Assembly (NCBI GenBank): GCA_002713365.1
Contig: PASR01000017.1
Coordinates: 32,628 to 96,627 of the forward strand
Direction: 5' to 3'
Source: Rhodospirillaceae bacterium
Lineage (GTDB): Bacteria; Pseudomonadota; Alphaproteobacteria; UBA6615
DNA length: 64,000 nucleotides
The notes beneath the pieces are model-generated. The model saw only the letters and a program-made list of their open reading frames with translations, did no database searches and had not been told where the DNA came from. Positions within the stretch are counted from its first letter, which is position 1, and the number at the start of each line of letters is the position of its first letter. Position numbers and translations under genes: made by a program. Of this stretch, positions 1 through 64,000 are shown piece after piece.

Positions 1-697
1 TTTATTGGCAGCCGAAAGGCACCGTCGATTAACTGGCATGGGCCAACATATAAAATTATCCTTAGCTGACGTAGCTTTCGCTACAGTGGGAAACCTGGGT
101 TATATTGGTGAGGTGGAGATTAATAAAGAGGAACGCCCAAACATTGGAAATAGTGTCTATGGAAGTTATGGGGATGACTTTGGAACAATAGATAATAGAC
201 GGGTGATGATTATTGCTGTTTCTGTCTCACAGTGGAAAAAACTTATAAAAGCTACTGAAAGTGAAAACGCTATAAACAAATTAGAGAAGAAATTGGGATT
301 AGACTTTAATAAAGAAGAAAACAGATTTGAGGCTAGAAAAGAAATTAATAAAATAATTGCTGGTTGGTGTGAAAAATATAGTCTTGAGCATATCCAGACA
401 ATATTCAACAAACATAATGTGTGTTGGGGTCCATACCAAACATTTACACAAATGCTAGAAGAAGACGATAGGTGTTCAACTAACAACCCATTATTTGCGG
501 AAGTGTTACAGCCTGGAATAGGTAAGTATCTTATGCCAGGAGTACCTCACCAGTTTAATTCAGAAGAACGAGAGCACCCACGTGGACCGCTTCTAGGTGA
601 ACATACGGACCAAATATTATCAGAAGATCTAGGACTTAATGAAAATCAAATTGGCAAATTATATGATCAAGGTATAATTTCTGGGATAAATGAATGA
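1..697 (+). CDS. mct: Mesaconyl-CoA C1-C4 CoA transferase (2-methylfumaryl-CoA isomerase), 3' part
   Basis: C-terminal part of a CaiB/BaiF (family III) CoA-transferase; the frame is open to the window edge, so the 5' part lies outside. It opens with LLAAERHRRLTG, continues with a YGSYGDDFGT-type segment, CSTNNPLFAEV and QPGIGKYLMPG, and ends with the family tail GPLLGEHTDQIL. From memory these blocks match Chloroflexus Mct much better than generic family III transferases. Mct moves CoA within mesaconate from the C1 to the C4 carboxyl. The stop overlaps the next start (ATGA), and that gene encodes the enzyme expected to use the C4 product, which supports the call. The catalytic Asp would be in the missing part. 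Confidence 0.85.
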   Translation, partial: LLAAERHRRLTGMGQHIKLSLADVAFATVGNLGYIGEVEINKEERPNIGNSVYGSYGDDFGTIDNRRVMIIAVSVSQWKKLIKATESENAINKLEKKLGLDFNKEENRFEARKEINKIIAGWCEKYSLEHIQTIFNKHNVCWGPYQTFTQMLEEDDRCSTNNPLFAEVLQPGIGKYLMPGVPHQFNSEEREHPRGPLLGEHTDQILSEDLGLNENQIGKLYDQGIISGINE

Positions 698-1545
698 AAA
701 TAGACCAACATATAAGTTACGGTGATTGGTTACCCTCAGTAGAGAAAGTTACTGAGATAATTGATCTTACCCAGGTTAGAAAGTTGGCTGGAGTTTTGAA
801 CCTTGATGAAACATCCCTGGTAAACGGATCTCATCTTCCACCAATGTGGCACTGGCTTTTTTTTCTACACAGAGCGGAAACTAATAATATAGGAATAGAT
901 GGACATCCAAAGAGAGGTGGATTTTTTCCACCAATAGAACTTCAACGTCGAATGTTTGCTGGAGAACAAATTAACTATCATAATCCACTATTAGTAGGCC
1001 TACCCGCCACCAGGACGGGTACAATAACTCGATTAGATGAAAAAAAAGGTAAAAATGGACGAATGGTGCTTGTAACAGCTACGTACATTATTGAACAAGA
1101 AGGAAAAAAATGCATCGAGGATAAGCATGATATAATATATATAGATGGCGGAGAAGAAACCCCCGCACCTGGTCAAGATTCATTCATAAAACCTAATGAT
1201 AAGTGGCATCGTATATATAAAGCTGACCCGGTACTCTTATTTCGTTATTCAGCGCTAAGCTTTAATAGTCATCGTATTCATTACGATAGCAAATACGCGG
1301 AAAACGAAGAGGGGTATCCAGGCTTAGTAGTTCACGGACCATTCACTGCGCTACTATTAGCAGAATTAGCAAGAGATAACATCCAAGAATCTTTAACAGA
1401 GTTTAGCTTTCGAGGCCGAGCGCCACTATTTGAACCTTGGTCTTTTCATTTAATTGGTAATTCTAATAATGAAGGTATTGCTGAACTTCAAGCCATACGT
1501 AATGACTCTGTCATAGCAATGACCGCCACTGCAAAATTCAGATAG
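694..1545 (+). CDS. meh: Mesaconyl-C4-CoA hydratase (HTD2/MaoC-like)
   Basis: 283 aa, close to the usual length of the double-hotdog HTD2-like hydratases. The N-terminal FAS1-type dehydratase half carries LPPMWHWLFF (48-57) and HPKRGGFFPP (71-80). The C-terminal hotdog has FNSHRIHYD (190-198) and YPGLVVHGP (208-216), where the hydratase active-site residues sit. In Chloroflexus the related enzyme hydrates mesaconyl-C4-CoA to citramalyl-CoA, which a lyase splits to acetyl-CoA and pyruvate. Its ATG overlaps the mct stop, so translation is probably coupled. An itaconyl-CoA or other C4-acyl-CoA hydratase role is possible, but linkage to mct favours mesaconyl-C4-CoA. Confidence 0.8.
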   Translation: MKIDQHISYGDWLPSVEKVTEIIDLTQVRKLAGVLNLDETSLVNGSHLPPMWHWLFFLHRAETNNIGIDGHPKRGGFFPPIELQRRMFAGEQINYHNPLLVGLPATRTGTITRLDEKKGKNGRMVLVTATYIIEQEGKKCIEDKHDIIYIDGGEETPAPGQDSFIKPNDKWHRIYKADPVLLFRYSALSFNSHRIHYDSKYAENEEGYPGLVVHGPFTALLLAELARDNIQESLTEFSFRGRAPLFEPWSFHLIGNSNNEGIAELQAIRNDSVIAMTATAKFR

Positions 1546-1554
1546 TGAAAAAAT

Positions 1555-3240
1555 ATGAATAATATTATCAACACCACCTCTAACATGAATAAAGAACGAG
1601 TGCTTTCTTTATGTCATCAGTCATTAGAGGCGATGCAAAAGCATCTTAATGTGTTGACGTCTGTAGCAACATCAATAGCCGCACCGGGAGGTCCGATAGA
1701 ACCTAAACGCCTTATTGAACATCAATATGCGTTGCATGGATTTGCCTGGATGGTAACCTATATAACAGCCTTACGAGAGCTTCTTAACTGGGCAAAGCGT
1801 CTTAACAACAAAGGGCTTTTAGATGATCTAGAAATTTTAATTCTACAATGTGGGTATGGATCCTACCTTAAACAACTGAGATCTGGAATTGCAATGAGCC
1901 AGGATGAATTTGCTCGTCCAAATGATCTTGGTATAGCTGATGCTGCTGAACTGAATACTCCAGCGATTGATGAGCTTATATGTTTGGGAGATACTATTAG
2001 CGTTAGACAAAATATAGCTATAGTACTTAGCGAAAGAATAGGTACAAGAAGTTTCGGTAATTTAAGTTTAGACGATACACATACAATTATTCGAGACCAA
2101 TTTTCACGTTTTTCAGATGAACGTGTAGCTCCAGAGGCTCAAGCGTGGCATATAGCCGATGATTTAATTCCAATAGAAATTATAGAGGAAATGAGTGGCT
2201 TAGGTGTATTCGGACTTACTCTTCCTGAAGAAGATGGAGGATTAGGTTTAGATAAAACTGCAATGTGCATAGTTACTGAAGAACTTTCTCGTGGTTATAT
2301 TGGAGTGGGCTCTTTGAGTACTAGATCAGAAATAGCTGCAGAATTAATTCGCTTTAATGGAACAAACGAACAAAAGGAAAAATACCTTGCGTCCATTGCG
2401 TCAGGTTCAATACTGCCTACTGCAGTATTTACGGAACCAAATCATGGTTCCGATCTAGCTCATATTCGAACACGTGCTGAATATATTAAAAATAATTATA
2501 AAATAACTGGTAACAAGATTTGGATAACGCACGGAGCACGTTCGGATCTAATGACGCTCTTGGCACGCACAAGCAATAAAGATGATGGATATGGTGGATT
2601 AAGCATGTTTCTTGCCGAAAAACCAAGAGGTACTGATAAAGAACCCTTCCCTGCAAAGGGAATGAGCGGGTCTGAGATAAGGGTACTTGGGTATATGGGT
2701 ATGAAAGAATATGAAATTGCCTTTGACGGTTTTGAAGTTGATAAAGAATCATTACTAGGTGGTGAAGAAGGTAATGGGTTTAAACAATTAATGTCCAGCT
2801 TTGAAACAGCACGTATTCAGACAGCCGCACGTGCAATTGGGGTTGCCCAAAATGCATTAGAATTATCTCTAAATTATGCTAACGAACGGTCTCAATTTAA
2901 TAATTCCATTATAGATTTTGCCAGAGTTGGTGGAAAGATAGGCTGGATGGCTGTAGAGACAATGATTGCCCGTCAACTTACATACTTTTCAGCACGACAA
3001 CGCGATAATAATCAGCGTTGTGATATAGAAGCAGGTATGGCTAAGTTATTGGCAGCAAGAGTAGCTTGGTCAAACGCCGACAATGGTGTCCAAATCCACG
3101 GTGGTAACGGGTATGCTGAAGAATTTGTTATGTCCAGGGTATTATGTGATGCACGTATATTAAATGTTTTTGAGGGTGCAGCTGAAATTCAGGCAGGAAT
3201 TATAGCCCGTGGACTAATAAGCCGACCTAATAGACCATAA
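1555..3240 (+). CDS. mcd: (2S)-methylsuccinyl-CoA dehydrogenase
   Basis: 561 aa acyl-CoA dehydrogenase with an extra N-terminal helical region of about 160 aa, the architecture of ethylmalonyl-CoA-pathway Mcd (about 550 aa); ordinary acyl-CoA dehydrogenases have about 380 aa. Visible blocks are the family-specific EHQYALHGFAWMVTYI, the FAD/substrate block TEPNHGSDLA (near 295), IHGGNGYAEE, and FEGAAEIQ near the end, where the catalytic Glu sits. It oxidises methylsuccinyl-CoA to mesaconyl-C1-CoA, which is the substrate of the upstream mct product. It starts 9 bp after meh. A second Met (residue 11) could be the true start; neither has a strong ribosome binding site. Confidence 0.88.
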   Translation: MNNIINTTSNMNKERVLSLCHQSLEAMQKHLNVLTSVATSIAAPGGPIEPKRLIEHQYALHGFAWMVTYITALRELLNWAKRLNNKGLLDDLEILILQCGYGSYLKQLRSGIAMSQDEFARPNDLGIADAAELNTPAIDELICLGDTISVRQNIAIVLSERIGTRSFGNLSLDDTHTIIRDQFSRFSDERVAPEAQAWHIADDLIPIEIIEEMSGLGVFGLTLPEEDGGLGLDKTAMCIVTEELSRGYIGVGSLSTRSEIAAELIRFNGTNEQKEKYLASIASGSILPTAVFTEPNHGSDLAHIRTRAEYIKNNYKITGNKIWITHGARSDLMTLLARTSNKDDGYGGLSMFLAEKPRGTDKEPFPAKGMSGSEIRVLGYMGMKEYEIAFDGFEVDKESLLGGEEGNGFKQLMSSFETARIQTAARAIGVAQNALELSLNYANERSQFNNSIIDFARVGGKIGWMAVETMIARQLTYFSARQRDNNQRCDIEAGMAKLLAARVAWSNADNGVQIHGGNGYAEEFVMSRVLCDARILNVFEGAAEIQAGIIARGLISRPNRP

Positions 3241-3252
3241 ATAGATGTATTT

Positions 3253-4056
3253 ATGATGAATAAAACCAATATTCTAATAACTGATACAGTAACTAAATTG
3301 GGAAACGAAGCTTGTCAAAATGTCGTTATTGCTGGCTCTCACGGAGGCATTTATGCAGGCTATGAAGCAGCGAAAGCCAAAGTTAGAGGAATAATTCTAC
3401 ATGATGCCGCAGTTGGTCTAGATGAGGCGGGAATTGGCTCATTAAAATATCTTGAGAACTTAGGTATAGCTGCAGCTACAATTGACTACCGTAGCGCTAT
3501 CATTGGTAACGGAAATAGCTTAGCTAATGATGGTATTATTAGCTTTGTTAATAAAATCGCTTATAAAGTTGGATGTTTACCAGGGCAAAAGGCTATGGAA
3601 TGTGCAATAATGATGCAGAAATCACCTTACATTACTAAACATGTACCTACTTATGAAGAAGCTCGTTTTTTAATTCGGGAGAACTCAAAAGGCATAATCG
3701 TCAGAGGCTGTGACTCTGTATCTCTAGTAAAAGCAGAAGATGAAAACGTAATAGTAATTACCGCATCTCATGGAGAAGTATTAGCATCCTCTCCTACTTG
3801 GGGAAAACGACCAAAAGTTATGGCTGCTATATTCAACGATGCCGGATCAGAATTAGTTACACGTTTACCGGACCTAAATAAATTAGGTATTCCAGCTGCT
3901 ACAGTTACCAGCGATAGCGCCAGGATAGGAGATGCACGTTCATCATATGATGATGGTATTATTTCCCATTATAATGCAAAAGCCTCTCAAATGGGTATTA
4001 CGACTGGCATTAGTACAGTTGAGTTTGTTAATATCATAATAAGTAAAGTTAACTAA
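3253..4056 (+). CDS. Unknown protein made of two similar halves
   Basis: 267 aa that I do not recognise by function. It has two related halves. The first has VVIAGSHGGIYAG, GVGLDEAGIGS-like spacing, LENLGIAAATIDYRSAIIG and NDGIIS. The second repeats ITASHGEVLAS, FNDAGSE, LNKLGIPAATVTSDSARIGD and DDGIISHYN. The shared order is a SHG motif, an N/H-DA motif, a LGI-AAT strand and a DDGIIS motif, so it looks like an ancient tandem duplication of a unit of roughly 110-130 aa. No signal peptide or membrane segment is seen. It follows mcd by 12 bp and its 3' end overlaps the convergent E1 beta gene by 4 bp. Operon position suggests a role linked to mesaconyl-CoA metabolism, but that is only inference. 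Confidence 0.7.
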   Translation: MMNKTNILITDTVTKLGNEACQNVVIAGSHGGIYAGYEAAKAKVRGIILHDAAVGLDEAGIGSLKYLENLGIAAATIDYRSAIIGNGNSLANDGIISFVNKIAYKVGCLPGQKAMECAIMMQKSPYITKHVPTYEEARFLIRENSKGIIVRGCDSVSLVKAEDENVIVITASHGEVLASSPTWGKRPKVMAAIFNDAGSELVTRLPDLNKLGIPAATVTSDSARIGDARSSYDDGIISHYNAKASQMGITTGISTVEFVNIIISKVN

Positions 4057-5027
4057 AAAAAGCTTCTAGCCTTAGCAATAACTTGTTCTTGAGATATCAT
4101 GTAACTCTCTTCAAGCGGTATCGAGAAAGGTATAGGTATTCGAGCACCGCCCATACGTTTAACAGGACCTTTAAGGTTATCAAATAAATGTTCTGTTACT
4201 TCAGAAGATATCTCTCCACCAAAACCGCCAACCTGAACAGCCTCATGTACAACCATCATTCTGCCGGTTTTTATAACCGATGAAAACACAGCTTCTCTGT
4301 CCCATGGCCATAAGGTTCTAAGATCAATTACTTCTGTAGATACTCCTTCTTCTGAAAGAGTTATTGCAGCCTTCTCTACTACACTTACCATACCTGCCCA
4401 AGTTACTATAGTTAAGTCGGAGCCTTCCTTAACAATCCGTGCTTTACCCAAGGTCAAAGGTTCAACATCATTTTCATTCACTTCACCTACCGAGCCCCAT
4501 AAACCCTTATGTTCCATATAAACTACTGGGTCATCACAACGTATTGCCGCTTTCAATAACCCTCTATTATCAGATGGCGTGGCAGGCGTTACAACAACCA
4601 ACCCGGGTACATGAGCATACCAAGCCTCTGGAGACTGTGAATGTTGTGCTGCTATACCGCCTCGTATACCAATTGGCATTCTGGCTACCATCGGTACTCT
4701 TGCCTGACCGCCAAACATGTAGCGAGCTTTAGCTGCCTGATTAACCAATTCATCAACTGCACACATAGCAAAATCAGAAAAGCGTAACTCAGCGATTGGC
4801 CGAGTCCCTGCTAACGCGGCACCTATTGCAGCCCCCATAATTGTTGCTTCAGATATAGGTGTATCTACAATTCTATCAGCACCATATTCTGCTTGTAAAT
4901 CTTTGTATTGACCGGCCATTCCTCCTTCAAAGCCTAAATCTTCCCCTAGCGCCCAAACTGTTGGATCACGTTCTAATTCTTCTTTCAGTCCCAATCGAGC
5001 TGCCTGCGCATAAGTCATTTCAGTCAT
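4053..5027 (-). CDS. ThDP-dependent dehydrogenase E1 beta subunit (acetoin/pyruvate type), copy 1
   Basis: 324 aa transketolase-like pyrimidine-binding plus C-terminal domains, the usual length for AcoB/PdhB. GEDLG lies at 28-32 and the ThDP-activating Glu at 60 in TPISEATIMG. FSDFAMCAVDELVNQAAK, QHSQSPEAWYAHVPG and VVTPATPSDNRGLL are standard E1 beta blocks. It works as an alpha2-beta2 heterotetramer with the upstream E1 alpha, decarboxylating a 2-oxoacid or cleaving acetoin. Its ATG overlaps the alpha TGA (ATGA). No lipoyl E2 or E3 gene is near, so partners must be encoded elsewhere or an artificial-acceptor-type reaction is used. Substrate unknown. Confidence 0.88.
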   Translation of the reverse strand: MTEMTYAQAARLGLKEELERDPTVWALGEDLGFEGGMAGQYKDLQAEYGADRIVDTPISEATIMGAAIGAALAGTRPIAELRFSDFAMCAVDELVNQAAKARYMFGGQARVPMVARMPIGIRGGIAAQHSQSPEAWYAHVPGLVVVTPATPSDNRGLLKAAIRCDDPVVYMEHKGLWGSVGEVNENDVEPLTLGKARIVKEGSDLTIVTWAGMVSVVEKAAITLSEEGVSTEVIDLRTLWPWDREAVFSSVIKTGRMMVVHEAVQVGGFGGEISSEVTEHLFDNLKGPVKRMGGARIPIPFSIPLEESYMISQEQVIAKARSFF

Positions 5028-6022
5028 GAATTAACTCCCACTTGTGGAGCGCCAACATCTTGGACATCAGTAAAAGCGTCAGCTATATCAGGCCAGGGAG
5101 CAGCATGCGCATCAACAACATATTGTGAAATCGTTTGTTCTGCTTCATCCCTAGCATTAGCTAATTCTTCTTCCGAAATACCCTGTGTAATCAACCAAGA
5201 TTCGGTACGACGAACTGGTTCAAATTCCAAAGCTGCTTCTGCCTCACCTGGAATACGGTATAGAGCTTTATCGTGAGCGAAATGACCCCGTAATCGATAG
5301 GTCATAGCTTGAATTAATTGTGGACCACTACCACTTCGAATCTCATCAATTATTCTAGCTGAAGTATTATCAACCAATAAAAGATCATTTCCATCTATAG
5401 TTATTGCAGGAATTCCATAACTCTCAGCTCTTGCAGCAATACCCTCTCCAGCGGTTACAGTTTTTGTAGTTGTTGTAGCTGCAATTTGATTATTTTCACA
5501 GACAAACAAAACAGGTAAATTATAAATTTTAGCCCAATTAAGAGCTTCCATGAATGGTCCCCTATTAATACCTCCATCACCAATAAAATTAACTACAATC
5601 TTATCCTGTTTAAGTAACTTTATTGCTTGTGCAGCTCCGACAGATATAGTGCAACCATCAGCAATTACTCCGTTAGCTCCAAGCATACCAACTGAGAAAT
5701 CAGCAATATGCATAGACCCCCCTTTTCCACCACTCGTTCCTCCTACACGACCGAATAACTCAAGCATCATGGCCCTTGGATCTGCACCTTTAGCAATTGA
5801 ATGTCCGTGACCTCTATGATAGCTGGTTAGTAGGTCTTCCTTTCTTAAATTTGCACAGATTCCAACAGCAATAGCTTCTTCACCAATATATTGATGGACA
5901 GAACCACGAACATTACCAGCATGAAAATTTTCGCCAGCTGCCTCCTCAAAAGCTCTTATAAGGAGCATTTTTTTATACATATTAAATACTCTTTCTGGTT
6001 CATTTGCTTGGTCTTGAGCCAC
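5024..6022 (-). CDS. ThDP-dependent dehydrogenase E1 alpha subunit (acetoin/pyruvate type), copy 1
   Basis: 332 aa PdhA/AcoA family protein. The ThDP/Mg2+ motif runs from GDG (148-150) to NN (177-178). HRGHGH (69-74) and KGGSMHIADFS are the usual active-site and cofactor blocks. The phosphorylation-loop region is short, as in bacterial acetoin-type E1 alpha. First gene of a two-gene operon with E1 beta. It is divergent from the acetolactate-synthase-like gene at 6171, with a 148-bp shared spacer that should hold both promoters. It is clearly paralogous to the alpha subunit at 7965; both share KVGGTSGGKGGSMHIADFS-like text apart from one residue. Confidence 0.88.
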   Translation of the reverse strand: MAQDQANEPERVFNMYKKMLLIRAFEEAAGENFHAGNVRGSVHQYIGEEAIAVGICANLRKEDLLTSYHRGHGHSIAKGADPRAMMLELFGRVGGTSGGKGGSMHIADFSVGMLGANGVIADGCTISVGAAQAIKLLKQDKIVVNFIGDGGINRGPFMEALNWAKIYNLPVLFVCENNQIAATTTTKTVTAGEGIAARAESYGIPAITIDGNDLLLVDNTSARIIDEIRSGSGPQLIQAMTYRLRGHFAHDKALYRIPGEAEAALEFEPVRRTESWLITQGISEEELANARDEAEQTISQYVVDAHAAPWPDIADAFTDVQDVGAPQVGVNS

Positions 6023-6170
6023 GCTTTTTTCTCCCTTTTGTTACGTATAAAAACACTTCAAAGGTAAACATTTGTTTTCTAAGCTAGAGCATATTAGTAT
6101 TACTCTGATGATGCACCAGGTTAAATTTAAACTATATTGAATAGAACATAAAAAAGAAAATGGTAATAAA

Positions 6171-7934
6171 ATGAATATTAATGCGGAAGAGCAATCAAGC
6201 GGAGATAACGCCCGCTTAGAAATGTCCGGTGGCGAAGCTATTGCCGAAATGCTCAAACGACACAATGTTGGTCCAATGTTTGGAATGGCTGGGTTTCAGC
6301 TTCTCCCTTTTTATGATGCTGTAAGAAGTCTTAATATGGCTCATACCTTGATTGCTGATGAAAGAAGCGGAGCATTTATGGCAGATGCATGGGCACGTGT
6401 TACTGGACGTCCTGGTGTATGCGACGCCACCCTTGGTCCTGGTGCAACAAATCTACTAACTGCTCTTACTGAATCATTGAATGCAGGTATTCCTATTATA
6501 GCAATGATTGGTGATACTAACAGAACGCACGCATGGAAAAACATGACTCAGGAAACGCGTCAAGTTGAAATGCTACGCCCAGCTGTGAAAGAAGTCATAC
6601 GTATTGAAGTAGGTCAACGTATACCCGAACACATAAGATATGCGTATACCATCGCTACCTCAGGGCGTCCTGGCCCTGTTCTAATAGACGTACCAGAAGA
6701 TATATGTCATGGCGTATTTGATTTTGATGAAGATGATTTATATGTTCATGAGTCTACTACTAAGGCCCCAGCTGTACGCACTAGACCTAGCGTTAATGAT
6801 ATAAAACAGGCGTCCTTAATGCTAACCAGTGCCGAAAGACCAGTAATTCTTGCAGGAGGAGGCATACATATTTCTGGTGCTCAAGAAGCGCTTACGGCAT
6901 TATCAAGGGAACACTCAATACCAGTTGCGCATACATTGTCAGGTAAAGGATCCATAGCTTGTACAGATGAACTGTCCTTGGGTTTATTTGGTCGCTATGA
7001 CCGAACTGCTAACGAAATAATCGATAAAAGTGATTGTATTTTAGTAGTTGGTTGTAAACTTGGCGAGATAGCTACCAAACGATATACCATTCCCAGGACG
7101 GGAATACCAATTATACACCTAGATATACTTCCTGAAGAGATTGGTCGATGGGCTAATACTGACTTAGCTCTCTGGGGAGATGCCCGCGAAACCCTGAAGG
7201 ATTTACGTGAGGCTATGAAACAAGAGGCTGAAACATTAAGGAATAGAAGAAGTAAATACATTTCAGAACTTAGTGCTGGAAAATTAAAATGGAGAGCGAA
7301 TGTTAATGAACGGCTAGTATCGATTGAAGAACCAATTAATATGGCCCGTCTATGTCATGAGTTAAATAACACTTTACCAGATGATGCCATCTTAGTAGCC
7401 GATGGGGGATTTGCTGCTCATTGGACAGGGCTTCTTTATGATACAAAAAGACCAGGCCGTGGCTTTATAGTTGATCGTGGAATGGCCTCAATCGGCTATG
7501 GAGTAGCTGGTGGAATTGGCGCTCAATTAGCTGCTCCTGAACGCTCGGTATTTTCATTAACAGGTGATGGGGGACTTAATATGACGTTGGGTGATCTCGA
7601 AACTGCAGCCCGTCTTAAAGTACCACTGACCATGATAGTAGTTAATAACGCTGCATCAGGATATATAAAAGCATTGCAGCACGCGATGTTCGAGGGCCGT
7701 TATCAATCATCAGAGCTATCTGAACTTAATTATGCTTTAATAGCTGAGTCTTTGGGATGTAAAGGTATTAGAGTTACAGATCCCGATAGATTAGCTGATG
7801 CATTTGAAGAGAGCCTCAAGGAACGTAAATTACCCACAGTTATCGATGTAATAGTCACCCGAGATGCAGGGAAAATGCTTCCCGGTGTCGATAGTAGATC
7901 AGCACCAATTAAAAAAGGCGACCGAATTGCATAA
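6171..7934 (+). CDS. Acetolactate-synthase-like ThDP enzyme
   Basis: 587 aa with the three-domain order of the acetohydroxyacid synthase/decarboxylase family: PYR domain (about 18-185), central domain with ILAGGGIHISGA (near 225), and PP domain. The catalytic Glu is E64 in ADERSGAFMADAWAR. The ThDP/Mg2+ motif begins at GDGGLNMTLG (near 465) and ends at VVNNAASGY. Possible reactions are acetolactate synthesis, oxoacid decarboxylation or ligation of two oxoacids; sequence alone does not choose. The N-terminus does not look like sulfoacetaldehyde acetyltransferase. It is followed after 30 bp by a second E1 alpha/beta pair, so the three probably form one transcript and may act in sequence on an acyloin. 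Confidence 0.8.
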   Translation: MNINAEEQSSGDNARLEMSGGEAIAEMLKRHNVGPMFGMAGFQLLPFYDAVRSLNMAHTLIADERSGAFMADAWARVTGRPGVCDATLGPGATNLLTALTESLNAGIPIIAMIGDTNRTHAWKNMTQETRQVEMLRPAVKEVIRIEVGQRIPEHIRYAYTIATSGRPGPVLIDVPEDICHGVFDFDEDDLYVHESTTKAPAVRTRPSVNDIKQASLMLTSAERPVILAGGGIHISGAQEALTALSREHSIPVAHTLSGKGSIACTDELSLGLFGRYDRTANEIIDKSDCILVVGCKLGEIATKRYTIPRTGIPIIHLDILPEEIGRWANTDLALWGDARETLKDLREAMKQEAETLRNRRSKYISELSAGKLKWRANVNERLVSIEEPINMARLCHELNNTLPDDAILVADGGFAAHWTGLLYDTKRPGRGFIVDRGMASIGYGVAGGIGAQLAAPERSVFSLTGDGGLNMTLGDLETAARLKVPLTMIVVNNAASGYIKALQHAMFEGRYQSSELSELNYALIAESLGCKGIRVTDPDRLADAFEESLKERKLPTVIDVIVTRDAGKMLPGVDSRSAPIKKGDRIA

Positions 7935-7964
7935 GATAAATTATAACGATGAAACAGGAAAGAC

Positions 7965-8966
7965 ATGACCAATAACACAGCTTCTAACTATCCTGCTAGA
8001 ATACTAGAAATGTATAAAACGATGACTCTTATAAGAGCCTTCGAAGAAATTGCTGAAGAAGCTTTTGACGCTGGATTAGTGAATGGTTCTATCCATCAAT
8101 ATATTGGCGAGGAAGCTATAGGTACAGCTGTATGTGCAAACCTACGTAAAACTGATTTTATTTTATCAAATCATCGTGGTCATGGTCATGCTATTGCAAA
8201 AGGTGCTAATCCCGAAGCAATGATGAAGGAATTATTAGGTAAAGTAGGTGGAACAAGTGGAGGTAAAGGTGGGTCAATGCACATTGCTGATTTTTCTGTA
8301 GGTATGCTGGGAGCAAATGGAGTTTTGGCTGATGGCCTAACTATGGGAGTTGGGGCCGCTCAGGCACTAGTTCTCCGCAATGTTGATGCAATCGTTACAG
8401 TGTTCGTAGGAGATGGGACTACAAATCGAGGACCTTTCTATGAATCGCTTAACTGGGCAATGATATATGAGCTCCCAATTTTATTTGTCTGTGAAAACAA
8501 TACTTATGCATCATCGACTTCTACGCGCAAAGTCACGGCCGGTCCTGGTCCTGTAGCCCGGGCTGAAGCCTTTGGCATGCCAGCATATGATGTAGATGGT
8601 AATGATGTTCGTGAAGTAGATGAAATTGCTAGCAAAATAATTACAAATATACGTAATGGAGGTGGTCCACAATTTCTCCACGCAAAAACTTATCGTATTA
8701 AAGGGCATGTTTCTAGAGATAAAATGTTGTACCGACCAGAAGGTGAAACTGAAGCTAATTGGAAAAATGAACCTATAAGTAGATGTGCAGACTGGCTAAT
8801 AAAAAACGGTATTAGCGAAGCAGAGATTAATTCAACTAATGCTTCTGCATATAAAGAAATTAGAGATGCTCTGGAAGCTGCAATAGCAGCACCTTTTCCA
8901 GATGGCAAACTTGCATATAAAGACGTACAAGACTTAGGAAACCGTTATCTTGGAGAGCACTCATGA
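7965..8966 (+). CDS. ThDP-dependent dehydrogenase E1 alpha subunit, copy 2
   Basis: 333 aa, AcoA/PdhA family, paralogue of the gene at 5024-6022. ThDP motif GDG at 149-151 to NN at 178-179; NHRGHGH at 69-75; KGGSMHIADFSVG at 101-113. Residues around the substrate pocket differ from copy 1 (FYESLNWAMIYELP against FMEALNWAKIYNLP), so a different 2-oxoacid or acyloin is plausible. The gene starts 30 bp after the acetolactate-synthase-like gene and overlaps E1 beta by ATGA. Again there is no E2 or E3 nearby. Confidence 0.88.
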   Translation: MTNNTASNYPARILEMYKTMTLIRAFEEIAEEAFDAGLVNGSIHQYIGEEAIGTAVCANLRKTDFILSNHRGHGHAIAKGANPEAMMKELLGKVGGTSGGKGGSMHIADFSVGMLGANGVLADGLTMGVGAAQALVLRNVDAIVTVFVGDGTTNRGPFYESLNWAMIYELPILFVCENNTYASSTSTRKVTAGPGPVARAEAFGMPAYDVDGNDVREVDEIASKIITNIRNGGGPQFLHAKTYRIKGHVSRDKMLYRPEGETEANWKNEPISRCADWLIKNGISEAEINSTNASAYKEIRDALEAAIAAPFPDGKLAYKDVQDLGNRYLGEHS

Positions 8967-9958
8967 GTATGATTACGATGACTCAGGCGGCTGCTGTTCG
9001 TGAAGGGTTAGCTGAAGAAATGCGTCGAGACCCTCTTGTTTGGGCTTTAGGTGAAGACCTTAGCACCGCTCATGGCGGTACCAGTGCAGATCAGTATCTA
9101 GGATTGATAGACGAGTTTGGGGATAAGAGGATAGTAAATACCCCGATATCTGAGAATACTATTATGGGAGCAGCAGTTGGTGCCGCTGTAGCTGGAACTA
9201 GACCGGTCGCTGATCTACGTATGGCTGACTTTGGTATGTGTGCGGTAGACGAATTAGTAAACCAAGCAGCAAAAATCCGTTATATGTTTGGTGGACAAGC
9301 TCGAGTTCCCCTAGTCGTTAGACAAGCGATTGGTGTCCGCAAAGGAGGAGCCGCCCAGCATTCACAATCGACAGAAGCTTGGTATATCCATACTCCTGGC
9401 TTAGTTGTTGTTGCCCCTGCTACGGCGTCCGACGCTAAAGGTTTAATTAAATCAGCAATACGCACAGACGATCCAGTCGTTTATATGGAACATAAGGACC
9501 TGTGGTTAGCTGAGGGGCAAGTGTCCGATAACCCAAATGATTTAATAGATATTGGTAAAGCTAGTATTATGCGACAAGGAAGCGATCTAACAATCGTCTC
9601 TTGGTCAAAAATGGCTTTATTATCTCTTCAAGCCGCCGATCAACTAAAATCTGAAGGTATCTCTGCTGAAATTATAAACCTACGTAGTCTTTGGCCATGG
9701 GATAAGGACACAATCTATAAGTCAGTTAGTAAAACAGGACGGCTACTTGTTGCACAGGAATCAGTTCAAGTCGCGGGCTTTGGAGCTGAGATATCAGCAG
9801 ATATAAGTGAAAATCTAAACCATTCATTGAAAACTTACGTGCGTAGAATTGGAGCTCCACGAACCCCAGTACCTTACTCGGAACCTATGGAAAACGAATA
9901 CAGAGTGACTACAACGCGTATAATCAAGAAAGCAAAAGAGTTATTCTCCGCACCTTAA
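8963..9958 (+). CDS. ThDP-dependent dehydrogenase E1 beta subunit, copy 2
   Basis: 331 aa, AcoB/PdhB family, paralogue of the gene at 4053-5027. GEDLS near residue 31, the Glu of NTPISENTIMGAA, MADFGMCAVDELVNQAAK and QHSQSTEAWYIHTPG are conserved blocks. It has a small insertion (STAHGGTSAD) after GEDL that copy 1 lacks. It pairs with the upstream alpha subunit through the ATGA overlap. It ends the ThDP operon; the following 127 bp are AT-rich with no clear hairpin. Confidence 0.88.
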   Translation: MSMITMTQAAAVREGLAEEMRRDPLVWALGEDLSTAHGGTSADQYLGLIDEFGDKRIVNTPISENTIMGAAVGAAVAGTRPVADLRMADFGMCAVDELVNQAAKIRYMFGGQARVPLVVRQAIGVRKGGAAQHSQSTEAWYIHTPGLVVVAPATASDAKGLIKSAIRTDDPVVYMEHKDLWLAEGQVSDNPNDLIDIGKASIMRQGSDLTIVSWSKMALLSLQAADQLKSEGISAEIINLRSLWPWDKDTIYKSVSKTGRLLVAQESVQVAGFGAEISADISENLNHSLKTYVRRIGAPRTPVPYSEPMENEYRVTTTRIIKKAKELFSAP

Positions 9959-10085
9959 TGCTAAAATTTACTTCATTATACTAAAAATATTTAAAAACTT
10001 CAGCGTTATAATTTTGTATTATCAATTTTTTAATATCTCAAGTAATTGAAATTTGTTAAAAAATATAAGTGAAAGGTAAATAATA

Positions 10086-10928
10086 ATGAAGATAGCAAGC
10101 TACATTCATAATGGTGAAGAAAGCTACGGGGTTATTACCCAAGAGGGAATCGTAGACCTTCGACAACGCATAGGAAAATCTTATCCCAACCTTTTAACAA
10201 TTTTACAAGGCCAAGCAATTGATGAGGTCCGTAATGCATCAGAGGACACAAAGGCCGACTTTCCTACTGAAGTAGTTGAGTTTTTGCCACTCATCCCTGC
10301 ACCAGTCAACGTATTCTGTGCTGGTATAAACTATATGGACCATGTTATTGAAACTGGAAATGAGCCCCCTGAAGTTCCTGTTCTTTTTATGAAAATTCAG
10401 CAATCACTTGTTGGTCACGGAAAACCAATTATAAGACCAAAAGCATCTATACAATTTGACTATGAAGCTGAGCTATGCGTTGTAATTGGACAACGTGGAA
10501 GGAATATTCCAATTAGCGATGCACTTACCTATGTAGCAGGTTATACGTGCCTAATGGATGGCTCAATACGAGACTTTCAGAAAATTGCCGTGGATCAGGG
10601 AAAAAATTTCTATCACTCAAGTTCGGTCGGGCCGTGGATGGTAACACCAGATGAATTACCAGATACATCTGAGATGCATATAGAAGGTCGATTAAATGGC
10701 CAAGTCATGCAACACTCAACGATCGATCAGTTAATTCATAAAGTGGATTATCTGATTTCCTACTATTCACAGATCGCGGAACTTCAACCTGGTGACATGA
10801 TATCAACAGGAACGTGTGGTGGTGTAGGTCATAGACGTAAACCTCCAGTGTATATGAAAGGAGGCGATGTATTTGAAATTGAGATTACTGGAATTGGAAT
10901 ACTAAGTAATCCAGTAATCGACGAATAA
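10086..10928 (+). CDS. Fumarylacetoacetate hydrolase (FAH) family protein
   Basis: 280 aa FAH-fold hydrolase or hydratase. A short N-terminal domain precedes the catalytic domain, which opens with FCAGINYMDHVIE. Metal-binding acidic residues sit in FDYEAELCVVIG and the YTCLMDGSIRDFQ region. The tail GTCGGVGHRRKPPVYMKGGD is typical of bacterial members acting on acylpyruvates or 2-oxoalkenoates. Usual substrates of this group are C-C cleavage of fumaryl- or acylpyruvates, or hydration of 2-oxopent-4-enoate; none is indicated by neighbours. The conserved GTCGG-type loop argues for an active enzyme. It is a single-gene unit with a GAAAGG ribosome binding site upstream of its ATG, convergent with the amidohydrolase. 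Confidence 0.82.
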   Translation: MKIASYIHNGEESYGVITQEGIVDLRQRIGKSYPNLLTILQGQAIDEVRNASEDTKADFPTEVVEFLPLIPAPVNVFCAGINYMDHVIETGNEPPEVPVLFMKIQQSLVGHGKPIIRPKASIQFDYEAELCVVIGQRGRNIPISDALTYVAGYTCLMDGSIRDFQKIAVDQGKNFYHSSSVGPWMVTPDELPDTSEMHIEGRLNGQVMQHSTIDQLIHKVDYLISYYSQIAELQPGDMISTGTCGGVGHRRKPPVYMKGGDVFEIEITGIGILSNPVIDE

Positions 10929-10947
10929 ATTTTATATCTTTCTTATT

Positions 10948-11820
10948 TTATGTAATCTGCTCAAACCCAAATAATTCAGCTGGGTTTTCTACAAGAATTT
11001 GGTTACGTGTCTTCTCGTCTGGCACCCAATCCAACAACAGGTCAAGCAGTTTACCATCATCTGGCATCTTCTTAAAATAGTCAGGATGAGGCCAGTCACT
11101 GCCCCATAAAAGTCTTTCAGGAGCACGCTCAACAAGCAATTTTGCCATAGGCAAGACATCACTATACTCGGGCCAACCTTCTTTTGAAAACCGTCCAGGA
11201 CCAGATAATTTTACCCAACAACGGCCTGTATCAAGACAATCGAGGACAACACGAAAACCTGGACTATCACAACCATACTCAGCAGCCTGCCAACCCATAT
11301 GGTCTATAACAAAATTCCCAGGTACAGACTTCATTTTATCACGCCATGAAAGCGCTTCTTCTTCACCGCGAAACCAAAATTGAGGATGCCAGCCAAACTC
11401 ATGCAGACGATCAATTAAAGGCAAGTCAATTTGTGAAGAAAAACGATAAGCAAAACGTACGCCCACAACACCAACCCCAGTTAGGCGTTCAAGCTCTGCA
11501 TCAGAAAGATCAGCAGATGGTATGGCTATAGCTCGAAAACGATCAGGAAAGCGTTCTAAAGCATCTACTAGATGCTCGGTCATATGCCCCTGCATAACTG
11601 ACTGGACAATTACCCCGCGTTCAATACCTAACACATCATGTAAACCAATTAGATCCTCTAAAGTACACTCTTCTAGATCCAATGGACGATTTTCAAGAAG
11701 AGGAAAGCGATCATATGGCCCAAAAATATGAAAATGCGTATCACACGCCCCCGAAGGAATCTTAAACTTAGGTCTAGTAGGGTTTCGCACCGGTGGTGGT
11801 GATTTTTTACGTTCTATCAT
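10948..11820 (-). CDS. Amidohydrolase family 2 (PDC-lactonase/TIM-barrel metal hydrolase)
   Basis: 290 aa amidohydrolase-2 TIM barrel. The first-strand metal motif is DTHFHIFGP (27-35), preceded by IPSGACD as in 2-pyrone-4,6-dicarboxylate lactonases. The last-strand motif LLWGSDWPHP lies near 240, with the conserved catalytic Asp in GSDWPHP. It probably hydrolyses a lactone or a cyclic dicarboxylate. A specific PDC-lactonase call is not safe, because many uncharacterised proteins share these motifs. It lies on the minus strand, 64 bp downstream of the Asp/Glu racemase-like gene, so the two may be co-transcribed. Confidence 0.8.
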   Translation of the reverse strand: MIERKKSPPPVRNPTRPKFKIPSGACDTHFHIFGPYDRFPLLENRPLDLEECTLEDLIGLHDVLGIERGVIVQSVMQGHMTEHLVDALERFPDRFRAIAIPSADLSDAELERLTGVGVVGVRFAYRFSSQIDLPLIDRLHEFGWHPQFWFRGEEEALSWRDKMKSVPGNFVIDHMGWQAAEYGCDSPGFRVVLDCLDTGRCWVKLSGPGRFSKEGWPEYSDVLPMAKLLVERAPERLLWGSDWPHPDYFKKMPDDGKLLDLLLDWVPDEKTRNQILVENPAELFGFEQIT

Positions 11821-11883
11821 AAAACACCTTTTAACTTTAAAGACTCATTAACTCTTACTTAATTAACTATTCTTATTCTTAAT

Positions 11884-12573
11884 TTATACTTCCATTAAAC
11901 GTTTCATTTTTTTTACTGCACATTCTGGAGCAGTTAAAACTGGTTTTTCAACAATATTAATTATTTTTTGAGCAACTCGTCCCATAGAAAATTGACCTAG
12001 CATTAAACTATCACATTCAGTTACTAAAGAAGCAGATTCAATAACCATTGCGTCTGATGCATCTATATCTCCATCCAAAGCTTTCTGAAAAGCACCATCT
12101 GCTACTTCTGATACAATAGTGCATTCAGCTAAATTGTTATCAGCATATCTATTAATGTCATCTATTAAACAGCTTAAAGAACCTTCTGCCGTGGTAACAA
12201 TGCCAATTCTAGAACCGAAACTAAAAGCTTCCTCAATCATGCCCTCGAATGATGTAAGAACTGGAATATCTAGAGCTTTCCTACCCTCTTCAACCAATGC
12301 ACCAAATACAGAGCCACAAAATATTATGCCATCTACACCAGTATTTTTACTGTACTGAAATAAGTTAGCAATCCTAGTATATGCTTCTTCAGGCAGATTA
12401 GGTTGTACGGTAAAATCAGAGTTAACAAAATCCGCATACAGAGATTCGTCTAGTAAACAGATTGGATCTGCTTCTGGCCATAATTCTGAAAATGCATCCT
12501 TTACTGCAGGGAATGCTAAATTTACCGGAGATAAAACACCTATCCGAGCGTTGGCCACTTTTTCTACCCTCAT
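11884..12573 (-). CDS. Aspartate/glutamate racemase-family protein
   Basis: 229 aa, two pseudo-symmetric halves. The two catalytic cysteines expected for the Asp/Glu/hydantoin racemase superfamily are C86 in IFCGSVFGAL and C218 in TAPECAVKKM. Members include amino-acid racemases, hydantoin racemase, arylmalonate decarboxylase and maleate isomerase. With both cysteines present a racemase or isomerase is more likely than a one-Cys decarboxylase. Neighbouring amidohydrolase and FAH genes suggest dicarboxylate or lactone metabolism. Cytoplasmic, with no signal peptide. Confidence 0.75.
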   Translation of the reverse strand: MRVEKVANARIGVLSPVNLAFPAVKDAFSELWPEADPICLLDESLYADFVNSDFTVQPNLPEEAYTRIANLFQYSKNTGVDGIIFCGSVFGALVEEGRKALDIPVLTSFEGMIEEAFSFGSRIGIVTTAEGSLSCLIDDINRYADNNLAECTIVSEVADGAFQKALDGDIDASDAMVIESASLVTECDSLMLGQFSMGRVAQKIINIVEKPVLTAPECAVKKMKRLMEV

Positions 12574-12760
12574 ACATTCGTTATTTAAACTTTTTACCTG
12601 GACCCTAATTTAGTAAAAACAAATAAACGCTTTTTATTTAACAAAATATTTATTAACAGAAAGGACAGATACTTACCCATCAAAAAAATATCAGAAAGTA
12701 AATATACGTTATAAAATCTTAAATTTTCAACAACGCTAATATATTATCAGGAAAGTCTTC

Positions 12761-12976
12761 ATGATTGATACTCTAATAAAGAGAATAAATGAATTAGAAA
12801 TACAGTCTGCACATCACCAACGCATGACAGAAGACCTATCAACTATTATAACTAAACAAGGAATAGATGTTGATAATCTTAATCAAAAACTAAACAACCT
12901 CATTGATCGAGTTAAAACATTTGAGAATAATAACTTAAGCCCAGTTGCTGATGAACAAGTCCCTCCTCATTATTAA
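12761..12976 (+). CDS. slyX: SlyX family protein
   Basis: 71 aa, mainly one coiled coil (heptads from MIDTLIKRINELE through LNNLIDRVKTFE), ending in the SlyX hallmark PPHY. SlyX family proteins are about 70 aa, so this is full length. Their function is not established; the name comes from a screen for lysis-related genes near slyD in E. coli. It is followed after 10 bp by a GIY-YIG gene, and a GGAAAG ribosome binding site precedes the ATG. Confidence 0.85.
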   Translation: MIDTLIKRINELEIQSAHHQRMTEDLSTIITKQGIDVDNLNQKLNNLIDRVKTFENNNLSPVADEQVPPHY

Positions 12977-12986
12977 AAACTAAAAT

Positions 12987-13262
12987 ATGTTAGAAAAATC
13001 AATAGCTAAACCCTCTTACTTTGTTTACGTAATACGAAACAAAAAGAACGTTCTTTATACTGGCATAGCATTGGATATTACTAAAAGGATAGCTCAACAT
13101 AACACAGGAAAAGGAGCAAAATTCACCAAAGGTCGGGGGCCTTGGGTTTTAATATATTCCAGTGATCCACTACCAGTAGGAGAAGCTCTGCGCTTAGAGG
13201 CAAAGCTTAAACGAGATAGAAAGTTTAAGTTAGCTCTTAAAAATAATAATAACTCTAGTTAA
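12987..13262 (+). CDS. GIY-YIG domain protein (UPF0213/YhbQ type)
   Basis: 91 aa single-domain GIY-YIG protein. The first motif is YFVYVI (11-16) and the second YTGIALDITKR (24-34), followed by HNTGKGAKFTKGRGPW, the standard UPF0213 core. The family is small, standalone and widespread in bacteria; nuclease activity is presumed from the fold but its biological target is unknown. The Asn/Ser-rich C-terminus is not conserved. It is probably co-transcribed with slyX and converges on the NIPSNAP gene, 20 bp away. Confidence 0.88.
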   Translation: MLEKSIAKPSYFVYVIRNKKNVLYTGIALDITKRIAQHNTGKGAKFTKGRGPWVLIYSSDPLPVGEALRLEAKLKRDRKFKLALKNNNNSS

Positions 13263-13282
13263 ATTTTATTTTAAACGTGAAT

Positions 13283-13603
13283 TCACTGTAAGGGAGAAAA
13301 AGATACGGGCTTTAATATTTTGTTCTCCATCTTTACAATTAGTTCTGAGCTTTTTAATTCAGCTATATATTTTAACCACCCATCATCTTCATACATAGCT
13401 GAACGTCTACGCTCTCGATCTCCTTGATCTTCGTAGCGCCACATATGAACCACTTGACTTAGATCACCTACATCACAAGTAAACATGCCAACGAATCCTT
13501 CCAGATATTTCATCTGATATGGTAGAGCCATTCGCTCCCAAAGATCAAGAAAGTCTCCTGTCCTGGTAGCTTTGGTATAATAAGTCCGATGATCTATAAT
13601 AAT
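13283..13603 (-). CDS. NIPSNAP-family protein, probable ATT start
   Basis: The ORF track gives 82 aa from an internal Met at 13531, but the frame continues upstream as IIIDHRTYYTKATRTGDFLDLW before a stop. This is the normal N-terminus of NIPSNAP proteins (usually M-I-I-D/E-x-R-T-Y). No ATG, GTG or TTG fits. An AAGGAG ribosome binding site at 13617-13612 sits 8 nt before ATT at 13603, which would give MIIDHRTY and 106 aa, a full-length NIPSNAP domain. So either ATT is the start, as in infC, or an ATG was lost by mutation or sequencing error. NIPSNAP proteins are small ferredoxin-like-fold proteins of unclear role, often beside catabolic enzymes. The call of family is firm, the start is inferred. 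Confidence 0.72.
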   Translation of the reverse strand: MIIDHRTYYTKATRTGDFLDLWERMALPYQMKYLEGFVGMFTCDVGDLSQVVHMWRYEDQGDRERRRSAMYEDDGWLKYIAELKSSELIVKMENKILKPVSFSPLQ

Positions 13604-13711
13604 AACTTTATCTCCTTAATAAATAAAATGAAAATTCAGTCTTGCTGAATTTATAAATATTTTATCCTTAAAAAAAAGCCAAACAAATAAACTACAAAAA
13701 TTATTTTTATA

Positions 13712-14494
13712 TTACTCACGATATGAAGAATCAATTTGGTCTAATCGTCTTAAAAAACCAGGCCAATCAGCACTTCCTCTTCCGGAGTCATGAGTAATAC
13801 GCTGTTTTTCATAAGTCTCTAATACTTCTTTTGAAGGAAGAAAATATTCTTGACCGGCAGCTTGAAGACGCAACTGCAAATCGCAAGCATCTGCTATATC
13901 ACGCATACGAACAAAGGCATCACGTACTGATTTACCGCATGTCACAACACCGTGATTGCGCATTAATAAAACATTTTTATTACCTAGGTTTTTTGCGATT
14001 CTCTCGCGTTCATCAAGATTTTCCGTTATGCCCTCATAATCATGATAACCAATATCTCCATAGAATCGTATAGCAGTTTGAGAAACGGGCAAAAGGCCAT
14101 CTTTTTGGTTTGCAACAGCTATACAAGAAGCAATATGTGTATGATAACAGCAATTAACATCTGAACGATCTATAAGTAACCCTCCATGCAAAGTAAAACC
14201 AGGGCGGTTGACATGTAGAGATTCATCTACATCTTTTCGTCTCATATCAACCTTTACTAAATTTGAAGCACACACCTCATTATATAATAACTCATGTGCC
14301 TTTATTAGAAAAAAATTTGGGTCATTGGGCACTCTCATAGAAATATGATTGTAGATACTATCAGCCCACCTATATTCATGAGCTAAACGGTATGCAGCTG
14401 CCAAATCAACTCTCGCCTGCCATTCTTCTCTATCAACATTTTTTCTTATTGATGGAACATCACGGAGTTGAAAAACATTTTCTCTCATCGGCAC
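13712..14494 (-). CDS. Class II aldolase/adducin family protein
   Basis: 260 aa. Zn2+ ligands of the class II aldolase fold are visible as HTH at 118-120 (CCYHTHIAS) and H181 in RNHGVV, with the phosphate/carboxylate-binding NHIS motif (49-52). Relatives include fuculose aldolases, ribulose-phosphate epimerases and many uncharacterised decarboxylases or aldolases acting on hydroxyacids. The conserved YEGITENLDERERI segment is typical of the uncharacterised bacterial class II aldolase subgroup. It lies 70 bp downstream of the FAD-linked oxidase on the same strand, which suggests joint hydroxyacid metabolism. Substrate not inferable. Confidence 0.85.
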   Translation of the reverse strand: MPMRENVFQLRDVPSIRKNVDREEWQARVDLAAAYRLAHEYRWADSIYNHISMRVPNDPNFFLIKAHELLYNEVCASNLVKVDMRRKDVDESLHVNRPGFTLHGGLLIDRSDVNCCYHTHIASCIAVANQKDGLLPVSQTAIRFYGDIGYHDYEGITENLDERERIAKNLGNKNVLLMRNHGVVTCGKSVRDAFVRMRDIADACDLQLRLQAAGQEYFLPSKEVLETYEKQRITHDSGRGSADWPGFLRRLDQIDSSYRE

Positions 14495-14564
14495 CCCAAC
14501 ATCTAAAATTCTGAAAAAATGGAAGCTAATAATTCTGGTTTGATTCTAAAACACAAACTTTTTA

Positions 14565-15965
14565 TTAAAGACGCAGTACTTTTCCAGGGTTCATAATATT
14601 CTCAGGGTCTAGTGCTTTTTTAAGAGAACGCATAAGACTAACCGCTTCGTCATGCTCAGCAATTAAAAAATCCATCTTACCAACACCAATACCGTGTTCA
14701 CCTGTACACGTTCCACCCATAGCTAAAGCTCTTTGTATTATTCGATCATTACAATCTTTAGCCCTCTTCATTTCTTCTTCATCATTAATATCTACAAGAA
14801 AAATACTATGAAAATTACCATCTCCAACATGACCAACTATTGGAGATTCAAAACCAGAAGCTAATGTATCTTGTTCCGTAGCCATAATACATTCAGCTAA
14901 ACGTGAAATTGGAACACATACATCTGTTGATATACCTTGTTTACCAGGAAACTGGGCTATGCAGGCGTGGTACGCATCATGGCGTGCTTGCCAAAGTTTA
15001 TTACGTTCTTCTGTAGAACTAGTCCACTGAAATGCAGAACCACCAAAATCATCTATTATAGACCTTACTGCTTGAGTTTGCTCTTCAACACTACTCTCGG
15101 TTCCATGAAACTCGTAAAAAAGCGTTGGTTTAGCCTCGTAATTATCAAGATTAGAGTAGTTTATAGTCCAGCTCATCATAAGAGAATCAAGAAGCTCAAT
15201 ACGAGCAACAGGAATACCGGATTGTATGGTCAATATCACGCTGTCAGCAGCATCTGCCGTAGATGGAAACTGACAAACAGCTGATGCTATTTTCTCAGGA
15301 ATCCCATACAGTTTAAGCTGCACCTCTGTAATCACACCCAGAGTTCCTTCAGAACCAACGAATAATCTCGTCAAATCATAGCCTGCCGAAGATTTTTTAG
15401 CTCTTCCACCTGTTTTAATAATCCTTCCATCTGCTGTTACAACAGTTAGTCCTAAAACATTTTCCCTCATGGTACCATATCTTACTGCATTGGTTCCGCT
15501 GGCCCTTGTAGCGGCCATTCCGCCGATAGACGCATCAGCACCTGGATCAATTGGAAAGAAAAGGCCTGTGTCTCGTAAATACTCATTTACTTCTTTTCGA
15601 GTAACACCAGCTTGCACCCTACAATCCATGTCTTCCGGATTAACCTCTACTACAGAATTCATCTGCATAAGATCAATTGTAATGCCTCCATAGGGAGCCG
15701 TTACATGCCCTTCAAGTGAAGTACCTGTTCCAAATGGAACAATAGGAGTTTTATATTTAGAACAGATTTTTACTATTTCTGAAACTTCTTCTGTACTATG
15801 AGGAAAACAAACCGCATCCGGTGGATAAGGCGCAAAATAATCTTCTCCATGTCCATGATGTTCACGCACTGCAAGAGAAGTGGTTACACGATCACCCAAT
15901 AATCCCATCAGTTCAATAACCACGGGTGTCTCAGTATTATCAAAGTCTGCAATAACTTTTGTCAT
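14565..15965 (-). CDS. FAD-linked D-2-hydroxyacid dehydrogenase (D-lactate dehydrogenase, cytochrome type)
   Basis: 466 aa of the VAO/GlcD-Dld family. The FAD-binding domain carries PFGTGTSLEGH, PGADASIGGMAATRASGTNAVRYGT and LFVGSEGTLGVITE. The C-terminal FAD-linked oxidase domain carries HVGDGNFHSIFLVD and the tail CTGEHGIGVGKM. These are the standard blocks of D-lactate, glycolate and 2-hydroxyglutarate dehydrogenases, which pass electrons to quinone or cytochrome. The length fits a D-lactate dehydrogenase (cytochrome) better than GlcD with separate GlcE/F subunits, and no glcE or glcF is nearby. It probably oxidises a D-2-hydroxyacid to the 2-oxoacid, which could feed the ThDP enzymes of this region. 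Confidence 0.85.
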   Translation of the reverse strand: MTKVIADFDNTETPVVIELMGLLGDRVTTSLAVREHHGHGEDYFAPYPPDAVCFPHSTEEVSEIVKICSKYKTPIVPFGTGTSLEGHVTAPYGGITIDLMQMNSVVEVNPEDMDCRVQAGVTRKEVNEYLRDTGLFFPIDPGADASIGGMAATRASGTNAVRYGTMRENVLGLTVVTADGRIIKTGGRAKKSSAGYDLTRLFVGSEGTLGVITEVQLKLYGIPEKIASAVCQFPSTADAADSVILTIQSGIPVARIELLDSLMMSWTINYSNLDNYEAKPTLFYEFHGTESSVEEQTQAVRSIIDDFGGSAFQWTSSTEERNKLWQARHDAYHACIAQFPGKQGISTDVCVPISRLAECIMATEQDTLASGFESPIVGHVGDGNFHSIFLVDINDEEEMKRAKDCNDRIIQRALAMGGTCTGEHGIGVGKMDFLIAEHDEAVSLMRSLKKALDPENIMNPGKVLRL

Positions 15966-16039
15966 AAACTTAAGCCTTTTACCCTATAGTCGAATTGTAA
16001 TCATATGTACCTATTAGAAAGTTAAATTATTTTAGATAG

Positions 16040-17074
16040 CTAGCCAAGAGTAGGATCCAAAATTACTTTCCCAAGCCCCCCTCTGTCTGCCACTATTCGA
16101 TGAGCCGTAGCAGCTTCACTAAGAGGCATAACTCTATCTATTAGAGTTTTAAAAGTTCTTTCCCCTGCAAGTTTTAGAGCTTTTTCTAACCCACCAGGCT
16201 GCTCTCTTGGTTCACCAATTATTTGAAGTTGAAAAAGGTAAAGTTTCCACAAGTCTAAAGAGACCTTTCCTCCTGCATGAGCTCCAGCTGTAACCATTTT
16301 AGCACCCCGACCCATACTATTAAAAGCGCCTATGAATAGTTCCGGATCACCGATATTCTCACATACCAGTTTTACTCCCTGTCCCTCAGTGATACGCAAT
16401 ACTTCTTCAGAAAGTTCTTGTTTCCTATAATTAATTGCGTAATCAGCACCTACCTCAAGTGCTGCCTCCACTCTATCATCAGCTCCAGCAGCACCTATAA
16501 CATTTGCCCCATTCATTTTAGCCACTTGGACCGCTGCACTTCCTAAGCCACCAGCCGCACCCATAACTAGCACCCAATCGCCTTCGGTTATATTTCCAAC
16601 GCCTTCCACTTGATTAATTGCCGTAGCTAGATGTCGGCCAATAACAGTTGCATCATGAAAGCCTAAATTATCTGGTATAGGATATACTACCGAGGCAGGT
16701 ATTTTAACGTAGTCTGCATATCCACCCCAAACATTAACACCAAGAAAATCAACTCCACCTACACCGGGCAATTTTATAGCTGCTGGATCATCAGAGGGAA
16801 CAAACAAACTTACATACACTCTTTCACCAATCTGGCGATCTGTAACATTATTCCCCACAGCTTCTATTACTCCTGATGGATCTACTCCCAGTACATGAGG
16901 TAAAGTCGGAGTTCGTGCATACTTATTAGCACGTACCTCTAGATCTAGAGTTCGATTAACAGACACTGCATGAACTTTAACTAAAACATCATTAGGCCCT
17001 ACATTTGGAGTCTCTACTTCCTCATATTTAAGAACTTCTGGACCACCAAACTCATGTATAACCGCCGCCTTCAT
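16040..17074 (-). CDS. Quinone oxidoreductase-like MDR alcohol dehydrogenase
   Basis: Medium-chain dehydrogenase/reductase. The ORF begins at 17086 (MENIM), but GGAG is ideally placed for the second Met (MKAAVIHEFGGPEV), so I start at 17074, giving 344 aa. GroES-like domain up to about 150; Rossmann motif GAAGGLGSAAVQVAK near 185. The catalytic-zinc cysteines of true alcohol dehydrogenases are absent at the N-terminus, so it is of the zinc-free NADPH:quinone reductase/enoyl-reductase type. It lies between the CocE hydrolase (upstream, 37 bp) and the FAD oxidase, all on the minus strand. Substrate unknown. Confidence 0.82.
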   Translation of the reverse strand: MKAAVIHEFGGPEVLKYEEVETPNVGPNDVLVKVHAVSVNRTLDLEVRANKYARTPTLPHVLGVDPSGVIEAVGNNVTDRQIGERVYVSLFVPSDDPAAIKLPGVGGVDFLGVNVWGGYADYVKIPASVVYPIPDNLGFHDATVIGRHLATAINQVEGVGNITEGDWVLVMGAAGGLGSAAVQVAKMNGANVIGAAGADDRVEAALEVGADYAINYRKQELSEEVLRITEGQGVKLVCENIGDPELFIGAFNSMGRGAKMVTAGAHAGGKVSLDLWKLYLFQLQIIGEPREQPGGLEKALKLAGERTFKTLIDRVMPLSEAATAHRIVADRGGLGKVILDPTLG

Positions 17075-17111
17075 TATATTCTCCATTCAGTTATAGTAAT
17101 GTAAAAATAAT

Positions 17112-18887
17112 TTATTTCTCTGGAATAATGGGCAGTAATACATATGAGGGATAATTACTTCCAACGTGAATAGTAACATTATTATCAAAAACTTCAGCAG
17201 GCCTATTATCTGGATCATCGTGGAGAAACGGCCCTACTCCAGTAAAAGTATTCTTCATATTAGATAGTCCAGTATTTGGTTCGCCCGGATAAACATAATC
17301 ACAACCTCTTATAGATAACCCGAACCGATATCCTTCTGGCAATACAATTCCAGTAGCATGTATCTCAATATCTAGTTCATAAACATCGCCTGGGATTAAT
17401 TCTTGTATTTCATCATGAGTATGATAAGGCGCCCATTCTTCTGATTTATCAGGGTCAGTTTTCCTATGCGAGGCCCTCAACCAGCCTGAAGCAACAGGAG
17501 TATGAGGATCAAGTGCACCGCGAAAGGTTACTTCTTTAAAATCTGACTGAAATACCCTTAGTATTACAAATATATCCGCATCCTTAGTATCAGAGGAAAC
17601 AAATAGTTTAGCGGCCATAGGCCCACATATCTCGGTTTCTTTTTCAACAGGACTAGATATAAAGGTTAGACCATCTCCCATAGCACTGTACGTAATATCT
17701 GCTGAGTTTGAGCTAGAACTACCAGAAAGAACTTGTCCCTCAGGTTCAAGATAAAATTTTGTCCAATCGGTTCTAGGCAAGGGCCAATCATCTTCATCAC
17801 GTAAAACAAACTTCTCTCCAGGATGACGAACGTTCAAAGACACACGCGGTTGGCTTTCCCATATGGAGTCTTGACCCTTTAGATATTTATCAAAGAAACG
17901 CCACTGAATATCGTTTCCATAATCCGTATAATATAAGGACCAGTGTTCTAAACCATGAACTTCAAGATACTTTTCATGTGATGCTGAATGCATAAAGCCA
18001 TTAAAATTACCTCTTGGATGTAATGGAGCACCTCCCCAATTACTACAACTAAGTATAGGCACCTCAATCTTTGAAAAATCAATAAAACGTTCAGCAAAAA
18101 ATTCATCATCAAGTGGGTGCGCGCTAAGAGTAGCGTGTAAATCAAACCTATTATCTTTTAATTCCTCATCAGTGAGTGTTACTGGTCCTGCAGCTAATTC
18201 TCCGTTTGCTCGAGACTTATATCCACGGTCTCCATATCCATGCTGTATTTGCATAATTTGCATGTCATACCAATGCTTAGCGAACGTAGAATAAATTCCT
18301 CCATGATAAGCACCCTCTCTGTAGTAATCGGCTGAACCTTCCCAAGGACAAATAGCCGCTAAATGACTTGGTTGTTCAGCAGCTACCATCCATTGATTAA
18401 TGGCGTAATATGAAATGCCGCTTAACCCTACTTTTCCGTTTGACCAACTCTGCACCCCTGCCCATTCTATACATTGGGCAAAGTCTAGTGTTTCTCGTCT
18501 TGCAAAAACCTCAAGATAGCCAGGAGAACGTCCAGCGCCACGAGAATCAACTCTTATAAGAATATAACCCCTTGGTACCCATTTCTCAGGATCAGCAACC
18601 TCCCATGCTTGGTGAATGTTTGTACTACCTAAAGGCACGTCTGGATGATTTTGACACATAAGATCCCAACAAGTTTTATATAATTCCTCAAAATGTAGAT
18701 CTTTTCCGTATGGGCCATACGACATGATAACCGGATATTTTTCGTCATCGTCTGGTCTATAAACATTAGCTCGAAGCACTAATCCGTCATCCATCAAAAT
18801 TGGAACGTCCCAATCAATGCGCATACCTTCACGAACTTCACTTCTAAACATGTTATCAGCGCCAGTTTTTATATCATCCATTTCCAT
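17112..18887 (-). CDS. CocE/NonD family hydrolase
   Basis: 591 aa serine hydrolase of the Xaa-Pro dipeptidyl-peptidase S15/CocE family. The alpha/beta-hydrolase domain has VDSRGAGRSPG (113-123) and the nucleophile S159 in GLSGISYYA. The C-terminal jelly-roll X-Pro domain follows from about 350 (EICGPMAAKLFVSSDTKDADIF, then ASHR). These enzymes cleave esters or amides such as cocaine, glutaryl-7-ACA or X-Pro peptides. No signal peptide is visible, so it should be cytoplasmic. It is the first gene of a likely minus-strand run that ends with the class II aldolase. Natural substrate unknown. Confidence 0.85.
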   Translation of the reverse strand: MEMDDIKTGADNMFRSEVREGMRIDWDVPILMDDGLVLRANVYRPDDDEKYPVIMSYGPYGKDLHFEELYKTCWDLMCQNHPDVPLGSTNIHQAWEVADPEKWVPRGYILIRVDSRGAGRSPGYLEVFARRETLDFAQCIEWAGVQSWSNGKVGLSGISYYAINQWMVAAEQPSHLAAICPWEGSADYYREGAYHGGIYSTFAKHWYDMQIMQIQHGYGDRGYKSRANGELAAGPVTLTDEELKDNRFDLHATLSAHPLDDEFFAERFIDFSKIEVPILSCSNWGGAPLHPRGNFNGFMHSASHEKYLEVHGLEHWSLYYTDYGNDIQWRFFDKYLKGQDSIWESQPRVSLNVRHPGEKFVLRDEDDWPLPRTDWTKFYLEPEGQVLSGSSSSNSADITYSAMGDGLTFISSPVEKETEICGPMAAKLFVSSDTKDADIFVILRVFQSDFKEVTFRGALDPHTPVASGWLRASHRKTDPDKSEEWAPYHTHDEIQELIPGDVYELDIEIHATGIVLPEGYRFGLSIRGCDYVYPGEPNTGLSNMKNTFTGVGPFLHDDPDNRPAEVFDNNVTIHVGSNYPSYVLLPIIPEK

Positions 18888-19266
18888 CTCCCGTAATTAA
18901 CCTTGATGTTTATGCACACCCTATTAAAAGCTACTCTTATATAGCTGGAAATACTTACTCACGATAGTATATGTAATAATATTAAATCAATCATGCCATA
19001 TTAATCAGCCCTTATATCAGCTAAGTAAATTAAGAGATCTAATCAAAATACTACAAAACATTCTACTAAGAAAATAAACAGACATAACAGCACTAGAAAA
19101 TGTAATACTATCTGGAAGAGTGTATACATAAAGCAATAACTCATGACACTTTTTATTATACAGCACTCATGTACTGAATCTGTTACGGCAGCTAATTTGG
19201 ATGAAGAAAGTGGATTGTGATATGAATAACTTATTAACCTAATATATAACTAATTGGAGAATATAG
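18888..19266. other. Intergenic region, divergent promoters expected
   Basis: 379 bp between the divergently transcribed CocE gene and the Dabb gene. It is AT-rich, with stops in all frames. I see no tRNA cloverleaf, no T-loop consensus and no strong inverted repeat. A GGAG ribosome binding site at its right end serves the Dabb gene. Promoters for both genes are expected here but I cannot place them with confidence. Confidence 0.5.
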
Positions 19267-19563
19267 ATGTCAATTAAACACGTGGTACTGGTTGAATGGA
19301 AAGATAATGCCGATGAAGCAACCATTAATGATTTTTTTAATTCAGTATCAGACTTTGTTGGAAAAATTGATGGAGTACAAGAAGTGGAATGGGGCATCAA
19401 TTTTACAGATCGTGCAGGTAATTTCTCCCACGCTGGCATTGTAACAATGGATAATAAAGAAACACTAGAAAAATATGGACCTCATCCACTGCATCAAGCC
19501 GCTCTCAGTATAGCGTCACCAATACTACAGAATATTATGGTAGTAGATTTTGTTCCTAACTAA
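19267..19563 (+). CDS. Dabb (stress-responsive alpha/beta barrel) domain protein
   Basis: 98 aa, a single Dabb ferredoxin-like domain. It opens with the hallmark IKHVVLVEWKDNAD (about residues 3-16), has a central VQEVEWGINF segment and ends with ILQNIMVVDF. Dabb proteins dimerise into a beta barrel; some are stress-induced, some are cyclases or decarboxylases in plants and bacteria. The HPLHQA segment near 75-80 is the usual conserved helix. It has a good GGAG site 7 nt before the ATG, and its 3' end meets the VOC gene tail to tail with 3 bp between. Confidence 0.85.
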   Translation: MSIKHVVLVEWKDNADEATINDFFNSVSDFVGKIDGVQEVEWGINFTDRAGNFSHAGIVTMDNKETLEKYGPHPLHQAALSIASPILQNIMVVDFVPN

Positions 19564-19566
19564 GAT

Positions 19567-19914
19567 TTAATCCCAACCAAGCGGTTGAGCAAAACTTAAT
19601 TCGTGGCCATCAGGGTCAACCAGGTGGAAATACCTCTCCCCCCACCTGGCATCACGCGGTGGAAATTCTGGAACTAATCCCAGGGCTAAAACCCGATCAT
19701 GCATTACATCAACATCTTCGACATAAATAATAACCCTTCCCCACCAATTAAGCGGAGCATCGTTAGAAAGATTAACTATGTTCAAAAAGCTCGATCCAAT
19801 CTTAAAACTAGTGAGTTCTGCTTTATTTCCTCCATAAAGCATAAAAAATCCAAGGGACTCATAAAAGTTTATCGACCTCTTCATATTATTAGTGGCTAAT
19901 GTAATAGCACTCAA
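19567..19914 (-). CDS. VOC family (glyoxalase/bleomycin-resistance-like) protein
   Basis: 115 aa single vicinal-oxygen-chelate domain. It shows the paired strand-helix units: TLATNNMKRSINFYESLGF at the N-terminus, and IIYVEDVDVMHDRVLALG followed by YFHLVDPDGHELSFAQP at the C-terminus, where the metal-ligand Glu (HELSF) lies. It could be a glyoxalase, dioxygenase or binding protein; small standalone VOC proteins are often uncharacterised. The start is TTG at 19914, giving an N-terminus of normal length. It lies 24 bp downstream of the Gfo/Idh/MocA gene on the same strand. Confidence 0.8.
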   Translation of the reverse strand: MSAITLATNNMKRSINFYESLGFFMLYGGNKAELTSFKIGSSFLNIVNLSNDAPLNWWGRVIIYVEDVDVMHDRVLALGLVPEFPPRDARWGERYFHLVDPDGHELSFAQPLGWD

Positions 19915-19938
19915 AGATTTTATATTAGAGGAAATTAT

Positions 19939-20931
19939 TTAATTAACTCCTATAGGCATATTTGTTTCTGATGATTTAATTATTGCTTCTAGAACCGTCA
20001 CAACATGTATTATTTGACTATGCGGTATGGGATACGGTTCTCTTTCATCTATGGCAGCTGCAAATGCTTCAAGTTCTAGATTCAAAGCATCGCCCTCAAT
20101 ATTAAATTCACCAAAGTCAATGTTTTCAATTTCTCCTTCAAATGGAAGTACTTGCATTTGATTATATGAACGCGGACTAATAAATACAGATGATTGTGTA
20201 CCATGAATAGCAAAACGTAAATTTTGACGCGCAGCCACCATAACAGCAATATAACCAGTCATACCGTTATCAAATTTTAGAAGAACTGAGGTGGTGTCAT
20301 CTATATTTGCCTCCACAACTCTATTAACACTTTGACAATAAACTGAAGAAATGGTCCCAAATAAGTCGACCATTCCATCAATTAAATGAATTCCCATTGG
20401 AGTCATGCCACCAGCGGGCCATTCACTTCGGTCGAATCGCCAATTATCGGAAGGTAGCATCATACCAGCTGGCACAGACTCAGTCGCTTCAACATGCAGA
20501 AGTGTTCCTAAATCGCCAGCTTTTAGACGCGTTCGTAATTCACCCATAACCGGATGAAAACGCCTATTATGGCCAACTACAATTTTAACACCAGCTTTAT
20601 TAGCAGCATCTATAGAACGTTCTGCGTCTGCCCTATTCATAGTAAAAGGTTTTTCACTATATATATGTTTTCCAGCTTTAGCCGCTGCCACCATTTGATC
20701 CGCATGAACCGAATGAGGAGTGGCGAGTACTACGGCCTCTATATCCGCATCAGATAGCATAGACTTAAAACTATCAAATAACTCTAGATTATTGTTGTTG
20801 GCGTATTCAGCAACTTTTTCAGGGTGACGAACCGCGCCAGAAGTAAAAATTATTGAATCACTAATTCCTTGTACAGAACTAACTAAGTTTTGGCCCCACC
20901 ACCCTAGACCTACAATACCTGCTTTTATCAT
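19939..20931 (-). CDS. Gfo/Idh/MocA-family oxidoreductase
   Basis: The ORF opens at 21009, but the Rossmann fold starts at an internal Met (MIKAGIVGLGWWGQN), so the gene is taken as 20931-19939, 330 aa. The NAD(P) motif is GLGWWG. The EKP motif with its catalytic Lys is in IYSEKPFTMN, and the C-terminal alpha/beta domain carries AGGMTPMGIHLIDG, the usual substrate-binding segment. Members oxidise sugars, inositols or related hydroxy compounds. It is divergent from the hydroxyacid dehydrogenase pair at 21075, with about 140 bp between the chosen starts. Substrate unknown. Confidence 0.82.
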   Translation of the reverse strand: MIKAGIVGLGWWGQNLVSSVQGISDSIIFTSGAVRHPEKVAEYANNNNLELFDSFKSMLSDADIEAVVLATPHSVHADQMVAAAKAGKHIYSEKPFTMNRADAERSIDAANKAGVKIVVGHNRRFHPVMGELRTRLKAGDLGTLLHVEATESVPAGMMLPSDNWRFDRSEWPAGGMTPMGIHLIDGMVDLFGTISSVYCQSVNRVVEANIDDTTSVLLKFDNGMTGYIAVMVAARQNLRFAIHGTQSSVFISPRSYNQMQVLPFEGEIENIDFGEFNIEGDALNLELEAFAAAIDEREPYPIPHSQIIHVVTVLEAIIKSSETNMPIGVN

Positions 20932-21074
20932 TACGCAATTACCCCACTTTAATGATACATAGTTGTATTTTATCCTAGCCCTTAGATAATTTAAAATATT
21001 ATGCTCCACTATAAATCAATATTTTAAAAGCGTTATAAAATATTTTATTTAATTATTCACTTAGGAGATTACTG

Positions 21075-22019
21075 ATGGCTTTAAATATCGGTGTGTGTGG
21101 ATTGGGAATTATGGGAGGAGCATTTGCTAATAACCTGGCAAGAAATGGCTTTCATGTTACAGGTTACGACCCAAGTAAAGTTAGATCAAATATTTTTAAA
21201 AAAGCTGGTGGTGTAATTGCTAAAAGTAATAAAGAAGTAGCAGAAAATTCTGATGTAATTATTACTTCTGTGGCAACTGCTAAAATACTCGATGAGGTTA
21301 TCCAAGGCAAAAATGGCATAATAAAAGGAGCAAAAAAGGGTCTTATTATTCTTGAGGCGAGTACCGTTAGCTTCGAGGAAAAAAAGAGAAATCAAATAGC
21401 CCTAAAAAAAGTTAACGCAACAATGCTAGACACACCAGTAAGTGGAGCTGGTAGACAAGCCGAAGCAGGCGAAATTTCTATAATGATTAGCGGACCTAAG
21501 AGTGCATTTAATAAAATTAAAACCATACTGCCTGGATTCACCAAAGTTTCTTACTACGTCGGACCATTTGGTGAGAGTTCAAAATTAAAGCTGTTAATAA
21601 ACATGTTAATATCCGTACATGGGGCTGCTTTTGCTGAAGCAATTACCTTAGCAAGAGCATCAGGAGTAGATTTAAAAACATTTCAAGAAGTACTAAAACC
21701 ATCAGCAGGAAATTCTCGGGTAATAGAGTACCGTGGCCCGTTAATGATTGAAGATGAATACGCAGACTTGAAAGTTAAAACTGCTGACCTAACAATCATG
21801 ATGAAGGATAATGAACTAATAGAAGAATATGCAAAAACATATAATGTCCCTGTTCCAATGTTCCTCGGAAGCATGGTGACTACTTACGCAGCCCTAGCAC
21901 AGGGGTATGGAAGCGAAGACCCTGGTGTAATCACTCGAATTTATGAGCAAATGGCTGGTATACCAAGAAAGAAAAAGTCTAAACGTTCTTCTTCTAAAAA
22001 CCTCAAAAGAATTAAATAA
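21075..22019 (+). CDS. 3-hydroxyisobutyrate dehydrogenase-family oxidoreductase with basic tail
   Basis: 314 aa beta-hydroxyacid dehydrogenase. The Rossmann motif GVCGLGIMGGAFANNL lies at the N-terminus, the substrate loop is DTPVSGAGRQAEAG, and the catalytic Lys lies in KLKLLINM. The last 18 residues (after QMAGIP) are dominated by Lys, Arg and Ser, which is not typical of the family and adds a short, very basic tail. It is followed by a paralogue 16 bp later with a TTAGGAG ribosome binding site. Substrates in this family include 3-hydroxyisobutyrate, tartronate semialdehyde and 2-(hydroxymethyl)glutarate. Confidence 0.85.
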   Translation: MALNIGVCGLGIMGGAFANNLARNGFHVTGYDPSKVRSNIFKKAGGVIAKSNKEVAENSDVIITSVATAKILDEVIQGKNGIIKGAKKGLIILEASTVSFEEKKRNQIALKKVNATMLDTPVSGAGRQAEAGEISIMISGPKSAFNKIKTILPGFTKVSYYVGPFGESSKLKLLINMLISVHGAAFAEAITLARASGVDLKTFQEVLKPSAGNSRVIEYRGPLMIEDEYADLKVKTADLTIMMKDNELIEEYAKTYNVPVPMFLGSMVTTYAALAQGYGSEDPGVITRIYEQMAGIPRKKKSKRSSSKNLKRIK

Positions 22020-22035
22020 ATTAGGAGATACATCT

Positions 22036-22911
22036 ATGAAACTTAAAACTGGCGTGATCGGTTTGGGGAATATAGGTAACGGAGTTGCCAAAAACCTTTC
22101 AAAAAGTGGTTATGAGGTAGTTGGGTACGATGTTAATCCAGAACGTTTAAAAGAAGAAGGAATACATCCGGTAAATGGAGCCGACGAAATAGCATCTATG
22201 TGCGATTTGGTAATGGTTGCTGTAGCATCCTTAGAGGCCTATCGAGAAACCATATCAAATATCTGCAACAGGCCAAGGACCGGATTAATAGTAGGTGATC
22301 TATGCACATTTCCTGAGGAGATTAAGGAAGAAATGAGAAGAGAGTTAGACGAGAATGGTTGTAGCTTATTGGATTGTCCAGTTTCGGGGGCACGACCCCA
22401 ATCTCAAGCAGGCGAACTTGCTATGATCGTGAGTGGGCAAAAAACATCCTTTGATCAAGTTGAAAATGCACTGAATAGTTTTTGTCGTTCGGTAATTTAT
22501 GTTGGTGAATTTGGTACTAGTATTAAAATTAAGTATATCCTCAATTTAATGATAGCTATTCATAATTTAACATGCGCCGAAGGTTTTGTAATGGCAAGAA
22601 AGGCAGGAATAGATCTAGACTTGTTCATAAATGTTGTTAGAAATAGCGCCGCCCATTTAAAAATATTTGACACCAGGTCTGATGTTTGGAAATCCGGCGA
22701 TTATGAAAATAATATTACTGCAGCACTAGCAATCCAATTAAAAGACAAATTAATTATTGAAGATTTTGCTCAGAAATTAGGAGTCCCAACACCTCTATTT
22801 GATGTGGCCGGATCATATTATGATCAAGCAGATAAAAGAGGTTGGAAAGATAAAGATGCTGCAATAATTTTGAAGCTTTTGGAGGAAACTGCAGATATAC
22901 CGCGTAACTAA
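22036..22911 (+). CDS. 3-hydroxyisobutyrate dehydrogenase-family oxidoreductase
   Basis: The ORF begins at 21943 inside the previous gene, but an AGGAG site lies just before ATG 22036, and the protein from there starts with the proper Rossmann motif (MKLKTGVIGLGNIGNGVAKNL), so I choose 291 aa. The substrate loop is DCPVSGARPQSQAG and the catalytic Lys is in IKIKYILNLMIA. It is a tandem paralogue of the upstream gene without the basic tail. The pair may act on related substrates or as a heteromer. NAD(P)-dependent oxidation of a beta-hydroxyacid is likely; the substrate is unknown. Confidence 0.85.
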   Translation: MKLKTGVIGLGNIGNGVAKNLSKSGYEVVGYDVNPERLKEEGIHPVNGADEIASMCDLVMVAVASLEAYRETISNICNRPRTGLIVGDLCTFPEEIKEEMRRELDENGCSLLDCPVSGARPQSQAGELAMIVSGQKTSFDQVENALNSFCRSVIYVGEFGTSIKIKYILNLMIAIHNLTCAEGFVMARKAGIDLDLFINVVRNSAAHLKIFDTRSDVWKSGDYENNITAALAIQLKDKLIIEDFAQKLGVPTPLFDVAGSYYDQADKRGWKDKDAAIILKLLEETADIPRN

Positions 22912-23006
22912 AATTATTTTAACCCAGTTAACTAAAAACATACTAATATTTATCTGTGTTGTTTAATGCTATTCATTCTCCTTATATAAAATGGGTAATA
23001 GATAAA

Positions 23007-24044
23007 ATGACTATAGAACTAATTGATCGGATGCTAAATGGACCAGGCGTATGGTTTGGACCAAAAATACAAAACGATACCAGCTGGATTATGCATCTTA
23101 ATAAAGATGATATAAATGAAATAGATTCAGCACTTTTTTCAGTTAAAGAAGCTAGACTTAAAATTCCGTTTTCCGCTAAAGATTTTTGTTTACCTAACTT
23201 ATCTAAAAAAATTGATAAAGTTGTCGATTTCATAAAAAATGATAAAGGTATAACTATTATTCGGGGATTACCTCGCGAAAAATATAGTGATAATGATTGT
23301 GAATTAATTTACTGGGGCATTGGTATAAATATTGGTAATCCAGTTTCCCAAAATTCACGAGGGCACCTTCTAGGACATGTCCGTGATGAAGGAAGAAGCA
23401 TTGACGATCCAACTGCTCGTCCATATCAGACCTCCAGTAAAATGGATTTCCACTGCGATTTAATGCCAGTAGATATTTTAGGACTCTTCTGCTCACGAGC
23501 TGCACAATTAGGTGGTGAAAGCTATGTTGTTAGTGCAGAAACTGTTCATAACGTTATATTAGAGGAAAAGCCAGAATATCTCGAGGCTCTTTACCAACCG
23601 TATAATATTGATTGGGCGGACGAGGAACCGGAGGGTGCAGATCCTTGGTATACAATGCCCATGTTTAGTTCAGTTAACGGAGAGATCACATCACGAATAA
23701 CTAGTCGCCGATTTATCCAAATGGTTACAAGACATGGAAAGCATCTAGCAGCTAGTAAAGTTCAAATTGATGCTGTGGAGTTTGCCCAAAAAGTTTCTCA
23801 AAGGCCAGAACTGAGGTTATCAATGACCTTAAAAGAAGGTGATATGCAGTTTCTTAGTAATCATAGAACGCTCCATGCACGTTCAGCTTTTGAAGATAAA
23901 AACACAGCTGATCAGCAACGTCATCTATTACGAATGTGGATTAGCTTAGATGATAATAAAAGAAGACCCTTATCACCCCTTTTAGACGAACGATACAGCT
24001 GGGTTAAAAAGGGGGGTATTCCAAAAAAGAGTAAATCTGTTTAA
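23007..24044 (+). CDS. TauD/TfdA-like 2-oxoglutarate/Fe(II) dioxygenase
   Basis: TauD-fold protein of about 345 aa. The Fe(II) HxD motif is in MDFHCDLMPVD. The distal His is in NHRTLHARSAFED, and the 2-oxoglutarate-binding Arg is in RHLLRMWIS. The early part with IIRGLP and YWGIGINIGNP is typical of the TauD superfamily as in clavaminate-synthase-like proteins. The ORF extends up to 22956, but MTIELID at 23007 gives a better N-terminus; neither start has a strong ribosome binding site. It lies just upstream of the selenoprotein-like GST gene. Substrate unknown, and all three metal ligands appear intact. Confidence 0.8.
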   Translation: MTIELIDRMLNGPGVWFGPKIQNDTSWIMHLNKDDINEIDSALFSVKEARLKIPFSAKDFCLPNLSKKIDKVVDFIKNDKGITIIRGLPREKYSDNDCELIYWGIGINIGNPVSQNSRGHLLGHVRDEGRSIDDPTARPYQTSSKMDFHCDLMPVDILGLFCSRAAQLGGESYVVSAETVHNVILEEKPEYLEALYQPYNIDWADEEPEGADPWYTMPMFSSVNGEITSRITSRRFIQMVTRHGKHLAASKVQIDAVEFAQKVSQRPELRLSMTLKEGDMQFLSNHRTLHARSAFEDKNTADQQRHLLRMWISLDDNKRRPLSPLLDERYSWVKKGGIPKKSKSV

Positions 24045-24093
24045 TAATAAGATTATGACTGTAATATAAATTTATAAATGGAAACAAATCTAA

Positions 24094-24765
24094 ATGTCTA
24101 AGTACCATCTCATCAGTTCATTTACCTGACCATGGGTTCAGCGCGCCGTGATTTTAATGCGTGCTAAAAAAGTTGAATTCGAAGTAACATATGTAAACCT
24201 TCAAGATAAACCGGACTGGTTTCTAAAAATATCTCCGCATGGAAAAGTACCATTACTAAAGTGTGGGGATGATATTCTTTTTGAATCCAATGCAATAGCC
24301 GAGTTTCTTGATGAAATGGTAGAACCTAAATTACATCCATCAGATCCAATTGAACGTGCACATAATAGGGCTTGGACAGATTTTACTTCTGATTTTGCTA
24401 GTGCTCTCAATTCAATAGGGTATGCCAAAACTCGAGAAGAAATGCTTTTAGCCTTAGAAAAAGCACCTAAAACGCTCCAGAGAATTGAAACAGCCCTTAA
24501 AAATAATCAAAGAAAAAATGGACCTTATTTTAATGGTGAAAAACTATCTCTAGTAGATGCAGCCTATGCACCTTTTCTACAAAGGTATTGCTTAGTTGAT
24601 AAATTCTTAAAAAATAATGTTTTAAGAAATTTTCCGTATATTAAAGCTTGGTGCGATACTCTATTATCTGATGAACGTATTACTGGCGCAGTTCCTTCAA
24701 ACTTCGAAAAAGAATATATTGCGGCATTAAAAAGACGACAGACATATGCTGCAACATTATTTTAA
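24094..24765 (+). CDS. GST-like protein with probable selenocysteine at the catalytic Cys
   Basis: The ORF track starts at GTG 24148, which would remove the first strand and active site of the thioredoxin fold. The frame opens at ATG 24094 and reads MSKYHLISSFT-TGA-PWVQRAVILMRAKK, so a TGA (24127-24129) sits exactly where this GST group has the catalytic Cys of its CPWVQR/CPYVQR motif. Read through, it is 223 aa: Trx-like domain to about 85 with HGKVPLLKC and LFESNAIAEFLDE, then the all-helical GST domain with LSLVDAAYAPFL. A SECIS-like hairpin starts about 11 nt after the TGA. TGA ends other genes here, so it is not a Trp codon. The alternative is a nonsense mutation in a decaying gene, but the rest of the frame is clean. 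Selenium-pathway genes are not in the window. Confidence 0.72.
24127..24129 (+). other. In-frame TGA, candidate selenocysteine codon
   Basis: Codon 12 of the GST-like frame, between ACC (Thr) and CCA (Pro). The homologous position is the active-site Cys that forms the mixed disulfide with glutathione. Sec at such a redox position is the standard pattern of bacterial selenoproteins. One base change from TGC or TGT would also create it, so mutation cannot be excluded. Confidence 0.65.
24140..24165 (+). promoter_or_regulatory. Candidate bacterial SECIS hairpin
   Basis: AGCGCGC (24140-24146) pairs with GCGTGCT (24159-24165): seven pairs, one of them G-U. The 12-nt loop CGTGATTTTAAT has GU at its second and third positions. 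Ten nt separate the TGA from the stem base and 17 nt separate it from the loop, within the range described for bacterial SECIS elements and close to the E. coli fdhF geometry. It is a GC-rich stem in AT-rich DNA, although it also encodes the conserved QRAVILMRA segment. Confidence 0.6.
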
Positions 24766-24801
24766 GCTAAAATAGTTAATTACTAAACTTTGTAGAAATA
24801 A

Positions 24802-25491
24802 TTGAATAATTCTATTAACCCTAATGGATATAGATCAGATGATCCTAGATATGGACTATCTGGAGAAGAACTGACCCAGTATTATCAGAATCAGCCTCCG
24901 CATTACTTTATCAAAGCACTTTATAAGCCAGATGTATTTTCATGCCTTAAAAATGTAGAAGATAAATACCGAGATTATGTCGAAAGCCATCTTAATTTAA
25001 TTCACTTCTCGGGCACTTGTTTTTCTAATAAAAGCCCTGAACCCAGAGGGATAATGTGTATAATTGATGCTCCTGATAAATACCTTGCTAAATTATATAT
25101 TAAATCAAGTATATATAGCCATTATGGTCTCTTAGAAGAACCTAAAATAACAAGATTTGTAAGTAGTAAAAAGTTAAAGTATATGGACCGCATACTAGAT
25201 TCGAATAAACAATTATTCGTTTGCGAATGTATTGACGGTCCTGAATCAAGCGAACGACGCAAATATTCTTCGCTTGCACATCATAAATACCAGGGGGAAA
25301 TTATAGATAAGTTCATAGCCCATGGCCCTTTGCGAAACGATGACAACACAGAGTTGATTGGAAGCTTATTCATAATTGAGGTAGAAAACAGAGATGCTGC
25401 CTATGAATTAGTTTATAATGAACCAATGGTAAAAAATGATGTATTTAAAACAGTTGAAATCACTCGTTGGTGTTACGATAGTTTCTTATAA
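24802..25491 (+). CDS. Double YCII-domain protein
   Basis: 229 aa. The C-terminal half (LAHHKYQGEIIDKFIAHGPL, then GSLFIIEVENRDAAYELVYNEPMVKNDVF) is a YCII (YciI) domain with its conserved HGPL and the Asp/Glu-rich tail. The N-terminal half (HYFIKALYKPD, then RDYVESHLNLIHFSG and RGIMCIIDAPDKYLAKLYI) has the same order of elements and looks like a degenerate YCII domain. YCII proteins are ferredoxin-like and include muconolactone isomerase-like enzymes. The start is TTG, directly after an in-frame TAA, since no ATG exists until the middle of the gene. It is 36 bp downstream of the GST-like gene. Confidence 0.7.
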   Translation: MNNSINPNGYRSDDPRYGLSGEELTQYYQNQPPHYFIKALYKPDVFSCLKNVEDKYRDYVESHLNLIHFSGTCFSNKSPEPRGIMCIIDAPDKYLAKLYIKSSIYSHYGLLEEPKITRFVSSKKLKYMDRILDSNKQLFVCECIDGPESSERRKYSSLAHHKYQGEIIDKFIAHGPLRNDDNTELIGSLFIIEVENRDAAYELVYNEPMVKNDVFKTVEITRWCYDSFL

Positions 25492-25503
25492 AAATATTGA
25501 ATA

Positions 25504-27840
25504 CTAGTTACTTTTTTGCAATGAGTTCCATATATTTTGCGGTGTAGCAGGCATATCAATGTTTGTAATTCCAAACTTATAAAGAGCGTCAACAACAGCA
25601 TTCATTACTGCTGAAAGTGCTCCACTGCAGCCAGCTTCACCTGCTCCTTTAGCTCCAATGACATTGGTGGTAGCAGGAACCGGAAAATCATTAAATAAAA
25701 TATTTGGTATTTCTACAGCTCGGGGAAGTTGATAATCCATATATGAACCAGTTAGCAGTTGACCGTTCTTATCATAAACGATGTTTTCCATTAGAGCCTG
25801 TCCAATACCCTGGACTACTCCCCCATGAACTTGGCCTTCTGCTAAAAGTGGATTGACTATGGTACCAAAATCATCAACTACTGTATAACGATCAGTACTA
25901 ACGATACCCGTATCGGGATCAATCTCGACTTCACAAACGTGTACCCCATTAGGAAACGATGAAGGTGCTGTAGTATGGACTAACTCGGTATCTAGTGTTT
26001 CTGGTAGCTGGTTAGCACCTGCATTTTCTAATGTACGGTTAGCTATTTCAAAAATACCTATACTACGATCAGTACCGGAAATACGAAACTCTCCATCAAA
26101 ATATTCTACATCTTCTATTGAAGCCTCCAAAATGTGGCCAGCTACAGCACGTCCTTTTTCTATTACTTTATCTACTGTTTCATATATAGCCCCAGCTTCG
26201 GCAATTACCGATCGTGAACCACCAGTACCCCCTCCAATAATAAGCTCATCACTATCCCCTTGAAGTAAATCAATACATTCAAATGGAATACCTAAACGCG
26301 CCGATAATATCTGTGCAAAAGCTGCTCGATGGCCCTGTCCATAATCAAGCGTACCACTAACGATAGTTACACGGCCATCTTCTCCAAAACGCAACCCACC
26401 CATTTCTTTCCCTGAAGGTGCAGATACTTCTAAGTACGCACAAATACCGATTCCACGAATAAAACCATTTTCCTCAGATTTTTGTCGTCTATTAAGAAAT
26501 CCTTTCCAATCTGAATAAAGCAATGCCTTATCTAAAATAGATTCAAAATCTCCACTATCGTAGATTTGCCCACTAGCGGCTGTATACGGCATGGCATCAG
26601 AGGGAATAAGATTCTTACGGCGGATTTCGATCTGGTCCATACCAATTTCACGCGCTGCGGTATCAACTAATCTCTCCATTATATAGTTACCCTCGGGACG
26701 ACCTGCCCCTCTGTATGCTCCAACATATGTGGTATTAGTGAAAACACACCGCATATTCACATCAATGCAAGGCGTTTGGTACATACAAGTAATATTCTTA
26801 AATACATTCATAGTCTGTGCATGCGGCCCAGTACCAGTCAAATAACCACCCATATTTGCTAGTCCTGATACTTTAACAGCAAGAAATTTACCCTGTTTAT
26901 CTAGAGCTAATTCTGCATCATAAACACTTCCGCGCCCCATATGATCAGATAACATACTTTCTGTACGGTCTGCGGTCCACTTAACAGGTCTACCAAGTTT
27001 TTTTGAGGCGAGTAAAATAACAGGATATTCATTGTATGGCATTGCCTTCATGCCAAAAGATCCCCCTACTTCTGAGGTTACAACTCTCAGTTGTTCTGGT
27101 TCTTTATTCATAATTGAAGCAAGCAAATTACGCATACCAAAAACTCCTTGGCATCCGGTATAGATAACATATCTATCTTTATTTTTATCATAGTCCCCTA
27201 TGAAGGCACGTGGCTCCATAGCCGATACAAAAACTTGATTATTAACTAATCTTATCTTGGTTATATGGTCAGCTGATTCAAATGCTTGTGAAACGGCAAC
27301 TGATTCACCCATTTGAAAATCTATACAAACATTACCTGGTGCTTCTTCATGCAATTGAAAAGCATCAACAGCTATAGAATCAATTATACTTGTATTAACA
27401 GGTAAACTATCAATATCAAGTTCAACTAATTCTGCTGCATCTTTTGCTTGTTCGATAGTCTCAGCAACTATTGCAACAACGGGTTCGCCAACATATCTAA
27501 CACGTTCTTCAGCTAGAATCGGACGAGGAGGCTTAACTAATGGAGAACCATCTCTACTCTTAAGTGGCAGATTATTGGGAAGAGTGCCATAGCCTGCTTC
27601 AGAAACATCATCATGTGTAAAAACTGCTAGCACTCCAGGTGATAATTTAGCAGATTCAACAGCTACAGAATTTATTTTTCCATGAGCTATTGGTGACCGG
27701 ACAAAAAAAACAAATACCTGATTTTGAATATTTCTATCATCAGTATACTCACCATCACCACGTAAAAGCCGAGGGTCTTCAGTGCGAGTAACCGGCTGGC
27801 TTACGGCATATGGTCCAGTTCCAAATACAGGGGCGCTCAA
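25504..27840 (-). CDS. Xanthine dehydrogenase-family molybdopterin-binding (large) subunit
   Basis: 778 aa, the size of CoxL/XdhB-type large subunits. The N-terminal a/b-hammerhead domain has RLLRGDGEYTDD. The Mo-binding domain contains VVTSEVGGSFGMK and AYRGAGRPEGNY, the form II signature rather than the AYxCSFR loop of form I CO dehydrogenase. The catalytic Glu lies in GAKGAGEAGCSGALSA near the end. Partner subunits with [2Fe-2S] and FAD domains are not adjacent, which is unusual. It probably hydroxylates an aromatic or aldehyde substrate. It is the last gene of a minus-strand run after the LLM oxidoreductase. Confidence 0.88.
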   Translation of the reverse strand: MSAPVFGTGPYAVSQPVTRTEDPRLLRGDGEYTDDRNIQNQVFVFFVRSPIAHGKINSVAVESAKLSPGVLAVFTHDDVSEAGYGTLPNNLPLKSRDGSPLVKPPRPILAEERVRYVGEPVVAIVAETIEQAKDAAELVELDIDSLPVNTSIIDSIAVDAFQLHEEAPGNVCIDFQMGESVAVSQAFESADHITKIRLVNNQVFVSAMEPRAFIGDYDKNKDRYVIYTGCQGVFGMRNLLASIMNKEPEQLRVVTSEVGGSFGMKAMPYNEYPVILLASKKLGRPVKWTADRTESMLSDHMGRGSVYDAELALDKQGKFLAVKVSGLANMGGYLTGTGPHAQTMNVFKNITCMYQTPCIDVNMRCVFTNTTYVGAYRGAGRPEGNYIMERLVDTAAREIGMDQIEIRRKNLIPSDAMPYTAASGQIYDSGDFESILDKALLYSDWKGFLNRRQKSEENGFIRGIGICAYLEVSAPSGKEMGGLRFGEDGRVTIVSGTLDYGQGHRAAFAQILSARLGIPFECIDLLQGDSDELIIGGGTGGSRSVIAEAGAIYETVDKVIEKGRAVAGHILEASIEDVEYFDGEFRISGTDRSIGIFEIANRTLENAGANQLPETLDTELVHTTAPSSFPNGVHVCEVEIDPDTGIVSTDRYTVVDDFGTIVNPLLAEGQVHGGVVQGIGQALMENIVYDKNGQLLTGSYMDYQLPRAVEIPNILFNDFPVPATTNVIGAKGAGEAGCSGALSAVMNAVVDALYKFGITNIDMPATPQNIWNSLQKSN

Positions 27841-27880
27841 TTATTTATTCCTTTTAAAACCGAAAATTTTATAGAAATAT

Positions 27881-28936
27881 TTACTCTGCTGCCTGAGCAA
27901 CAGGTCCTTCTTTATCAATAAAATGAGGCATAACTTCCTCTGCAAATTGCTGTAAAGATTCACTCGAACCACTAAGATCATGAGCCAAAATATTTCTTAC
28001 ACCTAGATCATAAAGTTTTTGTACTCGTTCTCCCATCTCTTCTGAGTTACCCAGAATAGCGCCATCTTCAGAAACCATATCGGGATCACCGCGGTCCTTC
28101 CAACGTGCGTCAGCCACTGGGTTGAAAGATTTAGCCTGAAATTTTTTATCAGTTGCTAAAACCTGAACCTCTGTAATAAATTTACCCCTTAATATATGAG
28201 CCTCTTTACGTTTATGATCATTATTGGCAACCATAAGACCTCGTGTTACGGCTACCGAATAAGGGTCAAATTCACGTCCCTGTTTTTCTATTTCATCGCG
28301 ATAATAACCTATTCTTTCTCCTATAGCTTCAAATGGTGACATTTGGTCTAACAACAGATTATACCCGTTCTGTGCAGCCTTTCGAATTGAACCCTCACTT
28401 CCTGCTCCTACCCACATTGGAGGATAAGGTTCTTGTACCGTAGGAGGCTCAACAATTACCTGATTAAATTCCCACCGTTCTGACTTATAAGACCAACGTT
28501 CTTTCTCTGTATAAGATCGTTTAATGATAGAAATAGATTCTTGAAAAATTTCTTCAGCATCTTTGATATCAATACCAAAGCCTACAAATTCATTTGCCCT
28601 ATACCCACGTCCAATACCAAAGTCATACCGACCTTTGGAAATCTGATCTAAGGTAGCCACTTGTTCTGCTAGCATGATGGGGTTAAACCATGGAACGACA
28701 ACAACAGCGCTACCAAGGCGAATTTTCGAAGTAATGCCCGCAAGATAACAAAGGTAACTTAGTGTTGCTGACAATTGAGAGAAACCAGTAAAATGGTGCT
28801 CAACAAGCCAAGCACTGCTATACCCTAACTTCTCAGCAAGTTTTATATATTCGCCGTATTCATGGTAACCCAGTGCAGCTTCAGTAACGACTTCTCCTGG
28901 TACAGCCTGCGCACCCCCAAAAAGACCAAACCTCAT
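27881..28936 (-). CDS. LLM-class flavin-dependent oxidoreductase
   Basis: 351 aa luciferase-like TIM barrel. MRFGLFGGAQ, GYSSAWLVEHHFTGFSQLS, IRLGSAVVVVPWFNPIMLAEQVATLDQIS and the FGIGRGYRANEF block are the family hallmarks for FMN binding. PPMWVGAGSEGSIRKAAQNGYN is the usual second FMN-contact segment. Enzymes of this class are monooxygenases or F420/FMN reductases. The group is near alkane/nitrilotriacetate-type monooxygenases but not the pyrimidine monooxygenase RutA as I know it. It is 40 bp upstream of the molybdoenzyme. A partner flavin reductase is not present in the window. Confidence 0.85.
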   Translation of the reverse strand: MRFGLFGGAQAVPGEVVTEAALGYHEYGEYIKLAEKLGYSSAWLVEHHFTGFSQLSATLSYLCYLAGITSKIRLGSAVVVVPWFNPIMLAEQVATLDQISKGRYDFGIGRGYRANEFVGFGIDIKDAEEIFQESISIIKRSYTEKERWSYKSERWEFNQVIVEPPTVQEPYPPMWVGAGSEGSIRKAAQNGYNLLLDQMSPFEAIGERIGYYRDEIEKQGREFDPYSVAVTRGLMVANNDHKRKEAHILRGKFITEVQVLATDKKFQAKSFNPVADARWKDRGDPDMVSEDGAILGNSEEMGERVQKLYDLGVRNILAHDLSGSSESLQQFAEEVMPHFIDKEGPVAQAAE

Positions 28937-29132
28937 AATTTACCTCAAATAATAATTCTTAAGTACAATTTTATAACAGATTTTTGGTAACGCTTATAAT
29001 TATATATATTTATATAGAGTATAAGGTTATCTTATAATTAGAAATCAATACATTAAAACACTAAAACATGTTATTTTTATTTCTCATATTAGGTCTAGAT
29101 TCGACATAAGGAAAGTAAAGATCAAAAAAACT

Positions 29133-29999
29133 CTAGCCTTTCCTTACAAACCCAAAGCTAAGTCCCCTAACTAAATGTTTTCGAATCAATATTCCTATGA
29201 CAATAAGAGGCAATGTAGCGCCTATCGATAAGGCAGCCTGAAAACCATAGGCTCCGCCCCCTCCATACCTATTTAGATACATTGGTAATGTTGATATATC
29301 GGACTTAGAAAGTATTAAGGCTAAAAAAAACTCACTCCAGTTTAATATAAATAAAAACAGAAAAGTAACTGCTATACCCGGCCTTAACATAGGAATAATT
29401 ACTTCTAAAATAACCTGATAACGTTTTGCTCCCAAACTTTCTGCAGCCTGCTCATAATCAATAGGTATATCATCTACAAAGCTTTTTAATACTAAAAGTG
29501 CGAATGGAATAGTGGTGATGATATAAAGGAATATAAGGCCAAGTTTAGTATCCTCAAGTCCAATTGTAGAAAACCATAGTAAAAGCGGTCCAGCTATCAC
29601 AAAGGGAGGAATTAACCTTAAAATTAATGTCGCCATTAGTTGTCTATCAGTTAATATTTGGTAACGCGAAGCCCCATATGCAATTACCGCACCCATAAAA
29701 GTAGCTATAACTGACGCACTAAACGCAATGATAAATGAGTTCATAAATGAAGCCCAGGGACCTAATACCTCGGCCCCAGAACTTTTATTAAGAACCCCAG
29801 ATATCCAAACATAAAAATAACTACTAAAGGTAGGATCATTTGACCACCAAACAGGTGGCCATGCTATCCACTCTGACGATTGTTTGAAAGATGTAGCTAC
29901 TATCCAGTAGATTGGAAACAAAACTACAAAAAGCCATACAGTTAGAATACTATAACGTAAAGCAGAAAAGATTAATTTACGCGAGGAACGTTTTAACAT
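29133..29999 (-). CDS. Orphan ABC transporter permease (MalG/carbohydrate type)
   Basis: 288 aa membrane protein with about six hydrophobic segments. The EAA loop (EQAAESLGAKRYQVILEVIIP, near 190) is the cytoplasmic contact with the ATPase, in the form typical of MalG/UgpE permeases. N-terminal VVLFPIYWIVATSFK is also standard. No second permease, ATPase or solute-binding protein is in this window, although such systems normally come together. It lies between the LLM gene (downstream, 196 bp) and the LVIVD protein (upstream, 23 bp). It could be a remnant of a deleted operon or use partners elsewhere. The gene itself looks intact. Confidence 0.85.
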   Translation of the reverse strand: MLKRSSRKLIFSALRYSILTVWLFVVLFPIYWIVATSFKQSSEWIAWPPVWWSNDPTFSSYFYVWISGVLNKSSGAEVLGPWASFMNSFIIAFSASVIATFMGAVIAYGASRYQILTDRQLMATLILRLIPPFVIAGPLLLWFSTIGLEDTKLGLIFLYIITTIPFALLVLKSFVDDIPIDYEQAAESLGAKRYQVILEVIIPMLRPGIAVTFLFLFILNWSEFFLALILSKSDISTLPMYLNRYGGGGAYGFQAALSIGATLPLIVIGILIRKHLVRGLSFGFVRKG

Positions 30000-30022
30000 G
30001 AATTAATTAAATTATTTTTTAC

Positions 30023-31276
30023 CTAGGGATTAAGCCCATCATAGCGCAAAACGTAAATACCATGGTTTTTATCGGATATAAAAATATTTCCACGATTATC
30101 TACTATTACATCTTCTGTTTGTGCAACTAATTTACTTGCCGGTAGTAAGCCTCTTCGCTCTCTAGGATCTGGAGGCAGAAAATAACCAACTTCTTGAGGT
30201 AATCTTTCATCAGAAATATCATATATTCGCAAACCCCCGTTAAAATATGTAACGAAAGACAAGTCTTCACCCTGATAAAGAATATCCTGGTTTTGTGGTT
30301 GATGCTGATTATGAGGACCAAACCTTCCCCCGCGTTCGCAAAAATTACGATAAGGTGCGCCATCTGGTGGGACAGGGAGCGGAAATAAAGATATCAAATG
30401 AGGGTTTGTTTCATCACTTACATCAACAATACCACAATAACCTAGAGGCTCTTCACAATTCTCTTTTATAGCTTCGGAGTTTACAACTACTAGATCTCTG
30501 CCGTTTAATGGTACCGCCGTATGCACAGAAATAAAATTAACAAAAGGTGGTGAAAAAGGTAAATCACTAATCATAGTTGGTCTAGTTTTATCTGAAATAT
30601 CAAGGATTACAAATCCACCAGCTCCATAAGGCAAAAATGCCCTATCACCTTTAACATAAGCACCACCATGCAGCATCGTGCCAATTCTAGCTCCAGACTC
30701 ACCTCCGGCTTCCCATTGACCTGGCCTCCACCATCTTCCAACTTCAATTGGGTTTTTTGGATCAACTATATCTACTATCTGTAATATTTGGCCAACATAG
30801 CCAGCTGGAAGTCCTGTAGCATAAACGTACCGGCCCCCATCATAATAGTTTCGATGAGTGCCATCCCCATTTGTTTTAAAATGTCCTTGAAGTTCAGGAT
30901 TCTCAGGATCTGCTAAATCCCAAATTAAAAAACCTTCACCATAATCCTGACCAGGTGTATTACCCCAACCCTCCATAATTTTTTCCTGAGAAGTAATCAT
31001 TTTACCATCAGCTATTTGAACCTGTAAGGTCCACGTATTTGAAGGGCCTTCTACGAATTTTATCAAACGTGGATTAGCAGGATCTGTTACCTCAACAATA
31101 GAAAAACCAGGATGCCAAAATTTTGCAGTATATAGATACCAACGATCGCCAGATTTGTGCAGGGCTAATTTAAACCCAGGTCTACCATCAAGGTCGCAAT
31201 AACCAATAGCCTTAACATTTGAAGCATAACTTTCTCCAGCCGGATAGTTCATATCCTTCTCCCATTTTCTGCTCAA
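30023..31276 (-). CDS. LVIVD-repeat beta-propeller protein
   Basis: 417 aa with at least six repeats of a strand-Asp-x-x-D/N-P unit: SIVEVTDPANP, IWDLADPENP, IVDIVDPKNP, ILDISDKTRP, IVDVSDETNP and IYDISDERLP. This is the LVIVD pattern, expected to form a beta-propeller. No signal peptide is seen; it starts MSRKWEKDMNYP and is therefore probably cytoplasmic, or exported by an unknown route. The GGRFGPHNQHQPQ segment between repeats is a His/Gln-rich loop that could bind metal. Function unknown; it neighbours an orphan permease and an enolase-superfamily enzyme. Confidence 0.8.
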   Translation of the reverse strand: MSRKWEKDMNYPAGESYASNVKAIGYCDLDGRPGFKLALHKSGDRWYLYTAKFWHPGFSIVEVTDPANPRLIKFVEGPSNTWTLQVQIADGKMITSQEKIMEGWGNTPGQDYGEGFLIWDLADPENPELQGHFKTNGDGTHRNYYDGGRYVYATGLPAGYVGQILQIVDIVDPKNPIEVGRWWRPGQWEAGGESGARIGTMLHGGAYVKGDRAFLPYGAGGFVILDISDKTRPTMISDLPFSPPFVNFISVHTAVPLNGRDLVVVNSEAIKENCEEPLGYCGIVDVSDETNPHLISLFPLPVPPDGAPYRNFCERGGRFGPHNQHQPQNQDILYQGEDLSFVTYFNGGLRIYDISDERLPQEVGYFLPPDPRERRGLLPASKLVAQTEDVIVDNRGNIFISDKNHGIYVLRYDGLNP

Positions 31277-31294
31277 TATATCTTTTTAATCACT

Positions 31295-32395
31295 TTATTT
31301 GTTAATTGCTAATTCTTGTACCACTTCCTCATTTACTTCAACTCCAAGTCCAAAGCCTTCTGGCAGCAACGCTTGACCAGAATTAATTATCACTGGATTA
31401 TGAACTAGATCCTTAGCTACATATTGTTTTGTTATACTAAGGCCCCATTTAAGCGACGGGGCAGCAGCAGATATATGCATTACAGCTGCACTAGATATAC
31501 TAGATTCAGCAACTTTCCCTGCCATATTAACATTCATACCTAATTTATCACATAAACATGCAGCTTCATAAGCTTTAGTGACCCCGCCTAGTTTTATCAT
31601 TTTCAAACTACCGCCCTGCGCTGCTCCCTTTTCTTTATGATGTTCTATATCTTTTATGCTGTGTAAGCCCTCATCTGCTCCTATTGGTACTACAGTAGAT
31701 TTTTGAATATCTGCCATTCCATCAACATCTGAACCTAATATTGGTTGTTCAATAAAGCTTAGAGCATCTCCAACACCAGTGACAAAGCCAATTGCATCAT
31801 CTTTATTCCAACCCTGATTCGCATCTGAAGAAAGTTGAACCTTTTTACCAACAAGTTCACGAACGTTAATCGCTCTATCTATGTCCTGGTCTATAGGATT
31901 TGAACCTACTTTTATTTTAAATGATGTAAATCCCTCATCAAGCTTTTGCTTACTATCTGAAATATCTTCATCTAATTTGCCTGAGGCCAGCATCCACAAA
32001 ACAGGAATACTAGAACGCTTTACTGAACCCAACAACTCAGCTACTGGTTTCTTTAAATTCTTACCCGTAATATCGTACAAAGCCATTTCTAATACAGTCT
32101 TAGCGCTTGCGTTACCGTACAATCTAAAATCCATAAACGCCAAATTCTTATTAAATTCTGATGTGTTTCGGCCAATAAAATGCGGAGTGAGGTAACGTAA
32201 TGCTGCCATCATGCTTTCTACTGTTTCGCCAGTCATTGTAGGCGCTGCCGAAGCCTCACCCCAGCCTACCAGGCCATTATCGGTTTCTACTTTTACAAGG
32301 ACATTATCGCTACTATTGAAAACAACCCCAGCCATCTTTAACTGCTTTGTCATTGGCAATGAAATAGCTATCGGAGTGATCTTTGTTATTTTCAT
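31295..32395 (-). CDS. Enolase-superfamily enzyme (mandelate racemase/muconate lactonizing type)
   Basis: 366 aa. The capping domain is followed by the barrel with the catalytic KIKVG (KxK), metal ligands in SSDANQGW (Asp), SFIEQP (Glu) and IGADE (Asp), and the second-side Lys in SLKMIKLGG. This set of two acid-base lysines is that of the MLE subgroup (muconate cycloisomerase, dipeptide epimerase, succinylbenzoate synthase). The specific reaction is not inferable. It lies 39 bp downstream of the 3-hydroxyacyl-CoA dehydrogenase gene on the same strand and 18 bp before the LVIVD gene, so the three are likely one transcript. Confidence 0.85.
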   Translation of the reverse strand: MKITKITPIAISLPMTKQLKMAGVVFNSSDNVLVKVETDNGLVGWGEASAAPTMTGETVESMMAALRYLTPHFIGRNTSEFNKNLAFMDFRLYGNASAKTVLEMALYDITGKNLKKPVAELLGSVKRSSIPVLWMLASGKLDEDISDSKQKLDEGFTSFKIKVGSNPIDQDIDRAINVRELVGKKVQLSSDANQGWNKDDAIGFVTGVGDALSFIEQPILGSDVDGMADIQKSTVVPIGADEGLHSIKDIEHHKEKGAAQGGSLKMIKLGGVTKAYEAACLCDKLGMNVNMAGKVAESSISSAAVMHISAAAPSLKWGLSITKQYVAKDLVHNPVIINSGQALLPEGFGLGVEVNEEVVQELAINK

Positions 32396-32434
32396 TTTTT
32401 TTCCTTCTGTATTAAAGGCATTTAGTGTGAATAA

Positions 32435-33373
32435 TTATTCTTTTAGAAGTTCTTTTCTAGAACGTGATCGCGGCTCTAATACTCCAGATTCTTTTTCACT
32501 CTCACCGCGCAAAAATTCAGTTAGCCTACTCAGTCTAATTCCAGATTGACTGCGTATATTCTTAATATCAATATCACTCCAATCATAAAAACCTTTTCCA
32601 TCACCTAGACCGCATTCTCCGCGTTTAACCATATTCTGGATCATAGGATTAGGAGTATCAATAGAATGTAGATTAGGGACTATAGACCTCTGTGCATCTG
32701 CATGTATTTTTAAGCCACTTATATCTTTTTGTTTAATCAATCCATTAATGCACATGCGTGGGCCTAGCATCATACGTGCCGACATATCTATATCACCTGG
32801 CCCTGCAACGCCATTTTCAATCAAATAATAGCATTCGTGAAGTATTATATGTTGTAAACGATTAATCAAAAAACCAACTACAGGTTGATATAATACCACC
32901 GTTTCTTTTCCGGAACATTTCATAGCATTTGAAACATCATCTACATCTTCCGGTTTACAATTTGGTCCAGCCATTACCTCCACAACCGCTGTACTTTCAG
33001 CTGGCATAAAATAATGAACACCTAGAAAACGTTCTGGATATTTAAGACCTTTAGCGAGAACGATTAGATCCAAACCTGAGGTACCTGTCGCTATTAAGGG
33101 CTCACCACCATATGAAGATTCGATTTGTTGATAAACCTTCTGTTTATCAACTATATCTTCCGGAACAAATTCTATTACTAAATCAGGTACTTCAGAAGGT
33201 AATTTTTTATGGAATGTTAGGTTCTTTTCGCTATCTGATAATTCATCAGCTCGTGAGGAAAATACACTAACCTCGAAACCGGACTTAACAAAAGTCCTAG
33301 CAACCGCCTCTCCCATAACTCCATATCCATAAATCAATATTTTTTTGATTGATGTTCTAGGAAATTCATTCAT
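32435..33373 (-). CDS. 3-hydroxyacyl-CoA dehydrogenase-family protein
   Basis: 312 aa. It has a Rossmann NAD-binding domain (KILIYGYGVMGEAVAR, with the atypical GYGVMG in place of GAGxMG) and the C-terminal 3HCDH domain, carrying VVGFLINRLQH and GLGDGKGFYDW. FLGVHYFMPAESTAVVEVMAG contains the catalytic His. Related standalone proteins include L-gulonate and L-carnitine 3-dehydrogenases, so the substrate need not be a CoA ester. The tail after about 285 is charged and not conserved. It is downstream of the SMP-30 gene by 42 bp, a pairing that would suit sugar-acid or lactone metabolism. Confidence 0.83.
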   Translation of the reverse strand: MNEFPRTSIKKILIYGYGVMGEAVARTFVKSGFEVSVFSSRADELSDSEKNLTFHKKLPSEVPDLVIEFVPEDIVDKQKVYQQIESSYGGEPLIATGTSGLDLIVLAKGLKYPERFLGVHYFMPAESTAVVEVMAGPNCKPEDVDDVSNAMKCSGKETVVLYQPVVGFLINRLQHIILHECYYLIENGVAGPGDIDMSARMMLGPRMCINGLIKQKDISGLKIHADAQRSIVPNLHSIDTPNPMIQNMVKRGECGLGDGKGFYDWSDIDIKNIRSQSGIRLSRLTEFLRGESEKESGVLEPRSRSRKELLKE

Positions 33374-33415
33374 ATGACACCTATGGTTTTCTTGATTAAT
33401 CGAGGAGACAACTGG

Positions 33416-34339
33416 TTAACTTAGGCCATACATAGTCTTTCCTGCTATTGGAAAATCAGCAGTCATAATATTACCATTGAGAGAATCTGTAATGTATAGC
33501 GTTTTGTTATCTGGGCCACCAAAGGCAATATTAGTCATTAGCCTATGTGCATCCCCCGAATGAATTAAATGTGTGGGCAGACCATTATCATCAAAACGCC
33601 AAATTCCAACCCCTAAATGACAAACTAATAAACCGTCTTGAGAATCTGTTTCAATACCATCTGGTCCTGCGTGTCCTCCCGACAGTTGAATAGATACACC
33701 AGTTTTTGAAACATTCCCATCTGCCATCAATGGCAAACGCCATATTTGTTGAGTTCTAGTTACCGCTACATAACACTGGTTCTCTTTAAGGTTAAGAGTA
33801 ATACCGTTAGGACTAGGGACGTTAACCGCTAATCTATCTAAACTACCATCAGCACCCCATCTAAATACCCGACCGGTAGGATCCGCAATTCCAGTTTGTC
33901 CTTGATCTGTAAAATACATATCACCGTTTTTAGCAAAGTGCAGATCATTCGTACCTTTAAATCCTTCACTAAAAACTGAACCTAAAACAGTCGTAACAGT
34001 TCCGTCATTCGGGTTAACTTCCATAATCCCATATTTATAACAAGCTATAAAAATACGTCCGTCTTTATGAATTTTAAGTCCATTAGGCCATCCATCATAT
34101 TCAGCAACCAATTCTATATCTCCTCCGGGAGGTATTCGAAAAATGCGACCAAATGGAATATCTGTAAAATATAGGTTTCCTGAGCGATCAAACGACGGCC
34201 CCTCTAAAAAACATTCAACTTCAGCCCCTTGACGATTAGGATCTGACCAATCAGAACGACGTTTATTACGAAATTTATCTGGTAAGGGTTGAAATACTGT
34301 TGCTTCTATTAGTTCGACCTCTTTAAATGGATTAAACAT
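33416..34339 (-). CDS. SMP-30/gluconolactonase/LRE-family protein
   Basis: Six-bladed propeller lactonase. The ORF starts at 34372 (MAIFFRGEVPIM), but GAGGAG lies just upstream of ATG 34339, so I take MFNPFKEVELIE as the start (307 aa). Family marks are FLEGPSFDRSGNLYFTDIP (metal-ligand Glu), GWPNGLKIHKDG, FKGTNDLHFAKNGDMYFTD, PSPNGITLN and GGPDNKTLYITDS. The metal ligands (Glu, Asn, Asp) appear present. It probably hydrolyses a sugar lactone or related ester. First gene of the minus-strand run down to the molybdoenzyme; divergent from the crotonase gene at 34532. Confidence 0.85.
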   Translation of the reverse strand: MFNPFKEVELIEATVFQPLPDKFRNKRRSDWSDPNRQGAEVECFLEGPSFDRSGNLYFTDIPFGRIFRIPPGGDIELVAEYDGWPNGLKIHKDGRIFIACYKYGIMEVNPNDGTVTTVLGSVFSEGFKGTNDLHFAKNGDMYFTDQGQTGIADPTGRVFRWGADGSLDRLAVNVPSPNGITLNLKENQCYVAVTRTQQIWRLPLMADGNVSKTGVSIQLSGGHAGPDGIETDSQDGLLVCHLGVGIWRFDDNGLPTHLIHSGDAHRLMTNIAFGGPDNKTLYITDSLNGNIMTADFPIAGKTMYGLS

Positions 34340-34531
34340 TATAGGAACCTCTCCTCTAAAAAAAATAGCCAATAGAAAGCAAAAATAAACTAACTATGTT
34401 GTTGGCGTAATGAAAATTAGTTATATGTCATGACAAATTATACAATCTATACGATCAATACAAACACACGTTGAAAAAGACTTAAAAAAAATTACATAAA
34501 TACATATTAATAAAAAAAGGAGTGAATTTAT

Positions 34532-35407
34532 ATGTCCAATATGCCAACGTCAGAAGATTTCAATGACATTCTATTTGAGGTCAAAAATAACGTTGCCTGG
34601 ATTACCATCAATAGACCCAAATCTCAAAATGCGTTTCGGGAGCACACCCTTGATGAGTTAATTCACGCTTTTAAATCAACTCGTAACGATCCATCTATAG
34701 TTTGTGCGGTTGTTACAGGTGCTGGTAACAATTCTTTCTCAGCTGGCGGTGACTTCGGAGCCATGATGAAACTTAATTGGGCAAATGCTTATCATTGGAA
34801 TGACCGTATGCTGGGAACTGCAATGACAATTCGTGGTTTGCCAATACCTGTTATTGCAATGGTTAATGGATGGTGTATGGGAGGAGGTCATGAACTAGCC
34901 CTTTGGTGTGACATGGTTATAGCATCGGATAATGCTATGTTTGGACAATCAGGAGCTAAGGTAGGAGCCTGTCCAACAGTAGGGGCAACACAATATATAC
35001 CAAGGATGATCGGTGAGCGTTTAGCTCGGGAAATGATCTTCTTAGCTCGAACCTTCACTGCTGCTGAAGCAGTTGAAATAGGACTCATCAATAAAGTTGT
35101 TCCACAGGGTGAGTTACGTAGTGAGACTGAAAAATGGTGTGAAAAAATTAAATCACATAGTGGTCAAACAATACGTATGACTAAAAAGTCTTTAAATCAT
35201 GAGTCTGATGAACTTTATGCATCATGGCAACATGGGATGGAGTTATTAGCCCACGTATGGGGTACCGATGAAGCAAATGAAGGGATGGAAGCTTTTCTAG
35301 AGAAACGTAAGCCTGATTTCATGCAATTCCGCATGAAAAATAAACAAGTAGTAGATACGTACCTTGACGACTTAAAAAATAATCGTAATCAATATAAACC
35401 TGAATAA
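34532..35407 (+). CDS. Enoyl-CoA hydratase/isomerase family, BadI/MenB-like
   Basis: 291 aa crotonase-fold protein. The first oxyanion-hole segment is NNSFSAGGDF, the second MVNGWCMGGGHELALWCD. FGQSGAKVGACPTVGATQYIPRMIGE resembles 2-ketocyclohexanecarboxyl-CoA hydrolase (BadI) and MenB more than ordinary enoyl-CoA hydratases. BadI opens an alicyclic ring thioester in benzoate-type degradation. A CaiB-type CoA transferase 82 bp downstream could load CoA onto the acid substrate. Strong AAGGAG site before the ATG. The exact substrate is inference. Confidence 0.78.
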   Translation: MSNMPTSEDFNDILFEVKNNVAWITINRPKSQNAFREHTLDELIHAFKSTRNDPSIVCAVVTGAGNNSFSAGGDFGAMMKLNWANAYHWNDRMLGTAMTIRGLPIPVIAMVNGWCMGGGHELALWCDMVIASDNAMFGQSGAKVGACPTVGATQYIPRMIGERLAREMIFLARTFTAAEAVEIGLINKVVPQGELRSETEKWCEKIKSHSGQTIRMTKKSLNHESDELYASWQHGMELLAHVWGTDEANEGMEAFLEKRKPDFMQFRMKNKQVVDTYLDDLKNNRNQYKPE

Positions 35408-35489
35408 AATATCTAGTTTATTTAAAATATAAGTTACTGATTATAATTTAATTCTATTGTTTGCACTTTAATACCGAGGATCTCTTTTA

Positions 35490-36692
35490 ATGACCCATGA
35501 CAAAAGACCTGGAGCTCTTGATGGACTAAAAATTATAGACCTTACCAGAGTTCTTGCAGGCCCTTTTTGCACTATGCTTCTTGGTGATATGGGCGCAGAC
35601 ATAATAAAAATTGAGCAACCTGGGCGTGGTGACGATACACGCGCCTGGGGCCCTCCATTTGTTGGAGAAGAATCTGCGTATTTTCTCGGAGCTAATCGTA
35701 ATAAAAGAGGTATTACATTAAACCTAAAAGATAAATTAGGTCAGGGTATTCTTGGAGAAATGCTACAAGATGCAGACGTAGTTATAGATAATTTTAAGCT
35801 TGGTACTATGGAAAAGTTTGGGTTCACTGATTCATGGTATGAGAAGCAAGCTCCTAAGCTAGTTCGGTGCTCAATTCTTGGCTATGGCTCGACTGGTCCA
35901 AGAGCAGGCTTACCTGGTTATGACTTTTTACTTCAAGCTGAGAGCGGACTTATGAATATAACTGGTGAAGCTGACGGTGACCCTATGAAGCTAGGTGTTG
36001 CTATAGTTGACCTCTGTACAGGTCTATACGCAATGTCAGCTATACTTGCTGCTATTAACTCTCGTAATAAAAATGGATACGGCCAAGCAGTTGAGGTTTC
36101 TCTTTACGATACTGGAGTATCATTATTAGCTAATGTAGCAGCTAATTTTCTAGCTTCAGGTAAAACTGCTGAAAGATATGGTAATGGGCACCCTAATATA
36201 GTCCCCTATAACGCCTATCCAACTAGCAACGGGATGATTGCTTTATCAGTTGGTAACGATATGCAGTTTACTAACTTCTGTGAAGCTGTTGGTCATATTG
36301 AATGGTCTGAAGATAGCAAATTCTCTCGAAACCGTGACAGAGTTAATAACCGAGGAGCTTGTGACGGCATGATCGCTGATTTATTTAGGACTAATACTAC
36401 AGATTTTTGGCTTGAAAAACTCCTATCTGCGAACGTGTCGTGTGCTCCAATAAATTCCGTAGAGCAAGCATTAACCGCTGCTCATACCGTCGCCCGGGAG
36501 TTGGTTACTACAGCACACCACAAAACTGAAGGAGAAATAAAAATTCCAGGTATCCCATTTCGTTTTTCCAAAGACCCGGCATCTATAAGACGATCTCCTC
36601 CTATAATAGGAGAACATACAATTGAAATATTAAAAGAGCTTGGAAAATCCGAAACAGACATATCAGAACTCAGTAAAAACGGAGTTATTTAG
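35490..36692 (+). CDS. CaiB/BaiF (family III) CoA-transferase
   Basis: 400 aa, the usual length. It opens DGLKIIDLTRVLAGPFCTMLLGDMGADIIKIE, the family signature, and has NRNKRGITLNLK. The candidate nucleophile is D145 in LPGYDFLLQAESG. It ends IGEHTIEILKELG, the standard C-terminal block. It moves CoA between carboxylic acids without ATP. The BadI/MenB-like crotonase lies 82 bp upstream, so the pair may activate and then process the same acid. Substrate unknown. Confidence 0.88.
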   Translation: MTHDKRPGALDGLKIIDLTRVLAGPFCTMLLGDMGADIIKIEQPGRGDDTRAWGPPFVGEESAYFLGANRNKRGITLNLKDKLGQGILGEMLQDADVVIDNFKLGTMEKFGFTDSWYEKQAPKLVRCSILGYGSTGPRAGLPGYDFLLQAESGLMNITGEADGDPMKLGVAIVDLCTGLYAMSAILAAINSRNKNGYGQAVEVSLYDTGVSLLANVAANFLASGKTAERYGNGHPNIVPYNAYPTSNGMIALSVGNDMQFTNFCEAVGHIEWSEDSKFSRNRDRVNNRGACDGMIADLFRTNTTDFWLEKLLSANVSCAPINSVEQALTAAHTVARELVTTAHHKTEGEIKIPGIPFRFSKDPASIRRSPPIIGEHTIEILKELGKSETDISELSKNGVI

Positions 36693-36702
36693 GTTTTTTT
36701 TA

Positions 36703-36720
36703 ATTTATTACCTAATAAAT
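36703..36720. repeat. AT-rich inverted repeat between convergent genes
   Basis: ATTTATTA and TAATAAAT are separated by CC, an 8-bp perfect inverted repeat just after a run of eight T on the plus strand. It sits between the CoA-transferase and MFS genes. It could act as a weak bidirectional stop signal, but the stem has no GC pair and the loop is only 2 nt. Confidence 0.3.
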
Positions 36721-36739
36721 ATGCTTATAGGATCAATGG

Positions 36740-37990
36740 CTAATTATCAGAGGATGGAGGGACATCTCTAACTTTTCTATAAATTATTGCCACCAAAACT
36801 AAAGATATAGATAAAGTTCCAAACATTACTTTATAAGCAATGTTTGGACTGCGCCCTAGTTCATCTACAGCAAAACAATCAAGTATTGTCCCAGTTACGA
36901 CCTGAAGTACAAATATACCTGACCACGTGCATAGATTTATAGCAGTGAAAACTCGGCCACTATATTTATCAGAAAATAGACTACGTGCATGAGCGAAGAT
37001 AGGGCCTGCCATAGCTGCAGTTAAAGAAAATAATATTAACAAGATGGTTACAACAGTAACTGATGGACTATCATTTAAGGCTAATAGCATTGTCATAAGT
37101 GCAAATAGCAATAAACCACCCGTCACTACTCCACGTCTTGTATCAAAAAGCCGATCAAGTGGACCATAAACTAAAGCACTTATTATCCATGCTACTGACA
37201 CAAAAAATATGATGTGACCACGTTCTATGGTATCTAAATGATAAACGTCATTTAAATATGGACCAATCCATAAATTTCTTATTGTAATGAGAGTGCCAAA
37301 CGAAATAGCTGTAACTGCTGCAAAATAATAAATACGTTTATCAGTAAGAACATATCTTAAACCTAAAATAACCTCAGATAAAGTTTCTACTTCGTTTGAT
37401 GGCTGTTTCTGTTCTGGTCTATCTTTAATAAATAATAATAAGCTAAAAGCGACCAAAAATGTTGTAAAACCAACAATTTGTAAAGAAACACGCCAACCGT
37501 AACTATCGACAGCTGAAGCAAAAGGTGATGATGATAGCAACATACCAACGCCTCCCACCGCAACAGAAATAGCTGTAGCAGTAGAAAGTCTATCACGAGC
37601 TACCCAACGTGATAAAAGAACTATAACTCCCATAAATACGGGAGCAGCACCGCAACCTATAAGAAATAAACCCAATCTTAAATTAAAAATATTATCTGCG
37701 AAGGCAAACACAAGAGTTCCGATAGCTGCAACATTCATAAAACTAAACATTGAAAGACGTGGACCAAAACGATCCAGTAATACACCGACAGGTAATTGCA
37801 TCAAAGCAGCGCCAAAGAATATAGCGGCGGGTAGACTAGATAATTCTCCTGGGGTTAAGCCCAGGTCCATACGTAAATCAGGAGCAATTAAAGCTGGTGC
37901 TGAACGCAAAAAATGAGCAAGTATGAATGCAGCGCTTAGTGCTGGTGTCATTACGATGATTGAGCGAGTACGTTTACTGAATGTATTCAT
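36740..37990 (-). CDS. Major facilitator superfamily transporter
   Basis: 416 aa with 12 predicted hydrophobic segments. The N-half motif A region (LPVGVLLDRFGPRLSM, after TM2) is clear, and LVYGPLDRLFDTRRGVV is its C-half counterpart. TM1 has ALSAAFILAHFLRSAP. It resembles the nitrate/nitrite or sugar-phosphate-unrelated MFS of alphaproteobacteria that take up organic acids, but I cannot assign a substrate. The long cytoplasmic loop after TM6 (KDRPEQKQPSNEVETL) is normal. Single-gene unit, inner membrane. Confidence 0.85.
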   Translation of the reverse strand: MNTFSKRTRSIIVMTPALSAAFILAHFLRSAPALIAPDLRMDLGLTPGELSSLPAAIFFGAALMQLPVGVLLDRFGPRLSMFSFMNVAAIGTLVFAFADNIFNLRLGLFLIGCGAAPVFMGVIVLLSRWVARDRLSTATAISVAVGGVGMLLSSSPFASAVDSYGWRVSLQIVGFTTFLVAFSLLLFIKDRPEQKQPSNEVETLSEVILGLRYVLTDKRIYYFAAVTAISFGTLITIRNLWIGPYLNDVYHLDTIERGHIIFFVSVAWIISALVYGPLDRLFDTRRGVVTGGLLLFALMTMLLALNDSPSVTVVTILLILFSLTAAMAGPIFAHARSLFSDKYSGRVFTAINLCTWSGIFVLQVVTGTILDCFAVDELGRSPNIAYKVMFGTLSISLVLVAIIYRKVRDVPPSSDN

Positions 37991-38067
37991 ACAATAACCA
38001 ATATTCTCATTATTTATGGCTAACTTTTTTTAAAGTAAAACGTACAATTATATTTACAGAAATTACT

Positions 38068-38478
38068 TTATGATCGACGCCAAATAATTATTGCGGTAGT
38101 TAACCCATCTTCTAATTTACCAGTAAAGATCATACGATCTCCCAAATAATCAATTGTTCTATCGCGTTTAGTCCCTACCCAAATCGGGTTAGAACCAGTA
38201 TCAATTTCATGGGTTACAATATTATCTTTTAATGTCCATTTACCAGAATATGTCATAAAGTTATCAAATGCTGCGGCTTTTTCACTATCACTTGCGTTAT
38301 CACTTAATGGCTTACGATCATCTATTTCTGTCATAGCCACCATATAACCATCAGGCGTATAAATAATCCGGCCTTTTGGGTTTTCACCCAAGGTTGGTGT
38401 TTTATTACCTCCATCATCTACAATATACGTTTCTACTAGTGTCCATACACCAACTATATTATCAGGCTTCATTTCCAT
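38068..38478 (-). CDS. Lipocalin-like domain protein
   Basis: 136 aa, a single lipocalin-like domain of the bacterial type with no signal peptide. It begins DNIVGVWTLVETYI, the opening motif of the family, followed by PKGRIIYTPDGYMVAM, SGKWTLKDNIVTHEID and the closing RTIDYLGDRMIF strand. These proteins are small beta barrels of unknown function, often beside catabolic enzymes. It lies downstream of a cupin gene by 24 bp and is likely co-transcribed with it and perhaps the LLM gene. The residue order is intact. Confidence 0.8.
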   Translation of the reverse strand: MEMKPDNIVGVWTLVETYIVDDGGNKTPTLGENPKGRIIYTPDGYMVAMTEIDDRKPLSDNASDSEKAAAFDNFMTYSGKWTLKDNIVTHEIDTGSNPIWVGTKRDRTIDYLGDRMIFTGKLEDGLTTAIIIWRRS

Positions 38479-38502
38479 TTAGTGATTCCATACATTATTA
38501 AA

Positions 38503-39045
38503 TTATTCAGCAGCATCATTAATATAACCCTTATCATTTAAGGTTAAACCTGTATTTGCGGCTCCTTGAACTATTTCCTCTGGTCTAGTTATCGCTTTAT
38601 TTTCATCGCCTGAAATTAGTACCATTAAATATCCATAATCACTGCCTACATTAGTAAATCCCCGCATAACATTTGGTGGTACAGATATACAATCCATAGG
38701 TCCAACTATAGCTTCTTCTCTGTTCTCACCCTCATTCCAAAAAACCGACCACTGTCCAGAGAAAGGAATAAAAACTTCCACTTCGTCAGGATGAGTATGC
38801 AAGGCAGAACCATTACCTGGTTCAGCTCCTACATAAACCACATTAAAACCAGTTGATTCTGTGATAGCGGGTTTAGTATTAACGTCTTCAGAAACTCCTC
38901 GACCAATTATACTATAAATATCACGCTTATAACCTTCCATTCGTTGCGTAATCAGCATCGTTTTATTTGGAATCTGATCCTCAAAGTTAGCCACCCTTTT
39001 ATTCATTACTTCTGAACTAACGACAATAATATTTTCATCGGTCAT
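38503..39045 (-). CDS. Cupin-domain protein
   Basis: 180 aa single cupin. The first cupin motif is ALHTHPDEVEVFIPFSGQW (metal-binding HTH, Glu), and the second is PMDCISVPPNVMRGFTNVG, where the usual His is replaced near NVMRG. The N-terminal 40 residues (VVSSEVMNKRVANFEDQ) form a separate segment. It resembles ectoine- or quercetinase-like cupins and the cupin at 52362, which shares the N-terminal layout and a GFTNVG/EFNNVG second motif. Whether it is an enzyme or binding protein is open. Confidence 0.8.
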   Translation of the reverse strand: MTDENIIVVSSEVMNKRVANFEDQIPNKTMLITQRMEGYKRDIYSIIGRGVSEDVNTKPAITESTGFNVVYVGAEPGNGSALHTHPDEVEVFIPFSGQWSVFWNEGENREEAIVGPMDCISVPPNVMRGFTNVGSDYGYLMVLISGDENKAITRPEEIVQGAANTGLTLNDKGYINDAAE

Positions 39046-39133
39046 TTTGAATCTCCCTTAAGTGATTCTATATCGATTATAAGCAATTCTGATATTATTT
39101 AATTATAAAAATAATTAAATAATATATTTATAC

Positions 39134-40300
39134 TTATTTTTCTATGGACCCCTTCACTTCATTACTAAAATGAGAATCTATAGCCGCCTGAGATGCAGCC
39201 CTATATGATTCACTATAAACATCGCTATTTTTTTTCATATTTTTTAATGAATTAATTCTTTGCGAGTTACGGTTAGTAAATTTCGGCACAGCGTATCGTG
39301 CGAATAATTCATATGATTTTTTTGTATTATCAAAATCAGCCCAATTAGTTGCGAGATGCAGAAAACAACCAAATCCTCCCGTTTTCTTCCAATATTTTTC
39401 TAAACATTCAACTGCGTCATCAGGTGTACCAACAACCGCAAGACCATTTTCAACGGCTTCTTGAATACCACCTAAACCTAAAAGCCCTGTTTTAGGGTTA
39501 ACCGAAAAGCTATAATCTTCCCACTGCTTAAAACCAAACTGTATATTTTCCCAAGCTTTTTCTCTAGTATCTGCCAAATGCATAGGCACTACTAATCGTA
39601 GTTGTGAGGGATCCATTCTTAGGCCATTATTTTCAGCTGTTTTACAAGCGATTTTCCAGTTAACATCAAGAACATCGTAAGCAGCAAATACACTGGCTGC
39701 TAAACACAACATTCCTAGACCATGCTCACCTGCTAATTTTGCACCTGTAGGGGTAACTGCACTAGCAACCGCAATTAATGGATGGGGGTTCGTGTAAGGC
39801 TTTAGGTTTGTATGTGCTTTATTAAGTGTTATCCATTCCGACTCATAAGTAACTGTTTCCCCTGCAAACAATCGTAGAATTATACCAAGTGATTCAATCA
39901 TACGTTCACGTTGCGTAGAGGCACTTATACCTAGCATACGGGCATCTGACTGAAGCTGGCCTGGGCCTATACCAAGCATAGATCGTCCTCGAGTTTGGTG
40001 ATCCAATTGTAAAAAACGTTCAGCCACCATTAATGGATTATGATAAGGTAATGAAACAACTCCGCTGCCCAACATAATTCTTTTTGTTCGTTCTGCTGCA
40101 GCTGCAATGAATATTTCTGGTGACGAAATAATTTCAAAACCACCCGAATGATGTTCTCCAATCCACGCCTCGTGGTAACCTAATTGTTCTAAAAATTCTA
40201 CAAGTTCTAAGTCTCGTTGAATTGCAAGCGTTGGATCTTCTTCGTTAGGGTGATGAGGTGGTATGAATACCCCCATTTGGACCTGATTTCTTGAGAACAT
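39134..40300 (-). CDS. LLM-class flavin-dependent monooxygenase
   Basis: 388 aa luciferase-like protein of the type beginning MQVGxFIPPHHPNEE; here MFSRNQVQMGVFIPPHHPNEEDPT. LGYHEAWIGEHHSGGFEIISSPEIF, LGSGVVSLPYHNPLMVAERFLQLDH and GRSMLGIGPGQLQSDARMLGI are FMN-site blocks. VGTPDDAVECLEKYWKKTGGFGCFL closes the barrel. Related proteins include limonene/alkanal monooxygenase-like LLM proteins, which need a separate flavin reductase. The C-terminal 35 residues are low-conservation and basic-polar. It lies upstream of the cupin and lipocalin genes by 88 bp. Confidence 0.85.
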   Translation of the reverse strand: MFSRNQVQMGVFIPPHHPNEEDPTLAIQRDLELVEFLEQLGYHEAWIGEHHSGGFEIISSPEIFIAAAAERTKRIMLGSGVVSLPYHNPLMVAERFLQLDHQTRGRSMLGIGPGQLQSDARMLGISASTQRERMIESLGIILRLFAGETVTYESEWITLNKAHTNLKPYTNPHPLIAVASAVTPTGAKLAGEHGLGMLCLAASVFAAYDVLDVNWKIACKTAENNGLRMDPSQLRLVVPMHLADTREKAWENIQFGFKQWEDYSFSVNPKTGLLGLGGIQEAVENGLAVVGTPDDAVECLEKYWKKTGGFGCFLHLATNWADFDNTKKSYELFARYAVPKFTNRNSQRINSLKNMKKNSDVYSESYRAASQAAIDSHFSNEVKGSIEK

Positions 40301-40474
40301 TTACAACCAATAGTCCTTTAACTTTTATTGACTAATTAGTTTTATAAAATATGATTTCACCAATTAAGTCGTAGATAATAATTAAATTATAAATATTTAG
40401 TATTCGCTTGTGCTATTTATATCCTTGTCTTTTCCATTAAGGCTATTTCTTTATACATTCAACCGGCAATAAAA

Positions 40475-41560
40475 TTATTTTAAACCTGATATATCTATTG
40501 ATTTTTCATGGGGTAAACCCATAGTTTCAGCAGAAATTAGAATTTGGTTCCAACTTTCAGTATCTAAACGTATACCGTTTCTAGCTCTCGATTGACTTGA
40601 TATTCTTTCAGGCTCCCCTGGTACTAAAACTGGATAATCAAGATTTACTGGTGGGGACGCTTTTACAAATTTAGACATAGCATCAATTTCATCATTTATC
40701 CAATCAAGATCGCCTAACCTTGAAGGATCAATAACTATCACTGTCATAGTATTAATAATTCCTTCTAGGCGCTTGTTTTTTGGTTGTATTGTTCCCCCTC
40801 CAGATAAAACACCTGATAACAATTCAGCCATTAGAGCTAAACCGTAGCCCTTATGTTCAGCAAAAGGAAGTAGGGCTCCTTTAGGATCATTAAACATGAC
40901 ACCTGGATCTCTAGTTGAGTGGCCATCTTTGTCAATTAAAATACCTTCTTGCATTAATTCTCCGGCGTTATGTGCAACACGTAATTTACCCATAGCCACC
41001 TTACTAGTTGCCATATCCAGTATTATTGGCCTTGATTTTTCTTTAGTAGGCATTGCAATGCAAACAGGATTGGTTCCAAAACGAGAATCTGACCCTAGGT
41101 GTGGGGCTACAATAGTAAAATGATCAGTTACGTTAACAAAGTGTAAAGAAATAAACCCAGCCTCAGTAGCCATTTTTCCATATGCACCAACCCGACCTAT
41201 ATGATGAGAATTTTTAAGCGTCATAACAACAACGCCAGTCGTTTTGCATCTCTCCAGAGCATATTCCATTGCCTCAGCAGCCACCCGTTGACCGTATCCT
41301 TTACCTCCATCAAACTGAAGAAATGAGCCATTATCTGAAGTGTTTTGTACACTCGTATTAGGCAATAATAATTTTTTCTGTAAGTTCGCTATATATGTAG
41401 GTATAATTCCAACACCATGACTATCATGACCTGTTAAGTTTGCTTCTACTAAGTGATCAGATACAATCCTACACTCGTCAGCATCACTTCCACCAAGTCT
41501 AATAATTTCATAGACTAAGTCTCGTAATCGTCCAGCCTCAACGATAATTTCATTATCCAT
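40475..41560 (-). CDS. Ldh family (malate/L-sulfolactate/ureidoglycolate-type) oxidoreductase
   Basis: 361 aa of the type-2 malate/L-lactate dehydrogenase fold. It shows NLTGHDSHGVGIIPTYI at the N-terminus, SHHIGRVGAYGKMATEAGF with the catalytic His, and DMATSKVAMGKLR and EHKGYGLALMAELLSGVLSGG in the NAD-binding part. The family reduces oxo-diacids or oxamates such as oxaloacetate, sulfopyruvate and ureidoglycolate. A sulfopyruvate-decarboxylase-like gene pair lies in the same window at 55.4 kb, but 15 kb away, so a sulfolactate link is only speculation. Confidence 0.85.
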   Translation of the reverse strand: MDNEIIVEAGRLRDLVYEIIRLGGSDADECRIVSDHLVEANLTGHDSHGVGIIPTYIANLQKKLLLPNTSVQNTSDNGSFLQFDGGKGYGQRVAAEAMEYALERCKTTGVVVMTLKNSHHIGRVGAYGKMATEAGFISLHFVNVTDHFTIVAPHLGSDSRFGTNPVCIAMPTKEKSRPIILDMATSKVAMGKLRVAHNAGELMQEGILIDKDGHSTRDPGVMFNDPKGALLPFAEHKGYGLALMAELLSGVLSGGGTIQPKNKRLEGIINTMTVIVIDPSRLGDLDWINDEIDAMSKFVKASPPVNLDYPVLVPGEPERISSQSRARNGIRLDTESWNQILISAETMGLPHEKSIDISGLK

Positions 41561-41618
41561 AATCAGAAACCTATTTTATTTTTAAAAAATATTGGTCAAT
41601 AATAATTCAGAATAATAA

Positions 41619-42410
41619 TTAAACTACGGGAGATCGACCGCCATCCACATTAATAGCACAGCCAGTAATATAAGAAGCCGCATCGGAAACTAAGAAACAC
41701 GCCATATTTGCAAATTCCTCAGCTTCACCAATCCTTCCCATCGGTAGCTGCTCTTCAATTGGTGAGATATATTCATCAAATGTTTTTTCAGGTGCAGATC
41801 TTTTATGACGACGTTCGTGTTGTCCAGAACGAATTAAACCGACTAAGAGAGCATTAACTAGTATATTATTAGGAGCACCTTCCCCAGCCAGTACCTTTGT
41901 TAACGCCATACCTGCCGCTCGAGAAACAGAAGTGGGCGCGCTCCCTGCTCCTGGTGATTTACCACTAATAGCCAGCACATTTATTATTCTACCCCATTTC
42001 TGCTCAGCCATACTAGGAAATGCTAAACGTGAAAAACGTATTGCAGCATATAATTTTAAATCCAAATCTGCCTGCCACATCTCATCAGTAGTTTCTAAGA
42101 ATGGTCCTATAGCATGAGCACCGGCATTATTCACCAAAATATCTACTTGACCTAATAAAAGAGAGTTAGCTTTCCATACTTCTTGAATTTGATTTGCATC
42201 AGTAACGTCACAACAAAATGTTTCCACGCGCACCTGGCTGCCTTTAACAGAACTAATAATATCTTGTTTTGCACTTTCTAATTTACTAGCATCACGCGCT
42301 AAAAGAGCTACATTTGCACCAGATTGAGAAAATTTATGGGCCATTGCAAGTCCAAGTCCTTCACTACCGCCAGTAATTAAAGCCGTTTTTCCATCTAAAC
42401 GAATATCCAT
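41619..42410 (-). CDS. SDR-family protein lacking the catalytic Tyr and Lys
   Basis: 263 aa classical short-chain dehydrogenase fold. NAD(P) motif TGGSEGLG (13-20) and NNAG (94-97) are intact. Where YxxxK is expected, the sequence reads TSVSR (T160, R164), in SAPTSVSRAAGMALTKVL, so the catalytic Tyr is replaced by Thr and the Lys by Arg. The C-terminal FLVSDAASYITGCAINVDGG is normal. It may still bind a nucleotide but should not work as a standard dehydrogenase; a diverged activity is possible. It is divergent from the BisC-like gene, with 119 bp between them. Confidence 0.82.
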   Translation of the reverse strand: MDIRLDGKTALITGGSEGLGLAMAHKFSQSGANVALLARDASKLESAKQDIISSVKGSQVRVETFCCDVTDANQIQEVWKANSLLLGQVDILVNNAGAHAIGPFLETTDEMWQADLDLKLYAAIRFSRLAFPSMAEQKWGRIINVLAISGKSPGAGSAPTSVSRAAGMALTKVLAGEGAPNNILVNALLVGLIRSGQHERRHKRSAPEKTFDEYISPIEEQLPMGRIGEAEEFANMACFLVSDAASYITGCAINVDGGRSPVV

Positions 42411-42469
42411 AAACTTCTCCTAAGGTTTTAATAATATAAAAATAATAATACTATGCTATAAACGTTGTT

Positions 42470-42498
42470 TTGACATCCTTACATTTATGCATAAATGT
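42470..42498 (+). promoter_or_regulatory. Candidate promoter and operator of the BisC-like gene
   Basis: TTGACA at 42470-42475 is a full match to a -35 box. It is followed by an 18-bp perfect palindrome, ACATTTATGCATAAATGT, at 42481-42498, which covers the region where a -10 box would be expected. The palindrome lies 31 bp before the ATG. A dimeric repressor binding here would block transcription. Only the sequence is seen; the binding protein is unknown. Confidence 0.4.
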
Positions 42499-42529
42499 CA
42501 TATTAGATTAAATAAAAGGATATGGATTC

Positions 42530-44842
42530 ATGACGAAGACAAATCATTTTCACACATCACACTGGGGAACGTTTACTGCTGAAGTAGAGGATGGTCGTCT
42601 TACTGGTGTACAGCCTTTTTCCAAGGACACAGACCCTTCACCAATTATGTACTCTATGATTGATGCTGTTTATGATGAAAGTCGCGTTCTAAAACCGATG
42701 ATTCGTAAAGGTTGGCTAGATAAAAAATCTATTAATCACCGTCAGAAAAGAGGAACTGATCCATTTATATCCGTACCATGGGATGAAGCCTTGGATATAG
42801 TGGCAAATGAAATTGAACGCGTTCGCTCTGATCATGGAAATAGCTCAATATTCGGCGGTTCTTATGGATGGTCAAGTGCCGGTCGATTTCATCACGCAAA
42901 AACTCAATTACAGCGTTTTTTAGGTACAGTAGGAGGTTTTACAGGGCAAGTTCATACTTATTCAATAGCAGCTGGCTATGCAATTTTACCTTATATTTTA
43001 GGCAGTGCTCAAGCGGCTATGGCCGAAGCGACAACTTGGGATTCAATAGTTGAAAATTCTGAACTATTTGTTGCTTTTGGCGGCGTTCCAATGAAAAACA
43101 CACAAGTAACCTCTGGTGGACCTGGGCAACATGTTGCATCTGACTATTTAAAGAAAGCCATTAAATCAGGCGTCAAATTTGTAAATATATCCCCTATTCG
43201 AGATGACACAGCTGATTTCCTTAATGCCGAATGGTTACCGTTACGGCCAAATACAGACGTAGCTTTAATGCTTGCATTGGCGCACACTTTATATGACGAA
43301 GGTCTTGCCGATGAAGTTTTTCTGGACAAATACTGTGTTGGTTATGAGAAATTTAAAAGATATTTAAATGGTGAAGATGATGGACAAATAAAAAATGCAG
43401 AATGGGCCTCTAGCATATGTGAAATTGGATCACTAGAAATAAAAACCCTCGCTCGCCGAATGGCATCAAAACGTACAATAATTAATACTAATTGGTCACT
43501 TCAACGTGGAGACCATGGCGAACAACCATTTTGGATGACTGTGGTATTAGCTGCTATGATCGGTCAAATTGGTCTACCAGGAGGCGGGTTTGGTTTTGGC
43601 TACGGAAGCATGGGAAACATCGGTAATCCCAGACAACCTATACCTACACCAATGCTTTCAGCAGGTACAAATCCATGTGATAGTTGGATTCCAGTAGCTA
43701 GAATATCGGATATGCTTCTTAATCCTGGAACCGAATATGATTTCGATGGAAAGAAAAGAAATTATCCAGATATAAAACTTATATATTGGTGCGGTGGAAA
43801 CCCCTTTCATCATCACCAAGACCTAAATCGTCTTGTAGAGGCATGGCGCAAGCCAGAAACTATAATTGTCAATGAACCGTGGTGGACAGCTACTGCTAAG
43901 TTTTCTGACATAGTTTTACCGTCTACAACAACCTTAGAACGCAATGATATAGGCGCCACATCCCGTGATAGGTTTATCCTAGCAATGGAACAGACAATTG
44001 ATCCATTAGGTGAAGCAAGGCATGATTATGATATATTCTGTGAATTAGCTAAACGCATGGGAACAGAGCTTGAATTTACTGAAGGACGTAACGAAAGCGA
44101 TTGGCTGCGACATATATATAATCGTTCAAGACAACGTGCTGCAGAGCATGATCTGACTATGCCATCATTTGAGAGTTTCTGGAAAAAAGGTCATATAGAA
44201 ATACCGAAACCTAGAGAACCATATGTAATATTATCGGATTTTAGGGCTGATCCAAATCTTTTCCCTTTACCAACAGAGTCAGGAAAAATAGAAATATTCT
44301 CTAAGATAATAGATAGTTATGGCTACGAAGATTGCATTGGCCACCCCGTCTGGCTTGAGCCTGTGGAGTGGTTAGGAGGAAAAGAGATTAAGGATTTTCC
44401 CCTACACATGATTTCTAATCAACCTAAGACCCGCCTACATGGACAAATGGATAATGGAAAAATTAGCCGTGAAAGCAAAATAAATCAGCGAGAACCAGTA
44501 TGGATACACCCAGATGATGCAAAAGAACGAAATTTATCTTCGGGGGATATTGCACGTTTATTTAATTTACGTGGAGAAATACTCGCTGGTATTGTAGTAA
44601 CTAACGAGGTTAGAAAGGGCGTTGTACAATTATCCACTGGTGCCTGGTATGACCCAGAGAGCCCAGATACTGAAAATAGTTTAGATAAACATGGCAACCC
44701 AAACGTACTCACAATAGATAAAGGAACATCTAGACTCGGTCAGGGTCCTAGTGCTCACAGCACGCTAATACAGATAGAGAAATTTAATGGACCGTTACCA
44801 CCTTTAACTGCATTCAAACCACCAATTATTCTAGAAAAATAA
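42530..44842 (+). CDS. Molybdopterin-dependent oxidoreductase, BisC/TorA type
   Basis: 770 aa DMSO-reductase-family protein. It starts with SHWGTFTAEVEDGRL instead of a Cys cluster, so it lacks an N-terminal 4Fe-4S centre, as BisC and TorA do. The Mo ligand is probably S145 in HTYSIAAG. SYGWSSAGRFHHA, IYWCGGNPFHHHQD and LHGQMDNG are family blocks. No Tat signal is seen, so it should be cytoplasmic like biotin sulfoxide reductase. Likely substrates are S- or N-oxides. Electron partner unknown; no cytochrome subunit is adjacent. GGATATGGATTC precedes the ATG as a weak ribosome site. Confidence 0.88.
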   Translation: MTKTNHFHTSHWGTFTAEVEDGRLTGVQPFSKDTDPSPIMYSMIDAVYDESRVLKPMIRKGWLDKKSINHRQKRGTDPFISVPWDEALDIVANEIERVRSDHGNSSIFGGSYGWSSAGRFHHAKTQLQRFLGTVGGFTGQVHTYSIAAGYAILPYILGSAQAAMAEATTWDSIVENSELFVAFGGVPMKNTQVTSGGPGQHVASDYLKKAIKSGVKFVNISPIRDDTADFLNAEWLPLRPNTDVALMLALAHTLYDEGLADEVFLDKYCVGYEKFKRYLNGEDDGQIKNAEWASSICEIGSLEIKTLARRMASKRTIINTNWSLQRGDHGEQPFWMTVVLAAMIGQIGLPGGGFGFGYGSMGNIGNPRQPIPTPMLSAGTNPCDSWIPVARISDMLLNPGTEYDFDGKKRNYPDIKLIYWCGGNPFHHHQDLNRLVEAWRKPETIIVNEPWWTATAKFSDIVLPSTTTLERNDIGATSRDRFILAMEQTIDPLGEARHDYDIFCELAKRMGTELEFTEGRNESDWLRHIYNRSRQRAAEHDLTMPSFESFWKKGHIEIPKPREPYVILSDFRADPNLFPLPTESGKIEIFSKIIDSYGYEDCIGHPVWLEPVEWLGGKEIKDFPLHMISNQPKTRLHGQMDNGKISRESKINQREPVWIHPDDAKERNLSSGDIARLFNLRGEILAGIVVTNEVRKGVVQLSTGAWYDPESPDTENSLDKHGNPNVLTIDKGTSRLGQGPSAHSTLIQIEKFNGPLPPLTAFKPPIILEK

Positions 44843-44906
44843 ACATTGAAAACTATTAAAGTAATTAAGTGGTAAAGTTGATAAAGTATTGAGTTTTAAT
44901 TATTAA

Positions 44907-45743
44907 TCATGACTTATTAAAAAACTTATCATATAGTTCAGGTCTTTGCCACTGATCAAGAACCCCTGCTTTAGCTCCATTACTATTAGCTGATAGCACT
45001 TCATCATCTTGTGATCGTAAATCACGTATTCTTGAAAGATCTATATCTACAACTGACATTCCAGCGGATGTACTTTCAAATAGTATTTCTTCAGGTGTTG
45101 CAACCATTGCTAAACCAGTTTCAGACTCAGAAAATAAATTTTGCGTAGTTATAGTAATAGCTAGATTTTCAATAGACCTAGACCATATTAAATTTCGCCA
45201 AGTATCCCAAAGCTTTAATTTGTCAACACCACCTGGTAAGAATATAATTTCTGCTCCGCGTAATGCTAATGCTCTAGACACCTCAGGAACGTAAACTTCG
45301 CTACACATGGCTAGACCAACTTTACCATGTTCTGTATCAAAAACTGGAAATTCATTACCTGGCACATATTGGAATTCCCAATACCCACCTCCAGTATAAA
45401 TCCAGGGCCCAGGAGGATGTGTTCTTTTATACTCACCTGGTTTTCTTCCGTCTGGATAAGCAAGTACTAATAAATTGTGGGCTGTACTATCAATCTCACT
45501 TATTGGTTGAAGGGTGCCAAACTGTACATACACCTTATATTTAGAGGCTGCCTCAGCTATATCATCAATAGGATTGTAAGTAGCGGGCATCCGCCATGGT
45601 CCAGGATATGATTCGGGAAATGTAACAAACTCTGCGCCCTCTTCAGATGCTTGCTTTATATATTCAATAGCATCGGCAATATTTTTTTTATCATCAGGTG
45701 GTTTGTGAGCCATAGGTTGAACAACAGCGACTTTAAAACTCAT
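44907..45743 (-). CDS. Carbon-nitrogen hydrolase (nitrilase superfamily)
   Basis: 278 aa with the catalytic triad in normal places: E44 (FPESYPG), K106 (GEYKRTHPPG) and C147 (GLAMCSEVYVPE). The cysteine motif in this form is that of amidases or carbamoylases rather than of nitrile-specific enzymes. The N-terminus MSFKVAVVQP is the usual first beta strand. Reaction: hydrolysis of an amide or carbamoyl C-N bond, substrate unknown. It is downstream of the GntR regulator by 31 bp, so the regulator may control it. Cytoplasmic. Confidence 0.85.
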   Translation of the reverse strand: MSFKVAVVQPMAHKPPDDKKNIADAIEYIKQASEEGAEFVTFPESYPGPWRMPATYNPIDDIAEAASKYKVYVQFGTLQPISEIDSTAHNLLVLAYPDGRKPGEYKRTHPPGPWIYTGGGYWEFQYVPGNEFPVFDTEHGKVGLAMCSEVYVPEVSRALALRGAEIIFLPGGVDKLKLWDTWRNLIWSRSIENLAITITTQNLFSESETGLAMVATPEEILFESTSAGMSVVDIDLSRIRDLRSQDDEVLSANSNGAKAGVLDQWQRPELYDKFFNKS

Positions 45744-45774
45744 AATATAAACCCCTATAAGAATAATAATTAGA

Positions 45775-46449
45775 TTAAAGCAGTTGAGATTCTGCCAAAG
45801 TATTAGCTAACTGAGCATCAGCATGTTTATCTACTAACTTACAAGACCATTCAATGTTATAAGAAAGAGCTGCTTCAAGCATCTGAGAATGGTCATCGTG
45901 AGCTCTTCTTTCTTCTTGGTGATTGAGAATTAATGATCTTCTGTACCTAGTGGCTTGATCATAAATAATTTTTCTAAAATTTAAAATCCATTCTGATGTA
46001 CATCGGGAAACTAATGTATCATGAAACTGATCATTAGCTACTTCCCAGGCGTCTACTGTTTCGCCAAAATTATTTGATAATTCATAATGTTCTTTATCTA
46101 AGTTTTCATACGCTATAACGAGCTCTTGCTCCCATTTCCGATCGCCGTTTTTAAGAGATTCTTTTAACGCGGCATGCTCTAATAATTTTCTTGTATTAGT
46201 AATATCTCGTAAGTCTTTTTCAGAAATAGGCGCGACACGAAAACCCTTCTGACCTTCAGATGTAACAAGTCCATGCGAAACCAGTCTTGACAGAGCCTCG
46301 CGCAAAGGACTGGCGCCTATATCATATTTATTTCGTAATTCTTCAACGCGAAGTTTACTTCCTGCAACAAGAACACCTCTTAGTATATCTTCCCTTATTC
46401 TTCTAAGGGCTAAATCTACTAATGTTGGAACTACAGTTTCGTTTACCAT
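45775..46449 (-). CDS. GntR-family transcriptional regulator (FadR/FCD type)
   Basis: 224 aa. N-terminal winged helix-turn-helix (about 12-75): ALRRIREDILRGVLVAGSKLRVEEL, then YDIGASPLREALSRLVSHGLV, the GntR signature. The C-terminal FCD all-helical domain carries NDQFHDTLVSRC and RRAHDDHSQMLEA with the metal-binding His/Asp residues. FCD regulators sense small organic acids. It probably regulates the adjacent nitrilase-family gene and its own promoter in the AT-rich 90-bp region upstream. The effector is unknown. The first residues (MVNETVVPTLVD) are a normal short leader. Confidence 0.86.
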   Translation of the reverse strand: MVNETVVPTLVDLALRRIREDILRGVLVAGSKLRVEELRNKYDIGASPLREALSRLVSHGLVTSEGQKGFRVAPISEKDLRDITNTRKLLEHAALKESLKNGDRKWEQELVIAYENLDKEHYELSNNFGETVDAWEVANDQFHDTLVSRCTSEWILNFRKIIYDQATRYRRSLILNHQEERRAHDDHSQMLEAALSYNIEWSCKLVDKHADAQLANTLAESQLL

Positions 46450-46537
46450 GTTAAACCTGAGTTATATATCATCTTCTTATATATATATTATTTATACTAC
46501 TTATATTTTATATATATAGTTGAAGCAAATAAAGCAC

Positions 46538-46568
46538 AAAAAAAGTGCCCCAACCAGTGGGACACTTT
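46538..46568 (-). terminator. Rho-independent terminator of the porin gene
   Basis: AAAGTG (46542-46547) pairs with CACTTT (46563-46568), followed by a C-A mismatch and a further CCCA/TGGG stem, closed by a 5-nt loop. On the minus strand the stem is followed by TTTTTTT (complement of 46538-46544). It lies 40 bp after the porin stop. Confidence 0.75.
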
Positions 46569-46607
46569 AAAGAAATTACTACTTAAGTTTTAAATTTGTA
46601 CTTTAGA

Positions 46608-47708
46608 TTAGAATCCCCAGATATTCTGAATGATTACTGAAGTTCCTTCATTATCATCCCCGGTTACTCCACCACGGTTTTCTGCTTCACTGAAGGTTAT
46701 ACCTGCTGCGAGTGTCCAACCTGGAGCTACTTCTGTATCCATATCAATACTAATTGCTGTATTTGTTGAATCTGGTGCACCATCAGCATTTCCTACTGAA
46801 GATGAGTAAACACCAAGTGATATATTATAAGCACCCATGTTATAACCGATACCCGCTGACATCCAGCTTCCCGCATCCGCTCCTGCTGCTGCCTGAGCAT
46901 TTGTTAGTCCGGTATCATGATTATTGGCATAACCAGCTGCAATTGTAATATTGCCGAATGAAGCCGATGCACCTATACCCATTGCTTCACCAGAGGCATT
47001 AGTTGCAGTTTCATTGTCACCACTCTCATACACCCATGATGCTGATATTGAGGCTCCATTAACTTCCGCTGAGTACATAACTCCAGCACTGAGAACGTTT
47101 TCAAAACTTCCGTTATTATCTTTCTCTCCAAAACTGGAACCTGCTGCACCTCCGTCAGGGGTAAATGATGCACCAATTTGAAAACCATTCAAGCTTGGGC
47201 TGTAATAGCTTATTTTGGTTGCATTACCTGAGACAGGATCTGTACCGCCTCCGATCCAGCTTCCGCCAAAATCGAATACATCCGCATGTTCACCATCAAA
47301 TCCACCACGGCCTGCGAGAGCGCTTGCACCGGTTATTTTAAACTCATCAGCTGCACTTCCGATATCTCCAAGGTGCATTGTGCCAAAATCATCACTTCCT
47401 ATGTCAATCCAAAGCTTATCACCATTTTGGGTATCAGACACATTAGCGAGAAGTACAAGATTAACTCCATATGTGAACCCATTATCCGAAGAGCCGCTCG
47501 CCGTTATGGCCAACTCGCCTGCATCAGTTGTGAGTCCAGAACTCGAGTTAGTGTCTTCATCCTGGCTAGCTATATATGCGCTAAAACGCACTTCACCCGC
47601 TAGATCAAGTGACATGTTTTTGCCGGTTCCAACAGAACCAGCCATGGCTGGTGAGAATGCCATAACAGCAACAAGAGCTGTTCCACCTAGCAATGCCGCA
47701 CGATTCAT
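46608..47708 (-). CDS. Alphaproteobacterial-type outer-membrane porin
   Basis: 366 aa. Signal peptide MNRAALLGGTALVAVMAFSPAMA with cleavage at AMA-GS. The mature protein opens with LDLAGEVRFSAYIASQDEDTNSSSG and is rich in alternating beta-strand patterns; it ends NIWGF, with the terminal Phe needed by the BAM machinery. Acidic and Gly/Ser-rich, as in Rhodobacter and SAR116-like general porins. It forms a trimeric diffusion channel in the outer membrane. Strong AAGGAG ribosome site and a terminator support an abundant monocistronic product. The upstream 346 bp hold two inverted repeats that could be regulatory. Confidence 0.88.
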   Translation of the reverse strand: MNRAALLGGTALVAVMAFSPAMAGSVGTGKNMSLDLAGEVRFSAYIASQDEDTNSSSGLTTDAGELAITASGSSDNGFTYGVNLVLLANVSDTQNGDKLWIDIGSDDFGTMHLGDIGSAADEFKITGASALAGRGGFDGEHADVFDFGGSWIGGGTDPVSGNATKISYYSPSLNGFQIGASFTPDGGAAGSSFGEKDNNGSFENVLSAGVMYSAEVNGASISASWVYESGDNETATNASGEAMGIGASASFGNITIAAGYANNHDTGLTNAQAAAGADAGSWMSAGIGYNMGAYNISLGVYSSSVGNADGAPDSTNTAISIDMDTEVAPGWTLAAGITFSEAENRGGVTGDDNEGTSVIIQNIWGF

Positions 47709-47851
47709 TAGTTATACTCCTTAAATTTTTATTTTACCTGGCACCTAAAAAACAAATACCAGTAAATCTGTTCTTCAATAATATAAAGAATCATTGATAA
47801 AAAATATATACGATTAAGCTTAAACAACACACCCATACTTATTGCAACAAG

Positions 47852-47867
47852 AAAATATCGATATTTT
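47852..47867. promoter_or_regulatory. 16-bp perfect palindrome upstream of the porin
   Basis: AAAATATCGATATTTT, perfect and centred at 47859/47860, 144 bp before the porin ATG and 187 bp before the divergent amidohydrolase start. The size fits a dimeric regulator site. AT-rich DNA makes such palindromes less rare, so this is a candidate only. Confidence 0.35.
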
Positions 47868-47914
47868 TGCCATTGTACCGTTATAATACAATAGTGTGAC
47901 ATATTTGCAAATGC

Positions 47915-47978
47915 GGTCTAATTAATTAATTATATAATAATTATTTAAATTAAATATATTTATATTAATATTTAGACC
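47915..47978. repeat. Inverted repeat GGTCTAA / TTAGACC
   Basis: A 7-bp perfect inverted repeat encloses about 50 bp of pure A/T sequence whose halves also partly complement each other. It could form a long imperfect hairpin or bind a dimer at separated half sites. It lies between the divergent porin and amidohydrolase promoters. Confidence 0.35.
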
Positions 47979-48054
47979 AAAATACAGATTATTAAGTTAT
48001 AAAATACAATTTTTATTTCTCATCAATATTATAAAATCAATAAATAGGATAATT

Positions 48055-49140
48055 ATGATGCTATTTCAGTGCGCAACCCACGCTTCTTCTGCAGATCATG
48101 GACATAGTGAAACTATAAAAAGCGAAAATAAGTATCTCACCGTTGATATTCATTGCCATGTTCACATACCGGAAATTGACCAGATGACTGAAGGTCATTG
48201 GAATGTAGATGATATCCCAGCAATTAAATATGCTAGTGATCTTACACGTGGCCTAAATGTTGAACAAAACGACATACTGATGCCAAAATTAACTCAGCCT
48301 GAGTTAAGAATAGCTGATATGGATGCTTGCGGCGTCGATGTGCAAGCAATTTCGCCTGCTCCATGGCATTACTGCTACTGGGCTGATCGCGATCTTGGCA
48401 TAGAGACAGCAATGCATACTAATGACCATATGGCCGAGTTAGGTGCAAAATATCCAGACAGATTGGTACCAATGTGCACAGTCCCGCTGCAGGCGCCAGA
48501 TCTAGCCGTAGCCGAAATTGAACGATGCCATAAAAAATATGGGATGCGGGGTGTTGAGATAGGTACTAATGTAGGTGGCAAAGAACTCACTCGTATTGGC
48601 TTAGAAAAGTTCTTTGCTAAAGTCCAAGAACTAGACATGCTTATTTTCATGCATCCTATAGGCACTACTGAAGGTGACCGGATGAAAGATCATTATTTTA
48701 CTAACTTAATTGGCCACCCTCTGGAATCGGCTTTAGCTATTGGCCATTTAATATTTGATGGTTACCTAGATAAATACCCAGATTTAAAAGTATGTATCGC
48801 TCATGGTGGTGGATATTTACCAGGTTATTGGGGACGATTTGATCATCCGTACCCTACTCGTGAGGACGTACACGGAACTCTACCAAAATTACCATCGTAC
48901 TATCTCAAAAAATTACACTTTGACACCGTTGTTTTCACGGAGATGCAATTACGCCATTTAATTGAGGCTTGGGGCCCTGATCATATACTAATGGGTACAG
49001 ATTATCCCTATGATATGGCCGAGACAGATCCAGTTGGACACATAGATTCAGTTCAAGGCCTATCGGAGAGTGATAAGGCTCTTGTGTGGGGTGGAAATGC
49101 GGCAAGGCTCCTTAACTTAACCGAAGAATTTAGAAAATAG
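48055..49140 (+). CDS. ACMSD-like amidohydrolase (metal-dependent hydrolase/decarboxylase)
   Basis: 361 aa TIM-barrel amidohydrolase-2 protein. First-strand metal motif DIHCHVH (31-37) with H33 and H35; FMHPIGT supplies the next His, IAHGGGYLPGYWGRFDH a further one, and GTDYPYDM the strand-8 Asp. These blocks are those of aminocarboxymuconate-semialdehyde decarboxylase and gamma-resorcylate decarboxylase relatives. It probably decarboxylates or hydrolyses a small carboxylic or aromatic acid. The 28 residues before the barrel are a variable extension without a convincing signal. An AGGATAATT ribosome site precedes the ATG. Single-gene unit. Confidence 0.82.
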   Translation: MMLFQCATHASSADHGHSETIKSENKYLTVDIHCHVHIPEIDQMTEGHWNVDDIPAIKYASDLTRGLNVEQNDILMPKLTQPELRIADMDACGVDVQAISPAPWHYCYWADRDLGIETAMHTNDHMAELGAKYPDRLVPMCTVPLQAPDLAVAEIERCHKKYGMRGVEIGTNVGGKELTRIGLEKFFAKVQELDMLIFMHPIGTTEGDRMKDHYFTNLIGHPLESALAIGHLIFDGYLDKYPDLKVCIAHGGGYLPGYWGRFDHPYPTREDVHGTLPKLPSYYLKKLHFDTVVFTEMQLRHLIEAWGPDHILMGTDYPYDMAETDPVGHIDSVQGLSESDKALVWGGNAARLLNLTEEFRK

Positions 49141-49204
49141 ATTATATTAAACCAGTATCAGTTCATTGCAGAAACAATAAATAAGTAACTAGTTAATGGT
49201 AGTC

Positions 49205-50098
49205 TTATACTGAAGCAGAGAAATCAAAACCCGTTTCTTTTACAAAAGCTTTTATTAGATGACTGGTAATAGGACCAGGTAAGCTATCTTTCGGCTGAAA
49301 GCTATCAATTTCTCTTACTGGCATAGCACATATTGCACTAGAGGTTAAAAAGCACTCATCTGCTTGTGCTACATCATACATTGTAAAATTTTGTTCTATT
49401 AATGGAATACCTAATTGATCACATAACTCAAAAACCACCTTACGCGTTACTCCTTCAAGTATATTTCCTTCGGGTGGGGTCATGACTATCCCATCACGAA
49501 CTATAAAAAAATTAGCTACAGAGTTTTCAGCTACGTTTCCATATATATCTAACATTAGAGAAAGTGAATCGCTCGAAGCTGCGTCTAGCTCTGCCAATAT
49601 TTGATTCATCTTACTCGTTACTTTAGCTCTTGCCTCAATACAAATTGGAGGATTACGACGAGTTCCAGTAACAGATAATTTTATGCCAGCTTTCTGGTTC
49701 TTAGCTATAGTCTCTACATCAACTTTACGAAAATAAATCATAATAGTAGACGGCCCCGCAGCTGATGCACTCATTGAATTAGTATCCTCCCCACGAGTAA
49801 CCCAATGCCCTACACGATACATACCCCAGCTTTCTAATCTATTTTTATTAGCTTTGAGAACATCATGTGTTAATAATTTCATCTGTTTTTGATCTAGCCC
49901 AGGATCTATTCTAACGTAACGTAAAGATCGATAGAGCCTGTCTAGATGATCGTCTAGTCTAAACATATTACCATCAAAACACGGGGTTATCTCATAAACG
50001 CCATCTCCCCATAAAAAACCACGATCAAAAGGAGAAACTCTTGCTTCAACCTCTTCTAATATTTCACCATTTAAATACATCAGTGGTTCAGATATCAT
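49205..50098 (-). CDS. Class IV aminotransferase (branched-chain/D-amino-acid type)
   Basis: 297 aa fold-type IV PLP enzyme. LMYLNGEILEEVEARVSPFDRGFLWGDGVYE is the N-terminal signature. The PLP Lys is probably K159 in EARAKVTSKMNQ, aligned with the AKAGGN Lys of IlvE and the IKSLN Lys of D-amino-acid transaminase. VAENSVANFFIVRDG and ILEGVTRKVVFEL are the remaining cofactor-contact blocks. Substrate could be branched-chain 2-oxoacids, D-amino acids or 4-amino-4-deoxychorismate-like compounds. The gene is divergent from the EamA transporter. Confidence 0.85.
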   Translation of the reverse strand: MISEPLMYLNGEILEEVEARVSPFDRGFLWGDGVYEITPCFDGNMFRLDDHLDRLYRSLRYVRIDPGLDQKQMKLLTHDVLKANKNRLESWGMYRVGHWVTRGEDTNSMSASAAGPSTIMIYFRKVDVETIAKNQKAGIKLSVTGTRRNPPICIEARAKVTSKMNQILAELDAASSDSLSLMLDIYGNVAENSVANFFIVRDGIVMTPPEGNILEGVTRKVVFELCDQLGIPLIEQNFTMYDVAQADECFLTSSAICAMPVREIDSFQPKDSLPGPITSHLIKAFVKETGFDFSASV

Positions 50099-50227
50099 AG
50101 CTAGTCCAATTCAAAGTTAGTTATTGACGCTTAAGACTACGACACAAAACAAAATAAATAAAACAATCTATTTAAATGCTATAAGATTATATGTTCTATT
50201 ATTAAAACCCATTAAGGAACCAAGATC

Positions 50228-51112
50228 ATGGATCGGAGCTCAAACTTTATTAACCTCTCATTAGTACTCTGGTTTACTGTGAGTTTTGCGCTTACAAATA
50301 GCATGGCTGGAATGGCTTATGAAGGAGGGGCTGACCCCCTTACTGTGGCAACTGCGCGCTTCATTGTTCCAACGTTGGTTCTAGTTTTAGCTTTAGGAAT
50401 TACAGGCTCTGGTTTAAAGCTTCCTATTGCAGACGCTTTAACGGCAATTGGACTTGGGATAATCACTGCAGTTTTTTCATATGCAATGTTAAATGCTATC
50501 GAAATTCTAGGCGTTTCACTCGCGGTGCTAATATTCTTCTTATTTCCTGTATTTACCAGCTTAATTATTGCAATGATGGGTTGGGAAAAACTAAGCGCCA
50601 TAACTGTGATTACCGCGCTTATAGCTTTTGCAGGTCTAGCTCTTACATTGGGCGTAAATGGCGAGAGTTTAAATATTGTGGGTATAATTTGCGCCCTAAT
50701 AGGAGCATTTGGCCTAGCCCTTGTTTCCTCAATCAGTAGCAGGGTTATTCGCAGCGGGGATTCTCGAAAAGTTACTTTTTACATAGTTTCTAGTGCTGCA
50801 ATTATTTTTATAATATTTAGTTTGATCCGTTTTGACCTCCACCTTCCTTCTACAACTAGCGGGTGGACCGGCGTAATTGGGACTTCTGTTTTCTATGCTT
50901 GCGGTATTATTGGATATTTTGCAGCAATATCAAAAATTGGCCCAGCAAAGGCAACGTTATATTCCTACGTCGAACCACTATTTACTATGTTAGCTGCCTA
51001 TATATTTCTCAGCGAATTACTTCTTCCACTGCAAATAGTTGGGGCAATTATAGTGGTTGGAGCTTTGACCGTTTCAGGTGTTGCTGATTTAAGAAAAAAT
51101 AAATCCTCATAA
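50228..51112 (+). CDS. EamA/DMT-family transporter
   Basis: 294 aa with ten hydrophobic segments in two EamA repeats of five, the standard drug/metabolite transporter layout. The first repeat holds TVSFALTNSMAGMAYEGGADPLTVATARF, the second ILIV/SRVIRSG. The YSYVEPLFTMLAAYIFLSE segment near 240-258 is the conserved EamA end block. Members export amino acids and metabolites. Beside an aminotransferase it may handle an amino acid, but that is weak evidence. An AAGGAACC ribosome site precedes ATG 50228. Confidence 0.87.
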   Translation: MDRSSNFINLSLVLWFTVSFALTNSMAGMAYEGGADPLTVATARFIVPTLVLVLALGITGSGLKLPIADALTAIGLGIITAVFSYAMLNAIEILGVSLAVLIFFLFPVFTSLIIAMMGWEKLSAITVITALIAFAGLALTLGVNGESLNIVGIICALIGAFGLALVSSISSRVIRSGDSRKVTFYIVSSAAIIFIIFSLIRFDLHLPSTTSGWTGVIGTSVFYACGIIGYFAAISKIGPAKATLYSYVEPLFTMLAAYIFLSELLLPLQIVGAIIVVGALTVSGVADLRKNKSS

Positions 51113-51128
51113 TGCTTTTCATAAAAAA

Positions 51129-51509
51129 CTAAATATGAGCAGTAGAGGAAATTTCGACTAAAAATTCTGGCTTAACCAAATCAGCTCTTATACAATATCT
51201 CGCCGGTGGATTATTAGAAAAATATTCAGCATAAACTTCGTTCATATCTGCATAATCAGAAAGATCGGCAAGAAATATCTGATTAAAAGCAATATCGCCC
51301 AAAGAACCCCCAGCCGTTTCGACAACGCTCTTTATTGTTTCAATAACTTGACGAGTCTGAGCCTTAATATCATCTGCGCCAACTATATCACCCACTTCAT
51401 TCATAGATAAAACACCCGAGACATATACTGTATTACCCACTTTGACACCTGGTGAATATGGGGCAAGAGGAGGAGCGGATCCTGTAGGTATAATAGCTTC
51501 ATGTGACAT
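51129..51509 (-). CDS. RutC-like RidA-family protein (aminoacrylate deaminase type)
   Basis: 126 aa RidA/YjgF fold. The conserved Arg is R104 (PPARYCIRADL) and the Glu E119 (LVEIS). It resembles RutC closely along its length: IIPTGSAPPLAPYSPG, ADDIKAQTRQVIETIKSVVETAGG and NEVYAEYF. RutC/RidA proteins deaminate 3-aminoacrylate or 2-aminoacrylate-type enamines. It is 26 bp downstream of a RutD-like gene, so the two form a rutCD-like pair. The rest of the rut operon (A, B, E, F, G) is not in the window. Confidence 0.82.
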   Translation of the reverse strand: MSHEAIIPTGSAPPLAPYSPGVKVGNTVYVSGVLSMNEVGDIVGADDIKAQTRQVIETIKSVVETAGGSLGDIAFNQIFLADLSDYADMNEVYAEYFSNNPPARYCIRADLVKPEFLVEISSTAHI

Positions 51510-51535
51510 TTCTAATCCTCACTATTTGTTGTATT

Positions 51536-52318
51536 TTATTTAAGGAAAACTAATAAATGGTTGTTAAACTCATTACTCATTGTACGTGAACAAGCGTGTC
51601 CCCCGTAATTCATAAGTATAAGTTTTGAGTTTGGTATTTTTGATGCAAGTTCTTCAGAAAAATAAGCAGGAGTTTGAATGTCATCCTTAGAACAAAGAAC
51701 TAATGTATCATTAGAAATTTTTTCAAGCTCACCCCTTCGGTCAAATTTTTGTACTGCTTCTATACGGCTAGTCATTATTTCGACTGGGGCTAACATGTTT
51801 TTTTGGGCTTCCTGTTGTCGTTCTAACTCATCAGAATTCTCTGTTATCCATTTAGCTGGATAGAGCATTATGCTAGTCATATCTCCATAAAGGCTTGCAC
51901 CCTGACTTTCGAGTATCGATCGCCGCACTCTCCATACTTTAGATCGATAATGATCACCAAAGGTCGTACTGGCATAAATTACTAACTTTGATATTCTATT
52001 TGGATAATCAATCGCTATCGATTGGCCAATATTTCCTCCTGTCGAATGACCGACAAAATCTACCGTTCCAACACCGAGCTCATCCAACAAAGACAATATA
52101 TCATCAACTAACTGGTCGATATCCTTCACATGCCTGTGTTCAGTTCTCCCCGTACCCCTTTGATCATAGGTTATGACCGTGTAATAACTAGAAAAAAAAT
52201 CTACTTGTTGTTTCCAATAATTGGCTGTTCCACCCATACCAGCAACAAGCAATAATGGCGGTCCACTGCCAGAAATTTCATAATAATGATCTATTCCATT
52301 CGCTTTTTTTTTGGGCAT
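51536..52318 (-). CDS. RutD-like alpha/beta hydrolase
   Basis: 260 aa alpha/beta hydrolase. Nucleophile S92 in VGHSTGGN, acid in LCSKDDIQTPA, His in NYGGHACS. The order of segments, LLLVAGMGGTANYWKQQ, TYDQRGTGRTE, MLYPAKWI and MNYGGHACS, matches RutD (proposed 3-aminoacrylate hydrolase) rather than typical haloalkane- or lactone-hydrolases. Co-located with the RutC-like gene. Together they would detoxify an aminoacrylate or ureidoacrylate-derived enamine. The upstream cupin gene ends 43 bp before it, which may extend the operon. Confidence 0.78.
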   Translation of the reverse strand: MPKKKANGIDHYYEISGSGPPLLLVAGMGGTANYWKQQVDFFSSYYTVITYDQRGTGRTEHRHVKDIDQLVDDILSLLDELGVGTVDFVGHSTGGNIGQSIAIDYPNRISKLVIYASTTFGDHYRSKVWRVRRSILESQGASLYGDMTSIMLYPAKWITENSDELERQQEAQKNMLAPVEIMTSRIEAVQKFDRRGELEKISNDTLVLCSKDDIQTPAYFSEELASKIPNSKLILMNYGGHACSRTMSNEFNNHLLVFLK

Positions 52319-52361
52319 CCTTGATACTTTCCCCTTTTACCCGTAAGTCTGTAATAGGAGT

Positions 52362-52934
52362 TTATTTTTTGGGAGGATCAAAAGGCATTAAAGCGCCGAA
52401 AGCCTCAGCGACATCTTCTCCAAATTCTTTACTTACCCTTTCTTTTACGGAGTGAGGCATAGTGACATCATCACGTTCAACTGGCCCCGTTAGGATTGTG
52501 AGCTGAAAGGCTGTATCTTCTCCCACATTATTAAATTCACGATAAATTCCAGGAGGACAAGAAAAAACGTCCCACTTGTTTAAAGTACGCTTATGAGCAA
52601 TAGGATCACCCACTCGATATTCTATTGTGCCCTGAAGAACCATGAAGGTCTCATATGTATTGTTGTGGTCATGTAAGCATGGTCCCTGTCCTGGAGGCAT
52701 TTCTGAAATAAACATGGTACAACCATTAGCTCCTTTTATTGGAGAGTCATTACCAAAAGGACTTTTGGTATCCTCCAGGATAACCGCACTTATGGTTTGC
52801 GCAAAAAATACCTCCCAAGCCTTTTGTGGAACCCATGACAAATCATCTGCAGTAGACATAGGTTTCAAGTCTTTAAATCTTCCTATTCGTTTGTCTAATT
52901 CTTCTGCTGATGGTGTATAGATTTCGCGGCTCAT
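52362..52934 (-). CDS. Cupin-domain protein
   Basis: 190 aa with one central cupin (about 70-150). Motif one is PCLHDHNNTYETFMVLQGTIEY, with HxHxxxxE-type metal ligands, and motif two is WDVFSCPPGIYREFNNVG, where the final His is replaced by Tyr. The N-terminal region (ELDKRIGRFKDLKPM) matches the layout of the cupin at 38503, so the two are distant paralogues. Possible roles are dioxygenase, isomerase or regulator; nothing distinguishes them here. It is upstream of the rutD-like gene and downstream of the hydrolase at 52995. Confidence 0.8.
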   Translation of the reverse strand: MSREIYTPSAEELDKRIGRFKDLKPMSTADDLSWVPQKAWEVFFAQTISAVILEDTKSPFGNDSPIKGANGCTMFISEMPPGQGPCLHDHNNTYETFMVLQGTIEYRVGDPIAHKRTLNKWDVFSCPPGIYREFNNVGEDTAFQLTILTGPVERDDVTMPHSVKERVSKEFGEDVAEAFGALMPFDPPKK

Positions 52935-52994
52935 GAACTATCTCCTTATCTTATTTATTTATTCAGTTTATGTTAACTCAATAGATAGACTTGT

Positions 52995-53858
52995 CTAGGC
53001 TGGAAAATATGAGTCTAGCCAATCGCGAAGAGCCTTACGAGGACGGTCATTCCCAATCGAAAACGGAAAATGGTCAACGCCTGAAAGAAGTAAAAGATCT
53101 GTAGGCTGAGCAGCATGTGAGAATAATTGCAGAGACTGATCCGTAGGGGTAACGGAATCATCAGAAGCGTGGAATAACAATAAGGGTCTCGGAGAAATTT
53201 TACCCACAACGTCATTAGCTCTAAAATCAAACATACTCTGGGCGGTTTCTGAAGGAAATTCCATAATAACATTCTCTCCCATTTTACCTCTAAGATGTTC
53301 AGGTATGGGCACTATATCCCAGCGAGACATCTTTAGGTCAGGCTCTCCAGCTTCCCGGCGTCTTTTTCCTTCAGCTAAACTACTAGTAAACTTTTTCCAA
53401 TCATCACCTATATGCTGAAGTTGGAATTTAGTATCGCCATCTCCCCAACCACAGGAGGAAATAACAGCTGCTATTCTTTCATCCACACCACCTGCGTAAG
53501 CGGCCACAGCTGCACCAAAACTATGTCCAATAACTCCAATTCTTTTTGCATCTACACCATCTTGTGACGCCATCCATGTTACAGCATTTTTAGTGTCTTC
53601 AACTTGATCCAAACAACGAATAAGTCCTCGCTCTCCTTCACTATCACCACAACTTCGAAAGTCAAAACGAACGGCTATATACCCCCATTCACAAAACATG
53701 TTTGCCATAACTTCAGGTGTAGAGCCGTCTTTACTAGTGCCAAAACCATGTAGTATTAAAAATGCAGCTCGCTTATCACCAGGAGCCATATCCTTAGGCG
53801 TGTGCATCACACCTGCTAGCTTTAAATTATCCGACATAAAAGTGACAGATGTTTCCAT
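52995..53858 (-). CDS. Alpha/beta hydrolase (esterase/acyl-transfer type)
   Basis: 287 aa. HGFGTSKDG (about 37-45) forms the oxyanion hole. Nucleophile S113 is in IGVIGHSFGAAVAA, the acid in HASDDSVTP, and the His in SGVDHFPFS. The region FDFRSCGDSEGERG is typical of the peptidase S9/FrsA-like esterase group. No signal peptide, so cytoplasmic. Substrate unknown. It is 35 bp downstream of the MFS gene and 60 bp upstream of the cupin, so the run from 55138 down to 51129 could be one transcript dealing with uptake and hydrolysis of one compound. Confidence 0.82.
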   Translation of the reverse strand: METSVTFMSDNLKLAGVMHTPKDMAPGDKRAAFLILHGFGTSKDGSTPEVMANMFCEWGYIAVRFDFRSCGDSEGERGLIRCLDQVEDTKNAVTWMASQDGVDAKRIGVIGHSFGAAVAAYAGGVDERIAAVISSCGWGDGDTKFQLQHIGDDWKKFTSSLAEGKRRREAGEPDLKMSRWDIVPIPEHLRGKMGENVIMEFPSETAQSMFDFRANDVVGKISPRPLLLFHASDDSVTPTDQSLQLFSHAAQPTDLLLLSGVDHFPFSIGNDRPRKALRDWLDSYFPA

Positions 53859-53893
53859 TTTATAAATCCCTAAGAGTTATCTTATTATTTTTA

Positions 53894-55138
53894 TTAGCAA
53901 AAATCTTTATTATATTTAGCCCCTACACGGCTTACAAATATCAAACAGAGCATACCAAGTAAGGCAAACAGAGCAACCAATAAAAAAGTGGACGTGTACG
54001 AACCAATATAAAAATATACGATAGAAAAGGTGGCAGGGCCAAATATTACCCCTCCATAGCTTGGAGCTGTAATTCCTCCAATAACTGCCCCCAATTTTCC
54101 GTCGGGTGCATAGCGTGCAGCCTCTACCTGAAAGACACCCGTCCAACCTAATGCATTAAAACCTAAAAAAAAGAAAAGAGTATAGATAATAAGCGGTTGC
54201 CAGTTTTCTGTAATAGCAGAAACTAGAACAGAACTACTGATACAGATAGCTCCCATTATTAATAAAACTAAAATACCGTGACCTAACCGATCAGCAACCC
54301 AACCCCAAAATATTCTTCCCACAGCGCCAGAGCCTTGAATTATAGCAAGAACAATGCCAGCTTCAACCAAACTGAAATTGACATCTGTAACAAGTAAAGT
54401 TACAACAAATGTCGCTAAACACAGCTGAACCGCAGCATAGAAAAAGCCGCTTATTGATAGCCATACCAGTGGCGGAGATTTTATAACTATAGTTATGGAG
54501 TCAAATATTTTACTACCAAAGCGGACCGCTGAGTTACGTTTATTATCCCATTTTTTCCTCAATGGCTGCATAATTAATATTAAAAACAGACAAGATAACG
54601 CTGCTACAACAGGCACTGCTTGCCAACCAAAGTACTGACTAATACTAGGCCCCGTTAATCCAGCTAAAACTCCACCAATAGGTACACCTGTCTGCTTAAT
54701 TGAAAATATTAAATTACGCCGTTCAACTGGTACCAATCGTAACAGTAACTCTGATGCAGCAGGGTTTGTCATTCCATAACCAAAACCAATAATTAATGAA
54801 CCAAGGGCAATTACATAGACTGATGGGATAACGGCTAAAGAAGCTCCAAATACACAAAAAGCCAAACTAGCTTGGCTAACCCTAATTGGGCCCCACCGGC
54901 GCAGTTGGAACCCAGCTATAGTAGACATTAAAGCTGCTCCCAAATAAAGCAGACTAACCTGAAAACCTACTAATTCTGGAGATATTTTAAGCCCATCTGC
55001 TACATCAGGAGCAATTGCAGCTAATGACAAACTAGTAAACGTGGCCAAAACCTGTACTGAAATGGTAACCAGTAAAATAATCCATAAACGAGAAGTAGTT
55101 CTATTTATTTCGCTAGATTCTAAATCGTTTTCATACAT
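53894..55138 (-). CDS. Major facilitator superfamily transporter
   Basis: 414 aa, 12 hydrophobic segments. Motif A regions: FQLRRWGPIRVSQ after TM2 and GWVADRLGHGILV after TM8. TM5 GVLAGLTGP follows the motif C-like IKQTGVPIGG. It resembles the Pht/oxalate-type and cyanate (CynX) MFS of proteobacteria but the substrate cannot be named. The final residues (GAKYNKDFC) are cytoplasmic. It is the first gene of a minus-strand run including hydrolase, cupin, rutD-like and rutC-like genes. The 283 bp up to the next gene should hold its promoter. Confidence 0.86.
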   Translation of the reverse strand: MYENDLESSEINRTTSRLWIILLVTISVQVLATFTSLSLAAIAPDVADGLKISPELVGFQVSLLYLGAALMSTIAGFQLRRWGPIRVSQASLAFCVFGASLAVIPSVYVIALGSLIIGFGYGMTNPAASELLLRLVPVERRNLIFSIKQTGVPIGGVLAGLTGPSISQYFGWQAVPVVAALSCLFLILIMQPLRKKWDNKRNSAVRFGSKIFDSITIVIKSPPLVWLSISGFFYAAVQLCLATFVVTLLVTDVNFSLVEAGIVLAIIQGSGAVGRIFWGWVADRLGHGILVLLIMGAICISSSVLVSAITENWQPLIIYTLFFFLGFNALGWTGVFQVEAARYAPDGKLGAVIGGITAPSYGGVIFGPATFSIVYFYIGSYTSTFLLVALFALLGMLCLIFVSRVGAKYNKDFC

Positions 55139-55421
55139 ATCAGTTAGTGACCAGCAAGATATTATTTAGTTAGGCTGTACCAATTAAGGTAACAACAAAT
55201 AATGTAATCTTTCATTTGTAATCTTATTTTTTTCTGCCACATTTTGTATTATAATATGTCTAGCAGTTAAACATGAATAAATTATTTATTTAGATAGTTT
55301 TTTATAAAATTGACAATATCAGTGATTCAGAGAACATTTATAAAACTAATTAAAAAACACTAAGAAAGATTTTGAAATTAAAGATCAAAGAACAGTATTC
55401 TCTGTTAGAGGTAAATAAAAA

Positions 55422-55979
55422 ATGACCCTAACTAAAGCAAACGACCCTTCCAATACAAAAACTGATAATTGGTCAAACGCGATTTATGAAATATTTATAG
55501 CTAACCAAATAAGACAAGTTGTTTACGTTCCTGATGCAGGTCACTCCGGTCTAATAAATTTATGTCATGCTGACGCAAATATAGATGATGTGGTCTTATC
55601 CTCTGAGGAAGAGGGGGTAGCACACATAGCCGGTGCCTGGCTTGGAGGAGATCGTGGAATTATGCTTATGCAATCTAGTGGTGTAGGAAACTGCGTAAAT
55701 ATGTTTTCACTAATTACATCATGTAAGATACCATTTTTAACTCTAATTACGATGCGCGGTGAGTGGGGTGAGTTCAACCCCTGGCAACTGCAAATGGGTC
55801 AGACTACACCAGAATTACTTAAATTATGCGGATTAATAGTTCACAGGGTCGACGAAATAGATCAATTAGAAGATACTCTTGATTCTGCTTTACGTATAGC
55901 TTTTGACGGTTCCCAGGGAGTTGCTGTCTTGCTCTCACAGCGTCTTATAGGTCGCAAAGATTTTATAGGTCAGAAATAA
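55422..55979 (+). CDS. Sulfopyruvate/phosphonopyruvate decarboxylase-like alpha subunit (ThDP PYR domain)
   Basis: 185 aa, a lone ThDP pyrimidine-binding domain, as in ComD. WSNAIYEIFIANQIRQVVYVPD opens the fold; the catalytic Glu lies in LSSEEEGVAHIAGAWLGG. MQSSGVGNCVNMFSLI is the usual domain contact. Function requires the partner PP-domain subunit encoded 1 bp after its stop. ComDE decarboxylates sulfopyruvate to sulfoacetaldehyde in coenzyme M synthesis or sulfolactate degradation; phosphonopyruvate is an alternative. A phosphonate gene is not nearby. An Xsc gene for sulfoacetaldehyde is not seen in the window. Confidence 0.82.
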   Translation: MTLTKANDPSNTKTDNWSNAIYEIFIANQIRQVVYVPDAGHSGLINLCHADANIDDVVLSSEEEGVAHIAGAWLGGDRGIMLMQSSGVGNCVNMFSLITSCKIPFLTLITMRGEWGEFNPWQLQMGQTTPELLKLCGLIVHRVDEIDQLEDTLDSALRIAFDGSQGVAVLLSQRLIGRKDFIGQK

Positions 55980-55980
55980 A

Positions 55981-56583
55981 ATGTCACAAAATATATCTCT
56001 CGACCGCCGTGAAGTAGTTGCTAGTTTACTTAAGAACCGTAAAGACTTACTTGTGGTTTCTGGACTTGGATCAGCAACATATGACTGTGCCGCAGTTGAT
56101 GATCATCCAAATAATTTTTATCTATGGGGCGCTATGGGAGGCACGGCATCTCTAGCCTTTGGACTGGCCTTAGCACAACCTAGAAGACCAATTCTCGCAT
56201 TAACAGGTGATGGAGACATGCTAATGGGCCTAGGAGCCCTAGCTACAATAGGCACCCAAGGCCCGAAAAACCTTACTATCATAATTCTTGATAATGAAGA
56301 ATATGGTGAAACAGGATCTCAGCCAAGTGCAACAGCTCTAGGAACAAGCTTATCAAATGTTGCTCGTGCAACTTCTACTAATATTGTTGAAGACATAACT
56401 AATATGAATGAAGTCAATAATATTAGTAAACTTATGCATGAAAAAGCTGGGCCACTCTTCGTTAATATTAAGATAGCCTCAGGTAACCCCATAAAAGTTT
56501 TGCCATCACGAGACGGTCATTACCTAAGCAACCGATTTAGTGAAAGTGTTTTGAGCTACGCAAAAAACAAACAAGGGAGATAA
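55981..56583 (+). CDS. Sulfopyruvate/phosphonopyruvate decarboxylase-like beta subunit (ThDP PP domain)
   Basis: 200 aa, a lone PP domain as in ComE. ThDP/Mg2+ motif GDGDMLMGLGALATIG, followed by IIILDNEEYGETGSQPSAT, which gives the second metal ligand. The LWGAMGGTASLAFGLALAQ segment is the conserved cofactor-pyrophosphate contact. It pairs with the upstream alpha subunit; the two genes are separated by 1 bp. Splitting PYR and PP domains over two genes is the arrangement of archaeal ComDE and of bacterial sulfolactate-degraders. It is followed after 5 bp by a hydroxyacid dehydrogenase gene that might act on the same aldehyde or acid. Confidence 0.84.
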   Translation: MSQNISLDRREVVASLLKNRKDLLVVSGLGSATYDCAAVDDHPNNFYLWGAMGGTASLAFGLALAQPRRPILALTGDGDMLMGLGALATIGTQGPKNLTIIILDNEEYGETGSQPSATALGTSLSNVARATSTNIVEDITNMNEVNNISKLMHEKAGPLFVNIKIASGNPIKVLPSRDGHYLSNRFSESVLSYAKNKQGR

Positions 56584-56588
56584 ATATT

Positions 56589-57458
56589 ATGGAGAAAGTT
56601 GGTATTCTTGGCCTCGGACTGATTGGCCGATTAACTGCAGAACTAATTATGCCACATGGATACGAATGTTACGCAGTGGATAGGCCAAGTACTAAAGATT
56701 TTCCTGATATGGGAGGCATATTAGTTAACACTCCTCGTGAACTAGCTCAGAACTGTGACTTTTTGCTATCTGCTCTGCCCGATATAGATTCTGCACGAGA
56801 AACATTTTATGGAAATGAAGGAGTAATATCGGGAGCTCATGAAGACCTTATCATAATTGAAATGAATACTTTTCCTGTTGATATTAAAGAAGAACTCAAA
56901 AAATCAGTTGATGCAACTCCTTCTATTATAATTGATTGTCCTATTAGCGGCACTCAGCCAGTCATCCGCGCCGGTAAGGGAGTAATTATGATGAGTGGTG
57001 ATGAAACTGCTTGTAATAAAGTTAAGCCAATGCTGGAACACGTTGCTCCAAAAACCTCATACGTTGGAGAATATGGCACGGGTATAAAATTAAAACTTAT
57101 GATTAATTTTATGGTTGGCGCTAATACGGTAGCCCTAGCAGAGGGTATGCTTTTTGGAACCCAAATGGGACTAGATAATAAAACTATGCTTGATATTGTT
57201 GGCCCTAGTGCGGCCGGCTCAACAGTCTTTGGTATGCGTGCCGAAATAATAGCTGATCGAAAATGGCAACCATGTGCGGGGCCCAGTAAACTCTTGTGGA
57301 AAGATTTAGACATTGTGGAAGAACAGGCTGATACGCTTGGGCTTTCAGCTCCATTACTACGTGTATGTAATCAATACTACAAAAAAGTAGCTGCGGCAGG
57401 CAGACTTGAAGACGAATGTGCAGTAGTTTTTGAAATTCTTGAAGAAGAAATAAATTAA
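56589..57458 (+). CDS. 3-hydroxyisobutyrate dehydrogenase-family oxidoreductase
   Basis: 289 aa. Rossmann motif GILGLGLIGRLTAELI at the N-terminus, substrate loop DCPISGTQPVIRAG, catalytic Lys in IKLKLMINFMVG. Same family as the genes at 21075 and 22036. Third gene of the sulfopyruvate-decarboxylase-like operon, 5 bp behind it, with a GGAG site. In that context it could reduce an aldehyde such as sulfoacetaldehyde or tartronate semialdehyde, but the family's usual substrates are beta-hydroxyacids. Convergent with meaB, 12 bp between. Confidence 0.85.
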   Translation: MEKVGILGLGLIGRLTAELIMPHGYECYAVDRPSTKDFPDMGGILVNTPRELAQNCDFLLSALPDIDSARETFYGNEGVISGAHEDLIIIEMNTFPVDIKEELKKSVDATPSIIIDCPISGTQPVIRAGKGVIMMSGDETACNKVKPMLEHVAPKTSYVGEYGTGIKLKLMINFMVGANTVALAEGMLFGTQMGLDNKTMLDIVGPSAAGSTVFGMRAEIIADRKWQPCAGPSKLLWKDLDIVEEQADTLGLSAPLLRVCNQYYKKVAAAGRLEDECAVVFEILEEEIN

Positions 57459-57470
57459 ACTTACTCAATA

Positions 57471-58373
57471 TTATTTAGGGAATTTAGATAGATTTTCTAT
57501 AAGAATTTCATAAATCTCTTTAGGCGTTTTATCAAGATCACTATCTGTTAAAACTTCTATTAATTCTTCAATTCGTCTACCAATCAAGCCTTGCACTTGA
57601 TAAAGAATACGGGCTCGACGTTCTTCATCTCTATTTACTTTTTCTGAACGCCAAATTCGGTGACTTTCGATAGCTTCATCTAATGCCCTAAAACTATCAA
57701 TATTATTATTTGAGGTTTGTATAACTTTGGGAATCCATTCTTCTTTAACCCCAGACTTACGAGCTGCGGTAACAGCAATATCACCAGCCATTTGTTCCGC
57801 TCCAGGTAAATCTGATTTATTAACTACATAAATATCAGCCATTTCAAGTATACCCGCTTTCATAGCCTGTATGGCGTCACCTGATTCTGGCAGAAGAACT
57901 AAAACTACGGTATCAACTAAAGAGCGAATTGAATATTCAGCTTGGCCTACACCAACTGTTTCAACAATAACTTCATCAAAATTTTTATCTTCCATAGACC
58001 ACAATATATCAGCCGTATTATCTGCTAAGCCATCGTGTGCACGTCGACTAGGAATTGAACGAATAAAAATATTTGGGTTGTCGGAGACTGTTTCCATTCT
58101 TATTCGATCACCAAGCAAAGATCCCTTAGAAACAGGGCTAGTTGGATCAATAGCAATAACTCCTATCTTTCGATCCCTTTGAACTCGTTTTGAAGCTAGG
58201 TGACTAATAAGCGTGCTTTTCCCCGCGCCAGGTGCCCCAGTAACCCCGATCCTATAGAGATTATTTATTGGTATAGACTTTTGTTCCTCAAGTGTTTCTG
58301 ATACGGAAGCATTAGCAACACGAGACAAAGCCTTACTCATCTCTCGTCGCGAATTACGCGACTTCGGATTCAT
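57471..58373 (-). CDS. meaB: MeaB/ArgK-type GTPase, mutase chaperone
   Basis: 300 aa G3E GTPase. Walker A GAPGAGKST (46-54), DPTSPVSKGSLLGDR and the IVETVGVGQAEYSI switch region, then NKSDLPG (guanine specificity). It protects and reloads cobalamin in acyl-CoA mutases. Length matches standard MeaB (about 300-330 aa). It overlaps the CoA-transferase gene by ATGA and belongs to the mutase operon, which supports this role. Shorter N-terminus than usual (no long dimerisation tail). Confidence 0.88.
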   Translation of the reverse strand: MNPKSRNSRREMSKALSRVANASVSETLEEQKSIPINNLYRIGVTGAPGAGKSTLISHLASKRVQRDRKIGVIAIDPTSPVSKGSLLGDRIRMETVSDNPNIFIRSIPSRRAHDGLADNTADILWSMEDKNFDEVIVETVGVGQAEYSIRSLVDTVVLVLLPESGDAIQAMKAGILEMADIYVVNKSDLPGAEQMAGDIAVTAARKSGVKEEWIPKVIQTSNNNIDSFRALDEAIESHRIWRSEKVNRDEERRARILYQVQGLIGRRIEELIEVLTDSDLDKTPKEIYEILIENLSKFPK

Positions 58374-59512
58374 TTTTTTTCTACCTTAATTATTTCAGTT
58401 AATATTTCACTATTGTGTTCTCCAAGCATTGGCGGAGGAGCATAGCTTGTTTCTTGACCAACAAATTTAATGGGACTGCCGAGAACTCGCAAAGGTCCAT
58501 CAGGGGTCGGTATGATGGCTATCATTTCACGAGTAGCGACAATATCGCCTTCAATCGCTTCTTCTAAAGTTTCTATGCCTGAAATGACAATACCCTCGCC
58601 ACCCAAGAGCTCTACCCATGATAATGTATTCTGTGTTTTCATTAATTTAGCGGTCTCAGAAATAACTTCATTTCTATTTTTAGAGCGTGCTGCCATAGTA
58701 GAAAACTTGGGATCATCAATACGTTCATGCCACCCAACCAACTCACAAAATCGTCGCCAAAATTTATCGGTGCTAATAAATAAAACTGCAAAACCATCTT
58801 TAGTAGAAAAAACCTGAGCTGGCACCATATGAGGATGCCCACTATTAGCTATACGTTTTGGCTTAATACCATGATTAAGGTAAGCAGCTGCTAAATAATT
58901 TAACTGCATAAGCATTGTATCAAATAATGATACATCTACCTGTCCCCCTTTACCTTCCACTATTTTAGCAAGTAGACCAACAGCTCCCATAATTCCGGTA
59001 GAATTATCAACAGCTGAGTAACCGGCTTTTGTTGGTACTTCTCCTGGGTTACCCGTTAAAGCCATGACTCCGGTTAATGCCTGTACTATGTAATCATAAG
59101 CTGGTTTATCAGCATACGGACCCTTAAGACCAAATCCGGTTAAAGCCACACAAACAATTTTTTTATTATAAATTTTTAGTGATTCATAATTAAGTCCATA
59201 TTTATTGATTGTCTGAGGCCGTAGATTTGTAATCAATCCATGTGAAGATTTGGCTAAATGAGCTAACTGATCTCGTCCATTTTTCGTTTTCAAATCAAGA
59301 ACAATTCCTCGCTTATTACGATTAATACTACTAAAATAATCATTATATGGCCCAGTGAAATTAGCAGTGATATTCCTTGCCATATCACCATTTGGCGGCT
59401 CAATCTTAATTACGTCTGCGCCCAGATCTGCTAAAATCATGCTACAAAACGGTCCCGCAAGAACGTGGCCAACCTCAAGTATGCGTATACCTGCCAAAGG
59501 ACCATTAGTCAC
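58370..59512 (-). CDS. CaiB/BaiF (family III) CoA-transferase
   Basis: 380 aa. Opening GPLAGIRILEVGHVLAGPFCSMILADLGADVIKIE, then NRNKRGIVLDLK; candidate nucleophile D140 in KPAYDYIVQALTG; closing LGEHNSEILTEI. Starts at GTG 59512, which overlaps a TGA in the frame of the upstream B12-subunit gene (GTGA), a coupling that suggests that gene formerly ended there. In the mutase operon it probably loads CoA on the mutase substrate acid or unloads the product acid. Both candidate acids are unknown. Confidence 0.87.
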   Translation of the reverse strand: MTNGPLAGIRILEVGHVLAGPFCSMILADLGADVIKIEPPNGDMARNITANFTGPYNDYFSSINRNKRGIVLDLKTKNGRDQLAHLAKSSHGLITNLRPQTINKYGLNYESLKIYNKKIVCVALTGFGLKGPYADKPAYDYIVQALTGVMALTGNPGEVPTKAGYSAVDNSTGIMGAVGLLAKIVEGKGGQVDVSLFDTMLMQLNYLAAAYLNHGIKPKRIANSGHPHMVPAQVFSTKDGFAVLFISTDKFWRRFCELVGWHERIDDPKFSTMAARSKNRNEVISETAKLMKTQNTLSWVELLGGEGIVISGIETLEEAIEGDIVATREMIAIIPTPDGPLRVLGSPIKFVGQETSYAPPPMLGEHNSEILTEIIKVEKK

Positions 59513-59559
59513 ACTGTCAGTTCCTGATCAATAGCTAATAATACATCATCAATAGTCAT

Positions 59560-59907
59560 CTAAGCAGTAAAAACACCCCTTACACCAGCAGCTATCAGAC
59601 CTTCATAGTCATCTCTGGGTATTGTTCCACCGACAAATATTTTTATATCAGAAGCGTCAAGTTCATTAAGGCATTCCAAAGTCTGAACGACTATTTCTTT
59701 ATGACTACCTGAAAGTATACTAAGACCTATGGCATCAACATCTTCATCCACCGCTACACGCGCTATATACAAGGGACTTTTTCTTAAGCCGGTATATATA
59801 ACATCTGCACCAGCATCTCGTAATGCCAGAGCAATTATTTTTGCTCCAACATCGTGACCATCTAAACCCGGCTTTGCTATTAATATGCGCTTGCCTAATA
59901 AAGCCAT
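59560..59907 (-). CDS. Acyl-CoA mutase small subunit, cobalamin-binding
   Basis: 115 aa cobalamin-binding domain of the methylmalonyl-CoA mutase family. The lower-ligand His is H18 in GLDGHDVGAK; GLSILSGSH and VGGTIP are the other cofactor motifs. It ends GVFTA followed by TAG, about 16 aa short of usual homologues. The frame then continues as MTIDDVLLAIDQEL, a normal C-terminus for this domain, to a TGA at 59511-59509. So the TAG is probably a late nonsense change, read-through codon or error. The cofactor site is unaffected. It is 28 bp downstream of the large subunit gene. Confidence 0.85.
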   Translation of the reverse strand: MALLGKRILIAKPGLDGHDVGAKIIALALRDAGADVIYTGLRKSPLYIARVAVDEDVDAIGLSILSGSHKEIVVQTLECLNELDASDIKIFVGGTIPRDDYEGLIAAGVRGVFTA

Positions 59908-59935
59908 TTTATAAAAATCCGTATAATCTCTGTAG

Positions 59936-61579
59936 TTAGAATCTTACTGGTTCCTGGAATTCGCCCCATTTGCTCTTCAAAGTAGAAATCATCTCTCCTA
60001 CAGTGGCGTAAGCATGGCAGCAATCAATCAAATAAGGTATTAAGTTCTTGTTATCATCAATGGCAGCAGCTTCAAGAGCAGCTAATGATTTTTTTACATC
60101 AGCTGAATTTCTTGTGTCTAGAACTTGTTCATATTTAGCTATAACCTTAGCTGCTGCTTTCGGATCAAGTGTAAAAATTTCTCCAGCGCCTTCACTTTGG
60201 TTTTTACGTCTAAAGTAGTTTTGACCAACAATAACATTCTGACCTGAGTCAGATGCCTGTTTACGTTCAGAGGCACGCCTAGCAATCTTCATTTGCAACC
60301 ACCCGTCTTCAACTGCTTTCTCTACACCACCATATTGTTCTATTTCTTCTATAGTCTTAGCCATCCCGGACTCCATCTGATCAGTGAGCCATTCGACATA
60401 ATAGCTACCTCCTAAGGGATCGACCGTGCGAGCAATACCAGATTCATGCGCAATAATCTGTTGAGTTCTAAGTGCTATCTCAGCTGAATGTTCAGTAGGT
60501 ATTTGAAACGCTTCATCGAATGCGCACGTAAAAATAGACTGTGCTCCGCCCAAAACAGCCGCCATAGTTTCGGTGCCAACTCGAACAATATTATTATGTG
60601 GCTGAGCACCGATTAATGATGATCCTCCGCATACTACACCAAAGCGAAACATCTGGGCCTTCGGATCTTGAACATTATACCGTTCCTTCATCAGTTTAGC
60701 CCAAAGTCTACGTCCAGCTCTAAATTTACAAATTTCTTCAAAAAAATCCATATGAACATAAAAAAAGAAACTAAGACGTCTTGCAAACTTTTCTACATCT
60801 CCGCCTCGTCTTATTAATTCATCCGTATATGCCAACCCATTAGCCAACGTATATCCCATTTCTTCAATTGCTGTGCACCCGGCATCACGAACATGGGCTC
60901 CAGCAATAGAAATTGCATTAAATTTAGGCGTATGCTGATTAGAAAATAATATTGTATCTGCAATTAATCTCATTGATGGTTTGACAGGGAATATCCATGT
61001 ACCACGGGCTACATACTCTTTAAGGATATCATTTTGGATAGTTCCTGTTAATTTTTCCCGAGGTACGCCCTTTTTGTCTGCCACAGCACAATACATTGCA
61101 TAGCTAATTGAAGCTGTACCATTTATAGTGAAAGATGTAGAAATTTCTCCCACATCAATGCCATCGAATAAAATTTCTACTTCAGCTAGATTTGAGAGAG
61201 AGACACCAACTTTTCCCACCTCGGCCCGAGCCATTGGATCAATCGGGTCATAACCACATTGAGTTGGAAGGTCGAGAGCAACAGATAGGCCAGTCTGGCC
61301 TTGTTCAAGCAGAAATCTATAACGCTCATTTGATTCTTCAGCAGTACCAAAACCAGAATACTGTCTGATAGTCCATAGTCTACCACGAAATCCACTTTCA
61401 AATATCCCCCTAGTGAATGGATATTGGCCTGGACTACCTACTTCTGAAAAGTCTACCATATCTGGTGTCACTGAAATGGGTACTTCTATACCAGAGGGCG
61501 TAAAAGAATTAGGAACATTTGGTGGTTTCATCTCATTTGCTGAATCCGATTGTATTTTATTTTTTTGATTATTTATCAT
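59936..61579 (-). CDS. B12-dependent acyl-CoA mutase large subunit (methylmalonyl-CoA mutase family)
   Basis: The ORF opens at 61651, but GGGGGCGTAATAATG places the start at 61579 (MINNQKNKIQ), overlapping the crotonase gene by 11 bp; 547 aa. Substrate-barrel blocks: PFTRGIFESGFRGRLWTIRQYSGFGTAEESN, GLSVALDLPTQCGYD, TINGTASISYAM, SISGAH-like SIAGAHVRDAG and DPLGGSYYVE. Tyr in RQYSG and Arg in KPSMRLI are those of methylmalonyl-CoA mutase, whereas isobutyryl-CoA mutase has Phe there. The B12 domain is on a separate gene, unlike most bacterial methylmalonyl- and ethylmalonyl-CoA mutases. A dicarboxylic acyl-CoA substrate is likely, not certain. Confidence 0.85.
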   Translation of the reverse strand: MINNQKNKIQSDSANEMKPPNVPNSFTPSGIEVPISVTPDMVDFSEVGSPGQYPFTRGIFESGFRGRLWTIRQYSGFGTAEESNERYRFLLEQGQTGLSVALDLPTQCGYDPIDPMARAEVGKVGVSLSNLAEVEILFDGIDVGEISTSFTINGTASISYAMYCAVADKKGVPREKLTGTIQNDILKEYVARGTWIFPVKPSMRLIADTILFSNQHTPKFNAISIAGAHVRDAGCTAIEEMGYTLANGLAYTDELIRRGGDVEKFARRLSFFFYVHMDFFEEICKFRAGRRLWAKLMKERYNVQDPKAQMFRFGVVCGGSSLIGAQPHNNIVRVGTETMAAVLGGAQSIFTCAFDEAFQIPTEHSAEIALRTQQIIAHESGIARTVDPLGGSYYVEWLTDQMESGMAKTIEEIEQYGGVEKAVEDGWLQMKIARRASERKQASDSGQNVIVGQNYFRRKNQSEGAGEIFTLDPKAAAKVIAKYEQVLDTRNSADVKKSLAALEAAAIDDNKNLIPYLIDCCHAYATVGEMISTLKSKWGEFQEPVRF

Positions 61580-62360
61580 TATTACGCCCCCGTACTGGTA
61601 ATATTTTTTCAGCAGCATTCCAGTGATCTTCGTGAACCCAAGTATCCACAAACATCTTAGTCTCTATATCTTGCATTGATTTACGCGAATCTCCATTGCG
61701 GTACGAATCAGACAATGCCTTAAACACTCTAACCACCTGGGGAGCTTGAGCTCTTAGTGGCAGTAAAAATTCTTCAACATAATTCGCCAGGCTATCACCA
61801 TTCGACACAACCTTATCAATTAATCCTAAAGATAATGCTTCATCGCTAGAGACCATTTTCCCCGTTAACATTAATTGCAGGCCTCTAGACCTACCTACTA
61901 ATTGAAGCAAATCTGGACCTCCACCCCAAGCTGTAGATAAGGCTAAACGGCCTTGCACAAAACCAATTTTAGCATGAGAAGCGGCAATCCGAAAATCACA
62001 AGCCACTGCAAGTTCTGCAGCCCCACCAAATGTATTACCATTGAGTACTGCTATAACCGGAACTGGAAAGTTTCGAATTGCGTTTAATGAGGCTTTAGCA
62101 CTTAAGGACATCTCCTTTGCTTGGGCCTCGGTTTTTAATAGAGATAATTCCTTTAAATCACCTCCGGCAGCAAAAGTTTTACTTCCTGAACCAGTTATAG
62201 TCGCTGCTATAATATTTTCATTATCACTATAGTTTTCAAAAAGTGTTTTGATATCAGATAATAAAGCTAAACTGAGAGCATTATGTTTTTCTGGACGATT
62301 AAGAGTTACATAAAGAACTCTATCGCACACCTCAAATAGCAAGTGGTTTTCACTATTCAC
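61569..62360 (-). CDS. Enoyl-CoA hydratase/isomerase family protein
   Basis: 263 aa crotonase. RVLYVTLNRPEKHNALSL, KTFAAGGDLKEL (oxyanion loop 1) and NGNTFGGAAELAVACDFRIA (loop 2) are clear. The usual catalytic Glu pair of enoyl-CoA hydratases is only partly present: FVQGRLALSTAWGGG replaces the second Glu, so decarboxylase or other crotonase chemistry is possible. MmCD-type methylmalonyl-CoA decarboxylases are in this superfamily. First gene of the mutase operon; the mutase start lies inside its last codons. A TTAAAGCT inverted repeat lies 17 bp upstream. Confidence 0.82.
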   Translation of the reverse strand: MNSENHLLFEVCDRVLYVTLNRPEKHNALSLALLSDIKTLFENYSDNENIIAATITGSGSKTFAAGGDLKELSLLKTEAQAKEMSLSAKASLNAIRNFPVPVIAVLNGNTFGGAAELAVACDFRIAASHAKIGFVQGRLALSTAWGGGPDLLQLVGRSRGLQLMLTGKMVSSDEALSLGLIDKVVSNGDSLANYVEEFLLPLRAQAPQVVRVFKALSDSYRNGDSRKSMQDIETKMFVDTWVHEDHWNAAEKILPVRGRNNDK

Positions 62361-62377
62361 AGAACCGTCCCTTAGTT

Positions 62378-62394
62378 TTAAAGCTGAGCTTTAA
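62378..62394. promoter_or_regulatory. Inverted repeat TTAAAGCT-G-AGCTTTAA upstream of the mutase operon
   Basis: A perfect 8-bp inverted repeat with a 1-nt spacer, from 62378 to 62394. It ends 17 bp before the crotonase ATG on the minus strand. The very short spacer argues for a DNA-binding site of a dimeric regulator rather than an RNA hairpin. No regulator gene is adjacent. Confidence 0.4.
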
Positions 62395-62560
62395 TTATTA
62401 AGAATTATTACACACAATATAGAGTTAATTATAACTAAATAACCCTATACTATAAATTTATTACAAACGTCCCGTAATAAAATATTTTTGCGTAACACTA
62501 TGATAAACATTATAAAAACTTTGTTTTCGTTGAGTTTTCCTAAGACATATTTATGAGCAA

Positions 62561-63589
62561 TCAATTATCCATCTCTTCAGTCCGATAAATATAATTTCCG
62601 TCCATATAAGTAATAAAAAAATCATGAAATGACATAGGTTCATATAAGGGTTTAGCGTTTTTTTCTATACAACTGGAAATAGGGTTTGCAACAGTTTCAT
62701 CATTAGCATTATAAAAAAAGGTTAGTGCATAACGATCCTTAGTTGGTGGAACAACCCGATGAGGAGTTGCTATAAACCGGCCATTTGTCCAGCGGTTAAG
62801 AAACTCTCCAGTATTAACAACAATACCGCCACGTAATGGTACTATTTCAATCCATTTACCTGATGGCGCCATTACCTCAAGACCGGGAACGTCCATTAGA
62901 GGTAAATAGGTAATTGAGCTATGATCTGAATGTGGGGCCAGGGAAAATTGGCCTTCTTCTGATTCGACCGGAGGATACCATGCGCACCGATTATAATATT
63001 CTGGATGAGAAAACATCTTATCAAAGTAGTCTGCTGGCATTTCTAATGCGCGCGCATAAACAGGTAGCATTTTATAGGCAAGACCAGCCATAGTCTCTTG
63101 GTATTCAAGTATTATTTTACGAAAATTTGTTAATTCTTGCGGCCATTTATTAAGGCCCCGATGCCTAATATTGGCCACAACCTTTGGATCATCTGGTTGT
63201 CTTTCTCTCATAAATGCCCAAGCTTCGTTGAGATCTTTTTTCTTATTATCTGCTATCTTAGACCAACGCAAAACAGTTGCTTTATCTGGTATAAAACCTA
63301 TGTGATGGTAATCAACTCTGTATTTCATTTTTGTTTCAAGGGGCAGAGAAAAAAGATTTGCAACTTGTTCGAAACTACTATCAATCAAATCCTGCGACAC
63401 TCCATGGTTTACGATGACATAAAAGCCAAGACTTTCTTGTATCGCCCTAAGATCAATCGCAAGCTGCTCTCGCGCTTCAATGTTACCATCAAGATAGCTG
63501 CCAACATCTAATATTGGTATTTCTTCCTCAGCAATACAACGAGCTACGTAGGGTGTTATGTTAAGATCAGTATTTAAGGCAACAGACAT
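62561..63589 (-). CDS. 2-oxoglutarate/Fe(II) oxygenase (isopenicillin-N-synthase-like)
   Basis: 342 aa. The DIOX_N part (about 23-140) has IPILDVGSYLDG and LGFYVIVNHGVSQDLID. Fe(II) ligands are H220 and D222 (APHSDHSS) and H277 (ATPHRVV), with the 2-oxoglutarate Arg R286 in DRYALTFF. The full set supports activity. The family includes flavanone- and gibberellin-type oxidases in plants and uncharacterised hydroxylases in bacteria. A close paralogue lies just upstream on the same strand, 42 bp away. Substrate unknown. No signal peptide, so cytoplasmic. Confidence 0.86.
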   Translation of the reverse strand: MSVALNTDLNITPYVARCIAEEEIPILDVGSYLDGNIEAREQLAIDLRAIQESLGFYVIVNHGVSQDLIDSSFEQVANLFSLPLETKMKYRVDYHHIGFIPDKATVLRWSKIADNKKKDLNEAWAFMRERQPDDPKVVANIRHRGLNKWPQELTNFRKIILEYQETMAGLAYKMLPVYARALEMPADYFDKMFSHPEYYNRCAWYPPVESEEGQFSLAPHSDHSSITYLPLMDVPGLEVMAPSGKWIEIVPLRGGIVVNTGEFLNRWTNGRFIATPHRVVPPTKDRYALTFFYNANDETVANPISSCIEKNAKPLYEPMSFHDFFITYMDGNYIYRTEEMDN

Positions 63590-63631
63590 ATTTTGGTCTC
63601 CTTAATTTTATGTAAAACAGATCGTATAGTT

Positions 63632-64000
63632 TTAATTATTACCCTTGCTGTAATTGTAATTACCATCTAGGTAACTAACTTGATAATCATGAAATGCAAT
63701 AGGATCGTATTTGGGTTGATCCCCAGGAGAAATACATGTGGGTAATGGTTCCGCTATTGTTTCATCATTAGTATTGAAAAAAAAGGTTAACGCATAACGG
63801 TCTCTTTTTGGAGGAACCACTCGGTGCGGCGTGGCTATAAAACGACCATTTGTCCAACGATTCATAAATTCCCCGGTATTGACAACAATTCCTCCGCGTA
63901 ATGGTGATACCTCCATCCACTTTCCAGAAGGAGCCATTACTTCAAGACCAGGGACATCCATCAAAGGTAGGTATGTCATAGAACTATGATCCGCATGAGG
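63632..64000 (-). CDS. 2-oxoglutarate/Fe(II) oxygenase, 3' part (tandem paralogue)
   Basis: Partial; the frame is open to the window end and the Met at 63979 is internal. Visible residues begin PHADHSS (HxD metal ligands), followed by LPLMDVPGLEVMAPSGKW, FIATPHRVV (second His) and DRYALTFFFN (2OG Arg). It is very similar to the gene at 62561 over the whole visible length, so the two arose by tandem duplication. The C-terminal 30 aa differ most, as do residues after NDET. The N-terminal half lies outside the window. Confidence 0.85.
   Translation of the reverse strand, partial: PHADHSSMTYLPLMDVPGLEVMAPSGKWMEVSPLRGGIVVNTGEFMNRWTNGRFIATPHRVVPPKRDRYALTFFFNTNDETIAEPLPTCISPGDQPKYDPIAFHDYQVSYLDGNYNYSKGNN

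Follow-up and report, generated by a model that had tools for sequence, protein, structure and literature searches.

The presence of Mcd is usually taken to indicate the ethylmalonyl-CoA pathway, and that of Mct the CO2-fixing 3-hydroxypropionate bicycle. What, then, is the role of genes for Mct, Meh, and Mcd that stand side by side in one alphaproteobacterium? The genes open the window, i.e., the whole stretch of 64,000 nucleotides analysed here (G000:C17:32628-96627), which belongs to an alphaproteobacterial genome of 2.52 Mb rated 100% complete. The nearest named records are those of marine and other uncultured alphaproteobacteria (e.g., MarineAlpha12_Bin1). The original prediction, made from the DNA of the window, described three contiguous genes, joined by an ATGA overlap and a 9-bp gap, and took them for a hybrid of the two pathways. 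Their arrangement is as described, and a fourth co-directional reading frame follows them:

1..697, plus strand: mct, 3' part (231 of 405 amino acids), family III CoA-transferase of the mesaconyl-CoA C1-C4 type
694..1545, plus strand: meh, mesaconyl-C4-CoA hydratase-like protein of 283 amino acids, ATGA overlap with mct
1555..3240, plus strand: mcd, (2S)-methylsuccinyl-C1-CoA dehydrogenase-like protein of 561 amino acids including an N-terminal extension, 9-bp gap after meh
3253..4056, plus strand: orf4, 267 amino acids, 12-bp gap after mcd

The start of mct lies 521 bp upstream of the window, and the whole gene is complete on the contig (G000:C17:32107-33324; 405 amino acids). It is preceded by a divergent gene for a LigK/RraA-like aldolase, which adjoins mct in several relatives too; a promoter scan of the gap between mct and this rraA-like gene gave no signal above chance. 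At the other end of the cluster, orf4 is possibly a fourth member of the operon, and it follows mcd in part of the family (G001, G002, G007, G013, G017, and G021). Its product contains an apparent internal duplication; it had zero matches in Pfam and NCBIfam, and its predicted structure (pLDDT 84) retrieved nothing among PDB folds at E <= 0.001.

The order mct-meh-mcd was found in seven family genomes (G000, G001, G002, G008, G010, G011, and G014) of at least four genera, and it is therefore not a product of chance. Eight others (G005, G007, G013, G015, G016, G017, G021, and G023) carry mct-mcd without meh, and most of these encode only a distant Meh homologue (37-40%), located elsewhere. The neighborhoods were listed with a length-greedy gene caller that produces antisense artefacts in GC-rich genomes; its calls for mct, meh, and mcd match those of tblastn.

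Mcd showed strong similarity to the Paracoccus Mcd 6es9 (650 bits, 57% identity over 536 positions), while it scored only 240 bits against 8ciw, the other Mcd type. The full-length alignment includes the N-terminal extension of ~170 amino acids known from PdMCD. The catalytic E540 (E535 of 6es9) is kept together with R257 (R252), A290 (A285), F292 (F287), and R426 (R421), and W318 and E380 of 6es9 are likewise retained; this active-site set and the score support the identity originally given to Mcd. R376 of 6es9 is replaced by methionine (M381) in the Mcd of this genome, which is either a private change or a base error; a general adaptation was rejected because Arg is retained in every relative checked.

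The original prediction depended on the first gene being Mct, and it does group with Mct, with 490 bits to the Roseiflexus and 486 bits to the Chloroflexus protein (solved structures 7xkg/8apq). Against TIGR04253 the complete protein reaches 510 bits and falls short of the curated cut-off (725), so that we call it Mct-like rather than a certified Mct. In Chloroflexus aurantiacus Mct, Asp165 is catalytic, and Arg47 and Tyr136 are carboxylate ligands (PMC9813914). The corresponding residues (D164, R47, and Y135) are present here and invariant across 26 homologues, and they do not discriminate between substrates inside the family. Intramolecular CoA transfer on mesaconyl-CoA is the activity predicted from this similarity. 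Mct homologues also occur widely away from bicycle loci. Besides the locus of Accumulibacter, 15 loci have an 8ciw-type Mcd homologue near mct; they are mostly gammaproteobacterial and seemingly belong to other catabolic clusters. The substrate of Mct could therefore differ, given the score below the cut-off and the equally similar homologues in catabolic clusters of an unrelated kind.

The solved protein closest to Meh is the itaconyl-CoA hydratase PaIch of P. aeruginosa (8khg, 214 bits). In a maximum-likelihood tree, however, the seven family Meh proteins formed one clade (100/100) within a supported Meh clade (99/96) that includes proteins of the 3-hydroxypropionate bicycle loci of Roseiflexus, Accumulibacter, and Magnetococcales, while PaIch fell outside. 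On this placement we rejected an itaconyl-CoA hydratase despite the best match, and it backs the assignment as Meh.

A citramalyl-CoA lyase somewhere in the genome was the other prerequisite of the original prediction, and a RipC-like lyase is indeed encoded. Four HpcH/HpaI-family matches were found in the genome, and none of those examined was a bicycle-type trifunctional Mcl. Two of the proteins are CitE-like and 25-26% identical to Accumulibacter Mcl. One of them (G000:C6:163016-163876), whose best solved match is RipC (3qll), scored 261 bits against the RipC_Ccl model, below the cut-off of 375, and is unlinked to the operon; the second adjoins a CaiB-type transferase. An unlinked, uncertified candidate for the citramalyl-CoA lyase is thus available, and its part in the pathway is predicted from similarity.

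From these assignments, we propose that the products of the operon degrade (2S)-methylsuccinyl-C1-CoA oxidatively and independently of the ethylmalonyl-CoA pathway, a reading to which we give a probability of about 0.6. Mcd would oxidize (2S)-methylsuccinyl-C1-CoA to mesaconyl-C1-CoA and pass the electrons to ETF; Mct would transfer CoA intramolecularly, yielding mesaconyl-C4-CoA; addition of water by Meh would lead to (S)-citramalyl-CoA; and the RipC-like lyase would cleave citramalyl-CoA to acetyl-CoA and pyruvate. Mct would be needed to reach Meh, because Mcd is of the C1 type and Meh acts on the C4 ester. Each activity, as well as the direction of the chain, is predicted from protein sequence, and the chain is coherent. 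The gene identities and the forward chemistry of the hybrid originally predicted are therefore retained in our proposal, but not its supply by the ethylmalonyl-CoA pathway.

That supply is contradicted by the gene content. At the TIGR01751 cut-off, Ccr was found neither in this genome nor in the 24 genomes of the family that were searched. Ecm was missing from G000, G002, and G008, the three family genomes tested, with a query that finds it at high score in 67 of 240 genomes of the class. Mch was sought with PF19315, which had zero matches in the genome, and the upstream contig sequence contains no gene for Ccr, Ecm, or Mch. Two B12 mutases are encoded in this genome. One is a canonical MCM (1240 bits, cut-off 876), the other consists of two parts, and each is ~38% identical to Accumulibacter Ecm. 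The mutase encoded in the window at 59936-61651 was rejected as an Ecm, since it is 38% identical to Ecm versus 43% to MCM and has a separate B12 subunit. With Ccr, Ecm, and Mch absent, mesaconyl-C1-CoA would neither come from nor enter the known ethylmalonyl-CoA pathway. The original prediction had also allowed for the reverse direction, from citramalyl-CoA to mesaconyl-C1-CoA, which would have no known outlet because there is no Mch to consume the product.

Might the three enzymes serve a different substrate? They could act on another 2-substituted succinyl-CoA, i.e., a dicarboxylyl-CoA of greater size, branched or cyclic, that arises when terpenoids, steroids, or aromatics are degraded, in the order of dehydrogenation, intramolecular CoA shift, hydration, and retro-aldol cleavage. 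Mct homologues of 52-58% identity are found beside an 8ciw-type dehydrogenase, an SDR, a MaoC, and a thiolase in Marinobacter and similar loci, and genes for an acyl-CoA ligase, an SCP-x-type thiolase, and an SDR lie upstream of the operon in the genus studied here. The same logic is known for a ring compound in anaerobic naphthalene degradation: after thiolysis, CoA is attached to the wrong carboxyl, and an intramolecular transferase moves it to the right one (ThnO/ThnP; PMC11659651). Like Mcd and Mct, ThnO and ThnP pair an acyl-CoA dehydrogenase with an intramolecular CoA-transferase, and for the route proposed above, too, ThnP is a characterized precedent of intramolecular CoA transfer ahead of a β-oxidation step; unlike Mct, ThnP is a family I transferase that works on a cyclohexane diacid, and the two are not homologous. 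Against a larger substrate, Mcd retains the methyl pocket of 6es9 (A290 and F292) together with the carboxylate ligands, and Meh falls within the mesaconyl-C4-CoA hydratase clade. We therefore consider this alternative unlikely.

Less likely still is a role in growth on C5 acids from outside the cell (methylsuccinate, mesaconate, or itaconate), which would be imported, activated by a CaiB-type transferase, and enter at the C1 or the C4 ester. Such a role has been described for the Pseudomonas and Cupriavidus cluster, in which methylsuccinate is converted to acetyl-CoA and pyruvate by way of a C4-specific dehydrogenase, so that Mct is not needed, and Cupriavidus would have no onward route for the C1 ester of methylsuccinate (PMC12290011). 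The route proposed here resembles that of Pseudomonas and Cupriavidus in leading from methylsuccinyl-CoA through mesaconyl-C4-CoA and citramalyl-CoA to the same two products, but differs in a C1-type dehydrogenase that would need Mct and in a hydratase of the Meh clade instead of the Ich clade. The genome does hold nine family III transferase matches, one of which adjoins a CitE-like lyase. The operon itself, however, is without a free-acid transferase, a methylsuccinate isomerase, or a transporter, with neither an itaconate CoA-transferase (Ict) nor a methylsuccinate isomerase (Msi) seen beside it on ORF inspection, and its Mcd is not of the C4 type. Uptake of external C5 acids is compatible with the proposed route, whose substrate it could supply.

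A hybrid of the ethylmalonyl-CoA pathway and the 3-hydroxypropionate bicycle for acetate assimilation, in which Ccr and Ecm would make methylsuccinyl-CoA and the operon would carry it to pyruvate, fits the type of the Mcd, which nests among ethylmalonyl-CoA Mcds, and the clustering of Ecm with mct and meh in Accumulibacter, but it was rejected as very improbable because Ccr, Ecm, and Mch are missing at the thresholds used, Ccr from all 24 family genomes and Ecm from two relatives as well as from a genome rated complete.

The proposed route shares parts with both parent pathways. As in the ethylmalonyl-CoA pathway, the Mcd is of the Paracoccus 6es9 type, giving mesaconyl-C1-CoA; unlike in that pathway, Mct would take over this product in place of Mch and Mcl. 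Accumulibacter, Kentron, and others are known to have partial bicycles that include mct and meh (PMC6593406). With the second cycle of the 3-hydroxypropionate bicycle and its partial forms (Accumulibacter, Kentron, and Thiosymbion) the operon has in common Mct and Meh orthologues, the reaction order, and the Meh clade; it differs in that Mch is absent, that a bicycle-type Mcl was not among the matches examined, and that mesaconyl-C1-CoA would come from Mcd. Linkage of the genes for an Mcd-like protein, Mct, and Meh is not unique, as a single cluster of Accumulibacter combines the genes for Ecm and for an 8ciw-type Mcd homologue with meh, mct, mcl, and mch. The original prediction had regarded the combination as apparently undescribed. 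Among open-licence papers we found no account of a genome that lacks Ccr, Ecm, and Mch and has Mct and Meh together with an Mcd of the C1 type, although Accumulibacter and Pseudomonas offer parallels.

Is the arrangement confined to this family? Among 240 genomes of the class, Mcd of the 6es9 type was found in 94, Ccr in 69, and Ecm in 67. Ccr was absent from 28 of the 94 genomes with Mcd, and 26 of these 28 were also without Ecm. Outside the family, Mct was present in 7/14 genomes with Mcd and without Ccr versus 6/51 with both (Fisher p 0.004), and a Meh-family gene in 13/13 genomes with Mct versus 21/52 without it (p 7e-5); both tests concern genomes covered by both surveys, which were treated as independent, ignoring relatedness. 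A phylogenetically controlled test of Mct against Ccr loss on the Mcd tree comprised just two independent pairs. Several of the genomes without Ccr have mcd close to etfBA and to genes for cobalamin adenosyltransferase and 3-hydroxyacyl-CoA dehydrogenase (named by eye). The nesting of the family's Mcd among those of the ethylmalonyl-CoA pathway is consistent with an Mcd retained after the loss of Ccr and Ecm, and it may have a second role together with Mct and Meh.

By known chemistry, thiolysis of 4-methyl-3-oxoadipyl-CoA would yield exactly methylsuccinyl-C1-CoA, and a thiolase acting on an intermediate of this kind is our guess for the source of methylsuccinyl-CoA. Open-licence papers yielded none that connects methylsuccinyl-CoA with 4-methyl-3-oxoadipyl-CoA, and none that ties mesaconyl-CoA to SAR116. 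Tentatively, and with less confidence than for the operon itself, we suggest that many alphaproteobacteria lacking Ccr and Ecm have kept Mcd and coupled it to Mct and Meh as a distinct pathway that degrades methylsuccinyl-C1-CoA to acetyl-CoA and pyruvate; their methylsuccinyl-CoA would arise by an undescribed route, e.g., thiolysis of a methyl-branched 3-oxoadipyl-CoA.

Mcd and Mct are thus both present here without the pathways that they usually mark. If the proposed route is true, aerobic marine bacteria would gain the use of the C1 ester of methylsuccinate, and an unrecognized source of methylsuccinyl-CoA would be implied.

Residue 381 of Mcd (window 2695-2700), equivalent to Arg376 of the Paracoccus enzyme PdMCD, is Met only in this genome, the Arg being retained in every relative checked; the change is either private to this genome or a base error of the assembly.

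The following genes lie around mct-meh-mcd:
window 3253-4056: orf4, 267 aa, downstream of mcd
window 4053-9958: two E1 alpha/beta pairs (pyruvate/acetoin dehydrogenase type) and a TPP enzyme
L009:17170-17838, upstream of the window on the same contig: LigK/RraA-like aldolase gene, divergent from mct

Comparison with Pfam, NCBIfam and the PDB gave orf4 neither a family nor a fold match; it is kept in seven relatives (53-69%), adjoining mcd or nearby. Its halves look like a duplication, ASHG...IGDG...DGIISHxN occurring twice. The E1/TPP-enzyme block, in which the acetolactate-synthase-like TPP enzyme sits between the two E1 pairs, follows orf4 in several relatives too, and the aldolase gene adjoins mct in about ten family loci.

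Further along the window lies a two-part B12-dependent mutase, 43% identical to the methylmalonyl-CoA mutase (MCM) of this genome:
window 57471-62360: whole cluster, also holding a MeaB-like GTPase, a CaiB-type transferase and an enoyl-CoA hydratase
window about 59512-59920: B12 subunit
window 59936-61651: large subunit

In other bacteria, genes of the operon's families accompany the other Mcd type (8ciw):
L192 1-11466: Candidatus Accumulibacter, one cluster of Ecm, MaoC protein, 8ciw-type Mcd, HpcH-like protein, meh, mct, mcl and mch
L174 and L176 near 4308-9227, and L124 7974-10946: homologues of Mct and of the 8ciw-type Mcd, lying near each other

In Marinobacter the latter two homologues have SDR and MaoC genes between them, and thiolase and HMG-CoA-synthase-like genes occur nearby in both loci. 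Such Mct homologues possibly catalyze intramolecular CoA transfer within another catabolic pathway.
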